Origin: an uncultured Clostridia bacterium
GTDB taxonomy: Bacteria > Bacillota_A > Clostridia > TANB77 > CAG-508
Assembly (NCBI GenBank): GCA_947625985.1
Contig: CANQQF010000011.1
Span: 1-48,413 of the forward strand
Direction: 5' to 3'
Length of the DNA stretch: 48,413 nucleotides
Of this stretch, positions 1-48,413 are shown piece after piece; positions within the stretch are counted from its first letter, which is position 1; each line of letters begins with the position of its first letter. The notes beneath the pieces were generated by a model, which saw nothing but the letters and a program-made list of their open reading frames with translations, was not told the DNA's origin and did not search any database. Position numbers and translations under genes: made by a program.

Positions 1-2
1 AC

Positions 3-29
3 CCCAATTCAGTATAGAACTGAACTGGG
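3..29. other. short imperfect hairpin at window edge
   Basis: Arms CCCA-A-TTCAGT and ACTGAA-C-TGGG pair with one mismatch around a five-base loop. It could be the terminator of a gene outside the window, because it lies beyond the end of the minus-strand operon. There is no clear T-run on either side. The rest of 30-123 shows nothing recognisable. Confidence 0.3.
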
Positions 30-123
30 ATTTAAGTAAGTTGCTTTTTTACTGTCTACTTTTAATTGACAACTTCATAATTTAATCCACTTTTTTAATA
101 ACTTTTAGAATGAAAAATTTTAA

Positions 124-498
124 TTAATTATTATATCTTAATTTAGCTTTTTTATACTCATTAGATTTCTCTAAGAAATCAATTTGTTTATTATATAAAT
201 CTCTTAAATCACTTATTTGTTTTACAGATAAATTTTCCTCTTTAATTTTCCCTTCTTCGTAGTCTTTTTGTAGTTTAATTAATCTTGTTCCTTCATCTTC
301 AATATTTTTGATGTATTTTAGAAACTCTTCTTTCTTTTGAGTAGTAACATTATTACTATCTTCTTTTGTTAATTGTGGCTCAACTTCAATATTTTCTGTT
401 TTTTTACCACTAAATATATTTCTAAAGAATGTTTTTATTCTATAGATAATACCATTTTTATTTACATTAATTAATGCTTTTTCTTCTTTGTTACTCAT
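124..498 (-). CDS. hypothetical charged protein, 124 aa
   Basis: I do not recognise this protein. It begins after an AAAGGAG site 7 bases before the ATG. Residues 16-30 form a basic, aromatic stretch (YRIKTFFRNIF) that could be an amphipathic membrane-associating helix. The remainder, roughly 55-124, is rich in Glu and Lys and looks like a helical coiled coil. There is no signal peptide, full membrane span or cysteine pair. It lies 22 bases after the next upstream gene (521-1354) on the same strand, so the two are probably cotranscribed downstream of ftsH. Function unknown; that it is a real gene is supported by the ribosome binding site and the tight spacing. Confidence 0.7.
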   Translation of the reverse strand: MSNKEEKALINVNKNGIIYRIKTFFRNIFSGKKTENIEVEPQLTKEDSNNVTTQKKEEFLKYIKNIEDEGTRLIKLQKDYEEGKIKEENLSVKQISDLRDLYNKQIDFLEKSNEYKKAKLRYNN

Positions 499-520
499 TT
501 ATTTCTCCTTTACTACTCTT

Positions 521-1354
521 TTATAGTTCCTGTCCTTGTGTATCTTTTTCATTTATCTGCTTATTTAAGTCTTTTTCTTCTTTTAGTAATTCTTGTTTCT
601 TTTCATATAATTTTGCTAAAGAATCTTTTTCTATGAATTCTCCTACTCCTCTTTCAGATACATCTCCTGCAATTTTTTCAACTAGTTGTGTATCTTCTGC
701 TAATTTTTCGTTTATTTCTTCTTGTCCTTGTAAGGCTGGATAAAAATCTTTTCCTTTACTTATTGCTTGTTCTAATTGCTCTAAACTATCAATTCCTTTT
801 TCATCTAAAAATGTTTTTACTCTATCATTATATGCTTGCTCTAAATCTTGTTCATTTATTGATTTTCCCATTGATTCTAATATTGGTTTTACAAATAGCA
901 AATCACTTGTTGATTCTTTCCATCCAATTAGCTCTATTGGCATATGTTGATACTGTCTATTTCTTCCTTCTTGTAAGAATTTTTTTGGATTATCTTTTAC
1001 CCATTGATCGTGAATATCTGATAATATCGTAACTACATCATTTTCTTCAATTCCATTTTCTGTTTTTTCTCTTATTGTTTTGAAAATTTCTGCATCTTCA
1101 CCTTCGTGATATACAGCATTTTTGAATTCTTCCATTTCCTCATCTGTTATACCCAATTCTTTTTTTTCTGCAATTCTTTTAATACTCTCTAAAGCACTAT
1201 CCATAGATCCTTGTGCCCAAACTTGACCATCCACTTCACTAAATGGTTTTTTTAATTCTTCATTAGCTTGTTCTTCTGTTAATCCATTCCAGTTCATCAA
1301 AGCTTCTTTAGCCACTTTTCCATAAACGTCTCCTACTTTTGAATTTTCTTCCAT
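521..1354 (-). CDS. hypothetical soluble protein, 277 aa
   Basis: I do not recognise the family. The ATG follows an AAAGGAGG site and starts 11 bases after the ftsH stop codon, so it is translated from the ftsH message. The N-terminal part contains a WNGL-TEEQANE segment. The middle (about residues 110-160) has conserved-looking aromatic motifs (HDQWVKDNPKKF, QYQHMPIELIGW, DLLFVKPIL) that read like a folded helical domain. The last 55 residues are an acidic-basic coiled coil similar in composition to the following 124-aa protein. No membrane segment or catalytic motif is visible. Co-occurrence with FtsH may mean a role in proteolysis or simply read-through. Confidence 0.75.
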   Translation of the reverse strand: MEENSKVGDVYGKVAKEALMNWNGLTEEQANEELKKPFSEVDGQVWAQGSMDSALESIKRIAEKKELGITDEEMEEFKNAVYHEGEDAEIFKTIREKTENGIEENDVVTILSDIHDQWVKDNPKKFLQEGRNRQYQHMPIELIGWKESTSDLLFVKPILESMGKSINEQDLEQAYNDRVKTFLDEKGIDSLEQLEQAISKGKDFYPALQGQEEINEKLAEDTQLVEKIAGDVSERGVGEFIEKDSLAKLYEKKQELLKEEKDLNKQINEKDTQGQEL

Positions 1355-1365
1355 ATTTTCCTCCT

Positions 1366-3177
1366 TTATTCTTCTCCAAATATTTCCTCGAATTCGTCAG
1401 CTTCTATTTTTTCTTTTTCTAATAATATTGCTGCAACTTGATGAAGTTTTTCAATATGGTCTGTAAGTATTCTTTTTGCTTTATTATATCCTTCATCTAC
1501 AATTCTTTTAACTTCAGAGTCTATAATTGCTGCTGTTTCTTCAGAATATTCTTTTGTGTGTCCAAAATCTCTTCCTAGGAATACCTCATTATTATCTCCA
1601 CCTAAAGTTAAAGCTCCAACTTTTTCACTCATACCATATTTAGTTACCATACTTCTCGCAATTTGAGTTGCTCTTTCAATATCATTACTTGCTCCTGTTG
1701 ATATATCATTTAATATTAATGCTTCCGCAACTCTACCGCCTAATAATGATACTATATTCTCTTCCATTTCAGTTTTTGACATAAATGATTTATCTTCTGT
1801 TGGTCTATACATAGTATAACCACCAGCCATACCTCTTGGTACAATAGAAATTTGGTGAACTGGATCTTGAGTTTCTAAGTAATGACTTACTACTGCATGA
1901 CCACCTTCATGATATGCTACTAATTTATTTTCTTTTTCACTTCTTACTCTTGTTTTCTTTTCAGGTCCCATGGTTACTTTAACCATAGCATCTTCTATCT
2001 CTTTCATTCCAATTTCTTTTAAGTCTCTTCTTGCTGCAAGTAATGCTGCTTCGTTTAATACATTCTCTAAGTCTGCTCCTGCAAATCCTGATGTATTTTT
2101 AGCAATTACTTTTAAATCTACATCATCTGATAATTTTTTCTTTCTTGAATGTACTTCAAGTATTTGTTCTCTTGCTTTTACATCTGGAGCTCCAACAACT
2201 ATTTGTCTATCAAATCTTCCAGCTCTTAGTAAAGCTTTATCTAATACATCTGGTCTATTTGTAGCTGCTAATACTATTACTCCTTCATTTTCTGAGAATC
2301 CATCCATTTCTACTAATAATTGATTCAATGTTTGCTCTCTTTCATCATGTCCTCCACCAAGACCTGCACCTCTTTGACGTCCAACCGCATCAATTTCATC
2401 TATGAATATAATACATGGTGAATTTCTTTTTGCTTGGTCAAATAAGTCCCTTACTCTTGATGCTCCAACTCCAACAAACATTTCAACAAAGTCTGAACCA
2501 CTTATTATAAAGAAAGGTACTCCTGCTTCTCCAGCAACTGCTTTTGCAAGTAGAGTTTTTCCTGTTCCTGGTTGACCTACCAAAAGTACACCTTTTGGAA
2601 TTCTTGCTCCCATATCTGTAAATTTTTTAGGGTTTTTTAAAAATTCTACTATTTCTTCTAATTCTTCTTTTTCCTCATCAACACCTGCAACATCTGCAAA
2701 TGATACTTTGTTTTTGTCTGCTGGTGTCATCATTCTGGCTTTGCTCTTTCCAAAAGTCATCGTTTTGCTTCCACCTTGGTTGTTTGATGCTCCACTCATC
2801 ATGAAGAACCAGAATATAAAGAATATTATTAAAATTCCAAATGGTGTTAATAAACTTAATATTGTTACAAAGATAGATTCTGATTTTTCTTCTAATGAAA
2901 ATGCTCCATCTTTTAAAAACTCCTCAGAATAAGTTATGAAACTTCCCATATCTGGAATGTTTACTTGTTTTTTATTTTCTTCATTCTCTAGTTTAACCAT
3001 TGCTGTAGTTCCGTCTGACTCTATTTCTATTGATTCAACATTTCCAGAATTAATTGCAGATAATAATTCTGAATATGTTAATTTTGAATCTTTATTATCA
3101 AGTATTGACATTGAAATTACTATAAATATTAAACCTATAATTAGCCACATGGCTAGTGTCTTTATTCCCTTTTTCAA
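1366..3177 (-). CDS. ftsH: ATP-dependent zinc metalloprotease FtsH
   Basis: Membrane-anchored AAA+ protease that degrades misassembled membrane proteins and short-lived regulators. Two membrane spans (about residues 9-25 and 103-127) flank an extracytoplasmic segment. The AAA domain has Walker A GQPGTGKT at 201-208, Walker B IIFIDEID around 256-263 and the second region of homology [20 protein letters not shown] at 305-324. The zinc site is HEGGH at 423-427, fitting HExxH. At 603 aa it is of normal length. The start is a TTG, chosen because AAGGAGG sits seven bases upstream and translation from here gives a complete first membrane helix. It lies 125 bases downstream of tilS, as in many Firmicutes, but no hpt gene lies between them. 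Confidence 0.97.
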
Positions 3178-3302
3178 CCCTTTTCCTCCTTATGTAATTT
3201 TAGTTTACAGTTTATATAACACATTATTTTTTGCTTTTCAACCTTTTTTTATATGTCTTTTTTATTACAAACAAGCAGGTTTCCGGCTTCTATTACGGAT
3301 AC

Positions 3303-4283
3303 TCACTTTTGCTTACTAATATAAATTTTATGTTTTTTTACTAAAATCTTTGTATTTTTGTTAGGTGTTAAGTATTTGTTACCTATATTCTTCTCACATA
3401 GCTTAATAATATCTTCTATATGTATTTTTTCTATATTATTACTTGTTCCAAATAGTTTTGCTATAATAAACATAATTATTCTTGATTTTATCGGCTTTTC
3501 TTGATTATTAAATTCTTTTAATTTTATTATGATTTCATCTTGCTTTTCTTCTAAAAGTATTTCATTATATTTTTTTTCAGTCTCTTTTTTTAGAAAATTA
3601 TCTTCTTGTCTAATTAACTCAGATAGTCTATTTATTGTTTCAATTATATTAGGATTAAATTCCTTTTTAATATACGGAATTACCACATTTCTGATTTTAT
3701 TTCTTGTATAATTATTTTCAAAATTTGTTTTATCTATTCTTGGATTTAACTTGTTATCTTGACAATATTTTTCAATTTCTGTTCTTTCACATTCTATAAG
3801 AGGTCTTATATATTTTCCATTTTTCACTTCAATTCCTCTAAGACCTTGTATTCCGCTACCACGTAGAATGTTCATTAATACTGTTTCTATTTTATCATTC
3901 TTATTGTGTGCTATTGCTATTTTATTTGCTTTTGCTTTTTTTAGTACTTCATTTAAATATTCATATCTTACTTTTCTTCCTGTTTCTTCTAATCCTTTTT
4001 TATTAGTATTTGCCAATTTTTTCACATCTATACTTTTTGAATAGAATTCTATTTCCATTTTTTCACATATTTCTTTTACATATTTTTCGTCACTATCTGC
4101 TTCTTCCCTAATCATGTGGTTTATATGTGCAACTATTATTTCAAAATGTAATTTTTCTTTTAGTACATTTAATATATGTAGCATTGCAATTGAATCTGGT
4201 CCTCCAGATACTCCCAAAACAATTCTATCTCCTTTTTTTATTAAATTGTTTTCTTCTATTGTTTTTAGAACTTTTTCTTTCAT
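3303..4283 (-). CDS. tilS: tRNA(Ile)-lysidine synthase TilS (short form)
   Basis: Ligates lysine to C34 of the CAU-anticodon isoleucine tRNA so that it reads AUA, an essential step. The N-type ATP-pyrophosphatase loop SGGPDS is at residues 26-31, followed by the family segments HINHMIREEADSDE and IAHNKNDKIETVLMN. The C-terminal part ends in a short TilS_C-like stretch (GNKYLTPNKNTKILVKK). At 326 aa it is shorter than the 430-470 aa common in Firmicutes, mainly through loss of the middle of the C-terminal region. I place the start at 4283: the AAGGAG six bases upstream of this ATG would otherwise be read as codons of a longer GTG-initiated form (4298). Confidence 0.93.
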   Translation of the reverse strand: MKEKVLKTIEENNLIKKGDRIVLGVSGGPDSIAMLHILNVLKEKLHFEIIVAHINHMIREEADSDEKYVKEICEKMEIEFYSKSIDVKKLANTNKKGLEETGRKVRYEYLNEVLKKAKANKIAIAHNKNDKIETVLMNILRGSGIQGLRGIEVKNGKYIRPLIECERTEIEKYCQDNKLNPRIDKTNFENNYTRNKIRNVVIPYIKKEFNPNIIETINRLSELIRQEDNFLKKETEKKYNEILLEEKQDEIIIKLKEFNNQEKPIKSRIIMFIIAKLFGTSNNIEKIHIEDIIKLCEKNIGNKYLTPNKNTKILVKKHKIYISKQK

Positions 4284-4307
4284 TATATTCTCCTTCACGA
4301 AAAAAAT

Positions 4308-4489
4308 AATTGTTATAATTCACTATTACCTAAAAGTTATATTTATATATTTTGAAGTGAAATTATAGAAACTGTTTAAGAAACCTTTTCCAAGTTACAG
4401 TTTCTTAAATATGGATAATGAAAAAATATATAAATATAACTTTTAAAATCAATACATACTAACATTTTATTTTGTGAATTATAACAATT
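4308..4489. repeat. nested inverted-repeat element between tilS and dnaB
   Basis: Three nested inverted repeats fill this intergenic gap. The outer arms are 16 bp (4308-4323 with 4474-4489), perfectly complementary. The middle arms are 23 bp (4331-4353 with 4423-4445), also perfect. The inner arms are 8 bp (4368-4375 GAAACTGT with 4397-4404). The right outer arm ends on the first base of the dnaB stop codon region. The whole can fold as one long stem-loop on either strand. It looks like a MITE-type insertion or a structured transcript element; no second copy was seen in this window. Confidence 0.7.
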
Positions 4490-5826
4490 TATTCTTCAAA
4501 TCTTTTTTCTAAATTTACAAATTTTGTATAATTTCCCATCCATAGAAGTTCAATAGTACCTGTTGATCCACCTCTATGTTTTGCTATTATTACTTCTGCT
4601 ATATCTTTTTTCTCGCTTTCTTTATTGTAATAATCATCACGATATAAGAACATAACTATATCTGCATCTTGCTCAATTGCTCCTGATTCACGCAAGTCTG
4701 ATAACATTGGTCTGTGATCTGGTCTTTGTTCAGCAGCTCTTGATAATTGTGAAAGTGCAACTACTGGCACTCCAATTTCTTTAGCTAGAATTTTTAAAGA
4801 ACGGCTTATTTCTGAAATTTCTTGTTCACGACTTCCACCTCTTCTATTATTGCTTCCTTGCACAAGTTGTAAGTAATCAATTACCACTAATCCTATGTTT
4901 TTTTCTAATTTTAATTTTCTAGCTTTTGCTCTAATTTCAGTAACCGTAATTCCTGGTGTATCATCTATATATATTTCTGCTTCTGAAAGTGGACCAATAC
5001 TTGCTGCTAATTTACCCCAGTCATCTTCTTCAAGTTTTCCTGTTCTAACTTTATTACTATCTACCATTGATTCACTACATAAAATTCTGTTTACTAATTG
5101 CTCTTTTGACATTTCTAAACTAAATATTACTACAGGAACTTTTGCTCTCACAGCTGCATTTGTTGCAATATTCAACGCAAAAGCTGTTTTTCCCATAGCA
5201 GGTCTTGCAGCAATTAATACTAAGTCAGAACTATGTAATCCTGCTGTTTTATAATCTAATTCAGAAAATCCTGTTGGTACTCCTGTTATATGTTGCTTTC
5301 TATTATATAATTCTTCAAGTTTTGTAAAACTCTCAACTAAAACATCTTTTATTTGCTCATATCCTTTTTGATTTTTTCCTTGCATTATATTAAAGATGCG
5401 TTTTTCAGCACCTTCCATTATGTTATCTACATCTTCTGTAGGATCGTATCCTAATTCAATTATTTCATTTGCTGTTTTTATTAATTGTCTTAAAGTTGCT
5501 TTTTCTGAAACTATTTTTACATATTTTTCGGCATTTGCAGTTGTAGGTACTTTTTCTGGTAGTTCTGTTAAATATTCTAGTCCACCAACTTTTTCAAACA
5601 TACCCATAGATTCTAATTCAGATTTTACTGTGATTATATCTATAGGTTCTCCTCTACTGTTTAGGTTTAGAATAGATTCAAATATAACTTGATTGTCTTC
5701 ACGATAAAAATCTTCTTTTTTTAATACTTCCATTGCTGAAATAACAGCATCTTTATCTGTTAACATGCTTCCTATTATTGCTTGTTCTGCTTCAATATCA
5801 TGTGGTGGTACTTTACCTAGTTCCAT
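4489..5826 (-). CDS. dnaB: replicative DNA helicase DnaB (DnaC of Bacillus)
   Basis: Hexameric 5'-3' helicase that unwinds DNA at the replication fork and loads primase. The N-terminal DnaB domain starts PPHDIEAEQAIIGSML. The RecA-type motor has Walker A ARPAMGKT at 207-214, a Walker B VVIDYLQL stretch, and the DnaB-specific SQLSRAAEQRPDHRPMLSDL region typical of the family. Length 445 aa is normal and no intein is present. Its AGGAGG site overlaps the rplI stop codon, showing translational coupling in the gdpP-rplI-dnaB order usual in Firmicutes. Confidence 0.97.
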   Translation of the reverse strand: MELGKVPPHDIEAEQAIIGSMLTDKDAVISAMEVLKKEDFYREDNQVIFESILNLNSRGEPIDIITVKSELESMGMFEKVGGLEYLTELPEKVPTTANAEKYVKIVSEKATLRQLIKTANEIIELGYDPTEDVDNIMEGAEKRIFNIMQGKNQKGYEQIKDVLVESFTKLEELYNRKQHITGVPTGFSELDYKTAGLHSSDLVLIAARPAMGKTAFALNIATNAAVRAKVPVVIFSLEMSKEQLVNRILCSESMVDSNKVRTGKLEEDDWGKLAASIGPLSEAEIYIDDTPGITVTEIRAKARKLKLEKNIGLVVIDYLQLVQGSNNRRGGSREQEISEISRSLKILAKEIGVPVVALSQLSRAAEQRPDHRPMLSDLRESGAIEQDADIVMFLYRDDYYNKESEKKDIAEVIIAKHRGGSTGTIELLWMGNYTKFVNLEKRFEE

Positions 5827-5837
5827 TTTACAACCTC

Positions 5838-6284
5838 CTATTCAGGTAAAACGTCTACCTTAAGGTTTCCGTATATTCCTTCATATAGCTTTATTTTTAC
5901 ATTTGTAATTCCTAATACTTTTATTGCTTCTTTTAATTCAATTTTCTTTTTATCTATTTCAATATTGTGTTCTTTTTTTAGGATTTCTACTATTTCTTTT
6001 GATGAAACTCCGCCAAAAATTTTTCCGTTTTCTCCTACTTTTACTTTTGTTTTTATCATTGTTTTTGATATTTGGTCTGCTAATTTTTTCGCTTTCTCTT
6101 TGTCTTGGTCTTTTTTGTATTGTTTTGAATTTTCTCTTGCTTTAAGTTTTGACATATTTTCTTTATTTGCCTCAACTGCCATTTTTTTAGGGAATAAGAA
6201 ATTACGTGCATATCCATCTGATGCATTAATTATTTGGTCTTTTTTTCCAACTCCTTTTATGTCTGTTAGTAAAATTACTTTCAT
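5838..6284 (-). CDS. rplI: 50S ribosomal protein bL9
   Basis: Large-subunit protein at the base of the L1 stalk that helps maintain reading frame. The N-terminal rRNA-binding domain reads MKVILLTDIKGVGKKDQIIN with the diagnostic NFLFPKKMA segment; it is followed by the long connecting helix rich in Lys/Glu and the C-terminal domain ending LYEGIYGNLKVDVLPE. Length 148 aa is typical. It starts 19 bases after gdpP and is followed 11 bases later by dnaB, all on the minus strand. Confidence 0.97.
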   Translation of the reverse strand: MKVILLTDIKGVGKKDQIINASDGYARNFLFPKKMAVEANKENMSKLKARENSKQYKKDQDKEKAKKLADQISKTMIKTKVKVGENGKIFGGVSSKEIVEILKKEHNIEIDKKKIELKEAIKVLGITNVKIKLYEGIYGNLKVDVLPE

Positions 6285-6303
6285 TTCTTTTCCTCCTTTT
6301 TAT

Positions 6304-8319
6304 TTATTCAGTTTCGCTGAAATATTCGTTTATTCTGTTTATTAATTCTTGTTTAGCCTCCTCAACTGTCAATCCTTCAACTTGGGCACCTGCTAAAGTA
6401 ATATGTCCTCCTCCACCCAGTTTTTCTAGGATTACTTGAACATTTATATCTCCTATTGATCTACCACTCATACATACTTTATCATCTAGTTCACCTATTA
6501 CAAATGAGGCTGTTATATCACTAATAGTCAGTAGTTCATCAGCAGCTTTTGCACAAATTAAACTTGCATCTTTAGTTTTTTCATCATTAATTGCTATTGC
6601 TATTGAATCATAAACTATTTCTGCATTTCTTACTATTTTTGCAATTCTATTAAATCCAGCTAAATCTGTTTGGAACCATTTTTTTACTCTTATAATATCT
6701 ACACCGCATCTTCTTAAATATGCAGCTGCTTCAAATGTTCTTACACCTGTTTTAAATGTAAAGTTTTTAGTATCCATCATTATTCCTGCATATAAGCTTT
6801 CTGCCTCAATTTGTTTTAGAACAATTTTTGACTCAGTATATTGTAAAATTTCTGTAACTAATTCTGCTGCAGAAGATGCGTATACTTCTTGGAATGTTAA
6901 TGTTACATTTTCTATAAAATCTGCACTTCTTCTATGATGATCTATTATTACTGTTTTATTTTGTTTTCTTAATAGTTCTGGAAATTCTACATAATTATTT
7001 TTATGTGTATCAACAACAACTACTAGTGTATTTCTTTCAACATTTTCTTCTGCTACTTCTTTACTTATTAAAACATCCTCATATTCTTCATCTTTTTCAA
7101 GTTCTTTTACAAAATTTTGGAGTGCCGCTACTTCTTTGCTCACTACTATATATGCTTTTTTATCAAGTGTTTTAGCTAATCTATAAATTCCCATAGCTGA
7201 ACCTATTGCATCAATATCTGGATTTGAATGTCCCATTATCATTACATTCTTAGATTCTTTTATTAAATTTTCTAAAGCATGTGCAACAACTCTAGCTTTA
7301 ACTCTTGTTCTTTTCTCAACTTCCTGAGCCCTTCCTCCAAAAAATTTATATATTCCATTTTCTCTTACTACTGCTTGGTCTCCACCACGTCCTAGTACAA
7401 TATCCATTGCTGCTGTTGCTGATTTATATTTTTCTTTATCTGTTGGTCCTTCATTTGATACTGCAATACTTAATGTTACTTGGTTTGAACCAGGAAGTTT
7501 AATTTCTTTTATTTTGTCTAAAAGACTAAATTTGTCTTCTTTTACGATTTCTAAATAACGTTGTTCAAAAAAATAAACATATCTATCTCTATCTGATTTT
7601 ATTACAACACCTTTTGATTTTTCTGCCCATTCATAAATACATTTATCTATTTCGGCTGTTACTTGGGGCTTATCTTCTCCATCTAATTGTTGCATTGTTT
7701 CTTCATAGTTGTCTATCATAAATATTCCTATACATGTTTTTGAATCTTTGTATTCTTTTTGTAATTTGATTCTCTCTGTTTCGTCAATAAAGTATAGAAT
7801 CATCATATATTGATTTTTATTTTTCTTTTCTTTATTTCTTGAATTTACGAATTTACCAACTATTCTATATGTTTTATTTTCAATTTCCATCTCTTTTAGA
7901 ATATCTTTATTTTTTTTGTCTTTTCTTTTTTCTATTTCTTCTTTCACATCTAATATTAAATCATCTAAATGTGTGTTTATTTCTACATTAGCAAATTCAC
8001 TTGCAAATTTTGAACTTCTCCAAATTATATTTCCATTAGTTTCCAAAATCACAAGTGGTAAAGGCGAATTTATCAAACTACTTTTGGCAGCTGAATCCAA
8101 TGTTACTGTTAACCCTTGTAGTGTTTCTGATATTTCCGCTTTTCTTTTATTATTAGCATAATACGTATATCCTACTATAAATATATATATAATGATAGAT
8201 GGTACTATCCATTTAACGTCCTGTATACATATAACAATTAATAGGAAAATTATGATTGCAAGATATATTTTTGTTTTCGATACTAGATTATCGAAAACTT
8301 TTCTATTATTATTTTGCAT
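6304..8319 (-). CDS. gdpP: cyclic-di-AMP phosphodiesterase GdpP
   Basis: Membrane-bound enzyme that hydrolyses c-di-AMP to pApA and so tunes osmolyte and cell-wall homeostasis. Two membrane helices (about 17-33 and 36-54) are followed by a PAS-like region (70-180), a degenerate GGDEF domain (about 190-320, without the GGDEF motif), a DHH domain and a DHHA1 domain. Metal ligands are visible as GHSNPDIDAIG (H364, D368, D370), VDTH (D437) and DHH (460-462). The DHHA1 glycine motif GGGGH lies near the C-terminus. Length 671 aa matches the family. It heads the rplI-dnaB gene group and starts after AAAGGAG. Confidence 0.95.
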   Translation of the reverse strand: MQNNNRKVFDNLVSKTKIYLAIIIFLLIVICIQDVKWIVPSIIIYIFIVGYTYYANNKRKAEISETLQGLTVTLDSAAKSSLINSPLPLVILETNGNIIWRSSKFASEFANVEINTHLDDLILDVKEEIEKRKDKKNKDILKEMEIENKTYRIVGKFVNSRNKEKKNKNQYMMILYFIDETERIKLQKEYKDSKTCIGIFMIDNYEETMQQLDGEDKPQVTAEIDKCIYEWAEKSKGVVIKSDRDRYVYFFEQRYLEIVKEDKFSLLDKIKEIKLPGSNQVTLSIAVSNEGPTDKEKYKSATAAMDIVLGRGGDQAVVRENGIYKFFGGRAQEVEKRTRVKARVVAHALENLIKESKNVMIMGHSNPDIDAIGSAMGIYRLAKTLDKKAYIVVSKEVAALQNFVKELEKDEEYEDVLISKEVAEENVERNTLVVVVDTHKNNYVEFPELLRKQNKTVIIDHHRRSADFIENVTLTFQEVYASSAAELVTEILQYTESKIVLKQIEAESLYAGIMMDTKNFTFKTGVRTFEAAAYLRRCGVDIIRVKKWFQTDLAGFNRIAKIVRNAEIVYDSIAIAINDEKTKDASLICAKAADELLTISDITASFVIGELDDKVCMSGRSIGDINVQVILEKLGGGGHITLAGAQVEGLTVEEAKQELINRINEYFSETE

Positions 8320-8406
8320 AATATTTCTCCTTTTTTATTATTTTCAGCTGTAAATTTTTATTATAAACAGTTAAAAATGAATATATTTTTACATGAAACA
8401 GTATAC

Positions 8407-8447
8407 TATAAAAAGCCCCATTTGTCAACTTTTTAGGGCTTTTTATA
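8407..8447. terminator. bidirectional-looking terminator after topA
   Basis: Twelve-base-pair stem TATAAAAAGCCC / GGGCTTTTTATA with a 17-base loop, directly after the topA stop codon on the minus strand. The A/T-rich arms give a T-tract in either direction, but only topA transcription faces it. Confidence 0.8.
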
Positions 8448-8449
8448 CT

Positions 8450-10441
8450 TTATTTTTTTTCTTCTTTTTTTTCTTTTTCTTCTGATGGCTTATTCCATGA
8501 TATATAATCACATGAATCTGGATTATTTTCACATATATAAAATTTTCTACCTTTTTTAGATTTTCTAATATGTATTTCTCCACCACATTTTGGACATGGT
8601 TCATCTATCTTTTCTATAATAGCCTTTGTATTTTTACACTCTGGATATCCTGGACATGCTAAGAATTTTCCATATCTTCCATACTTGTAAACCATCATTC
8701 TTCCACATTTCTCACATTTTACATCTGAGACTTCGTCTTCTAATTTTACATGTTCTAGTTCTTTTTCTACTTTTTCAATTACTTTTTCGAATGGACCATA
8801 GAATTCTCTAATCATCTTTTTCCACTCTTCATGTCCTTCAGCAATTTCGTCAAATTCACTTTCTATTTTGGCAGTAAATTCCACATTTACTATATCTGTA
8901 AAGTTTTCTGTAAGTAATTTGTTTACTATAATTCCTAGTTCAGTTGGAATTAATTGCTTTTGTTCTTTTTCTATATATCTTCTAATTAAAATTGTTGTTA
9001 TTATTGGTGAATAAGTACTTGGTCTACCTATTCCCTTTTCTTCCAAAGCTTTTACTAAAGTAGCTTCTGTATATCTTGGTGGAGGCTCTGTAAAACTTTG
9101 TTTTGGTTCTATATTGTTTAATTTTAATTCTTCATTTTCTTCAAGTGCTGGTAATGTTGTTTCATCTTCTTCTTTTTTATAATATTTATACATTACCATA
9201 AATCCATTAAATTTTAAGTTTTGACCTGTTGCCTTAAATTTATAATCATTTGCTTTTATACTTACTGACATTGTATCAAATACTGCTGATGTCATTTGAC
9301 TTGCCATAAATCTTTCATAAATTAATTTGTATAATTTATATTGTTCATTACTCAAACTATCCTTTATACTTTCTGGTGTCAAATCTGGATATGTTGGTCT
9401 TATCGCCTCATGTGCATCTTGTGCATCTTTTTTCGTTTTAAAATATCTATTTTCATAGTATTTTTCTCCAAATTTCTCTAATATAACTTCTTTTGCCGCT
9501 GCTCTTGCTTCTTCAGAGATTCTTGTTGAATCTGTTCTCATATATGTAATTAGACCTATTGTTCCCTTTCCAGGTATTTTTATTCCCTCATATAGATTTT
9601 GTGCTACAGACATTGTTTTTCTTAATGTAAAGTTCATCCTTTTTGATGCAGTTTGTTGCATTGTACTTGTTGTAAATGGAGGTGATGGATTTCTTTTTCT
9701 TTCTCCTTTTTTCACTTCGTCTACTATATATTTAGCATTTTTTATATCTTTTAATATTTTGTCAACTTCTTCTTTAGAGTGAATTTCTATTTTATCTTCA
9801 CCTTTTCCAATAAATTTAGCTTCAAAATCTTTTTTACTTTTTTGGTGTTTTAAATTAGCATTTATTGTCCAATATTCTTCTGGTACAAACTGATTTATTT
9901 TTTCTTCTCTATCTACAATGATTTTTACAGCTACTGATTGAACCCTTCCTGCTGACAACCCTCTTTTTACTTTTTTCCAAAGTACTGGGCTCATTTTATA
10001 ACCTACTATTCTGTCTAATACTCTTCTTGCTTGTTGAGCATCCACTAAATTTACATCTATTTCTCTAGGTTCTTTTATTGCTTTTTTTACAGCCGTTTTT
10101 GTTATTTCATTAAATGTTACTCTTGTTATTTTATCTTTTTCATTTTCAAGAATTTTTGCTAAGTGCCATGCAATTGCTTCTCCTTCACGGTCAGGGTCAG
10201 TTGCAATATATATTTTTTTTGCTTTTTTTCCTTCTTTTTTTAGTTCTTTTATTAAATCACCTTTACCTCTTATGTTTATATATTCAGGCTCAAAGTCATT
10301 TTCAATTGATATACCCATTTTAGATTTTGGCAAATCTCTAATATGTCCCATTGATGCCATTACTTTTGTACTTCCACCTAACATTTTTTTAATGGTATTC
10401 GCTTTTGCTGGTGATTCCACTATAACTAGTTTATCAGCCAT
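8450..10441 (-). CDS. topA: DNA topoisomerase I (type IA)
   Basis: Relaxes negative supercoils by single-strand passage. The TOPRIM domain begins KLVIVESPAKANTI (residues 4-17) and includes DPDREGEAIAWH. The active-site tyrosine lies in the GLITYMRTDSTRIS motif. Two C-terminal zinc ribbons follow, CEKCG...CPGYPEC and CPKCG...CENNPDSC, then a Lys/Glu tail. Length 663 aa. I place the start at the ATG at 10441, since GGAGG lies five bases upstream; a more 5' in-frame ATG at 10453 would place the Shine-Dalgarno sequence inside the gene. Confidence 0.96.
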   Translation of the reverse strand: MADKLVIVESPAKANTIKKMLGGSTKVMASMGHIRDLPKSKMGISIENDFEPEYINIRGKGDLIKELKKEGKKAKKIYIATDPDREGEAIAWHLAKILENEKDKITRVTFNEITKTAVKKAIKEPREIDVNLVDAQQARRVLDRIVGYKMSPVLWKKVKRGLSAGRVQSVAVKIIVDREEKINQFVPEEYWTINANLKHQKSKKDFEAKFIGKGEDKIEIHSKEEVDKILKDIKNAKYIVDEVKKGERKRNPSPPFTTSTMQQTASKRMNFTLRKTMSVAQNLYEGIKIPGKGTIGLITYMRTDSTRISEEARAAAKEVILEKFGEKYYENRYFKTKKDAQDAHEAIRPTYPDLTPESIKDSLSNEQYKLYKLIYERFMASQMTSAVFDTMSVSIKANDYKFKATGQNLKFNGFMVMYKYYKKEEDETTLPALEENEELKLNNIEPKQSFTEPPPRYTEATLVKALEEKGIGRPSTYSPIITTILIRRYIEKEQKQLIPTELGIIVNKLLTENFTDIVNVEFTAKIESEFDEIAEGHEEWKKMIREFYGPFEKVIEKVEKELEHVKLEDEVSDVKCEKCGRMMVYKYGRYGKFLACPGYPECKNTKAIIEKIDEPCPKCGGEIHIRKSKKGRKFYICENNPDSCDYISWNKPSEEKEKKEEKK

Positions 10442-10488
10442 AATTTCCTCCATTCGAGCATATAGCTCTACAAAAATTCAAAAAACCT

Positions 10489-10517
10489 CATTTTTGTCAA
10501 AACTCAAAGAGGCTTTT
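10489..10517 (-). terminator. terminator after the DUF6514 gene
   Basis: On the minus strand, AAAAGCCTC and GAGGTTTT arms flank a loop and run into a T-rich stretch. It separates the DUF6514-like gene from topA. Confidence 0.6.
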
Positions 10518-10536
10518 CCTTCTTATGTATTCTAGA

Positions 10537-10866
10537 CTAATTTTCTGCAATTTGCAAGGGTTTTGTAAAAATTTCTTGAATTACATCTTCTACCTCTACT
10601 GGTGTAACTTTATTTTCCTTTAATATTCTCAACATTTTTTTTATTAAATTTTCATCATTTGTGAGTTCTATTATTTCATTTTTTTCTACTTTTACATCAC
10701 GTGGAAAATACTCTGTTTTTATAACCTCTAATCCATATCTAAACTTGTTTTCTTTATATTTATTATCATTTATAATTTTATAATATTCTAATTTAATTGG
10801 ATGGTATATACCTTCCTTTCTTAATAATTCTTCTTCTATAAACATTCCTCCAAAAAATTTTTTCAC
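10537..10866 (-). CDS. DUF6514-like small protein, 109 aa
   Basis: A small cytosolic protein resembling the DUF6514 family of Clostridia, from the YGLEVIKTEY core and the C-terminal LLxxLxxNxVxPxxxxDV-like pattern (MLRILKENKVTPVEVEDVIQ). The function of that family is not known to me. I choose the GTG start at 10866: AAGGAGG is seven bases upstream, while the open frame extends 55 codons further without another good site. A perfect Spo0A box (TTCGACA, 10968-10974) lies about 100 bases upstream, which hints at sporulation-linked control. It is divergent from dinB. Family assignment is moderate. Confidence 0.6.
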   Translation of the reverse strand: MKKFFGGMFIEEELLRKEGIYHPIKLEYYKIINDNKYKENKFRYGLEVIKTEYFPRDVKVEKNEIIELTNDENLIKKMLRILKENKVTPVEVEDVIQEIFTKPLQIAEN

Positions 10867-10967
10867 TCTAATTCCTCCTTCTTTTGTTTGCATGTTATTC
10901 AATATATCATCAAACCCTTGTGCTTGCAAGCTTTTTTCATCGCAACAATTTCCCTTTTTTTCCATAT

Positions 10968-10974
10968 TTCGACA
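10968..10974. promoter_or_regulatory. perfect Spo0A (0A) box
   Basis: TTCGACA here reads TGTCGAA on the minus strand, the consensus 0A box. A related TGTCAAA lies on the minus strand at 10991-10997. Both lie in the region between the DUF6514-like gene and dinB. Confidence 0.45.
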
Positions 10975-11018
10975 TTCCAGAGTGTCATTTTTTGACACAC
11001 ATTTATGTCGTATTTCTA

Positions 11019-11047
11019 TTGACATGTGCAAACATAAGTTTTATAAT
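11019..11047 (+). promoter_or_regulatory. dinB promoter with embedded LexA-like box
   Basis: TTGACA (11019-11024) and TATAAT (11042-11047) are separated by 17 bases. The spacer contains AAAC-ATAA-GTTT (11030-11041), close to the Firmicute LexA operator form GAAC-N4-GTTC, placed where a repressor would block RNA polymerase. Confidence 0.75.
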
Positions 11048-11073
11048 AAATAAAAAGTTTGTTGGAGGAAATC

Positions 11074-12285
11074 ATGGAAAGACAGATTTTACATGTAGAT
11101 GTAAATAGTGCTTTTTTAAGTTGGACAGCAATCGAAATGCTTGAAAGTGGATATGATACAGATATTAGAGATATTCCTTCTATTATTGGAGGAGATGAAA
11201 CTAAGCGTTCCGGAATTGTTCTAGCAAAAAGCATTAAAGCTAAAGAAGCTGGAATTCATACTGGTGAATCTATTTATCATGCAAGAATGAAATGTCCTAA
11301 TGTTAAGATCTTTCCAAGTAATTACAAAAGTTATAAAAAATATTCTAATAGTTTGTATAACCTATTAACAAATTATACTGATAAAATTGAAAGATTTAGT
11401 ATTGATGAATGTTTTTTAGATATGACGAACTATTTACAAGGAAGAAAATTGATAGATATTGCATATGAAATAAGTAATCGAGTAAGAAAAGAACTAAAAT
11501 TTACTGTAAATATTGGTGTTGCAAATAATAAACTGCTTGCAAAAATGGCATCTGATTTTCAAAAACCAAATAAAGTTCATACTTTATATTATAAACAAAT
11601 TGAAGAAAAAATGTGGAAATTACCTATTTCTGATTTATTTATGCTAGGAAGAAAAACTGTACCTAAGTTATATAATTTACAAATTAAGACCATTGGAGAT
11701 TTAGCAAAAACTGATAAACATCTGCTTATTAAAAAATTTGGAAAACATGGTTTGAAAATGTGGGAATATGCAAATGGTATTGATGATTCTGAAGTTAATT
11801 ATAAACCTGAAAAACCAAAATGTATAAGTAATGAGATAACTTTACCTGTAAATATTTCACAAAAGGAAAAATTAGAAGAAATTTTACTTGCTTTATCTGA
11901 ACAAGTTGCATTCAGATTAAGAAAGCATAAAATGCTTGGTGATGTTGTCGCTGTTCAACTTAGAACCTCTGAATTTCAAGATTCCATACACCAAAAAAAG
12001 TTGAGTTACTTAGTAGCTAATACTAGACAAATATATGAAATTTCTAAAATTTTGTTAGATGAAATGTATATAGAAGGAACTCCTATAAGATTAGTTGGCT
12101 TAAGAATAAGCAATCTGACCGATACATGCCAACAACAACTTTCTCTTTTTGACACACCTAAAATAGATAAACAAAAAGAGATTGACAAAACTTTAGATAT
12201 AATTAAAGAAAAATACGGATATAAGTCAATTACTAGAGCTAGTGAAATGAATGTTAAAAATATGATAAAATGGAATAAACTTTAA
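11074..12285 (+). CDS. dinB: Y-family DNA polymerase IV (DinB/UmuC type)
   Basis: Error-prone translesion polymerase. The first catalytic aspartate lies in LHVDVNSAFLSW near the N-terminus, and the SIDECFLD motif carries the paired Asp-Glu. Helix-hairpin-helix (FMLGRKTVPKLYNLQIKTIGDLA) and little-finger regions follow, with a QLSLFD sequence near the C-terminus that fits a beta-clamp-binding peptide. Length 403 aa. The start is the ATG at 11074 because GGAGGAA lies just upstream; TTG codons five and four codons earlier are in frame but overlap that site. Its promoter holds a LexA-like box, which agrees with SOS control. Confidence 0.92.
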   Translation: MERQILHVDVNSAFLSWTAIEMLESGYDTDIRDIPSIIGGDETKRSGIVLAKSIKAKEAGIHTGESIYHARMKCPNVKIFPSNYKSYKKYSNSLYNLLTNYTDKIERFSIDECFLDMTNYLQGRKLIDIAYEISNRVRKELKFTVNIGVANNKLLAKMASDFQKPNKVHTLYYKQIEEKMWKLPISDLFMLGRKTVPKLYNLQIKTIGDLAKTDKHLLIKKFGKHGLKMWEYANGIDDSEVNYKPEKPKCISNEITLPVNISQKEKLEEILLALSEQVAFRLRKHKMLGDVVAVQLRTSEFQDSIHQKKLSYLVANTRQIYEISKILLDEMYIEGTPIRLVGLRISNLTDTCQQQLSLFDTPKIDKQKEIDKTLDIIKEKYGYKSITRASEMNVKNMIKWNKL

Positions 12286-12294
12286 TATAATTTA

Positions 12295-12323
12295 TTGACA
12301 CTAGTATTTTTTTACAATATAAT
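12295..12323 (+). promoter_or_regulatory. aquaporin gene promoter
   Basis: TTGACA (12295-12300), 17-base spacer, TATAAT (12318-12323): an exact consensus sigma-A promoter, 28 bases before the gene. Confidence 0.85.
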
Positions 12324-12351
12324 TAACCTATAAAATTAAGGAGGGTATGTT

Positions 12352-13026
12352 ATGAAAAAGTATATATGCGAGTTCATAGGAACAGCAGTATTAGTGCTTT
12401 TTGGTTGTGGAAGTGCAGTTATAGCAGGAAACACTTTAGGAACATTAGGTATAGCATTAGCTTTTGGTTTATCAATAGTTGCAATGGCTTATGTTATAGG
12501 TGATGTTTCAGGATGTCATATAAATCCAGCTGTATCATTAGCTATGTTTATTAATAAAAAGTTAAATGCAAAAGATTTTGCATTTTATGTAATTGCTCAA
12601 ATACTAGGTGGTATTGTAGGAATAGGTATATTATATTTTATTTTGGTTCAATGTGGATTAGGAACAGAAAATCTAGGACAAAATGCATATGGAGATCTTT
12701 CTACAACTGGTATTGGAGTGTTTGGAGCACTTCTTACTGAAATTATTTTGACTTTTGTATTTGTATATACAATATTAGGAGTAACTTCTAATCCAAAAAT
12801 GTCATCTGTATCAGGAATTGTAATCGGATTAACTCTTACATTTGTACATATTATGGGGATTCCACTAACTGGTACTTCTGTAAATCCTGCAAGAAGTTTA
12901 GCACCAGCTTTATTTATTGCTAAAGGAGCTTTAGAACAAGTTTGGTTATTTATAGTTGCACCACTTATAGGTTCAGCTTTAGCAGCATATGCATTTAAAT
13001 TTTTAAATAAAAAAGAAGAAGCTTAA
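12352..13026 (+). CDS. aqpZ: aquaporin (AqpZ-like water channel)
   Basis: Six-helix membrane channel of the MIP family. Both NPA boxes are present, in GCHINPAVSLAMF and GTSVNPARSLAPA. The selectivity-filter Arg follows the second NPA, and a His stands at the place seen in AqpZ (VHIMGIPLTGTSVNPAR), which favours a water channel over a glycerol facilitator. Length 224 aa is typical. The ATG follows AAGGAGG. It is monocistronic, with its own consensus promoter and a strong terminator. Substrate is inferred from the filter residues only. Confidence 0.9.
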   Translation: MKKYICEFIGTAVLVLFGCGSAVIAGNTLGTLGIALAFGLSIVAMAYVIGDVSGCHINPAVSLAMFINKKLNAKDFAFYVIAQILGGIVGIGILYFILVQCGLGTENLGQNAYGDLSTTGIGVFGALLTEIILTFVFVYTILGVTSNPKMSSVSGIVIGLTLTFVHIMGIPLTGTSVNPARSLAPALFIAKGALEQVWLFIVAPLIGSALAAYAFKFLNKKEEA

Positions 13027-13031
13027 AACAT

Positions 13032-13067
13032 AAAAGAGATTTTCTTAAAAACAAGAAAATCTCTTTT
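13032..13067 (+). terminator. aquaporin terminator
   Basis: Perfect 15-bp stem (13032-13046 with 13053-13067) with a six-base loop, followed by a T-rich tract, directly after the gene. Confidence 0.9.
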
Positions 13068-13085
13068 ATTAATACTTTTTTCTCC

Positions 13086-13114
13086 TTGTAATTATCCATA
13101 ATTTGTTTTATAAT
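13086..13114 (+). promoter_or_regulatory. promoter of the DUF975 gene
   Basis: TTGTAA, 17-base spacer, TATAAT; 37 bases before the start codon. Confidence 0.6.
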
Positions 13115-13151
13115 AAAATTATCTATTTAAATATTAGGAGAGAAAACATAT

Positions 13152-14045
13152 ATGTGGAATAGAAAAAATTTAAAGAAGAAAGCAAAGGAATTAATAAAAA
13201 AGAATTATTGGTCATTTGTAATCGTTTGTTTTATATTGTCTATATGTACCAGTGATTTTAAACTTTCTTCTATGAGTTTTGAAAGAAATTTTGAATCTAC
13301 TAATATAATTGAATCATCAGAAGAAATCTTTGATACAAAAAAAATAGGTTCTTTATCAAGGGATTTATTTTCTAATGGAATAATACCTTCAAATATTGTT
13401 AATTTTATTTCTGAAAATAAATTAACTAAACAAATTGAAACTTACATACAGTCTAGCATAAATAGTGCTTTAAAATATCAAAAATATGTATATAAAATTG
13501 TAGATGCCTCAAGGTTATTATCAGAAGACTTTACAGTAGCTGGTGCAGTACTTTTAATTGCTGCAGCCATCGCATTTCTATTTATAATATTAATAGCTGA
13601 ACCATTAAATGTAGGTGGTAAGCGATTTTTTATAAAATCATGTAAAAAAAATAATCAAAAACTTTCAGTTTTAGTTTCGGTTTTTAAATTAGATCAATGG
13701 TCTAATGTAGCTAAGATTATGCTTTTAAAAAATTTATATTGCTTTTTATGGTTTTTTACAATCATAGGTGGATTTATAAAACATTATGAGTATGAAATGA
13801 TACCTTATATTTTGGCAGATAATCCTAATATTAATGAAAAAGATGCTTTTAAATTATCTAGTCAATTGATGAAAGGTAGTAAATTTAAATCTTTTATTTT
13901 AGATTTATCATTTATTTTGTGGCATATTTTATCTATATTAACTTTAGGATTAGCTGCTGTTTTATATGTTAATTCTTATACAGTTGCCACAAAAACTCAG
14001 ATGTATCTTAGTTTAAAAAAAAGAGTACTTAAAAATAAAGAGTAG
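13152..14045 (+). CDS. DUF975 family membrane protein
   Basis: Integral membrane protein of unknown role. The N-terminus MWNRKNLKKKAKELIKKNYW matches the usual DUF975 opening, followed by a membrane helix (about residues 21-36), a polar extracytoplasmic stretch, and three to four further helices (about 128-150, 195-208, 255-280). The AFKLSSQLMKGSKFKSFILDLSFILWHIL segment resembles the family's conserved core. The ATG follows AGGAGAG. It stands alone between two terminators. Family fairly sure, function unknown. Confidence 0.75.
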   Translation: MWNRKNLKKKAKELIKKNYWSFVIVCFILSICTSDFKLSSMSFERNFESTNIIESSEEIFDTKKIGSLSRDLFSNGIIPSNIVNFISENKLTKQIETYIQSSINSALKYQKYVYKIVDASRLLSEDFTVAGAVLLIAAAIAFLFIILIAEPLNVGGKRFFIKSCKKNNQKLSVLVSVFKLDQWSNVAKIMLLKNLYCFLWFFTIIGGFIKHYEYEMIPYILADNPNINEKDAFKLSSQLMKGSKFKSFILDLSFILWHILSILTLGLAAVLYVNSYTVATKTQMYLSLKKRVLKNKE

Positions 14046-14062
14046 ATAAAAATCTACTCTTT
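14037..14062. terminator. bidirectional terminator
   Basis: AAAGAGTAGA / TCTACTCTTT stem with a six-base loop; it contains the DUF975 stop codon and lies just past the end of the convergent flippase-like gene. Confidence 0.85.
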
Positions 14063-15076
14063 TATATTATTGTTTGAATACTTGAATTTAGTAACAAAAA
14101 TAATAATTATCATAATAATTAATAATGGTAAATAGAAGGATAATGTTCTAGTTAATAATGTTCCTGCAACATTTAAACTTCCAAAAATAGAAATATAAAC
14201 ATTAGTAATAATCATTTCTAGTGCACCTGTACCTCCTGGAAGAGGTAATCCTTCAATTGCAATTTGAGTAAATGTTTGCAATAGTAATAAATGAAAATAT
14301 GATATACCCTTAAATCCAAGTGCTATATATACTACAAATGTTATAGAAAACATTAGCATTCTCTGAATAAATGTGATTATTATTCCTACGAAAACAACAA
14401 GTCTATGTTGTTTTATATAATCTGCATTATTTTTATATTTTGAAAAAACAGTTTTTATTTTTTCTTCATAATCTATATTTTTGTGTCTTACTTTATTTGA
14501 AATCTTATAAAATAATCTTATAATTTTTTCAATTAACGGACCATTAAACATTAATAAATAACAAATTATTATAATTATTATATCTACTATCATACCTAGC
14601 ATAAATAATAAACAAGTGTAGTTTCCATTATTAAATACCAAACCTTTATCACATATTAATATAATAAATCCAAATACTACTAAAAACAATTTAAAAGCTA
14701 TGGAATTAAGTATTAATACTATTAAAGATTTCGATTTTGATATTTTATCTTTAGTCATATAATATAACTGTACTGGTTGCCCACCTGTAGAACTTGGTGT
14801 AATAGCACTAAAAAAGAACTCTACAATAGAGTAATACATTCCTTTTAATACAGAAATTTTTACCGATAATGTTTTTAGTAAAAGTTTCATATATATTCCT
14901 TGCATAAAAAAATATAGAATGACTAAAATCATACCTATTATTACATATTTTATGCTTATAGAATTTATTGCATCTATTATAGAATGTATATTATTTTTAG
15001 AAAAAATTATATATAAAGTTGCAAATAATATTGTTAAGAAAAATGTTATAGAAACAATAAATTTTCTTTTAGTCAT
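14054..15076 (-). CDS. LPG-synthase-type flippase-like membrane protein
   Basis: Polytopic membrane protein of the lysylphosphatidylglycerol synthase transmembrane (UPF0104/AglD-like) family. Evidence: the ITPSSTGGQPVQLYYM motif at about residues 92-107 and the LPLPGGTGALE motif near residue 275, both typical of this domain, plus about eight hydrophobic helices. It has no C-terminal aminoacyl-transfer domain, so it is the flippase-like part only (340 aa). It lies 37 bases after psd in the pssA-psd operon, which suggests a role in moving or flipping a phospholipid. That role is inferred from context. Confidence 0.8.
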   Translation of the reverse strand: MTKRKFIVSITFFLTILFATLYIIFSKNNIHSIIDAINSISIKYVIIGMILVILYFFMQGIYMKLLLKTLSVKISVLKGMYYSIVEFFFSAITPSSTGGQPVQLYYMTKDKISKSKSLIVLILNSIAFKLFLVVFGFIILICDKGLVFNNGNYTCLLFMLGMIVDIIIIIICYLLMFNGPLIEKIIRLFYKISNKVRHKNIDYEEKIKTVFSKYKNNADYIKQHRLVVFVGIIITFIQRMLMFSITFVVYIALGFKGISYFHLLLLQTFTQIAIEGLPLPGGTGALEMIITNVYISIFGSLNVAGTLLTRTLSFYLPLLIIMIIIIFVTKFKYSNNNIKE

Positions 15077-15113
15077 TTTACACTCTTCCTTCCGAAATAT
15101 ATTTTCCTTATTA

Positions 15114-15947
15114 TTATTCTATATTTTGACCTAGTTTTACTATAGTTTCAATATCTTTTTTTGTATTTTCTAAAATAATTTCATTTATCTTTATTTTATC
15201 CTTTTGAAATAATAATATTATAGTAGAACCTCCAAATTCAAAATGTCCTTTTTCTTCACCTCTTTTAAATTCTATTTTTTTATCATTTACTATTTTTCCT
15301 ACTATCATTGCACCAACTTCTATATATGAAATTATTCCGTATTCTTTAGTATCTAACAGAGTTACCTCTCTTGAATTTTCACTAAATACTTTATGTTTTT
15401 TTAAAGCTATTGGTTGTACAGTATGTAAAATACCTTCTATCTTTTTATTTGACAAAACTCTACCTTCACAAGGATATATATAATGATGATAATCATCAAC
15501 ACATAGGCGATATACAAGTGCATACCCATCTTTAAAATCTATATTAGTTTCTTGTATTAGCTCTTCTATAGTATATATTGAATTTTTTATATTTAATGTT
15601 AAATTATCATCGATTCTATATACACTAAGTTTTGCATCACAAACAGCAATATTTCCATTTTGAATAGTTCTTCTATCCTTCTTTATCTTTCTAATAAAAA
15701 AATCATTAAAAGAACAATAATCATGTTCTTCATAATCATTAATATTAATTCCATTCTTTTTTATGAATTTTTTTATTTTATGTTTTGAGAATTTACTATT
15801 CATGTATTTTGCATATATATTGGCAATAGACTTTGAAATCATTATTTTTAAAATAATTCTTCCTAAGATATTATTATACAAAAAATCAAGTGATTTAGTT
15901 TCATTTACTTCTATTAATTCATTATTTTCTAAATTATAGTACATCAT
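15114..15947 (-). CDS. psd: phosphatidylserine decarboxylase proenzyme
   Basis: Converts phosphatidylserine to phosphatidylethanolamine at the membrane. The proenzyme self-cleaves at the serine of the (L/F)GGST motif, seen here as FGGSTIIL near residue 241, to generate the pyruvoyl group. Other family signatures are the FNDFFIRKIKKDRR N-terminal segment, the DDYHHYIYPCEG region and GAMIVGKI. Length 277 aa is normal for the Clostridial type. It begins three bases after the pssA stop codon, with only a weak GGTG site, so translation is probably coupled to pssA. Confidence 0.93.
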   Translation of the reverse strand: MMYYNLENNELIEVNETKSLDFLYNNILGRIILKIMISKSIANIYAKYMNSKFSKHKIKKFIKKNGININDYEEHDYCSFNDFFIRKIKKDRRTIQNGNIAVCDAKLSVYRIDDNLTLNIKNSIYTIEELIQETNIDFKDGYALVYRLCVDDYHHYIYPCEGRVLSNKKIEGILHTVQPIALKKHKVFSENSREVTLLDTKEYGIISYIEVGAMIVGKIVNDKKIEFKRGEEKGHFEFGGSTIILLFQKDKIKINEIILENTKKDIETIVKLGQNIE

Positions 15948-15950
15948 GGA

Positions 15951-16619
15951 TTAAATCACCAAAAGTAACAATATTAGTAAAAGTGCAAGTGTTGGAACAA
16001 CAATATATGCTACCCCTTTCAATTTTGGTATTTTTATATTAACTATAAATAGTACTCCTGTTAAAATTGTTGCTATAAGATAAATTATATTCATTACTTT
16101 AGTTGTTACGAATATATGTAATAAGCCTAAAACTGGATAAATTATTGCTGTACTAGTAACAGGTAGTCCACTATATGTTTTTATAGCTGTATCTAAATCA
16201 GCTTTTATATTAAAATATCCTAATCTTGATATACCAAAAATAGCAAACATTGCATATGCTATCAAACAATACCATTGTGTCATTCCCATACAAAACATTA
16301 GTATTATCGGAGTAACTATAAAACAAATTGTATCTGCTAAAGAATCTAATTGTATACCAAAATTTTTTTCTTCTTTTGTTCTTTTGCATAACCTTGCAAT
16401 TTTCCCATCAAACATATCGCAAACTCCAGAAACAACTAGACATGATAAAGCATATCTTATACGTTCACCTTCATCAAATGCGACCTTAACAAATGCAAAA
16501 TACATTGCTAAAATTGAAAAACATACTCCTATATATGTAATTATACTTGCTTTATTAAATTTAGCAAAAAAATATTTGTCTGTTTTTGTTTTTAAATTTT
16601 CTACTAATTTCTTCCCCAT
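15951..16619 (-). CDS. pssA: CDP-diacylglycerol-serine O-phosphatidyltransferase
   Basis: Makes phosphatidylserine from CDP-diacylglycerol and serine. The CDP-alcohol phosphotransferase motif is visible as D71-G72-x2-A75-R76, then G88, D92 and D96 (within FGIQLDSLAD), in the longer spacing seen in Gram-positive PssA. About six to seven membrane helices span the 222 residues. It is first in the pssA-psd-flippase-like operon, preceded by its own promoter. Confidence 0.93.
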   Translation of the reverse strand: MGKKLVENLKTKTDKYFFAKFNKASIITYIGVCFSILAMYFAFVKVAFDEGERIRYALSCLVVSGVCDMFDGKIARLCKRTKEEKNFGIQLDSLADTICFIVTPIILMFCMGMTQWYCLIAYAMFAIFGISRLGYFNIKADLDTAIKTYSGLPVTSTAIIYPVLGLLHIFVTTKVMNIIYLIATILTGVLFIVNIKIPKLKGVAYIVVPTLALLLILLLLVI

Positions 16620-16680
16620 TTTACTATCCTTTATTTTTACATTTTGACTATATCTTTTATGATATAAAACTCATACAATT

Positions 16681-16709
16681 ATATTATATTATAACACATA
16701 TTTTGTCAA
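16681..16709 (-). promoter_or_regulatory. pssA operon promoter
   Basis: On the minus strand TTGACA (16704-16709), 17-base spacer, TAATAT (16681-16686), within a run of overlapping TATAAT-like words. Confidence 0.6.
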
Positions 16710-16767
16710 TTTTTGTCACTTATTTTCACAATTATTTTTAATTAGCTATGCTCATTACAATAATAAA

Positions 16768-16787
16768 AAAGAAGCACAAGCTTCTTT
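16768..16787 (-). terminator. oapA terminator
   Basis: AAAGAAGC / GCTTCTTT stem with a four-base loop followed by a T-run on the minus strand, just after the oapA stop codon. It would end the OLE-oapA transcript. Confidence 0.85.
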
Positions 16788-16788
16788 C

Positions 16789-17328
16789 TTATTTTATAAA
16801 TTTATTTAAAATAGTTCCAACTGCATGAACAATTGGCGTTGATTCTTTATTAGCAATTTCTTTTCCTAATGCTTTTCCTCCAACAGTTAATGCTGCAACC
16901 AATGCACTAAGTAAAAATTGTATACTGAATTCTAAATGAAAAGCTTCTGTAATCTTCATTGCAATTAAAGCACTAATTGCTCCACTTAACACTCCACAAA
17001 TATCTCCAATTACATCTGCACAGATATTTGCAACTTTAGATGCATTTTTTATTAGTTTTATTGAGGTTTTTGATCCTTTTACTTTTTTTGTTGCTTTTGC
17101 ATGAAATTCATGTTCTTTTGCTACCGTTACAGCAACACCTATAATATCAAACATTACCCCTACTGCTATTACTAATATTAATATTAATATTGCAGGTACT
17201 AAACTAAGGTTTGATACTCCATTTGCTGATATATATGAAAATATCATGGATAAAATAAATGTCATTATAAATACTTCTATAAACCATTTTGTATTCGAGT
17301 GTTCATTTTTATCACTTTTTTCTTTCAC
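16789..17328 (-). CDS. oapA: OLE-associated membrane protein OapA
   Basis: Small four-helix membrane protein (helices about 15-34, 42-62, 103-124 and 133-153), 179 aa. The segment VMFDIIGVAVTVAKEHEFHAKATKKV following helix 2 resembles the DUF21-related core I associate with OapA, the protein that binds and anchors OLE RNA at the membrane. It lies directly downstream of a 630-nt structured RNA on the same strand, the hallmark arrangement of the OLE locus. It starts at a GTG preceded by AAGGAG eight bases upstream. The OLE/OapA complex is known in related bacteria to matter for alcohol, cold and magnesium stress. Identity rests on topology, motif and context. Confidence 0.82.
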   Translation of the reverse strand: MKEKSDKNEHSNTKWFIEVFIMTFILSMIFSYISANGVSNLSLVPAILILILVIAVGVMFDIIGVAVTVAKEHEFHAKATKKVKGSKTSIKLIKNASKVANICADVIGDICGVLSGAISALIAMKITEAFHLEFSIQFLLSALVAALTVGGKALGKEIANKESTPIVHAVGTILNKFIK

Positions 17329-17355
17329 TTCTTTTTCTCCTTCTACTTATTAAAA

Positions 17356-17393
17356 GGCGCATCTCTTTTATCTTTTGAAAAAAGAATACGCCC
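17356..17393 (-). terminator. 3' hairpin of the OLE RNA
   Basis: GGCG...CGCC long stem with A/T-rich middle and several G-U pairs, between the RNA body and the oapA ribosome binding site. It is probably the 3' terminal stem of OLE RNA; the lack of a T-run suggests that transcription continues into oapA. Confidence 0.55.
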
Positions 17394-17981
17394 CTATCTA
17401 TATATTATTATTTTCTTTCGATGGTCAAAGTCTAAGTAAATTTTACGGTTTAGGTCTGGTCGAATTTCTCTATTTTCCGCTTAGCATTACTGCTAGAGCC
17501 GTTTCCGTTTAAGGAAAATATCTATATTAATTAATAGACACCAGATCGCCACTTAAATCCGTACCTTAATCCCTAGACTTCTATGCTGAATAGCAAACAT
17601 TCTAGAAGTTTTCCTTGACATACAATTTTGTTTTTACTAGTCTTTTTTGCAAACGAAATTTCAAAATTCGAAAAATATATTACTTGGCCACGTAATTTTA
17701 TTTCTACGTTAAATTCATCCCAATACATTCACTCAAGACAGGCTACTCTATGTATTTTGTGTCTTGGCACTCAACATAGGTTTAACTTAGCTAATATCTA
17801 AGCCTCCACGAAACCAGGGGATCGTATGTATGCCATTACATAGTACCCTAATTTCTTTACTCCCTGAAAACACACAAAACTGGCATTCCGCGCATTTCCA
17901 AGAAACTTCAACGATGTGCCCTTTAGTGGATTTTTAGCCCCACCCTCGTAAAATTTGTATGACTAGAATAATGCACCATCA
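17356..17981 (-). ncRNA. ole: OLE RNA (ornate large extremophilic RNA)
   Basis: About 626 nt without an open frame, much richer in G/C than its surroundings and directly upstream of oapA, the size and position expected for OLE RNA. A consecutive set of nested pairings is visible: 17428-17434 with 17574-17580, 17444-17448 with 17559-17563, 17455-17460 with 17540-17545, 17471-17478 with 17513-17520, and 17482-17486 with 17491-17495. Another stem is CAAGACA/TGTCTTG (17734-17740 with 17760-17766). A TTGAAA-17-TATAAT promoter places the 5' end near 17981. In known cases the RNA forms a membrane ribonucleoprotein with OapA. The assignment would be settled by the OLE covariance model. Confidence 0.82.
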
Positions 17982-17987
17982 ATTAAT

Positions 17988-18016
17988 ATTATACAACTTT
18001 TTTTATTTTTTTTCAA
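17988..18016 (-). promoter_or_regulatory. OLE RNA promoter
   Basis: Minus-strand TTGAAA (18011-18016), 17-base A-rich spacer, TATAAT (17988-17993). The -35 box lies inside the last codons of the upstream 41-codon ORF. Confidence 0.8.
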
Positions 18017-18128
18017 GTTCGTCGTCACAATTTTCCTCTTTTTCCGTATTTTGGCTTATTATTTCTTCTACTGACTTCATAATATCTTCCAAACTTTCAT
18101 CAAAATCATCTTTATAATATGTTAACAT
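18003..18128 (-). CDS. small acidic protein, 41 aa
   Basis: An unlisted short ORF running MLTYYKDDFDESLEDIMKSV and ending in DDELEKK. It has a GAGGTG site seven bases before the ATG and a consensus-spaced promoter upstream (18161-18189). It is strongly acidic and probably helical, with no membrane segment. It lies immediately upstream of the OLE RNA on the same strand, and its last codons overlap the OLE -35 box, so transcription through it could affect OLE output. I do not recognise a family. The coding call rests on promoter, ribosome binding site and amino-acid-like composition. Confidence 0.6.
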   Translation of the reverse strand: MLTYYKDDFDESLEDIMKSVEEIISQNTEKEENCDDELEKK

Positions 18129-18160
18129 TTTATTCACCTCTTCCGATGTTTATGCTATTT

Positions 18161-18189
18161 ATTTTATCATAATTAAATTTATATTTCAA
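18161..18189 (-). promoter_or_regulatory. promoter of the 41-aa ORF
   Basis: Minus-strand TTGAAA (18184-18189), 17-base spacer, TAAAAT (18161-18166). It abuts the oppositely directed promoter at 18190. Confidence 0.65.
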
Positions 18190-18218
18190 TTGATTTTTTT
18201 TTATTTTTGTGTTATAAT
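18190..18218 (+). promoter_or_regulatory. promoter of the RelA/SpoT-like gene
   Basis: TTGATT (18190-18195), 17-base spacer, TATAAT (18213-18218); its -35 element begins on the next base after the divergent promoter's -35 element. Confidence 0.75.
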
Positions 18219-18257
18219 TTTGGGTGGCTTTTAATATTATAAAAAGTGAGGTGAAAA

Positions 18258-19289
18258 ATGATGTCCTTAGACAATTTAAAATTAAATGTCTTGGATTATA
18301 ATGATACTATAATTAATAACTTTCCACACTATATTTACAATGTATATACTCAAAATTCAAAATTTAAAAAATGTTTAGAAAATGTTATGCTTAGTGCTCA
18401 AGAATTTATTAATAGTAATTTTAATGGCGTTAGTACAATACTTTATGGTCGTATAAAATCTAAAGATAGCTATAATATAAAATGTGAGCAAAAAGATAAA
18501 ATTTTTGACATTTATGCTTTTAAAATAGTGATAAATGGTATCTCAGATGATTATCAAAGTAATAATCCTTCTGTTAATGATAAAATTCAAAAACTTAATC
18601 TTATAAATAATAAATTAAATTCATTGACAAACTCACATAATGAGCCACTTTCTAAAGCTACTGAAAAAAAGATAGCTTCACTTAATAATTACAAAAAAGT
18701 CATAGAAGATTCTATATATATTTCTATAGCTGATGATATTTCAAATTCTTTAGTTGCCAATGATTCATCCTTTTTAAAAAGTATAGGTGGCAAAAATATG
18801 CCTAATAGAGAAAAAAACTATAATAAAGAAGAATCTGGTTATATTTCAAATCAAAGAACTCTTGAAATGTATCCTGATTCCAAAACAGATATACCTTGTT
18901 TTGTTGAATTTCAGTGCCGTTCTAGTTATAGAGATGCAATAGCCAAGAAAAACCATTCTCAATTCAAAAAAGAAAAATATAAATCTGAAGAATTTAATAA
19001 TTTTCCTAAAAAGGAACTTCATGCTTGCAAAAATATAGAAGACTTCATAAGATTATGTAAAAAGTTTCCTACTTATGTTTTTTTAAGAGACAATACTTTG
19101 ATTAAATCTCCAAATTATATTAATTTTTTACACTCTAATTCTAATTATCTTTTTGAATATGATATAGATGAAGATGGAAATACTTTTTATATACATCAGG
19201 CTGAATTAGATAAAATAAATAGTTTGATTGACAATGAATTAGATAAACAAAAAACGGAACCCTTAGTAAAAGACGATGCTGAACGATAA
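18258..19289 (+). CDS. divergent RelA/SpoT-domain protein
   Basis: Looks like a nucleotide pyrophosphokinase-fold protein related to small alarmone synthetases. Family-like segments in order: LYGRIKSKDSYNIKCE (about 63-78, cf. the RxKSxxSI motif), IFDIYAFKIVI (about 83-93, cf. DIxGxRIV with its metal Asp), NYNKEESGYISNQRT (about 188-202, cf. the KxxGYxSxHxT substrate loop) and FVEFQCRSSYRDAIAKKNHSQFK (about 216-238, cf. the ExQxRT...A..xHxxYK motif with the catalytic Glu). The usual His of GYxSxH is Gln, and a helical insertion of about 90 residues splits the core. No TGS, HD or ACT domain is present. Activity as a (p)ppGpp synthetase is uncertain. It is monocistronic. Confidence 0.65.
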   Translation: MMSLDNLKLNVLDYNDTIINNFPHYIYNVYTQNSKFKKCLENVMLSAQEFINSNFNGVSTILYGRIKSKDSYNIKCEQKDKIFDIYAFKIVINGISDDYQSNNPSVNDKIQKLNLINNKLNSLTNSHNEPLSKATEKKIASLNNYKKVIEDSIYISIADDISNSLVANDSSFLKSIGGKNMPNREKNYNKEESGYISNQRTLEMYPDSKTDIPCFVEFQCRSSYRDAIAKKNHSQFKKEKYKSEEFNNFPKKELHACKNIEDFIRLCKKFPTYVFLRDNTLIKSPNYINFLHSNSNYLFEYDIDEDGNTFYIHQAELDKINSLIDNELDKQKTEPLVKDDAER

Positions 19290-19326
19290 AAGAGGATAGT
19301 AATTTTAAAATCACTATCCTCTTTTT
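19289..19326. terminator. terminator between convergent genes
   Basis: AAAGAGGATAGT and ACTATCCTCTTT arms with a short loop and a T-run; it ends the RelA/SpoT-like gene and can serve the convergent FtsZ-like gene. Confidence 0.85.
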
Positions 19327-19347
19327 GTTTAAGAAAAGTTTTTTTTA

Positions 19348-20274
19348 TTATATTCCTGTTGCTATAATTGTTGTTTTTACTCTATTACCAAAAGCTGGAA
19401 CTATAGTTGTTCCAAATATAATATTTGCATCTGTATCGATTCTATCATTAATTAACTGTAAGCTATCATTTATTTCTTTTAAACCTAAGTTTCTACCTCC
19501 AACTATTGTTACGATTACACCTTTTGCATTGTCTATTGTTATTTCAGTTAATTTATTTTCAATTGCACGTTTTACTGAATCCATTATTGCTAAAGGCCCG
19601 GTTGCTATACCTATTCCCATATACGCTCCGCCTTTATATTGCATTATAGTTTTAACATCTGCATAATCAATATTTATATCTCCAACTGTTGTGATTAAAT
19701 CTGTAATACTTCTTATTCCTGTTTTTAAAACATTGTCTACCAATTTAAACCCATCTTTTACAGTTGTTTTATTTCCTGTAATTTTTAAAAGGTTGTCATT
19801 TGGAATTATAATCAGAGCATCTACAACTTTTCTTAGTTCCTCTATTCCCTGTTCGGCTCTTAACATCCTTTTTTTTCCTTCAAAAACAAATGGTTTTGTA
19901 ACTATTCCTATTGTTAATATTCCTAAATCTTTTGCTATTCTTGCAACTATTGGCGCTGCTCCTGTTCCAGTTCCTCCACCCATTCCGGCTGTTATAAATA
20001 TCATATCTGAGTTATGTAATGCTTGCTTTATTTCATCTTTACTTTCTATTGCTGACCTTTCTCCTTTTGCAACATCTGTTCCTGTTCCTAATCCATTAGT
20101 AATATCTTTTCCAATTTGAACTGTTATTTTAGCTTTTGATGTTTTTAGGTTCTGTGCGTCTGTGTTTATTTGAACATATCTCACATTTTTTACTTTTTCT
20201 TCAATCATTCTATTAACTATGTGATTTCCAGCATCGCCTACTCCGACTATTTTAATTATTGCCTGCTCTTCCAT
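19348..20274 (-). CDS. FtsZ-like tubulin GTPase without C-terminal tail
   Basis: Tubulin/FtsZ-family GTPase. The nucleotide-binding signature GGGTGTG is intact at 99-105, the N-terminal phosphate loop reads GVGDAGNHIVNRM (usual form GVGGGGNNAVNRM), and the catalytic T7 loop NIDYADVKTIM is at 201-211. So polymerisation-coupled GTP hydrolysis is likely. The protein ends at residue 308, right after the C-terminal globular subdomain (TTIIATGI). It has no linker or conserved C-terminal peptide, which in FtsZ binds FtsA, SepF and ZapA. Normal FtsZ is 350-410 aa. It is not next to any division gene, so it may be a second, specialised FtsZ. It has AGGAGG before the ATG. Confidence 0.85.
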   Translation of the reverse strand: MEEQAIIKIVGVGDAGNHIVNRMIEEKVKNVRYVQINTDAQNLKTSKAKITVQIGKDITNGLGTGTDVAKGERSAIESKDEIKQALHNSDMIFITAGMGGGTGTGAAPIVARIAKDLGILTIGIVTKPFVFEGKKRMLRAEQGIEELRKVVDALIIIPNDNLLKITGNKTTVKDGFKLVDNVLKTGIRSITDLITTVGDINIDYADVKTIMQYKGGAYMGIGIATGPLAIMDSVKRAIENKLTEITIDNAKGVIVTIVGGRNLGLKEINDSLQLINDRIDTDANIIFGTTIVPAFGNRVKTTIIATGI

Positions 20275-20332
20275 TTCGCACCTCCTAAAATTTTTCTAAC
20301 AGCATATATTTGCTTTCCTTACTATTTAACAC

Positions 20333-20372
20333 AAAAAGCCCTTTTAAAAATAAAATTTCTAAAAAGACTTTT
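20333..20372 (-). terminator. hairpin in the FtsZ-like gene leader
   Basis: A 13-bp stem with two G-U pairs followed on the minus strand by TTTTTG. It lies between the predicted promoter (20397-20425) and the FtsZ-like start codon, so it is either the terminator of the Spo0E-like gene or an attenuator. Confidence 0.5.
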
Positions 20373-20396
20373 CTTTTGTTTCTATGTATCATATTT

Positions 20397-20425
20397 ATTC
20401 TAATGTTTTTTTTGTATTTTGTCAA
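20397..20425 (-). promoter_or_regulatory. FtsZ-like gene promoter
   Basis: Minus-strand TTGACA (20420-20425), 17-base spacer, TAGAAT (20397-20402); leader of about 115 nt. Confidence 0.7.
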
Positions 20426-20444
20426 TACTTAAAGAGATATTACT

Positions 20445-20621
20445 TTATCTCATATCTTTACTGTTAGCTTGTTTCTCATTGTTTATTTTTTTCATTTCAT
20501 AAGTAATATACTCATCTAACTTTTCACTTTGTTTTAATATTTCTTCGTAATCGCGTCCTTCTTCTATCATTTTTTCTAATTTTGCCGTGTGCTTAAGTCT
20601 TAATAATGTCATATTTTTCAT
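20445..20621 (-). CDS. Spo0E-like aspartyl-phosphate phosphatase, 58 aa
   Basis: A short gene of 58 codons. The helical-hairpin sequence LEKMIEEGRDYEEILKQSEKLDEYI matches the Spo0E family, where the SQxLD motif (here SEKLD at residues 32-36) dephosphorylates Spo0A-P and so restrains sporulation. The Gln to Glu change in SQxLD is unusual. Two tandem 0A boxes lie just upstream, so the gene is a likely target of its own substrate, giving negative feedback. The ribosome binding site is weak (GGGAG ten or more bases from the ATG). The family call is firm from the pattern; activity is inferred. Confidence 0.78.
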   Translation of the reverse strand: MKNMTLLRLKHTAKLEKMIEEGRDYEEILKQSEKLDEYITYEMKKINNEKQANSKDMR

Positions 20622-20682
20622 AAAACACCAGCTCCCAACTTAATTATTTGTATATATTTTAGCACCTTTATTTGGAAAAATC

Positions 20683-20699
20683 TGTCGTAACTTGTCGAA
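20683..20699. promoter_or_regulatory. tandem Spo0A boxes upstream of the Spo0E-like gene
   Basis: TGTCGTA (20683-20689) and TGTCGAA (20693-20699) are direct repeats exactly 10 bases apart, one helical turn, as in Spo0A-controlled promoters. The minus-strand -10-like TAAAAT (20656-20661) lies such that the boxes occupy the -35 region. Confidence 0.65.
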
Positions 20700-20719
20700 G
20701 AATATAATTTTTTTTCTAT

Positions 20720-21508
20720 TTACCTTTTATTAATTTTTATGCTGTCGATTATTTTTCTTACGTCTTCTCTTCTAAATAATTCTTCACCGCTATCTCCAGT
20801 AAATCTTATAATCGGTTGTACTTCAATATTTACAGTTTGTGATAAATCATATGGAAGGATTATTTGATATTTATCTTCATTCGAATTATAGAAGCCAAAT
20901 CCTGTTATACCATTAATTGTTATATCTTCTGATGAAATTCCTGCAGTTTTTACCTCTTTATACTCTTCAAAATCTCCTTTATAATTATTTTTTAATGTTT
21001 CAGTATCAATTATTACATTAATTATAAAATCTTCACCTTCTTTAGATATTTCAGATGTTTGTAATTTTGCTGAATCTATAACTTTATACTCATATCCTTG
21101 ATCTTTAGGATAATAGACTGAAATATCAATACCGTTTCCTTTAATTCTTTCTTTTTTATCTCCTGTTTTTTCTTCTGTAAATATTGTTGCAACTGCTATA
21201 ACTAATATTATAATTACTCCTATTGCTACTATCATTTCAATTTGCTTTTTATCTATTTTTTTCTTTTCAACTTTCTTTTTTCCATTTCCGACTTCTTTTT
21301 TCCCTTTTTCAACTTCCTTTTTTTCTTTTCCAGCTTCTTTTTTTCTATTTTCAACTTCCTTTTTTTCTTTTCCAGCTTCTTTTTTTCTATCTCCGACTTC
21401 TTTTTTTCCCTTTACAACTTCTTTTTTTTCTTTTACAACTTCTTTTTTTCCCTTTTCAACTTTCTTTTTTTCTTTTCCGGCTTCTTTTTTTGCCTTCTCT
21501 TCACTCAT
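20720..21508 (-). CDS. membrane protein with Lys/Glu heptad-like repeats
   Basis: Not recognised. Residues 1-90 are a very basic run of seven-residue units (KKEVEKG, KKEAGKE and similar) likely to form a single long cytosolic helix. A membrane helix follows at about 92-112, then an extracytoplasmic domain of about 145 residues (120-262) rich in beta-strand patterns, which may be a PsbP-like or similar fold but I cannot place it. The ATG follows GGGAGG. The repeat region is also a DNA repeat (see 21233-21505). It stands alone between the Spo0E-like gene and copA. It might tether nucleic acid or acidic polymers to the membrane; that is a guess from charge only. Confidence 0.75.
   Translation of the reverse strand: MSEEKAKKEAGKEKKKVEKGKKEVVKEKKEVVKGKKEVGDRKKEAGKEKKEVENRKKEAGKEKKEVEKGKKEVGNGKKKVEKKKIDKKQIEMIVAIGVIIILVIAVATIFTEEKTGDKKERIKGNGIDISVYYPKDQGYEYKVIDSAKLQTSEISKEGEDFIINVIIDTETLKNNYKGDFEEYKEVKTAGISSEDITINGITGFGFYNSNEDKYQIILPYDLSQTVNIEVQPIIRFTGDSGEELFRREDVRKIIDSIKINKR
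21233..21505 (-). repeat. in-frame minisatellite coding Lys-rich repeats
   Basis: Tandem units of 21 and 42 bp, with two nearly identical 36-37 bp copies within 21315-21390, all in frame. They code for seven-residue KKExxxx blocks. Copy number is likely variable between strains. Confidence 0.7.
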
Positions 21509-21594
21509 TCTTATTTCCTCCCATTATTAAACTTTCATTAATCACAGAATAACATAGTTTTACTAATCAAGCAAGTTATTTAGATAAATTAAAT

Positions 21595-21629
21595 AAAATA
21601 GTGTAGCTTTCATAATTCTACACTATTTT
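21595..21629 (-). terminator. copA terminator
   Basis: AAAATAGTGTAG / CTACACTATTTT stem that contains the copA stop codon, followed by a T-rich tract on the minus strand. Confidence 0.8.
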
Positions 21630-23827
21630 ATTTTTCTCAACCTTAATGCATTTATTGTTACCGTTATACTACTTAGAACCATTGCTAAACTTGCAAACAT
21701 TGGATTTATTGAAATTCCAATTGGTTTTAATAAACCTATTGCTATTGGAATCATTAAACAATTATAGAAAAAGGCCCAAAACAGATTTTGTTTAATATTT
21801 CTAATTGTTTTCTTGCTAATTTTCATTAAATTTAATATAGACTTTAAGTTATTATTTGTAAGTATTACATCTGAAGAATCCATTGCTATATCAGTTCCAC
21901 TATCTACACTGACACCAATATTTGCAGTTGCAAGTGCTGGACTATCATTTATTCCATCACCACACATCATAACAAATTTATTTTGTTCTTTTAACTCCTT
22001 TATTGTTTTTGTTTTATCTGATGGCATTACATTTGAAATAACTTTTGTTATTCCTATTTTTTTTGCTATATTTTCGGCAGTTTCTTTATTATCTCCTGTT
22101 AACATTATTGTTTCTACTTTATTATTTTCTAATTTTTTTATTACTTCTTTTGTTTCTCTTCTTACAATGTCATTTACTCCAATAATTGCAAGTATTTCTT
22201 TTTCTTGAACTATATATATTATGCTGTTTCCTTCTTCTGCTAATTTTTTTTCATCTTCTTCATGTTCATTTTTTATTTTATATTTTTTCAATATTTTTGA
22301 ATTTCCTAATATAATCTTTTTATCTTGTATTTTTGCTATTATTCCCATTCCAGAAATATTTTCAAAATCTTGAACTATTAGAGTCTTTATTTTATTGTCT
22401 TGTAAATAGTCTACAAAAGCTTTTCCTATTGGATGTGTTGACTTAGCTTCTATACTTCCTACTATTTGCATTAATTCTTTTTCTTTTATAGAACTATAAT
22501 TTTTTATCTTCGAAATTTTTAGTTTTCCATATGTTAAAGTTCCTGTTTTGTCAAAAACAATAGTATTAACTTTTTGAGCATTTTCTAATATTTCACTTTT
22601 CTTTATTAGTATTCCATTTGACGCACATGAACCTTCACTTATTGCCACTGCGAGTGGAGTTGCAAGTCCTAAACTACAAGGACATGCAACAACAAGTATA
22701 CTAACAAATGTCGTTATTGCCTCATTAATGCCTTGTCCTATTAATAGGTATACTATAAATGTAACTATCGCTATAATTATTACAACTGGAACAAAATATC
22801 CTGAAACTGTATCTGCAATTTTTGCTATTGGAACTTTTGTATTACTTGCTTCTACAACTAGTTTTACTATTTCAGAAACTGTTGATTCTTTTCCTATTTT
22901 TTCTGCTTCAAATTCAATATATCCGTCGTAATTCATACTACCTGCAATTACTTTATTCCCTTTTTCTTTTGCAACTGGTTTACTTTCACCTGTTATAAAA
23001 GATTCGTCTAAATGAGTTTTACCTGAAATAATTTTTCCATCTACTGCAATTTTTTCTCCTGGCTTACATATTAAAATATCACCTTTTTTTATTTCATCAA
23101 GTGTTACTTTCTTTTCTTTGTTATCTACTTTTAATGTTGCTGTATCTGGGGTTATCTCAACCAATTTTTGAATTGCTTCTTTTGTTTTATCTTTGCTTAT
23201 TCCATCTATATATCTTCCAAGTTTAATAAAATATATTACTATTGCTGCTGATTCGAAATATAAATTCATTACTTGATGGTGGTTTCCATTATACACAAGA
23301 TACATATTATATAGACTATAGGCTAGACTTGTTAAAACTCCTATTCCGACTAAAGTGTCCATATTTGGAGTTTTATGAACTAAGTTTTTGTATCCATTTT
23401 TTAATATGTCAAATCCATAAACTATAAATGCTATTGTTAAAACTAATAAACTTATCATATAATTACTTGTATGTGTATGTGGATCTAAGAATGGAATTGT
23501 TGGTAAATTAACCATATGTCCCATTGATATATACATTAAAATTATTGCCAGTAATGTAAATATGATAAACTTTATTTTTTCTTTTTTACTTTTTTTCTCT
23601 ATTTTTATTTCTTTAAATTCGCCCGCACTTATAAAGCCCGCTTGTTTAACGAACTCTTCTATGTTTTCTTTATTTAATTTATTGTTGTCATATTCTACTG
23701 TTGCATTTGCCATTACTAAATTGACACTTGCATTAATTATTCCTTGTTGTTTTTTTAGATATTTTTCTAAACCGTTAGAACATGCCGAACATGTCATTCC
23801 TTCTATGGCTAATGTTATTTTTTTCAT
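21623..23827 (-). CDS. copA: copper-exporting P-type ATPase CopA
   Basis: P1B-type ATPase that pumps Cu(I) out of the cell. One N-terminal metal-binding domain carries GMTCSAC (10-16). The CPC ion-binding motif is at 382-384, the actuator TGES at 280-283, the phosphorylated Asp in DKTGTLT at 426-432, and the hinge GDGIND follows near 635. The HP motif (STHPIGKAF) is present. Length 734 aa is close to single-HMA CopA proteins. The start codon overlaps the copZ stop by one base (TAATG), so the two are translationally coupled. No CsoR-type regulator is visible nearby. Confidence 0.95.
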   Translation of the reverse strand: MKKITLAIEGMTCSACSNGLEKYLKKQQGIINASVNLVMANATVEYDNNKLNKENIEEFVKQAGFISAGEFKEIKIEKKSKKEKIKFIIFTLLAIILMYISMGHMVNLPTIPFLDPHTHTSNYMISLLVLTIAFIVYGFDILKNGYKNLVHKTPNMDTLVGIGVLTSLAYSLYNMYLVYNGNHHQVMNLYFESAAIVIYFIKLGRYIDGISKDKTKEAIQKLVEITPDTATLKVDNKEKKVTLDEIKKGDILICKPGEKIAVDGKIISGKTHLDESFITGESKPVAKEKGNKVIAGSMNYDGYIEFEAEKIGKESTVSEIVKLVVEASNTKVPIAKIADTVSGYFVPVVIIIAIVTFIVYLLIGQGINEAITTFVSILVVACPCSLGLATPLAVAISEGSCASNGILIKKSEILENAQKVNTIVFDKTGTLTYGKLKISKIKNYSSIKEKELMQIVGSIEAKSTHPIGKAFVDYLQDNKIKTLIVQDFENISGMGIIAKIQDKKIILGNSKILKKYKIKNEHEEDEKKLAEEGNSIIYIVQEKEILAIIGVNDIVRRETKEVIKKLENNKVETIMLTGDNKETAENIAKKIGITKVISNVMPSDKTKTIKELKEQNKFVMMCGDGINDSPALATANIGVSVDSGTDIAMDSSDVILTNNNLKSILNLMKISKKTIRNIKQNLFWAFFYNCLMIPIAIGLLKPIGISINPMFASLAMVLSSITVTINALRLRKIK

Positions 23828-24030
23828 TATCTTACATCATATCCTAAATCTTCGATTTTTCTTATTATATCTCTTTCTGAAACATCAGTTCTAGATGTTA
23901 TTTTTACAGTATCTCTTGTATGATCTGCTTCTACTTTTTCTATTCCTCTTAATTCTTTTAATGCTCTTTCAATTCTTTGTTCACATCCTTCGCATGACAT
24001 TCCTTCTACTTTTAATATTGTTTCTTTCAT
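23827..24030 (-). CDS. copZ: copper chaperone CopZ-like (HMA protein)
   Basis: Single heavy-metal-associated domain of 67 residues with the metal-binding GMSCEGC loop (10-16). It should deliver Cu(I) to CopA, which starts at the very base where this gene ends. The ATG follows AAGGAG and lies two bases after the upstream thioesterase stop codon, so the three genes are probably cotranscribed. Confidence 0.92.
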   Translation of the reverse strand: MKETILKVEGMSCEGCEQRIERALKELRGIEKVEADHTRDTVKITSRTDVSERDIIRKIEDLGYDVR

Positions 24031-24032
24031 AG

Positions 24033-24473
24033 TTATTCTCCTTTCTTTTCACTTTCGTGAATTTCCAATAATTTTTGGAATTTATTGCTATACTCTGGTG
24101 CATATTTTTTTAGATTAACAGGTTTTAGTTCTCTACTTGTAAAACAGTGTTTTGTTTCTCCTTCAAGTACTAACTTTCCTGTTTCTTTTTCTATAACTTC
24201 ATACCCTACTGTCATTCTCACACCTGTATATTCTTTCATGTATGGTTTGATAATTATTGTATCTCCAAAAGTTACATGATGTTTGTATATACAATTTACC
24301 CCTAAAACAGGAATTGTTATACCATTTTCTTCTAATGTCTCAAATGGCATATCTATCCATTCTAGCCATACACATCTTGATTCTTCTAAGAATCTAATGT
24401 AATTTGAGTGGTGGACTACTCCCATCCTGTCTGTTTCATAATAATTTATTTTTCTTTCATAATTGAATTCCAT
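24033..24473 (-). CDS. acyl-CoA thioesterase (4HBT/YbgC-like)
   Basis: Hotdog-fold hydrolase of the 4-hydroxybenzoyl-CoA thioesterase family. The N-terminal YYETDRMGVVHHSNYIRFLEESR motif (about 11-33) contains the active-site Asp and the helix start. Length 146 aa is normal. The natural substrate cannot be read from the sequence. It is first in the thioesterase-copZ-copA set with its own promoter, and the link with copper is probably only positional. The ATG follows a GGAGG site. Confidence 0.88.
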   Translation of the reverse strand: MEFNYERKINYYETDRMGVVHHSNYIRFLEESRCVWLEWIDMPFETLEENGITIPVLGVNCIYKHHVTFGDTIIIKPYMKEYTGVRMTVGYEVIEKETGKLVLEGETKHCFTSRELKPVNLKKYAPEYSNKFQKLLEIHESEKKGE

Positions 24474-24494
24474 TTTTTTACCTCCACCAGAGTA

Positions 24495-24523
24495 ATTATA
24501 TCACTTTATAAAATATAAGTCTA
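24495..24523 (-). promoter_or_regulatory. promoter of thioesterase-copZ-copA
   Basis: Minus-strand TAGACT (24518-24523), 17-base spacer, TATAAT (24495-24500). Divergent from the GNAT promoter. Confidence 0.55.
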
Positions 24524-24531
24524 GGGCTATA

Positions 24532-24560
24532 TTCACAAAACGAATTTATTAGTTTATAAT
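24532..24560 (+). promoter_or_regulatory. GNAT gene promoter
   Basis: TTCACA, 17-base spacer, TATAAT (24555-24560). Confidence 0.6.
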
Positions 24561-24584
24561 ATATTTTAGTTAGGAGGTTTTAGT

Positions 24585-25094
24585 ATGAATGAAAATATCA
24601 AAATAAGACTTGCTACTTATGAAGATTGCAAAAAGTTACCTTTATTACAACTTGAAATTTGGGAAACTACTTTTAGAGGAATTTATCCTGATGAAAAATT
24701 TGATAATTTTAATTTTGAAATAAAACAAAAGAAGTTTGAATCCTTTATCGATAGTAGCTTTCAACAGTTGTATGTTGTTACAGATAATGGAGAATTAGTA
24801 GGATACTTTGAATTTGGTAAACCTTATAGACCTTTTCAAGATTATACTCAAGAAATTGGTTTATTATACTTAAAAAAAGATTATCAAAAACAGGGTCTTG
24901 GAAGAAAAATGTTTGATATTGCTGTTAAACATATTAAAGAGACTGGTATAGATAAATTTTTTATTTCTTGTAATAAATTCAATTTAAATGCTCAAAATTT
25001 TTATTTAAAAATGGGTGGTCGTGTTGTACATATTGATGAAGATGATGCAAATGACGGTGTTCCACAAATAAAATATGAATACCTAATAAAATAG
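24585..25094 (+). CDS. GNAT family N-acetyltransferase
   Basis: Acetyl-CoA-dependent acetyltransferase fold. The pyrophosphate-binding motif A appears as LYLKKDYQKQGLGRKMFDIAV (about 103-123), with the QxxGxG/A element QKQGLG. Motif B follows as NAQNFYLKMGGRVV. The C-terminal sequence ends IKYEYLI. Length 169 aa is typical. The substrate is unknown. The ATG follows AGGAGG. Confidence 0.87.
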   Translation: MNENIKIRLATYEDCKKLPLLQLEIWETTFRGIYPDEKFDNFNFEIKQKKFESFIDSSFQQLYVVTDNGELVGYFEFGKPYRPFQDYTQEIGLLYLKKDYQKQGLGRKMFDIAVKHIKETGIDKFFISCNKFNLNAQNFYLKMGGRVVHIDEDDANDGVPQIKYEYLIK

Positions 25095-25107
25095 GTATTC
25101 ATATTTT
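25070..25107. terminator. bidirectional terminator (GNAT/maf)
   Basis: Perfect 16-bp stem (25070-25085 with 25092-25107), six-base loop; contains the GNAT stop codon and ends inside the maf stop region. Confidence 0.88.
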
Positions 25108-25684
25108 ATTTTATATAATCTTTCAATATTTTATAAACTTTATGTATTGGAAGTCCAACAACACTGTTATAGTTTCCTTCTATTCTTTCTACAAATACTC
25201 CAAATTCATCTTGTATTCCATATGCTCCTGCTTTATCTAATGCCTTACCTGTTTCAATCCATTTTTCTATTTCTTTATCATTCATTTCAGTAAGGAATAT
25301 TTTCACTTCATCATATGTTTTACATTCTCTAATTTCGCCATCCTTTTCAATAATGATACTTAAACCTGTTATAACACTATGAGTCCTATCTCCTTCAAGT
25401 AATTCTTTTATCATTTTTTTTGCATGTTTTTTATCTTTTGGTTTCCCATAAATTTTTCCGTTTTTTGTTACAATTGTATCTGACCCTATTACTATTCTAT
25501 CTCCTGTTGTTTTATCAAATATATCTTTTGCTTTTATATATGATAATCTTGTAACCTGCTCTTGAACTGTTAGATTATCTTTTAGTGTTTCATCTACTCC
25601 ACTTATCATTACAGAAAATTTTCGTACTATCATCTGTAATAACTCTTTTCTTCTTGGTGATGCTGACGCTAATATTATATCCAT
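25106..25684 (-). CDS. maf: Maf/YhdE family nucleoside triphosphate pyrophosphatase
   Basis: Hydrolyses non-canonical or specific NTPs (dTTP/UTP type) to the monophosphate. The Maf signature SASPRRKELL is at residues 7-16, the GSDTIV motif holds the catalytic Asp, and GKPKDKKHAKKMI follows. Length 192 aa is typical. The ATG follows GGAGG, and the CYTH gene ends 60 bases upstream on the same strand. Confidence 0.93.
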   Translation of the reverse strand: MDIILASASPRRKELLQMIVRKFSVMISGVDETLKDNLTVQEQVTRLSYIKAKDIFDKTTGDRIVIGSDTIVTKNGKIYGKPKDKKHAKKMIKELLEGDRTHSVITGLSIIIEKDGEIRECKTYDEVKIFLTEMNDKEIEKWIETGKALDKAGAYGIQDEFGVFVERIEGNYNSVVGLPIHKVYKILKDYIK

Positions 25685-25744
25685 TATTTTAACTCCTCCA
25701 ATACTTTTTTAAACAAGTCTCTTATATTTTTAAATTCAAGTTTT

Positions 25745-26353
25745 CTAATAGCTTGTTTTTTCATCTCTTCCTAGAATCTTATTCAATTCTATTTCTGCTT
25801 TTTTTACAAAGTAATCATCTGTATATACTGGTATTTCATGTTTTTCTAATTGCTGTTTTAATTTTTCTATGGTATTATTTTTTTCGTCATCTTTTGTTTC
25901 TATTTCTATTAAATTGTATCCGTTTTCAACATTTTTTACTGCTAGTTCAAATCCGTCTTTTTCATATACTACATCATGTTCTACTATTCTCATTATTTCT
26001 TTATAATCAATTGCTGTTAATAATCTTTTTGCTTGATCTATTTCTTCTATTTTACAATTAATAGCATTTTGATTAATAATATCTCCAGCTTCATTAAATT
26101 CTTTATATTTATATGTAATTGTTTTTACTGTACAGTTTGGTTTTTGTATGTTCCTTATTAAAACAGCTTTTGATAAAATATTCCTTGTTGTTAATTTATC
26201 TATGTCTTCTTTAACTTTGGAAGGTATAAAAAATGTATCATCTAAAGTAAATGCTTTTACTTCTTTAAAACCTTTTTCTTTTAAAATTTTATAAAACTCA
26301 TCTAATTCGCATTTTATTTTTACTGTTATTTCATTTTTTTTAAATTGGTTCAC
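25745..26353 (-). CDS. CYTH-domain protein
   Basis: CYTH fold (class IV adenylate cyclase/thiamine triphosphatase superfamily). Features are the N-terminal EITVKIKC (a variant of the ExExK motif), the CTVKTITYKYKEF strand pair, VVYEKDGFELAV, and NLIEIETKDDE, the conserved acidic metal-binding strand. The ExExK motif is altered (E-x-x-x-K), so activity is not assured. I use the GTG at 26353 (V31 of a longer open frame) because GGAAG is suitably spaced upstream and the domain begins right there; this gives 202 aa. It probably shares a transcript with maf. Confidence 0.78.
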   Translation of the reverse strand: MNQFKKNEITVKIKCELDEFYKILKEKGFKEVKAFTLDDTFFIPSKVKEDIDKLTTRNILSKAVLIRNIQKPNCTVKTITYKYKEFNEAGDIINQNAINCKIEEIDQAKRLLTAIDYKEIMRIVEHDVVYEKDGFELAVKNVENGYNLIEIETKDDEKNNTIEKLKQQLEKHEIPVYTDDYFVKKAEIELNKILGRDEKTSY

Positions 26354-26452
26354 TTTTTCACTTCCTTTACTATGCTTTTCCACAATTATACCACTATATT
26401 GTGCTTTTTGCATTTTACCATACATATTTCTAAAAAACAACATTCATTCTCG

Positions 26453-26481
26453 TTGTCTTTATACTTTATATATGTTAAAAT
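26453..26481 (+). promoter_or_regulatory. lemA promoter
   Basis: TTGTCT, 17-base spacer, TAAAAT (26476-26481); 27 bases before the gene. Confidence 0.55.
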
Positions 26482-26507
26482 AATATTGATATAGAGGAGG
26501 TCAAATA

Positions 26508-27032
26508 ATGTATATTCTTTTAGCTATAATAGTCATTTTAATAATTTTATTAATAATTTTATATAATGGGTTAATTAATGCAAAAAAAACTGTAGATAAA
26601 TCTGAAAGCTTGATAGATGTGTATTTGCAACAAAGATTTGATCTTATTCCTAATCTAGTTAATATAACAAAAGGATATATGAATTATGAACAAGATGTGT
26701 TAAATAAAATTTCAGAATTAAGAACACTTTTTAAAGAAACTAAAGATTCAAAAGTCTCTGCTGAATTAAATGCCCACTATACAACAATGTTAGCAACAAT
26801 TGAAAAATATCCTAATTTAAAATCTAGTGAACAATTTTTAAACCTTCAAAAAAATCTATCTAAGGTTGAAAGTCAATTGCAAGCTGCTAGAAGATTATAT
26901 AATAATGATGCTACAAAATATAATACTAGGATAAATATTTTTCCAATTAATATTATTGCGAAATTGTTTGGATTTAAAGAAATGCCCTTATTTGAATTAG
27001 AAGGTGAAAGTGAAGTAAAAATCGAGTTATAG
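26508..27032 (+). CDS. LemA family membrane protein
   Basis: N-terminal membrane helix (about 3-20) followed by the LemA four-helix region: NAKKTVDKSESLIDVYLQQRFDLIPNLV is the diagnostic segment. Helices continue to about residue 145, and there is a short C-terminal extension ending LEGESEVKIEL. Length 174 aa is normal. The function of the family is poorly known. The ATG follows GAGGAGG. It is monocistronic. Confidence 0.88.
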   Translation: MYILLAIIVILIILLIILYNGLINAKKTVDKSESLIDVYLQQRFDLIPNLVNITKGYMNYEQDVLNKISELRTLFKETKDSKVSAELNAHYTTMLATIEKYPNLKSSEQFLNLQKNLSKVESQLQAARRLYNNDATKYNTRINIFPINIIAKLFGFKEMPLFELEGESEVKIEL

Positions 27033-27051
27033 AGTTTTTAATAGATATAAT

Positions 27052-27084
27052 AAAATCCAGTAATTGTTAAGATTACTGGATTTT
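27052..27084. terminator. terminator between lemA and tRNA-Met
   Basis: AAAATCCAGTAAT / ATTACTGGATTTT stem with a short loop; serves both convergent transcripts. Confidence 0.88.
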
Positions 27085-27089
27085 CCGTT

Positions 27090-27165
<76 letters not shown>

Positions 27166-27176
27166 ATGTATTTAAT

Positions 27177-27205
27177 ATTTTACAATACTTTTACTTATAT
27201 GTCAA
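27177..27205 (-). promoter_or_regulatory. tRNA-Met promoter
   Basis: Minus-strand TTGACA (27200-27205), 17-base spacer, TAAAAT (27177-27182), 11 bases before the tRNA 5' end. Confidence 0.85.
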
Positions 27206-27264
27206 TACTTTGACGCCTTTTATTTTAATTATATTCAATAATCTTAAAAATATTCATTTTTTTC

Positions 27265-27293
27265 TTGTATGTTAAAAAAAATAATTATATAAT
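27265..27293 (+). promoter_or_regulatory. tmk promoter
   Basis: TTGTAT, 17-base spacer, TATAAT (27288-27293). Confidence 0.6.
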
Positions 27294-27321
27294 AAACCAA
27301 ATGAATTTTTAGGAGGATATT

Positions 27322-27999
27322 ATGGGAAAATTATTTGTAATAGATGGAACAGATGGAAGTGGGAAACAAACACAATTTGAAAGATTAAAACAAAGGTTAG
27401 ACAAAGATAATATAGATTATAGAACAGTTAGTTTTCCTAATTATGATAGTCCAAGTTCTTCTCTTGTGAAAATGTATTTATCTGGAGAGTTTGGCAACAA
27501 AGCTAAAGAAATAAGTCCATATATTGCTTCAACTTTTTTTGCTGTAGATAGATATGCAACATTTAAAAAAGACTATGAAGATTATTATAATAATGGAGGT
27601 ATTATTTTAGCTGATAGATATACTACTGCTAATATGGTTCACCAAGCAGGTAAAATAGATGATAAAAAAGAAAGAGATAAGTTTATTAAGTGGCTATGGG
27701 ATTTTGAATTTAATATTTTTGATCTTCCTGTACCAACAAGAGTTTTCTTTTTGAATATGCCTGTTGAATTTTCTTTAAAATTGATGGCTAATCGCGAAAA
27801 TAAATTTACTCATGAGGCGCAAAAAGATATTCATGAAAGTGATACTTCTCATTTAATTGATTCTTATAACGCTGCTTGCGCTGTTGCAAAAGACTATAAC
27901 TGGTATGAGATTAACTGTATTAAGAATAATGAATTACGAAGTATAGAAGATATACATGAACAAATATATAATGAAATTAAAAGCATTTTAAAAGGATAA
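27322..27999 (+). CDS. tmk: thymidylate kinase
   Basis: Phosphorylates dTMP to dTDP. The P-loop is GTDGSGKQTQ (residues 9-18), and the DRYTTANMVHQAG segment (about 96-108) is the family DRY/H motif region. At 225 aa it is somewhat longer than the 205-215 aa norm. The lid-region NRENKFTHEAQKDIHESD has Glu/Lys in place of the arginine-rich TMPK LID, as in the type that keeps its catalytic Arg in the P-loop, although here the P-loop lacks Arg. It is monocistronic, with AGGAGG before the ATG. Confidence 0.85.
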   Translation: MGKLFVIDGTDGSGKQTQFERLKQRLDKDNIDYRTVSFPNYDSPSSSLVKMYLSGEFGNKAKEISPYIASTFFAVDRYATFKKDYEDYYNNGGIILADRYTTANMVHQAGKIDDKKERDKFIKWLWDFEFNIFDLPVPTRVFFLNMPVEFSLKLMANRENKFTHEAQKDIHESDTSHLIDSYNAACAVAKDYNWYEINCIKNNELRSIEDIHEQIYNEIKSILKG

Positions 28000-28025
28000 G
28001 ATTAATTAAAATCTCATCCTTTTTT
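27990..28025 (+). terminator. tmk terminator
   Basis: AAAAGGAT-AGATT / AATCT-ATCCTTTTTT stem with small bulges and a T-run right after the gene. Confidence 0.75.
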
Positions 28026-28047
28026 GCCTTTTTATCTATTCAATTTT

Positions 28048-29316
28048 TTACTTTTCGTTTTTTTCATCCTTTTTATTAATCCATTCTTTTCCATCCACTA
28101 CCCTCGCTACTAACATTGATGATGCAGTATCTCCTACTACATTTAACATAGTTGCAGGTGGATCTATTATTGTTGCTATTATTGTTAATATTGGTAATGC
28201 AGCTACTGGGTATCCCATCATTGTTATTATTAACATCTCTGAAATTGTTCCTCCACCTATTGGTACTGCTGTTACTAAAAGATTTGCAAGTAATGCTATT
28301 CCAAGTATTCCGAAAATGTCTCCTGCTGTTGATACAGATGTTCCAAATAAACATACTAAAAACATTATTTTAAACATTGAACCTATTATTGAACCATCTT
28401 TGTGGAAACTTGTTCCAAGTGGTACTGTCGTTTCTGCTATGTCATCTGGTACTCCCATCTTTTTTGTGTTTTCTATATTTACAGGAATTGTTGCTGCACT
28501 AGAACATGTTGCTAATGCTGTAAATGTTGCTGGTAAACAATTTTTCCAATAAACAATTACTCCTTTTTTTCCTCCTGCTATAAATGCATATAGTGTATAA
28601 GCTATAAAATAGAAAGCAACTGCAACTACAGTATATATAATAAATGTTTTTAAATAACCAACTGCTATTGATGATCCAAAACTTCCTACTAAAGCTGCAA
28701 AATAACATCCTAATCCTATAGGAGCATAATACATTATAATTTTTACTATATTATTTACTATTTCATTAGCAGATTCTAAAAAGTCATAAACTGGCTTTGA
28801 TTTCTCTCCTGACATATTCATAGCAATTCCAAATATTATTGAAAATACTAATAATGCTATTATATTATCTTTTGATAATAATTTTTGAAAATCATTTACT
28901 GTTAAAAGTTGTACGGTTCTGTCTGCAATTGTAAGTTCTTTTTCCTCACTTTCTTCTTCAGTTGTTTCTTCTAAAGAAGCCTTTATAGCTTCACCGTCTT
29001 CTGGTTCAACAAGCTTAACCCATGACGTTGTTAAGAAACCAACTATTACTGCTATTATAGATGTTATTACAAAAACACCTACTATAGTTACCATTATTTT
29101 TCCTAATCTTTTAGGTTGCTTCATTCTAGCTATTGATGTTGTAATTGTTAAAAATATTAGTGGAACAATTATGATTAATAATAAGTTTAAGAATAGATCT
29201 CCAAAAGGACTTAAAATTGTTGCTTTTTCTTGAAAAACAATTCCTATGATTGCTCCAACAATTATCGCAACAAGAAGAATAATTGTTGATTTGTAGTTTG
29301 ATATAAAATTTTTCAT
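28048..29316 (-). CDS. Na+/H+-dicarboxylate/amino-acid symporter (DAACS family)
   Basis: Secondary transporter of the glutamate/dicarboxylate family. About eight membrane helices plus re-entrant loops. The first loop's serine-rich motif is CSSAATIPVN, and GTSFHKDGSIIG and the C-terminal PIGGGTISEMLIITMMGYP follow. These are the substrate-binding signatures. The exact substrate (glutamate, serine or dicarboxylate) cannot be told. I start at the ATG at 29316, preceded by AGAGGT; a longer frame adds 25 residues that do not fit the family. The insertion of about 30 acidic residues after helix 3 is notable. Length is 422 aa. Confidence 0.9.
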   Translation of the reverse strand: MKNFISNYKSTIILLVAIIVGAIIGIVFQEKATILSPFGDLFLNLLLIIIVPLIFLTITTSIARMKQPKRLGKIMVTIVGVFVITSIIAVIVGFLTTSWVKLVEPEDGEAIKASLEETTEEESEEKELTIADRTVQLLTVNDFQKLLSKDNIIALLVFSIIFGIAMNMSGEKSKPVYDFLESANEIVNNIVKIIMYYAPIGLGCYFAALVGSFGSSIAVGYLKTFIIYTVVAVAFYFIAYTLYAFIAGGKKGVIVYWKNCLPATFTALATCSSAATIPVNIENTKKMGVPDDIAETTVPLGTSFHKDGSIIGSMFKIMFLVCLFGTSVSTAGDIFGILGIALLANLLVTAVPIGGGTISEMLIITMMGYPVAALPILTIIATIIDPPATMLNVVGDTASSMLVARVVDGKEWINKKDEKNEK

Positions 29317-29345
29317 AATACTACCTCTTTTCAAAATTAAGGCAA

Positions 29346-29369
29346 CTGAAAATATAATTATATTTTCAG
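29346..29369. promoter_or_regulatory. 24-bp perfect palindrome at symporter promoter (putative operator)
   Basis: A 24-base perfect palindrome (each half starts CTGAAAATATAA) begins a few bases downstream of the expected start of transcription, where a repressor would bind. It can also form an RNA hairpin. Confidence 0.6.
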
Positions 29370-29379
29370 GATTTTTCTG

Positions 29380-29408
29380 ATTATATAACATTTATGTTGT
29401 TTTTGCAA
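29380..29408 (-). promoter_or_regulatory. symporter promoter
   Basis: Minus-strand TTGCAA (29403-29408), 17-base spacer, TATAAT (29380-29385). Confidence 0.7.
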
Positions 29409-29418
29409 ATTTATACTA

Positions 29419-29450
29419 AAAAAGCGGTTTTGCTTTTAGCAAACCGCTTT
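29419..29450 (-). terminator. terminator after the CNNM gene
   Basis: AAAGCGGTTT / AAACCGCTTT stem with a ten-base loop and a T-run on the minus strand. Confidence 0.88.
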
Positions 29451-29453
29451 AGT

Positions 29454-30515
29454 CTAGTCATCTATTTTATTTTTATTTTGTCTTTCTCTATCACTTTTCT
29501 CATCAAATTCATCATAAATATTTCCTAATATCTCTTCTATTGCATCTTCTAAAGTTAATAAGCCTACAACTTCATGTCCTTTTTTTACTATAGCAATTGA
29601 TTGTCTTGATTTTTGCATCATTCTAAATACATCATCTAATTTTTCTTCAGGTGTTATAAATGTAGGACTATACATTATTTCTGCTAAATCTATTTGTGAT
29701 TTTTGATGATATTGTAATAATAGTGATTTTATATTTATAACTCCTATTACATTGTTTTTTTCTTCTTTATATACTGGAATTCTTGTATATTTGCTTGATT
29801 TTACAATTTTTAATATTTCTCTTTTATTTGAATCTATATCTACCATTACCATTTTGCTTTTTCTTGTCATTGCTTTTTTTACTGGTGTATCATTAAATTC
29901 AAATATATTAAATATTAATTTTTTTTCTCCTGACTCTATTGCTCCTTCTTCTCTTCCAGTTAAAATTATTTTCTTTATTTCTTCTTCTGTCATTTTCTCT
30001 TCAGCTTCTTTAATTCTAAGTACCTTTGAAACTAAGTTTGTTGTTTTAGTTAAAATCCATACTACTGGTGTAAATATTTTATTTATAGCATAAATTAATT
30101 TAACTGTTTTATATGATACTTTATCAGGATATGCTAATGCAATTCTTTTTGGTACTAATTCTCCAAATATCAATGTAAAAAATGATAATATCATTGTAAC
30201 TAATACTACAACTATTGGTTTTGCAACATTATATCCAATACTTGCAAATATAGGTGCTTGTACTATAATTTCTGCAAATGAATCTGCTGCAAAAGCACTG
30301 GCTAAGAATCCTGCAAGTGTAATTCCAATTTGTATTGTTGCTAAAAAGCCACTAGGCTCTTCTATTAAGTTTTCTATTTTTTTTGCTTTTTTACTTCCTT
30401 TCTTTTCATCTTCTTTTAGTTTATATCTATTTACAGATAAAAAAGCTAATTCTGCTGATGAAAATACACCATTAAGTAAAATTAATAAAACTAATAAAAT
30501 AATTTGACCTATCAT
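29454..30515 (-). CDS. CNNM/DUF21-CBS membrane protein (HlyC/CorC family), truncated type
   Basis: DUF21 transmembrane domain with about four helices (residues 1-150: NGVFSSAELAFLSVNRYKLK, PSGFLATIQIGITLAGFLASAF), then a pair of CBS domains (about 205-330, with IPVYKEEKNNVIGVINIKSL and QSIAIVKKGHEVVGLLTLEDAIEEI). Members of this family handle Mg2+ (or Co2+). At 353 aa it lacks the C-terminal CorC_HlyC domain present in most bacterial members and ends in a charged tail. It is monocistronic under a promoter with a palindrome in its spacer. Confidence 0.9.
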   Translation of the reverse strand: MIGQIILLVLLILLNGVFSSAELAFLSVNRYKLKEDEKKGSKKAKKIENLIEEPSGFLATIQIGITLAGFLASAFAADSFAEIIVQAPIFASIGYNVAKPIVVVLVTMILSFFTLIFGELVPKRIALAYPDKVSYKTVKLIYAINKIFTPVVWILTKTTNLVSKVLRIKEAEEKMTEEEIKKIILTGREEGAIESGEKKLIFNIFEFNDTPVKKAMTRKSKMVMVDIDSNKREILKIVKSSKYTRIPVYKEEKNNVIGVINIKSLLLQYHQKSQIDLAEIMYSPTFITPEEKLDDVFRMMQKSRQSIAIVKKGHEVVGLLTLEDAIEEILGNIYDEFDEKSDRERQNKNKIDD

Positions 30516-30547
30516 TATTGTGTCTAATCCCTCCTTATAACACTTTT

Positions 30548-30577
30548 ATTATAACACTTGTGTTTTAAGTTTGTAAA
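30548..30577 (-). promoter_or_regulatory. CNNM gene promoter with palindromic operator
   Basis: Minus-strand TTTACA (30572-30577), 18-base spacer, TATAAT (30548-30553). The spacer holds AACACTTGTGTT (30553-30564), a perfect 12-bp palindrome, and TATAACACTT is repeated directly at 30536 and 30550. Confidence 0.6.
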
Positions 30578-30594
30578 GATTGCTTTTAGGTTAT

Positions 30595-31239
30595 TTAAAC
30601 TGTAATTAGGTCTTTTATTGAATTATATTTAGCTTCTCCTATTCCTGATATATCTTTTATAGATTCTATCGATTTAAATTTTCCGTTTTCTTCTCTATAA
30701 GAAATAATTTTTAAAGCTGTAGATGGTCCAATTCCTGGCAAATTTTCTAGTTCTTCTTGTGTTGCTTTATTAATATTTATTTTTGAAGTATTTTTCGTTG
30801 TTTTATTATTAGTAGCCTTTTCTGTATTTGTTGAATTTACCGAATCATCTTGAATACTTTCTTCTTCCATATTTTCTCCTTTCTTAGGTATGTATATTTT
30901 CATACCATCTTCTAATTGATATGCTAAATTAACTTGCGACATATCCGCTTCTTCTGTAGTTCCTCCTGCTTTTTCTATTGCTTTGTTTATTCTATCTCCT
31001 TCTTTCAAAAAAACTACTCCTTCTGTTTTTACTGCCCCTGCTATATGAACTATTATTTCTTTATTTGTCTCTTCTGTTTTTTCTACTGTTTCTTCCTCAC
31101 TTTTTTCTTCATATGTGTTTAAATCATCATTCTGGAATGTTGATGTTTCTCGTGAATATACATAGTTTATTAGTATTATTGATATTATTACCAATATTAT
31201 TCCTATTATTATTTTTTGTTTTTTACTAAAACTATACAT
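30595..31239 (-). CDS. comEA: ComEA family competence protein
   Basis: Membrane-anchored DNA-binding protein for uptake of transforming DNA. An N-terminal membrane helix (about 10-28) is followed by an acidic linker, a SLBB-like domain (VHIAGAVKTEGVVFLKEGDRINKAIEKAGG, about 63-112) and two helix-hairpin-helix motifs (INKATQEELENLPGIGPSTALKI and IKDISGIGEAKYNSI) at the C-terminus. Length 214 aa is normal. comEC is not adjacent. It is separated from the downstream CNNM gene by that gene's own promoter. Confidence 0.93.
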   Translation of the reverse strand: MYSFSKKQKIIIGIILVIISIILINYVYSRETSTFQNDDLNTYEEKSEEETVEKTEETNKEIIVHIAGAVKTEGVVFLKEGDRINKAIEKAGGTTEEADMSQVNLAYQLEDGMKIYIPKKGENMEEESIQDDSVNSTNTEKATNNKTTKNTSKININKATQEELENLPGIGPSTALKIISYREENGKFKSIESIKDISGIGEAKYNSIKDLITV

Positions 31240-31255
31240 TTTATTTCTTCCTTTC

Positions 31256-31284
31256 TTGAATTTTATATAAAAATGATATATTAT
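31256..31284 (+). promoter_or_regulatory. D,D-carboxypeptidase promoter
   Basis: TTGAAT, 17-base spacer, TATTAT (31279-31284). Confidence 0.55.
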
Positions 31285-31315
31285 TTATAGGTATAAAATA
31301 TTTAGGAGAGATTTT

Positions 31316-32584
31316 ATGAAACGAATATTTATTTTTTTCTTTACTTTACTTTTTATTATATTTTTTTCTTCTACAGTATTTGCTGCAACTGAAAGTCCAA
31401 TTATAACTTCTCCAGCTGCTATTTTAATGGATTCTTTCACAGGGACTATACTTTATCAAAAAAACATAGATCAAAGAATGTACCCTGCTAGTACAACAAA
31501 AATTATGACTGCGATACTTACCATAGAAAATTGTGATTTAAATGATAATGCTACTGCTAGTTATAATGCTATACACTCTGTACCAGAAGGATATTCTGTT
31601 GGGGATATAAAAGTTGATGAAACTTTAAAAATAAGGAATCTTTTAGAAGTATTGTTAGTTTATTCTGCAAATGATGCAGCATATATTTTAGCAGAACATG
31701 TCGGGGGATCTGTTGAAAATTTTGCTGAAATGATGAATAAAAAAGCTGAAGAAATTGGATGTACAAATACACATTTTGTTAACCCAAGTGGAAAACATGA
31801 TGTAGAACATTATTCTTGTGCTAAAGATTTAGCTTTAATTATGAGATACTGTATGAAAAATAATACTTTTAGAGAAATTGCAAGCTTACGTTCTTGCACT
31901 TTACCTGAAACTGCATATTCACCTGAAAGAAAATTTAATACAACTGTTGAATTACTAATACCTGATGATTCAGATAGTCCAACCAATTATTATTACCCTT
32001 ATGCAATTGCAGGAAAAACTGGTTTTACTTCTGAAGCAAAAAATTGTTTAGTTTCTACAAGTAAAAAAGATGATTTAGAATTAACTTCTGTTATTTTAGG
32101 TTCTAATCAAACAGATGAAGGATATAGTGCTAGATTTATTGAAACAAAAGCTATTTATGATTATGGATTTTCTAATTTTTCAATGGAAAAAATTGCTTTA
32201 AAAGGTGATGTCGTCCAAGACCTTTATGTAAAAGGAGGAACTGAAGAAACAAAATATTTAACTTTGACTTTAAGTGAAGATGTATCTGTTCTAACTAATA
32301 ATTCTATAGACTTAAAAACAATTAAACCTTCTGTTAAATTAGTTGATAACTTGAAAGCACCTATAAATGCGAATGATATTATTGGAACTGCAAGCTATAC
32401 AGTTGGCGGTATTACTTATACTTATGATTTAATTGCATCACATTCTGTAATAAGATCTAATACATTCAAGTATATTAAGTATGCAATTATTATTCTAGTT
32501 ATTATAGCAGTAATAATTTCAATTATACTTGTAGTGAGATGGATGCTAAAGCCTAGACGTAAATCAGCTTATAAAATCGAATAG
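31316..32584 (+). CDS. D-alanyl-D-alanine carboxypeptidase (DacF/PBP5-type)
   Basis: Secreted and membrane-held peptidoglycan enzyme that removes the last D-Ala of stem peptides. A signal peptide covers about residues 1-23. The active-site SxxK appears as ASTTK near 58-62, the second motif as YSAND (SxN) near 116, and KTG in AGKTGFTSE near 240. A C-terminal PBP5-like beta domain is followed by a membrane helix (about 385-410) with a basic end. Length is 422 aa. The ATG follows AGGAGAG. Confidence 0.93.
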   Translation: MKRIFIFFFTLLFIIFFSSTVFAATESPIITSPAAILMDSFTGTILYQKNIDQRMYPASTTKIMTAILTIENCDLNDNATASYNAIHSVPEGYSVGDIKVDETLKIRNLLEVLLVYSANDAAYILAEHVGGSVENFAEMMNKKAEEIGCTNTHFVNPSGKHDVEHYSCAKDLALIMRYCMKNNTFREIASLRSCTLPETAYSPERKFNTTVELLIPDDSDSPTNYYYPYAIAGKTGFTSEAKNCLVSTSKKDDLELTSVILGSNQTDEGYSARFIETKAIYDYGFSNFSMEKIALKGDVVQDLYVKGGTEETKYLTLTLSEDVSVLTNNSIDLKTIKPSVKLVDNLKAPINANDIIGTASYTVGGITYTYDLIASHSVIRSNTFKYIKYAIIILVIIAVIISIILVVRWMLKPRRKSAYKIE

Positions 32585-32618
32585 GGACACAAATTTTAAT
32601 TTGTGCCCCTATTTTTTT
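32581..32618. terminator. bidirectional terminator
   Basis: ATAGGG-CACAAATT / AATTTGTG-CCCTAT stem with T-runs; between convergent carboxypeptidase and LCP genes. Confidence 0.85.
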
Positions 32619-32619
32619 A

Positions 32620-34347
32620 TTAATAATCTGTTCCTATTGTAATACTTATATCTGAACTGCTAGAACTTGAACCATTATTTGAAATGTCTCCTTTTCCTAG
32701 TACTGATTTTATTTCATTAATTATGCTACTGTCTGCATATTTTTGGTTTGTTATAACAGTCCTTGAAGAAGATACCCCTGCCTTCTTTGGTTTTGTAACT
32801 TTAAATCCTGCTGCTTCCAAAGCTTCAATTGCTTGTCCATATCTAGCAGACCCATTAGTTCCATCAATTACATTTACTATTAATTTTTCTTTTGTTTTTC
32901 CTTCAGCACTTGTGCTACTTGAAGTTGCTATTGTATTTTTTGTTTTAGAATTTTTTGTACTGTTTGTTGTATTCTTAGCTGTATTTGTAGTTGTATTTGA
33001 TATTGTATTAGTATCTTCACTTTCTTCAGTTTTTCCATAATCTCTTTCATAGAATAATTTATGTACTAACTCTTCTGTTGCTTTTTTATCATATTTGAAG
33101 AACCATAATTGATTTAACTCTGCTGGCATTCCTGGTAGTGAGTCACTTACCAAGTTTTCTGTACTAAATTCTACAAGATATGGTATATAATCTTTTATAG
33201 CAGAAAAGTTAACATTTGTTTCCATTGATTCTTTAGCGATATCTAAAATTTGTCCTATTTTAAATACATTTTCTACTTTAAGTGTTTGTCTTAGTGTTTC
33301 TGAAATAAATTCTCTTTGTGTTCTCATTCTTCCAAAATCATTATCACCATACTCAGATGGATAACTTGTTCCATTATTGTTATGTCTAAAACGCAATAAT
33401 TGTTCTGCTTTTTCCCCATCTATCAACTGTTCACCAGCTTTTAGATTTATATGTAAATTTTGTGTCGGATCATCATATTTCATATCTATTGGAACGTTAA
33501 AGTTTACTCCTCCTATAGCATCTACTAATTTAATTAATGCTTCTGTTTCTACTACTGCATAATATTCTATATCTAATCCTGTAATTTCGTTTACTGCTTC
33601 TAGAGTTCCTTCAGGTCCCTTAGATATATTGTATTGAGCATTAATTTTGTCATATCCACTTGCTCTTTTTTCACTTGTTCCAACAAAAGTATCTCTTGGG
33701 ATTGATAGCAATGTTGCCTTTTGAGTATTTGGATTATATGATGCAACTATTATTGTATCAGTAAGTTTTACATCTATATCTGTACTTACCCCTAATAATA
33801 ATACTCTAAATTCTTGCAAGTTTTTCTTTGTATTTTGATCATGCCCCATTGCTGCTGCTAAAAATCCTTGAAGTCCTCCTCCATTTTGATAAACTTTATA
33901 TCCAAAAACCACTCCTGCAATTACTACTGCTATGAATAGTACAGCTAATATTTTAGGTAAAATTCTTAATTTTTTATTTTTTGTTTTTTCTTTTTTATTT
34001 GTATTTTTTACTTCTTTTTTGACATTTTTACTACCTTTTTTTTCACTTTTTTTGCCACTTTTATTATCTTTTTTATTAACTATTTTTTCATTTTTTTTGT
34101 TATTTTTATTATCTTTTTTATTGACTGTTTCTTTATTTTTACTATTTTTATTATCTTTTTTATTGACTGTTTCTTTATTTTTACTATTTTTGTTTTCTTT
34201 TTTATTGACTGTTTCTTTATTTTTACTATTTTTGTTTTCTTTTTTGTCGACTACTCCTTTATTATTACTGTTCTTGTTTGTTGTCTTTTTAGTCTTTTTT
34301 GTCTTCTTTTCTTCTTCTTTCAGTCTTTTACCTTTATTTTTTCCCAA
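32620..34347 (-). CDS. LytR-CpsA-Psr (LCP) protein with repeat-rich cytosolic tail
   Basis: LCP enzymes transfer teichoic acid or other glycopolymers from lipid carriers to peptidoglycan. Here a 125-residue Lys/Asn-rich cytosolic N-terminus with 14-residue repeats (NKNSKNKETVNKK units, about 38-97) precedes a membrane helix (about 130-151). The LCP domain follows (TDTIIVASYNPNTQKATLLSIPRDTFVG, about 200-227, and the FRHNNNG...DNDFGRMRTQREFI region with catalytic Arg residues). A Ser/Thr/Asn linker leads to a LytR_C domain (VNVIDGTNGSARYGQAIEAL). Length is 575 aa. It starts at TTG after AGGAG. Confidence 0.9.
   Translation of the reverse strand: MGKNKGKRLKEEEKKTKKTKKTTNKNSNNKGVVDKKENKNSKNKETVNKKENKNSKNKETVNKKDNKNSKNKETVNKKDNKNNKKNEKIVNKKDNKSGKKSEKKGSKNVKKEVKNTNKKEKTKNKKLRILPKILAVLFIAVVIAGVVFGYKVYQNGGGLQGFLAAAMGHDQNTKKNLQEFRVLLLGVSTDIDVKLTDTIIVASYNPNTQKATLLSIPRDTFVGTSEKRASGYDKINAQYNISKGPEGTLEAVNEITGLDIEYYAVVETEALIKLVDAIGGVNFNVPIDMKYDDPTQNLHINLKAGEQLIDGEKAEQLLRFRHNNNGTSYPSEYGDNDFGRMRTQREFISETLRQTLKVENVFKIGQILDIAKESMETNVNFSAIKDYIPYLVEFSTENLVSDSLPGMPAELNQLWFFKYDKKATEELVHKLFYERDYGKTEESEDTNTISNTTTNTAKNTTNSTKNSKTKNTIATSSSTSAEGKTKEKLIVNVIDGTNGSARYGQAIEALEAAGFKVTKPKKAGVSSSRTVITNQKYADSSIINEIKSVLGKGDISNNGSSSSSSDISITIGTDY
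34063..34265 (-). repeat. in-frame 42-bp tandem repeats
   Basis: Three nearly identical 42-bp units followed by diverged ones, coding 14-residue KENKNSKNKETVNK-type repeats in the cytosolic tail of the LCP protein. Confidence 0.75.
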
Positions 34348-34438
34348 ATTATTTCACTCCTAAAATTTCTACTAACTCTTTTCTTTAGTAGTATAACAAA
34401 CTTACTCTTATTTTGCAACATTTGTATAAAAAAAGGTT

Positions 34439-35053
34439 TTATTGTTTAAAAAATATATTCAATATATTATTTTCATACATAAGTTTTGATACATATGATT
34501 TATCTATTTGTTTATATATTGTATTTTCTGGATATATTTGAGTGCCATATTGTACTAATAACAAAAAGATGTAAAACACTAATATTCCTCTAAGTAATCC
34601 GTATAATCCTCCTCCTACTTTATCAAATTGCTTTAACATTGGTAGGCTTGTCACTAATTCTGCAAGCTTATCTATAAATCTTAATATTATTTTTGATATT
34701 ATTATAAGTATTAAAAATACTGATAGGCGCACAATATTTATCGCTAATTGTCTGGCTGTTTCAGGTAATAATCCTTGTTCAGCTTGTTGTAATGTAATTC
34801 CTATGTAATTTTTGTTTTGATTGTTCTCTTCATCCATTAAATTTAATACTTTATCATATATATGTGTTTGTATCGTTTCATCTATATTTGTTAAATTTAT
34901 TATTGCATTAGAAATTGGTATATAAAGTACAGCTGTAATTGCTAAAGATATTACTAAAGATATCAATTTTATGGATAGCTTTACTAATCCTTTTTTATAT
35001 CCCAAAAATACTGATAAACCAATAACAGCAACTATTATAATATCTAAAATCAT
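34439..35053 (-). CDS. CvpA family membrane protein
   Basis: Four-helix membrane protein of the CvpA/colicin V production family. The N-terminus MILDIIIVAVIGLSVFLGYKKG matches the family's first helix and basic loop, and the GGGLYGLLRGILVFYIFLL segment matches its last helix. Length 204 aa. The family is linked to envelope homeostasis, but the mechanism is unknown. It is ten bases downstream of the DUF5711-like gene on the same strand. The ATG follows AAGGAGG. Confidence 0.85.
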   Translation of the reverse strand: MILDIIIVAVIGLSVFLGYKKGLVKLSIKLISLVISLAITAVLYIPISNAIINLTNIDETIQTHIYDKVLNLMDEENNQNKNYIGITLQQAEQGLLPETARQLAINIVRLSVFLILIIISKIILRFIDKLAELVTSLPMLKQFDKVGGGLYGLLRGILVFYIFLLLVQYGTQIYPENTIYKQIDKSYVSKLMYENNILNIFFKQ

Positions 35054-35063
35054 GGTTACCTCC

Positions 35064-36248
35064 TTATAACTTCACTATTTCTATTTTGTTTCTATATACT
35101 ATTCCTGTTAATTCGTTTGAAAGAACTATGTTTGTAATTTCTTGATTCGCTATATATCTTTTTATTAAATTTCCATTTGTATTTATAAATTCAATTTCTG
35201 TACCTAAATTTAATGCAATCTTTTTTTCATTTGTATATATGTTTTTTGTTACTTCTTCAACTACATATTCATTTTCAATTTTATTTTCAGAATTTATAAT
35301 CTTTAAGACTGAATCTGCTGTAAATAGTCCTGACGATTTTTCTTCCAAAACTACACTACTATTTGATAGATTAATTGATGAAAACATTATTTTCTTGTCT
35401 AAAAACTCGTTTACTACTTCTTCTTTTCCATCATTTATTATTGTAATTCCATCTGTATACATGCATAATAATTTATTTTTCTCTTGATATTTAACACTTG
35501 TAATCAATCTATTTCCTTCTGATTTAAATGTATTTTCTATTGAATTATCTGGGTCTTCTTGAGATTTATCGATAGAAATAATTTTTACAGTTGATTGTAT
35601 TATTGTTCCTGAAGTATCTATTTCTGCTATTGCTAGATTTTTATTATCTTCTGAAATACTCGCATCTGCTATTCTAGTTGATGATAAATATGTTTTAAAT
35701 AATTCTTCTCCCTCTGGGCTATACATTTCAACTACTGTTTTATAACTTGTATTTGTAATAACAACTGCAACATATCCATTTTCATTTACATGCACTTGTG
35801 ATATATTTCCTTCAATTTTTGTTTTCCACTCAATAGTTTTGTTAGTAATGAGATATAAATTTTGTCCATCTTTTTCAGCTACTGCTAAAAATCTACCATC
35901 AGAATTAAATATTGGATTTGATATCTCTATGCTTAATGTTTCTTCCTTGTTTCCTGATGAGTTATATATATCAAATTTATTATTTGAAAGAACTCCCAAA
36001 TATTGACTATAAGCATATGCTTGAGAATTTTCATTTTCTAGCTCTATATATATAGCCTGCTCTTGCATCACTTCTTTTTTTAAGATATTTTTGTCTATCC
36101 AGTACTTTACATTTTCATTTTCTTTATATAAAAATAAAATAACTATAATACCTATAATTAATATAAATATTAGGATTAAAACTATTTTTAGTTTTATTGA
36201 TGTTTTATTTTTTTTCATATTTTTTTGTTTTTCTCTGGAATCTTTCAT
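35064..36248 (-). CDS. DUF5711-like membrane-anchored beta-propeller protein
   Basis: N-terminal membrane helix (about 19-43), then about 340 extracytoplasmic residues that read as successive four-strand blades (for example FNSDGRFLAVAEKDGQNLYLI, VHVNENGYVAVVITN, ISEDNKNLAIAEID). This matches the DUF5711 family found in Clostridia. I know of no defined function. It precedes the cvpA-like gene in one transcript. The ATG follows TAGGAGAG. Confidence 0.72.
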   Translation of the reverse strand: MKDSREKQKNMKKNKTSIKLKIVLILIFILIIGIIVILFLYKENENVKYWIDKNILKKEVMQEQAIYIELENENSQAYAYSQYLGVLSNNKFDIYNSSGNKEETLSIEISNPIFNSDGRFLAVAEKDGQNLYLITNKTIEWKTKIEGNISQVHVNENGYVAVVITNTSYKTVVEMYSPEGEELFKTYLSSTRIADASISEDNKNLAIAEIDTSGTIIQSTVKIISIDKSQEDPDNSIENTFKSEGNRLITSVKYQEKNKLLCMYTDGITIINDGKEEVVNEFLDKKIMFSSINLSNSSVVLEEKSSGLFTADSVLKIINSENKIENEYVVEEVTKNIYTNEKKIALNLGTEIEFINTNGNLIKRYIANQEITNIVLSNELTGIVYRNKIEIVKL

Positions 36249-36320
36249 TTGTTCTCTCCTAAAATTTGCTATGGCATTATTTTACTATATTTTCTCTAAA
36301 AAATCAATTATTAGGTTTAT

Positions 36321-37319
36321 TTACTTCAATAGAAATATAGGTATAAATTGAATTAAACCTAATACTCCAAAAACCGGATATGCATATGTTATTAGATTTG
36401 AAAATCCTATATTAGAAAATAATACTGCAAATACACACATTAGTATTGTGGTTAATGTTCTATTTTTATCAATATTATTTAAAAAGCTATTTCCTAATGA
36501 GATTGATGTTGTAAAAATAGATAAAACTATTATTATACCATATAGTATTTGTATTAAAGACGGCATTTTTGATATTACGTACGCTACTGGCATTTCTATA
36601 TTTTTTATATTTTCTCCAACATTTGATAATATTCCAAAAATTATTATTCCTAATAAAAAAGTTATTACTCCAGATATTATTGTTGTTTTTAAAATTTGAG
36701 ATTTATCTTTTAGAATTTGTTTTAATGTTATTAATACTGGGATTAATAATATACAATTATATCCTGCATATAATGCCGAGCTAATTAACCAACCCTCTTC
36801 TTCTGGCATTATTTTAGGAATATTTTCATGTGTAGTTTTAAAAGTCATTATACCTATCAATATTACAAATATTATTAAAACTGGTACTATTATTCTATTA
36901 ACTTTTATTACACCTTGAACATTTTTCTTAAAAACCAAATAACATGTACATGCTAAAATACTACTCCCTATAATATGATTTATATTCCATTGCTCTTCAA
37001 AATAAGTTCCAAATCCTGCTATCATAATAAAAAATGTAATTAATACAAATAAATTTATTATTGTATTTATAAAAAATTTCAAATTCAGATATTTTCTTTT
37101 CGACTTTATAGGTAATATTTTATCCAAAAATTCATTATAATTATTTATATTTTGTTTTTTTACTATTATTAAGACTTTATAAATTATACCTGCAATTAAT
37201 AATGATGTTACTACAATTCCTAAAATCCCTTGTAATCCATATGAGAAAAAAAACAAATATATTTCTTGTCCTGATGCGAAACCTGCACCGATTAGTGTTC
37301 CTATTATTACAAAAACCAT
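36321..37319 (-). CDS. YkvI-like membrane transporter
   Basis: About ten membrane helices over 332 residues. The N-terminal GTLIGAGFASGQEIYLFFFSYG is the mark of the YkvI group in the APC transporter superfamily; the substrate is unknown. Its ribosome binding site (GGGGG) lies within the last arm of the terminator hairpin of the preceding gene (37322-37353), so translation depends on read-through and on opening that hairpin. No separate promoter is obvious. Confidence 0.8.
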   Translation of the reverse strand: MVFVIIGTLIGAGFASGQEIYLFFFSYGLQGILGIVVTSLLIAGIIYKVLIIVKKQNINNYNEFLDKILPIKSKRKYLNLKFFINTIINLFVLITFFIMIAGFGTYFEEQWNINHIIGSSILACTCYLVFKKNVQGVIKVNRIIVPVLIIFVILIGIMTFKTTHENIPKIMPEEEGWLISSALYAGYNCILLIPVLITLKQILKDKSQILKTTIISGVITFLLGIIIFGILSNVGENIKNIEMPVAYVISKMPSLIQILYGIIIVLSIFTTSISLGNSFLNNIDKNRTLTTILMCVFAVLFSNIGFSNLITYAYPVFGVLGLIQFIPIFLLK

Positions 37320-37321
37320 AA

Positions 37322-37353
37322 AAAAACCCCCATATTAGTATATGAGAGTTTTT
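37322..37353 (-). terminator. terminator after the GldG-like gene
   Basis: AAAAACTCTCATAT / ATATGGGGGTTTTT stem with G-U pairs, four-base loop and T-run on the minus strand, overlapping the ribosome binding site of the next gene. Confidence 0.75.
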
Positions 37354-37361
37354 AATAATTA

Positions 37362-38861
37362 TTATTTTTTTCTTCTTCTACGTATCCATACTACAATTCC
37401 AATTATAACTATTAGTACAGGTGCTCCAAATGATAATATTAGTATTATAGTATTTTCTTGTTGTGTTGCTGTATAAGTAACATTTCCCATAGATTTTCTA
37501 GATACAATATCTTCTTCTCTATCTGATAAGTATGCAATTGTATCTAATGGCAATCTTTTATTATATTGGTATGTTATGTAATCATCTGTGATAAAATAAT
37601 TTTCACCAATTAAAACCATTTTTGATTCAACTGCTGGTTTATTTTCATCTTGATTCTCTTCTTGTATTGTTTTATCAAGTTCTACTCCTATTGTGTATGA
37701 TTTCTTTTCAGCACCTGAATTATTTACATCTCCATTTAGATTAGCAGTAAAATATGAATTTTCAGATGATGAAATAAGATTTGTAGACTCTACTTTTAAT
37801 TCTTTTAATTTATCTTCATTTTCTAAATTAATTTTAGTTGCATTTAAAAGTAATATTCCTGATGTGTTATATATATTCTTCGTTGCTTTAGATTGTTGTA
37901 TAGATGGAATTATTAAATTTGGATAAGCTTGTTGTTGTAACACAGCCATTTTACTATTATCTGTTTCCAAAATATAACCAACTTCAAAAGGATTTACTCC
38001 ATATTTTGCTAGTATTTTATTTACATTTGGTGTATCTATCTTTTTTGTAATTGCTGCATTAAACCATATTATATTTTTTCCAGAATCAATATATTGTTCT
38101 ATCGCAGTTGTTGTTGCATCATCAAAATCTCTATTTGGAGTTTGAATTATTAAAGTATCACAATCATCTGGTACTTTTCCTGTTGTTATAATATTGAATG
38201 TATCAATTTCTGTAATTTCATTTGCAAGTAGGGCTGCTAAGTAAGACATAGAATGTTTACCAGATATTAATGAAAAGTCGCTATATCCTTCTAAGAAATA
38301 TACTTTTGGTACATTTTCTAAAGTTAGAGATACTATAGAATTAGCTAATTTTTCGTCTGCTATATTTATTGATTCTCCACTTTCCATATCATATGTCATA
38401 AGGTCTGTTGTTTCTATACCTTTTACTCTTTCACCACATTCTATTATAATTTCCCTAACTCCATCTGAAAGTCCATATTTTTCAGCTAAATCTTTTCTTT
38501 CATTTACATCAACTGCTTCAGCTGTTATATGTCCATTTATGTTGTTAAATTGTTTTGCAAGCTTTAAGTTTTCATCATCTTCTGTTGATCCAAAGAAATA
38601 CATCTTTACATCTTGATTAATGTCTGCATTTTCAATTTTTTGTTTAACTTCGTCTGATAATGTATATAACTTATCTTCACTCAAATCTATTGGTTCTAAG
38701 TCAAGACTATTTAAAAATACTACAATTGCCACATAAATACATATTATTGCTGCTACAAGTAAGGCAGTAGAAGTCCCTTTTATAAGCCATTTACTTTTTA
38801 TTACTTTTATAAATTTATTAGGCTCTTTATTTTCTTTTTTCTCTTCTTTGTCTTTTTTCAC
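37362..38861 (-). CDS. GldG-like ABC-system extracytoplasmic protein
   Basis: A membrane helix near residues 33-53 is followed by a large extracytoplasmic domain of the GldG/DUF4350-like kind (LYTLSDEVKQKIENADINQDVKMYFFGS, about 65-92; YFLEGYSDFSLISG; TLIIQTPNRDFDD) and a C-terminal helix with a basic RRRRKK-type end. It works with the ATPase and permease encoded upstream. I start at the GTG at 38861 because GGAGG, overlapping the permease stop codon, is seven bases upstream; a longer frame would overlap the permease. Length is 499 aa. The substrate is unknown. Confidence 0.85.
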   Translation of the reverse strand: MKKDKEEKKENKEPNKFIKVIKSKWLIKGTSTALLVAAIICIYVAIVVFLNSLDLEPIDLSEDKLYTLSDEVKQKIENADINQDVKMYFFGSTEDDENLKLAKQFNNINGHITAEAVDVNERKDLAEKYGLSDGVREIIIECGERVKGIETTDLMTYDMESGESINIADEKLANSIVSLTLENVPKVYFLEGYSDFSLISGKHSMSYLAALLANEITEIDTFNIITTGKVPDDCDTLIIQTPNRDFDDATTTAIEQYIDSGKNIIWFNAAITKKIDTPNVNKILAKYGVNPFEVGYILETDNSKMAVLQQQAYPNLIIPSIQQSKATKNIYNTSGILLLNATKINLENEDKLKELKVESTNLISSSENSYFTANLNGDVNNSGAEKKSYTIGVELDKTIQEENQDENKPAVESKMVLIGENYFITDDYITYQYNKRLPLDTIAYLSDREEDIVSRKSMGNVTYTATQQENTIILILSFGAPVLIVIIGIVVWIRRRRKK

Positions 38862-38872
38862 TTCTTTCCCTC

Positions 38873-39553
38873 CTATCTCGCACTTTTTCTTCTTTGCATA
38901 AATATTATAGTTAATAATATACACATAACTGTGAATGCAACCAAATTTACTGCTTGTGCTATTTCAATTCTTCCTTCCAAAAATCCTGTTAACATATTGA
39001 TTAAAGAAAAGTTAGCAAATGTATTACTAAAGCTTGGTAAAAACCATACTAAAACAAAAAATAATATTGATATTGCTCCTGCTATTATTTGATTTTCTGT
39101 TATACTTGATGCTAATATCCCAAATGAAATATATGACATTGATAGTAATAAAAACCCTAGTAATGCAAGTAAAGCTGTTGGAATATAAGGTGTTCCAAAG
39201 TGACAAAGTATTGCAAAATACATTAATGAACAAATTTCAGTTACTATTATAATTAATACTGCTGCTATAAATTTTGCCAACACAATTTTTGTTATACTTA
39301 TTGGTGATGTAAGTATTAATTGTTCAACTCCCGTTTTTCTTTCTTCTGCAAATGTTCTCATTGTTAGCAATGGTACAATAAAAGTTAATATAGTTGCCCC
39401 ATTATAGAATATATATTCATATTTTACAGATCCACTTTGTACAACACTAATAAAAAAGAATATGCTAAATGTTATAAGAAAGGCTCCTATAAATATATAT
39501 CCAACCGGAGAGAAAAAGTAAGATTTAAATTCTTTTTTTATAATTGCTCCCAT
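38873..39553 (-). CDS. GldF-like ABC-2 permease
   Basis: Six-helix ABC-2 membrane subunit. The opening MGAIIKKEFKSYFFSPVGYIFIGAFL and the LTMRTFAEERKTGVEQLILTSPIS motif are typical of the GldF group. Length 226 aa. It starts one base after the ATPase gene ends and its stop codon overlaps the ribosome binding site of the GldG-like gene, a fully coupled three-gene set. Confidence 0.92.
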   Translation of the reverse strand: MGAIIKKEFKSYFFSPVGYIFIGAFLITFSIFFFISVVQSGSVKYEYIFYNGATILTFIVPLLTMRTFAEERKTGVEQLILTSPISITKIVLAKFIAAVLIIIVTEICSLMYFAILCHFGTPYIPTALLALLGFLLLSMSYISFGILASSITENQIIAGAISILFFVLVWFLPSFSNTFANFSLINMLTGFLEGRIEIAQAVNLVAFTVMCILLTIIFMQRRKSAR

Positions 39554-40498
39554 TTATTTATTGCCTCCTTTATCAATTAATTTTATAAATGCTTCTTCTA
39601 ATGTTGCATCAACTTTCTTCATTTCAAATATTGTTATTCCCTCTTTAGCTAGTATTTCGAAGATTTCCTTTCTGACATCAACATTCTTTTTGCATTTTAT
39701 TACATATTCTTTTGTTTTGTCTTCATTTTCTTTTACTAATTCTATTTCTTTGATTCCTTCAATTTTAGACTTAATTTCTTTCATTTTGTTTTCTTTATCT
39801 TCAACAATAATATTTATTGTATTTTCTTTTGACACTTTTTCTTCTAGATTTTTAGGAGTGTCAATTGCTACTATTTTTCCTTTATTTATAATTATTACTC
39901 TTTCGCATAATTGACTAACCTCTGATAGAATATGTGAACTTATTACTACTGTATGGTTTTTAGCAAGACCTTTTATCACTTCTCTTATTTCTGTAACTTG
40001 TTTTGGATCTAATCCTACTGTAGGTTCATCTAATATTAGTATTTTAGGATCTCCTACTAAAGCACCTGCCATACTTACTCTTTGTTTATATCCTCTTGAG
40101 AGGTTACGGATAAGCTTTTTTTGAACTTCTTCTAGTCCTGTTTCTTCTAAGACTTCTTGTACTCTCTCTTTTTTTTCTCTCTTATTAACTCTTTTTAATT
40201 CTGCCATATATGTTACAAATTCTTTTACTGTCAATTCTGTGCATAAAGGTACTCCTTCAGGCATATATCCTATTTCTCTCTTTGCCTTTTTTGGCTTTTT
40301 TAACATATCATAACTAGCAACAAAAACATCTCCACTTGTTTGCTCAATATAACCTGTTATGATATTCATAGTTGTACTCTTTCCTGCACCATTTGGACCT
40401 AGTAATCCTATGATTTCACCTTCGTTAATTTTAAAGCTTACATCATCAAGTGCTACAAAGTTTCCATATTTTTTCGTAACGTTTTTTAACTCAATCAC
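39554..40498 (-). CDS. GldA-like ABC transporter ATPase
   Basis: ATPase of the same ABC-2 export system. Walker A is GPNGAGKST (34-42), the signature LSRGYKQR at about 137, Walker B ILILDEPTVGLDP and the switch His in VISSHILSEV. The C-terminal 90 residues form an added domain seen in related exporters. It starts at a GTG with AGGAGG upstream. Length is 314 aa. Confidence 0.93.
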   Translation of the reverse strand: MIELKNVTKKYGNFVALDDVSFKINEGEIIGLLGPNGAGKSTTMNIITGYIEQTSGDVFVASYDMLKKPKKAKREIGYMPEGVPLCTELTVKEFVTYMAELKRVNKREKKERVQEVLEETGLEEVQKKLIRNLSRGYKQRVSMAGALVGDPKILILDEPTVGLDPKQVTEIREVIKGLAKNHTVVISSHILSEVSQLCERVIIINKGKIVAIDTPKNLEEKVSKENTINIIVEDKENKMKEIKSKIEGIKEIELVKENEDKTKEYVIKCKKNVDVRKEIFEILAKEGITIFEMKKVDATLEEAFIKLIDKGGNK

Positions 40499-40537
40499 GA
40501 GATATTCCTCCTTCTTTTTTATCTTTTCATAGCTTTA

Positions 40538-40566
40538 ATATTATCATTTTATATTTTTATTGTAAA
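40538..40566 (-). promoter_or_regulatory. ABC operon promoter
   Basis: Minus-strand TTTACA (40561-40566), 17-base spacer, TAATAT (40538-40543). Confidence 0.6.
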
Positions 40567-40664
40567 GCTTTTCACAAAAAATTCACAATAACTATTTCCG
40601 TAAGGAATTGTTTGTTTTATTTTTACATGTTACAATGAAAATTTGTGTAGTTTTACATAATCTC

Positions 40665-40693
40665 TTGACTTTTTTATTTTCCTGTGATAAAAT
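40665..40693 (+). promoter_or_regulatory. promoter of the nicotinamidase-vWA-PP2C-kinase cassette
   Basis: TTGACT (40665-40670), 17-base spacer, TAAAAT (40688-40693). The 85-nt leader contains a hairpin (CTTTTCTTTT at 40722 with AAAAGAAAAG near 40745-40754). Confidence 0.7.
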
Positions 40694-40785
40694 TATGTTG
40701 CATTTAATTATATGGTTTATTCTTTTCTTTTATAAATTAATATAAAAAGAAAAGACGTATTCAACTTAATATTTAGGAGTAACAC

Positions 40786-41694
40786 ATGAAAACCAATTAC
40801 GAACAGATTGTAGACATTGCAAAAATAGCAAAACACGGACAGTTAGATTTAAACCCAATTTTTACAATGGCTGAATCAGAAAGCTTAACCCCATCAATTA
40901 ATGATTCTTGTAGTCGGTTACTTTTATGTATCGACATGCAAAAAGACTTTATTGAAGGAGGCGCTTTAGCAGTTCCAGGATCTATTGGTGATGTAGAAAG
41001 AACAACACGTTTTATCTATAACAATATGGAAGGTATTTCTAGAATAATGTGTAGTTTAGATACACACATTGCTCATCAAATTTTCCATCCTTGTTGGTGG
41101 TCTGATCCAAATGGTAATCATCCAGATCCATATACAATCATCACTTATGATGATGTAAAAAACAATGTATGGCGTCCAGTTATTGGAAATCCCCAAGATT
41201 CTATCGAATATTTAAAAGGGTTAGAAAAAGCTGGTCAGAAGATGCTTTGCATTTGGCCTTATCATTGTATTAGTGGTACTGAAGGTTTCACTTTAGAAAA
41301 CGAATTTGCTAAAATGGTATACTTCCATTCCGTAGCACGTAAAAGTGTAAACCACATGATTCAAAAAGGAACAGATCCTTATAGTGAAATGTACGGTATT
41401 ATTAAACCCGAATACAGCAAAAAGAACTTTTTAAATACGCCTGTTCTTACAGCTATTGAAAAGTATAATGAAATTTTTGTTGTTGGTGAAGCTGCAAGTC
41501 ATTGCTTAATGGAATCAGTTAGACAAATTGCTGAACATTTCGCTAATCGTCCAGAAATTACTCAGAAGATTACAATTCTTGAAGATTGTACTTCTCCAAT
41601 TACTGGATATGAAGATGAAACGCAAGCAACATTTGCAGACTTTAAAAATTCTTACGGAATTAAGTTTGCTAAGTCAACAGACATCCAACTTTAA
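40786..41694 (+). CDS. nicotinamidase-like isochorismatase-fold hydrolase
   Basis: Cysteine hydrolase predicted to cut nicotinamide to nicotinate and ammonia, a step in NAD+ salvage. The catalytic triad is visible: D50 in CIDMQKDF, K194 in IQKGTDP and C240 in VVGEAASHCLMES. Metal ligands fit D92 and H94 (SLDTH) and H160 in WPYHC, the nicotinamidase mark. At 302 aa it is longer than PncA (about 210): there are about 40 extra N-terminal residues, with a helical stretch resembling the start of the next gene's product, and several loop insertions. It starts after AGGAGT, is first in the cassette and uses CGT Arg codons more than the neighbours. Ser in place of a Tyr before the Cys is a change from canonical PncA. 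Confidence 0.85.
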   Translation: MKTNYEQIVDIAKIAKHGQLDLNPIFTMAESESLTPSINDSCSRLLLCIDMQKDFIEGGALAVPGSIGDVERTTRFIYNNMEGISRIMCSLDTHIAHQIFHPCWWSDPNGNHPDPYTIITYDDVKNNVWRPVIGNPQDSIEYLKGLEKAGQKMLCIWPYHCISGTEGFTLENEFAKMVYFHSVARKSVNHMIQKGTDPYSEMYGIIKPEYSKKNFLNTPVLTAIEKYNEIFVVGEAASHCLMESVRQIAEHFANRPEITQKITILEDCTSPITGYEDETQATFADFKNSYGIKFAKSTDIQL

Positions 41695-41700
41695 TCGCTT

Positions 41701-42510
41701 ATGGATAACATTACAGTTAATAGTTTGGAAGAATATCTGAATATTTGTAATATTGCTGAAAAACAAGGATTAGAAGCACTAAATGCTTATTCAAAAAGGA
41801 GTAACGACAAGATGAATTATTTAGAAAACATTGAGTTTGAAGTAGCTGGTTTAGATGAAAGTCATGCTGACAATTTAGATGTTGATGATGTTCTCGCTTC
41901 AAGTATCACTTTAGTAGATTTTGTAATTGATAGCACTGGCTCCATGTGGGATTATGAAGATGCAATGAATGATTGTCTTGAACATTACAAACAAGCAATT
42001 GTAAATTCAAAACAAGCTGATGAAATGCTTGTTAGCAAGACATTATTTAATGATGAAATTAAAACAGGTGGTTATGTAGCACCTGAAGATTTCGATACAT
42101 CTTATAGTGCCTACGGTGTAACCAGACTCTATGATGCAATAATTGACAGACGTCAACGTATGTTAGACTATATGGAACAACTGCGTGATAATGGTACAAA
42201 TGTTAGAGCATGTATGGTAATTCTATCAGATGGTTTTGACAACGCATCTAACTTTAGAATAGGAGATGCCAGAAATGCAGTTCAAGACTTAATTTCTAAA
42301 GAAATTACAGTCGCTTTTGTAGCATTTGGTCAAGATGCATTTGGTATAGCACAGTCTTTAGGTATTAAAGACAAAAATGTTAAAGAAGTAAACAATAATG
42401 AAAGCGAACTTCGCAAAATTATTGATTTAGTTTCTAAAAGTGCTATTAGCGCTTCAAAAAACGCTAATACTGGTCTAACGACAGAAGACGGTGGATTTTT
42501 TGATGTATAA
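41701..42510 (+). CDS. vWA-domain (TerY-like) protein
   Basis: von Willebrand A fold with a metal-ion-dependent adhesion site: D77-S-T-G-S81 (DxSxS variant), T141 in GVTRLYDAI, and D177 in ILSDGFDN. This is the TerY-like form found next to phosphatase and kinase genes. Two starts are possible. The ATG at 41701 (six bases after the upstream stop) has no clear ribosome binding site but gives an N-terminal helix resembling that of the nicotinamidase. The ATG at 41812 has AAAGGAG ten bases upstream and gives 232 aa with the complete vWA domain. Residues 1-37 would be lost in the second case. Its partners are the PP2C and kinase encoded downstream. Confidence 0.88.
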   Translation: MDNITVNSLEEYLNICNIAEKQGLEALNAYSKRSNDKMNYLENIEFEVAGLDESHADNLDVDDVLASSITLVDFVIDSTGSMWDYEDAMNDCLEHYKQAIVNSKQADEMLVSKTLFNDEIKTGGYVAPEDFDTSYSAYGVTRLYDAIIDRRQRMLDYMEQLRDNGTNVRACMVILSDGFDNASNFRIGDARNAVQDLISKEITVAFVAFGQDAFGIAQSLGIKDKNVKEVNNNESELRKIIDLVSKSAISASKNANTGLTTEDGGFFDV

Positions 42511-42560
42511 GCCGTAAGGCAATATACATCGTCGGATATGGTTATTTATTAAAGTTGATC

Positions 42561-42585
42561 AGAGGGGTTGTTTTACAATCCCTCT
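42561..42585 (+). terminator. intercistronic hairpin between vWA and PP2C genes
   Basis: Eleven-base-pair stem AGAGGGGTTGT / ACAATCCCTCT with a three-base loop and one G-U pair. No T-run follows, so it may act as a partial terminator or an RNA-stability element. Confidence 0.5.
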
Positions 42586-42630
42586 GTATTATTATAAAAA
42601 ATTAAAACTCTATTTTCAACGAGGAACAAC

Positions 42631-43413
42631 ATGAATGATTTTTTAAAAATATTACAAGACTTATTTGAACAAAAAGAGATTTTACTATTACCAGAACCGA
42701 AAAAGCAATCAAAGAGAATTCCTATATGCGTTTGTAAGATGGGTTCAGACCATAATTTTGCAAATATAAACAACCAAGATTATGCATTCAATTTATTAAA
42801 TATGAAAATTGTAATGGATGGTTGTGGGTCAGGAAAACATTCTGAAATTGGTACAAAAGTTTTTGCACAATTATTCGCAAGAAAAGCAAAAGAGTTCTTT
42901 GAAAAAGGTGAATATATTTCTGAAGACAATATTGTAGAAGTCGTTGACTCTATATTTGAAAAAATGCTTCAATTATGCAATGATACTCAGTTCATTTTTC
43001 AGAATTATTGTTTTACAATTTTAATATGTTTTGAATTAGAAGATGAATTTGTTGTATACAGTTGCGGTGATGGATATCTTATTAAAGAAGATAAAAGTGG
43101 TATTTCATTTGATAAACTTGATGATGGAGAATACCCTTGCTATTACATATATAATTTTATTGAAGATAAAAGCATTTTATATGAATATAAAGATGGTGTT
43201 ACTTTTAAGGTTACACGTTTTAATAAAAAAGACTTCTTTAATGTTGGAGTAGCAAGTGATGGTTTAAGGTTTTATGAAAATCTTTTAGATATTGAAAAAA
43301 ATAAATTCTTTAAATTTTTAAGTAATGGTAGTGGTTCTCAAATTGAGAAATTAATAAATAGAAATAATCGTAAAAACGAAATGTTTCATGATGACATTTC
43401 AATTTGTTTCTAA
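42631..43413 (+). CDS. PP2C-type Ser/Thr protein phosphatase
   Basis: Metal-dependent phosphatase fold of 260 residues. Motifs: MDGCGSGKHSEIGT (63-75, with D63-G64 metal ligand as in DGxGG), SCGDGYL (GDS-type turn near 150), VASDGL (the SDG metal Asp near 208) and HDDIS at the end (D254-D255, the last metal site). It would dephosphorylate targets of the next gene's kinase. The ATG follows GAGGAA. It is encoded 120 bases downstream of the vWA gene, after the hairpin, and its stop is 16 bases before the kinase start. Confidence 0.87.
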   Translation: MNDFLKILQDLFEQKEILLLPEPKKQSKRIPICVCKMGSDHNFANINNQDYAFNLLNMKIVMDGCGSGKHSEIGTKVFAQLFARKAKEFFEKGEYISEDNIVEVVDSIFEKMLQLCNDTQFIFQNYCFTILICFELEDEFVVYSCGDGYLIKEDKSGISFDKLDDGEYPCYYIYNFIEDKSILYEYKDGVTFKVTRFNKKDFFNVGVASDGLRFYENLLDIEKNKFFKFLSNGSGSQIEKLINRNNRKNEMFHDDISICF

Positions 43414-43429
43414 AAAGGAGAAATTTAAT

Positions 43430-45190
43430 ATGGCTATTAATTTTCCAAGCCGAAGTAAAATTGAATCTTTAAATAAGCTAGCTGAAGGAGGAGAAGCTAC
43501 CATTTATGAATATGGTAAAGATGTTCTTAAAATTTTTAAGCCTTCTGTAAACTTAGCATATAAAGAAAAAAAAGTAAAGTTTTTTATTTCTATAAAGAAA
43601 CGATTACCAAACAATGTTATTGGACCAAAAGAAACAGTTGAAGTTAATGGTAACTTTGTTGGATATTCAATGAAACGGTTGAATAAATCTGAAGATTTAC
43701 ATATGTTAACAAAACCCAAATTTTTAGCTACATCTAACTTGTCAAATAAAGATGTTCTAAATGTCGTTACACAAATAGGTAAAAACCTAAATGAGTTACA
43801 CCGTAATGGAATCCTCGTAGGAGATATAAGCGATTATAATTTTCAAATAAAAGGTACTGATAGTTTTTTCATCGATGTTGATAGTTGGGGAATTTCTGGT
43901 AAATATGATCCAGATGCTTATACTGAACTTTTTACTTGCCCAGATAGCTATAATTTTGATGGAAGTATATCATTTTCCCAAAAATGTGAAAATTATAATT
44001 TCGCAGTTCTAGCTTTTAATATGCTAACCAAAATACATCCTTTTGGAGGAACATATCTACCTAATAAAAACCTTTCTATATTAGATAGAATGAAAAAGAA
44101 GATCTCTGTAGTAGGAAATTATAGAAATGATATTAAACTTCCAAAAATAATTGGCAGTTGGAAATGGATGTCGCCTGTTTTAGAGGAACAATTTCGTAAA
44201 ATTTTCGAACAAGATTTAAGAGAAGATATTACACCTCTTCTTGAAGATCTTCTTCAAAATATGAAATATTGCCAAACTCATAATATTTATTATTATTCTA
44301 AATATAATGAGTGTCCTCTTTGTAATGAAGATGCTAAAGTTAGAGTAGAACCTATTGTAACGCAAGTTACTAAAACATCTCATGGACCGCAAATTACCAT
44401 TGTATTTGCTGGTACTGATTGTTCTTATATTTTAGGTTCAACGAATTACCTCAATACGCACAATGAAGTAGTTCATTTTGGTTCTAATAGAACTTTTAAT
44501 TTTGTTAGAGGACAAAAAGTTGATTTTTCCAATGATGGAAAAATTGTATTTATATCTGATGAAGATACAATAAAAATTTACAATGAACAAAACCAACTTA
44601 CTGCAACTATTGATCGTATGAATAACTCTAATTATCTAGTTAAAGATAGAGATTTATATTACGTAGATAAAGGTGAAGACTTGGTAAAATTATCAATTAC
44701 TCAATATGGAAATTTACCTCACTATTTAGGTCAGGTTTATGCTCCTATTTTTGAAGTATCTGATGATGGAAAAGTGTTTATTGTTTCAATGTATCCAAAA
44801 AAAGCGATAATAAATACTCCAGATTATACTTTTGAGTTAGATTATTTGAATAAAATAAAAGAATATGCAATAAAGTATGATAAGGCAACTAACAAATGGC
44901 TATTTGTTTATCAATTAGCTAATGGAAAATATCGTACTGTATTATTTGGAAAGAATCATATTGAATATGATGATGATATAATTATGTACAATGCTCAAAC
45001 TTTGAGTAATATCGACTTTTTCAATAATACTATATATGATCCCTCTGATGGAAAGATTGTTGGAACAAATATTGTGAAAAATGTAGCAAAAGAATTTTCT
45101 TGTGATGTTGTTGATGAAAATTCTAAACTTGAATTTACAGGTAAAGGATTTAAGATTTACACAGATAAGAAAATATACTCCTATGGTTAA
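43430..45190 (+). CDS. protein kinase with zinc knuckle and propeller-like tail
   Basis: Eukaryotic-like kinase, 586 aa. Gly loop LAEGGEATIYEYG (17-29), K34 in VLKIFK, catalytic GDISDYN (D132 and N137; the usual HRD is GD and the Lys is Ser), and IDVDS with D149/D151 in the DFG place. The TerY-P kinases show the same ID-x-DS form. A zinc knuckle C281-x2-H284-x10-C295-x2-C298 joins the kinase to about 270 residues of beta repeats (for example VSDDGKVFIVSMYPKK) that look like a propeller. The start at 43430 is chosen by AAAAGGAG; 14 upstream codons overlap the PP2C gene. It is last in the cassette. Confidence 0.87.
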   Translation: MAINFPSRSKIESLNKLAEGGEATIYEYGKDVLKIFKPSVNLAYKEKKVKFFISIKKRLPNNVIGPKETVEVNGNFVGYSMKRLNKSEDLHMLTKPKFLATSNLSNKDVLNVVTQIGKNLNELHRNGILVGDISDYNFQIKGTDSFFIDVDSWGISGKYDPDAYTELFTCPDSYNFDGSISFSQKCENYNFAVLAFNMLTKIHPFGGTYLPNKNLSILDRMKKKISVVGNYRNDIKLPKIIGSWKWMSPVLEEQFRKIFEQDLREDITPLLEDLLQNMKYCQTHNIYYYSKYNECPLCNEDAKVRVEPIVTQVTKTSHGPQITIVFAGTDCSYILGSTNYLNTHNEVVHFGSNRTFNFVRGQKVDFSNDGKIVFISDEDTIKIYNEQNQLTATIDRMNNSNYLVKDRDLYYVDKGEDLVKLSITQYGNLPHYLGQVYAPIFEVSDDGKVFIVSMYPKKAIINTPDYTFELDYLNKIKEYAIKYDKATNKWLFVYQLANGKYRTVLFGKNHIEYDDDIIMYNAQTLSNIDFFNNTIYDPSDGKIVGTNIVKNVAKEFSCDVVDENSKLEFTGKGFKIYTDKKIYSYG

Positions 45191-45228
45191 TTTGAAGTTA
45201 AACTAGTTGTAACTGGTTTTATTGTTTT

Positions 45229-45267
45229 AAAAGCCTACTGATAATTAATTATCAGTAGGCTTTTTTT
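45229..45267. terminator. strong bidirectional terminator after the cassette
   Basis: An 18-bp stem (45229-45246 with 45247-45264) with no loop beyond the palindrome centre, followed by a T-run. It also ends the convergent protease gene. Confidence 0.9.
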
Positions 45268-45273
45268 ATAAAT

Positions 45274-46677
45274 CTATTTAATTTTTTTCTTTATTTTTAT
45301 TATACAAACTATACTAACTGTTGATGTTGCCAACATAATCAAATAATACATTATTTTATCTCCTGTATGTGGAGAATATTTTTCTTCTATTAATTCTGGA
45401 CCACCTTCATCATATTTTTTCTGAGATGGGCTATCTATCTTATCTTTTGCTGCATTTTCATAATAATTATCTAGTGTATAGCCTCCAGAAGATGACGGAT
45501 TGTTACTACCACCTGGTTTACTTGATGGCTCGCTTGACGGTTCACTATTTGGATTAGTTGATGGCTCTACTGATGGTTGAGTTGATGGTTGAGTACTAGG
45601 ATAAGTACTCGGTTCACTACTTGGTTCAGTAGATGGTAGCGGGCTTGGTGATGGTCTTGGACTTGGTGATGGACTTGGTGATGGATTTGGTGATGGACTT
45701 GGTTCTGGACTTGCTGACGGAGAAGGTGTAGGTTCTGAATTGTTAATACTATATGGTCCGTATCTATATTCTTCAGAACTACTCATATTTCCAGCATTAT
45801 CAGTAATAGGTTTTATATATAAATAATATGTTCCATTTACTTCAGGTACTCTTACTGTTGCTTGATTTGAATTTAATTTTACAGTATTAAATGTTGTATC
45901 ATCTGTTAATATATCACTTGTTGTAAAAGCATATTGTATGTTTTCATCTTTTACTCCTGTTCCTTCATCTGAAACACTAATTGTAACATCAATTCCACTT
46001 GATACTACTTCAGATGTCACTGTCAGTTTTGGCAATATTGTATCTAAAATACAATAATAATTAACATAATTTTCTAACTGTGAACCTTTTTCTCTAACTT
46101 GTATAGTGTAATTTCCATCAGCTTCTAATTGAATAGTTGTTCCACTTAATTCTTTCCATGTTCCGTCTATATTTACTTCATATGTTTTTCCTTCTTCTAT
46201 ATTTTGAATTTCTATATTTCCATTTTTTAAATATGTAGGTTTACTTTGTTCAGTTGATATTTGTAGTGAAGGTATACTTGATAATTTTGATAAATCTAAA
46301 GTTCCTCCAGTAGCTACTAAATCTGTTAATTCGTCAGTTTTTCTAACACATTCTAGAAGTATTTCTTTTTTTTCTAATGCATTTGTTATATTTTCATATT
46401 TATTTGAAATAGTACCTACAGCAGCTGCAACAAAAGGAGCTGCAAAACTAGTTCCTGATTGAACATTATATGGAGTAGTAGCACCTTCTTTAAAAGGTTT
46501 CCCTGAAGCAAAAGCTTTTATATTATCTATATACGCAACATCTTCCGAATTAGTCTGTATTACAAAATTTTTTACTTTACTTTGATCTATAGTAATATAA
46601 CCACCAGCTGAATAAAACCATCCATCATCATCTTCATATACATCATATGTTACTGTATAATCTCCGTGGTTCTTCAA
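45274..46677 (-). CDS. C-terminal half of split subtilisin-like surface protease
   Basis: Continuation of the upstream protease in the next frame (+1). It holds the catalytic Ser in GTSFAAPFVAAAVG (S77 of this frame), a middle beta-sandwich/Ig-like region (about 130-310), a Pro-Ser-rich stalk of SPSP, EPS and TQPS repeats, then SPHTGD, a hydrophobic span and KIKKKIK. SPHTG fits the sortase motifs (SPKTG-like) of Clostridia, so the product should be anchored in the wall. The TTG at 46677 has no ribosome binding site, and the first residues run straight on from the upstream frame, so this is the rest of one gene rather than a separate one. Confidence 0.85.
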   Translation of the reverse strand: MKNHGDYTVTYDVYEDDDGWFYSAGGYITIDQSKVKNFVIQTNSEDVAYIDNIKAFASGKPFKEGATTPYNVQSGTSFAAPFVAAAVGTISNKYENITNALEKKEILLECVRKTDELTDLVATGGTLDLSKLSSIPSLQISTEQSKPTYLKNGNIEIQNIEEGKTYEVNIDGTWKELSGTTIQLEADGNYTIQVREKGSQLENYVNYYCILDTILPKLTVTSEVVSSGIDVTISVSDEGTGVKDENIQYAFTTSDILTDDTTFNTVKLNSNQATVRVPEVNGTYYLYIKPITDNAGNMSSSEEYRYGPYSINNSEPTPSPSASPEPSPSPNPSPSPSPSPRPSPSPLPSTEPSSEPSTYPSTQPSTQPSVEPSTNPNSEPSSEPSSKPGGSNNPSSSGGYTLDNYYENAAKDKIDSPSQKKYDEGGPELIEEKYSPHTGDKIMYYLIMLATSTVSIVCIIKIKKKIK

Positions 46678-48277
46678 CTTTTATAGGTACTATTACAGTA
46701 ATATTATCATCTGTATCCATACTTTTTTTTGTACATTTTAGAGATTTTCCTTCAGCACCAAAGAAATTTTCATCAGTTATTTCTAAATCAGCATTTGTAT
46801 TTATTGTTTCTCCATTTTCATCTTGAGTACTATCACAATAATCTTCACCTTTTACTAAACTTTCTTTTGAATCATATCCACAATAAAAATCTGCTATTTC
46901 TTTCATTTCTTCTTCTGTGTGCGCAAGCGAACAAACATCATTTTTTAACGATGTTGTAAATATATTTTTTCCTGGGGCTGCTAAATCTACTTTTTCTTTT
47001 CCATAATTAGAAAAACCTTTACATAACTTATCTCTTTCATTAGTTGCTGTAACAGAAACTATATAGTCACTATTTAAACCTGCAGGATAAAGGCTTTTAT
47101 TATCAATATCTTCTGCATCATTTCCAGCAGCACATATTGATAAAGTTCCATTCTCTCCTGCTTTATTAATTAATTCTAAAGTTGCTTCATCTTCTCTATC
47201 TACTTCTCCACCAAAAGATAGATTTGTTGCAACAATATTTACACCTTTCTTTTGCTGCTCTAATACATAATTATACGCTTCTATTACTGTAGACGAATAT
47301 ACAGTTCCTTCATCATCAGCAACTTTTAAATTCATTATTTTTATATTATTATTTTCTAGTAAAGCTCCTGTTACTCCCATATTATTGTTTGAACTAGCAG
47401 CTATTATGCCTGCACAAGCAGTACCATGTCCTATTTCATAATCGTCCATAGGATCTGAATCATCATTCACAAAATCATATCCTGTATTTCCTTCACTGTC
47501 TTTCCACATAACATCTTTTAAATCTTCATTATTGTAATCTATTCCTGAATCTAATACTGCTATAACTTTTTCTTTGTCACTATTTGTTGAAATTGGATTT
47601 ATGTCACTACCTTCCTGTCCTCCAAATTGTCCTGTATTTTCAATCGCCCATTGATTTTTTACCAAAGTATCATTTGTCAAACTAGTTAAATGATATTTAT
47701 AATTTGGCTGTACACAATATACTTCATCTTTTAGTTTTTCTATAATCTCTTGTGTTGATAATGTTTCAGATTTTACAAATAAAAATTTTAAATTGTTTTC
47801 ATCATTACTTTTTATTCTGTATGTTCTTTCTTCTTTGCTATTTTCTATATCTATTTCTTTATAAACTGTTATACCATCCCATACAGAATTTTTTGTAATG
47901 TTATTTTTTATAGAAGAAAAAATTGAAGTCTTTTGAGTAGGTTTTATTATTACAATTGCTTCTCCTTCAACATAATTGCTGTTTTCTTGACTATTATTGT
48001 CTGTTGCTATATTTTTTGTTTGTTTATTTTCTTCTTTTTCATTTTGTTCAGCTGTCTGACTATATTTACTTAATGCATTCGCTTTTGTTTTATTCTCTGA
48101 CTCTATAGTTGTTTTTGCAGTTTCTTGTTTATAATTATTTGTTTTTAAATTTTTTTGTTCATAATCTGCAGAACCTAAAATAGTTCTATTTTTAATATTA
48201 TTATAAATAAGTATAGAAAGTATCACAATAAACACTATACTACAAATTCCAATTATTCTTTTTTTACTCTTTTTCAT
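46643..48277 (-). CDS. N-terminal half of split subtilisin-like surface protease
   Basis: S8-family serine protease. A signal-anchor helix (about 8-26), a Lys/Gln/Asn-rich segment, an I9-like pro-region (about 105-200) and the catalytic core with D243 (VIAVLDSGID) and H284 (GHGTACAG). The catalytic Ser is not in this frame; it lies in the +1 frame that continues at 46677, and the first frame stops at 46643. Between His and Ser is an insertion of about 200 residues. The break reads as one extra base in the run GTTGAAGAAC: removing it gives VPIKV-KNHGDYTV. So the gene is either a recent pseudogene, a sequencing error or a programmed frameshift. Promoter and ribosome site are normal. Confidence 0.88.
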   Translation of the reverse strand: MKKSKKRIIGICSIVFIVILSILIYNNIKNRTILGSADYEQKNLKTNNYKQETAKTTIESENKTKANALSKYSQTAEQNEKEENKQTKNIATDNNSQENSNYVEGEAIVIIKPTQKTSIFSSIKNNITKNSVWDGITVYKEIDIENSKEERTYRIKSNDENNLKFLFVKSETLSTQEIIEKLKDEVYCVQPNYKYHLTSLTNDTLVKNQWAIENTGQFGGQEGSDINPISTNSDKEKVIAVLDSGIDYNNEDLKDVMWKDSEGNTGYDFVNDDSDPMDDYEIGHGTACAGIIAASSNNNMGVTGALLENNNIKIMNLKVADDEGTVYSSTVIEAYNYVLEQQKKGVNIVATNLSFGGEVDREDEATLELINKAGENGTLSICAAGNDAEDIDNKSLYPAGLNSDYIVSVTATNERDKLCKGFSNYGKEKVDLAAPGKNIFTTSLKNDVCSLAHTEEEMKEIADFYCGYDSKESLVKGEDYCDSTQDENGETINTNADLEITDENFFGAEGKSLKCTKKSMDTDDNITVIVPIKVEEPRRLYSNI

Positions 48278-48313
48278 AATTTATTTTTTCCTTTTTTATT
48301 TATCGTTATATTT

Positions 48314-48343
48314 ATTATACTAATAATTTATATATTTTTTCAA
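48314..48343 (-). promoter_or_regulatory. protease gene promoter
   Basis: Minus-strand TTGAAA (48338-48343), 18-base spacer, TATAAT (48314-48319). Confidence 0.6.
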
Positions 48344-48413
48344 GCTGTCTTTTAATAATGTATAATTTTTTATTACAAAAGACCATACATTATATTTTTA
48401 TTTGTAAATTAAC

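What the first reader, a model, noticed from the sequence alone, without database searches (positions are those of the whole stretch)
40665..45267. Nicotinamidase-vWA-PP2C-kinase cassette, a possible NAD-linked signalling system
Four genes with one promoter and one terminator encode an enzyme of NAD+ salvage and a vWA, phosphatase and kinase triad like the TerY-P sets of bacterial stress systems. Such triads are known next to Ter or DNA-processing genes; I know of none joined to a nicotinamidase. Inference: the phospho-switch may control the enzyme, or the vWA protein may act as scaffold, in response to NAD depletion by phage or stress.
Basis: partly seen in the sequence, partly recalled or inferred. 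Interest (0 to 1): 0.82.

Follow-up and report, generated by a model that had tools for sequence, protein, structure and literature searches.

The report
Nicotinamidase, kinase and phosphatase gene cassette
Four neighbouring genes, one for an enzyme that probably recycles part of the vitamin cofactor NAD and three for a protein on-off switch, turn out to be a recurring package in many viral contigs, some from very large bacterial viruses, and in scattered gut bacteria, which suggests that NAD recycling there is under switch control.

Summary
The four genes are real and in the order stated, and not peculiar to this genome. In one order of Clostridia, 16 of 287 genomes carry this long nicotinamidase (NIC); 11 of the 16 have the vWA gene beside it, and the 10 strongest of the kinase matches lie within about 3 kb of NIC. 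Searching viral contigs with three kinase alignments, NIC is in 93 of 98 loci. Of 103 deduplicated viral loci, 90 hold all four genes and 71 have just NIC-vWA-PP2C-kinase in that order; contigs reach 619 kb. The triad is homologous to E. coli yegL-pphC-yegI, i.e. TerY-P-like, without TerD in 44 of 44 large viral records. NAPRT and NAD synthase genes cluster at the cassette above chance (10 of 28 against 1.6 expected; 16 of 34 against 2.0), although such genes are common in huge phages anyway. NIC folds as a nicotinamidase. Best reading: a phage-type TerY-P switch wedded to NAD salvage, also held by Clostridia. That phosphorylation controls NIC is inference. I found no mention in print in ten searches; key papers were not held.

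The parts
40665..40693 (+). promoter-like site, TTGACT-17-TAAAAT, with TG before the second hexamer
   Evidence: 10 of 12 consensus matches; the region holds 48 such sites against 36.6 expected, so weak alone
40786..41694 (+). NIC: long nicotinamidase-like cysteine hydrolase, 302 aa; D50, D92, H94, H160, K194, C240 invariant in 32 family members
   Evidence: model pLDDT 95.6; best solved matches Pnc1p and A. baumannii nicotinamidase
41812..42510 (+). vWA protein, TerY/YegL-like, 232 aa (alternative in-frame start at 41701)
   Evidence: D40, S44, T104, D140 in 100% of 112 vWAs
42433..42456 (+). vWA C-terminal SxSxxxxS motif (Ser208, Ser210, Ser215), candidate phospho-acceptor or docking tail
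   Evidence: 97, 98 and 96% conserved in 112 vWAs; role inferred
42560..42586 (+). internal terminator-like hairpin that splits NIC-vWA from PP2C-kinase
   Evidence: z -4.5; a hairpin in the same gap in 12 of 14 gaps examined
42631..43413 (+). PP2C phosphatase, 260 aa
   Evidence: PF13672 54.3 bits; HMM of the family hits E. coli PphC
43430..45190 (+). Ser/Thr kinase-like protein, 586 aa: kinase domain (about residues 1-280), zinc-ribbon-like CxxH/CxxC at residues 281-298 (44270-44323), all-beta C-terminal domain (about 320-586)
   Evidence: start at 43430 inferred from the upstream GGAG
45233..45267 (.). terminator-like perfect hairpin and T-run after the kinase, before the converging subtilase gene

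Best explanation
The cassette is a self-contained, mobile, phospho-regulated NAD-salvage module. NIC converts nicotinamide, the by-product of NAD-consuming enzymes and of NADase defences, to nicotinate, which enters the Preiss-Handler route (NAPRT, NadD, NadE). The vWA protein is proposed to be NIC's partner: an adaptor whose serine-rich tail is phosphorylated by the kinase and dephosphorylated by the PP2C enzyme, so that NIC is assembled, localised or activated only when NAD turnover is high, for example on attack by NADase immunity or when NAD-dependent phage enzymes run. The module has two blocks, NIC-vWA (made in larger amount) and PP2C-kinase (made in smaller amount behind an internal hairpin). 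It is found mainly in large viral genomes; some Clostridia, such as this one, carry it as an accessory chromosomal cassette that would feed their own NAD synthesis. Shown here: homology, recurring order, residue conservation, predicted fold of NIC, clustering with NAD genes, hairpin position. Inferred: NIC substrate, vWA-NIC contact, phosphorylation of the tail, expression ratio, the trigger, and the direction of transfer.
For: Linkage: from the kinase, NIC in 93 of 98 viral loci; from NIC, vWA in 32 of 40 viral loci; in Clostridia 11 of 16 NIC loci have vWA, and the 10 strongest of the kinase matches lie beside NIC. Order: 71 of 103 as NIC-vWA-PP2C-KIN, 11 of 103 as PP2C-KIN-NIC-vWA; NIC is directly followed by vWA among cassette genes in 92 pairs, 69 of them within 200 nt. 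NAD context: NAPRT within 5 kb in 10 of 28 records that have it (1.6 expected), NadE in 16 of 34 (2.0 expected) (2 of the 28 NAPRT are below Pfam's cut-off); in several loci they lie inside the cassette (L092, L188, L194, L199, L208); a Nudix cluster (NrtR type in the one tested) in 17, NADAR in 10, NAD-dependent ligase in 7 of 103; in Clostridia NadE matches lie 0.5 and 0.9 kb upstream of NIC in G148 and G233. NIC relatives without the triad sit in PRPS-NAMPT-NadE-NIC-Nudix runs in Sphingobacterium. NIC fold and residues. Tail serines. Kinase K34, D132, D149 invariant in 26. Triad homologous to yegL-pphC-yegI, same order; PphC is reported to dephosphorylate YegI (PMC13232886, passages).
Against: No experiment. 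NAD genes are common in huge phages taken as controls: NadE 5 of 10 and NAPRT 7 of 10 against 34 of 44 and 28 of 44, not significantly different, so only nearness counts, and related phages are not independent. Most cassette loci have no NAD gene within 8 kb (NAPRT 27, NadE 24 of 103). No fusions of cassette proteins in the viral loci. Two of 103 loci run vWA-PP2C-KIN-NIC, which parts NIC from vWA. The tail motif also occurs in YegL and in a vWA away from NIC, so it is not NIC-specific. 25 of the 31 best bacterial NIC loci lack the vWA. The fourth presumed metal ligand is not invariant (H101 is F in some). Only some of the gap hairpins have a clear T-run, so termination there is unsure.
Confidence: 0.5

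Rival explanations
1. Mere metabolic clustering: huge phages gather NAD genes together, and NIC and the TerY-P triad sit side by side without any regulatory coupling; the triad controls something else.
For: NAD genes are common in huge phages generally; triads exist without NIC (yegL-pphC-yegI; 5 of 98 kinase loci lack NIC in the fetched stretch); NIC exists without the triad (25 of the 31 best bacterial loci).
Against: The NIC-vWA link is tighter than that of the other NAD genes (NIC in 93 of 98 kinase loci; NAPRT in 27 and NadE in 24 of 103), mostly survives rearranged orders, and holds in the window, where no other NAD gene was recognised next to it.
Confidence: 0.2
2. A defence or superinfection-exclusion system of TerY-P type: the switch responds to foreign DNA or infection, and NIC is the effector that changes nicotinamide or NAD pools to stop a rival phage.
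For: TerY-P modules are reported as stand-alone anti-phage systems when the kinase carries an OB-fold (PMC11090510, passages, citing Gao 2020); weak PD-T4-6 matches of the kinase.
Against: No PADLOC model hits NIC, vWA or PP2C; the neighbours tested point to NAD synthesis rather than NAD loss; among the 40 commonest neighbour clusters I recognised no toxin, and as nucleases only a GIY-YIG-like one, probably of homing type (7 loci), and an exonuclease-like one (3 loci), all by eye.
Confidence: 0.15
3. NIC is not a nicotinamidase but a related amidase acting on another pyridine or nucleoside amide that serves as a signal for the triad.
For: Extra length (302 aa against 179-216 for 13 of the 14 best solved matches); sub-cut-off nicotinamidase scores; one presumed metal ligand variable.
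Against: The 14 best structure matches are all nicotinamidases or pyrazinamidases; the 15th is another amidase. NAD-gene neighbourhood.
Confidence: 0.12

Closest known systems
TerY-P triad (vWA, PP2C, Ser/Thr kinase), incl. E. coli yegL-pphC-yegI
   Same: Homologous three proteins in the same order; kinase followed by a zinc-ribbon-like stretch in the window's protein
   Different: Joined to a nicotinamidase; TerD absent from 44 of 44 large viral records; large all-beta C-terminal domain on the kinase, whereas YegI's later part is of another kind (membrane and HhH-like, recalled)
Phage NAD reconstitution pathways NARP1 (Adps, Namat) and NARP2 (Nampt-based, recalled)
   Same: Phage-borne genes that rebuild NAD; NARP1 also found in bacteria (PMC12774641, passages)
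   Different: Deamidating route by nicotinamidase with NAPRT/NadE; no match to a NAMPT HMM in 104 loci; has a kinase/phosphatase triad
Jumbo-phage NAD synthesis genes
   Same: NAD genes in jumbo phages are reported (PMC7824862 and PMC13282480, passages)
   Different: The PMC7824862 passage names nicotinamide phosphoribosyltransferase and adenylyltransferases; 'PP2C' occurs 0 times in both texts
PncA-type nicotinamidases (yeast Pnc1p, A. baumannii, B. subtilis)
   Same: Fold and presumed catalytic residues
   Different: 302 aa against 179-216 for 13 of the 14 best rows (Drosophila 327); 14-19% identity in those structural alignments

Membership tests
TerY-P triad | TerY/YegL-like vWA protein | tested here: met
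   family HMM hits YegL, 28.0 bits (E-value for one small set); presumed metal-site residues invariant
TerY-P triad | PP2C phosphatase beside it | tested here: met
   PF13672 54.3 bits; hits PphC, 45.7 bits
TerY-P triad | Ser/Thr kinase with C-terminal zinc ribbon | tested here: met
   KIN-YegI 24% over 325 aa, HMM 112 bits; CxxH..CPLC at residues 281-298 of the window's kinase. Across the 15 kinases, 7 have such a stretch (window, L001, L002, L003, L083, L084, L117) and 8 do not (viral or Patescibacteria-type)
TerY-P triad | association with Ter genes (TerD etc.) | tested here: not met
   TerD PF02342 in 0 of 44 viral records; in 3 of 13 Clostridia genomes, on other contigs than the cassette. 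Not required by the definition in PMC11090510
TerY-P triad | phosphorylation-dependent, metal-sensing switch | not testable with these tools
   residues conserved only
nicotinamidase | isochorismatase-like fold closest to nicotinamidases | tested here: met
nicotinamidase | catalytic Asp/Lys/Cys and metal Asp/His/His/His (mapping recalled from PncA) | tested here: inconclusive
   D50, K194, C240, D92, H94, H160 invariant in 32; fourth metal ligand not invariant
nicotinamidase | score over the curated Pfam or NCBIfam cut-off | tested here: not met
   PF00857 21 of 27 bits; PRK11609 38 of 174 bits
nicotinamidase | hydrolysis of nicotinamide | not testable with these tools
   needs enzyme assay
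NARP1/NARP2 | NAMPT-family ligase in the locus | tested here: not met
   0 of 104 loci by an HMM built from Sphingobacterium NAMPT-like proteins; Adps not tested
PADLOC defence systems | match to a defence model | tested here: not met
   no match for NIC, vWA or PP2C; kinase only to PD-T4-6, best E 1.6e-4, over part of the kinase domain

The most novel reading that the evidence does not exclude
Huge phages possess a dedicated phospho-signalling system for NAD: a TerY-P switch that senses NAD breakdown and turns on a nicotinamidase-led, partly phage-encoded Preiss-Handler pathway, a regulated counter to NADase immunity; gut Clostridia have taken over the core cassette.
Probability: 0.3. Interest if true: 0.9.

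Novelty: new variant of a known kind. Interest (0 to 1): 0.74.

Why it matters
TerY-P triads are widespread, and what they switch is, to my knowledge, largely unknown. A version tied to a single, assayable enzyme gives a direct handle: measure nicotinamidase activity with and without the kinase and phosphatase. It would also add regulated control to the recently found contest between NADase immunity and phage NAD repair, in phages for which no cultured representative with the cassette was found here (NIC in 4 of 50,697 phage records, all from metagenomes or faecal samples).

Tried and rejected
Whole-record co-occurrence of NAD genes as evidence: rejected, because 10 control huge phages have them about as often. 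Two of the ten, LR756501 and LR756503, have the same length and the same hit positions and are probably one phage. Record pairs G299/W01 and G330/W03 look like near-copies as well, so the counts are a little inflated.

Tail motif first counted with a faulty pattern (19 of 98); recounted with the pattern S.S....S (107 of 112 tails; 13.8% of shuffled tails; 10 of 451 other blocks). Because YegL and another vWA have it too, I do not use it as a NIC-specific mark.

Protein fusions that would show NIC-vWA contact: none in the viral loci. Scan of viral contigs with the vWA alignment of the Clostridia type: no relative, a limit of that search, since phage vWAs are divergent. Rfam: nothing over threshold in 40000-46000. 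The all-beta C-terminal part of the kinase was not identified: the rows shown are nearly all kinase domains; the top Foldseek row, LRRK2, spans more columns but at TM 0.19-0.32 and rmsd 15.5, so I draw nothing from it. Matrix correlation of the four proteins in 90 loci (0.77-0.83) shows co-inheritance but would also arise from shared phage ancestry. Terminase as proof of viral nature: found in only 11 of 34 and 13 of 44 records; for the rest I rely on the IMG/VR or GenBank label.

Literature: all ten paper searches used. Not held, so not read: Anantharaman 2012, Osterman 2024 (121), Gao 2020 (122), the PphC paper (123), Li 2024 on NAD in gut jumbo phages (128; seen only as a citation). 'Not in print' is therefore limited to these searches.

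Full report
What is in the window. Four genes on the + strand at 40786-45190 encode a 302-aa nicotinamidase-like hydrolase (NIC), a vWA protein, a PP2C phosphatase and a kinase-like protein. They lie between an ABC-transporter operon (divergent) and a subtilase gene (converging), both on the - strand. Three details change. The vWA probably starts at 41812, since relatives are about 232 aa. The kinase probably starts at 43430. And a 12-pair hairpin at 42560-42586 divides the operon (z -4.5). Of the 14 vWA-PP2C gaps examined, window included, 12 hold a hairpin with z between -2.1 and -5.9; L002 has none and L129 has only 23 nt (L128 dropped, its contig ends first; L001 and L126 are near-copies, and the window's stem resembles theirs, while others differ in sequence; L005 is not from Clostridia). 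Only some have a clear T-run. The place is thus conserved, as expected of a partial terminator that lowers PP2C and kinase relative to NIC and vWA; that effect is inference.

Where else it occurs: bacteria. With an NIC alignment, 80 loci were kept from genome contigs. Of the 31 best (L001-L030, L038), 6 have the vWA: three Clostridia MAGs and three Patescibacteria-type MAG contigs. The other 25, among them Sphingobacterium, Paenibacillus, Brevibacillus and Chloroflexota, show NIC without the triad, in Sphingobacterium in runs with clusters that I read as PRPP synthetase, NAMPT, NAD synthase and Nudix proteins. In the order of G001, 16 of 287 genomes have the long NIC, and 11 of 16 have vWA next to it (one of the other five is a fragment). 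With the kinase profile, 32 of 287 genomes match at E 1e-20; the 10 strongest, 582-601 aa, lie within about 3 kb of NIC in the same genomes, while the rest are mostly proteins of other lengths. G260 is an exception: a 583-aa relative on another contig than its NIC, which has no vWA beside it.

Where else it occurs: viruses. From NIC, 40 viral loci, 32 with vWA. From three kinase alignments, 98 loci (one search kept 80 of 84), 93 with NIC in the fetched stretch; the five without are L193, L200, L211, L241, L250, of which L250 and L211 are cut short. Joining both sets (without the three distant loci L118-L120) with four named phage records gives 139 loci, 103 after removing near-copies: NIC in 100, vWA in 95, PP2C in 94, kinase in 96, all four in 90. 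Counting cassette genes only, other genes being allowed between, 71 read NIC-vWA-PP2C-kinase, 11 read PP2C-kinase-NIC-vWA, 2 read vWA-PP2C-kinase-NIC, 5 have NIC alone, and the remaining 14 are partial or have an extra copy. NIC is followed by vWA in 92 pairs, 69 of them within 200 nt, median gap 41.5 nt. Records reach 618,736 bases. Three deposited huge-phage genomes (LR756500, LR756511, LR745208) carry all four genes. No cultured phage does in the 50,697 records searched (NIC in 4 records, kinase in 3, all from metagenomes or faecal samples). Terminase was found in 11 of 34 records by phrog_2 and 13 of 44 by PF03237, so for many contigs the viral label rests on IMG/VR.

NAD context. Within 8 kb of the cassette in the 103 loci, the most frequent neighbour clusters are NAPRT (27), NAD synthase (24), a Nudix cluster with an NrtR winged helix in the representative tested (17) and NADAR (10); further Thg1 (9), NAD-dependent DNA ligase (7), RlaP (7) and a NadD-like cytidylyltransferase family (5) (Pfam on one representative each; KptA, 5, is by eye). 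In whole records NAPRT is present in 28 of 44, 26 over the cut-off, and NAD synthase in 34 of 44. This alone means little: ten control huge phages, not screened for NIC except by tblastn, have 7 and 5 (Fisher p 1.0 and 0.12). Nearness is what stands out: within 5 kb of the cassette lie 10 of 28 NAPRT (1.6 expected) and 16 of 34 NAD synthase genes (2.0 expected), and several lie between cassette genes. In Clostridia, NAD synthase matches lie just upstream of NIC in G148 and G233.

Kinship. The three family HMMs hit E. coli YegL (28.0 bits), PphC (45.7) and YegI (112.1), and BLAST aligns the kinase to YegI at 24% over 325 aa; gene order is the same. This makes the triad TerY-P-like by the definition in PMC11090510 (passages). 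TerD is absent from 44 of 44 viral records and not on the cassette's contig in the 3 of 13 Clostridia that have it. The NIC tree places the window among Clostridia with the triad; bacterial loci with and without triad are interleaved, and most phage loci form another large part of the tree; the triad label changes several times, so the direction of transfer is not settled (quick tree).

Mobility in the host lineage. The block around the ABC operon was fetched from 5 genomes (G001, G013, G008, G103, G073) of the 85 of 145 that match its GldG-like protein. It is conserved in all 5, and no cassette gene was found in these stretches, although G001 and G103 have the cassette on another contig. NIC and vWA have higher G+C (33.9, 33.5%) than the window (27.3%); PP2C and kinase do not stand out.

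Judgement. The association is real, ordered and widespread; I rate it far above chance. That it serves NAD salvage is well supported by context and fold. That the switch controls NIC, and that NADase immunity is the trigger, is inference. Jumbo-phage NAD genes are in print (PMC7824862, PMC13282480; passages); a nicotinamidase-TerY-P cassette I did not find, nor by term searches inside PMC7824862, PMC7162821, PMC13282480, PMC13037316 and PMC12619734. PMC10607447 lists a nicotinamidase in a phage table; 'kinase' occurs 0 times in that text (passages). The papers most likely to mention the cassette, Anantharaman 2012 and Li 2024, could not be opened.

Noticed in passing
window 45274-48277 (-): A subtilase-like gene lies in two overlapping frames (46643-48277 and 45274-46677, both Peptidase_S8 matches), so it looks interrupted; described only.
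   Followed up: no
window 41695-41811: In-frame 37-codon extension upstream of the likely vWA start; most relatives have gaps of 9-70 nt between NIC and vWA (L130 has 144), so this may be a small insertion or a longer N-terminus.
   Followed up: partly
L006, L008, L011, L015, L016, L019: Sphingobacterium chromosomes carry PRPS, NAMPT-like, NAD synthase, long NIC and Nudix genes mostly in one run (complete in L006, L008, L011 and L019; L015 shows no NAD synthase and L016 is cut), without the triad.
   Followed up: partly
L177 (Variovorax plasmid NZ_LR594690): NIC and vWA relatives beside macro-domain, two NUDIX, nucleoside deoxyribosyltransferase and NAD kinase genes on an 816-kb plasmid.
   Followed up: no
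L153-L167: Clostridia encode many long proteins (open frames of about 1300-1700 aa in most of these loci) with a related kinase domain, without NIC in the fetched stretch.
   Followed up: no
L103 and L107, 15626-16375: A second vWA protein without the tail motif follows the kinase in these near-identical viral loci.
   Followed up: no
L101, L102, L104, L106, L108, L109: A close group of 43-132 kb contigs carries the cassette (cut in L108) near a radical-SAM-like gene and, in five of them, a HerA/FtsK-like ATPase gene (names by eye), perhaps integrated or plasmid-like elements.
   Followed up: no
window 19348-20274 (-): Short FtsZ-like protein (308 aa, by eye), apparently without the usual C-terminal tail.
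   Followed up: no
window 20720-21508 (-): Protein with a long Lys/Glu repeat (GKEKKEV-like units) before a membrane segment (by eye).
   Followed up: no
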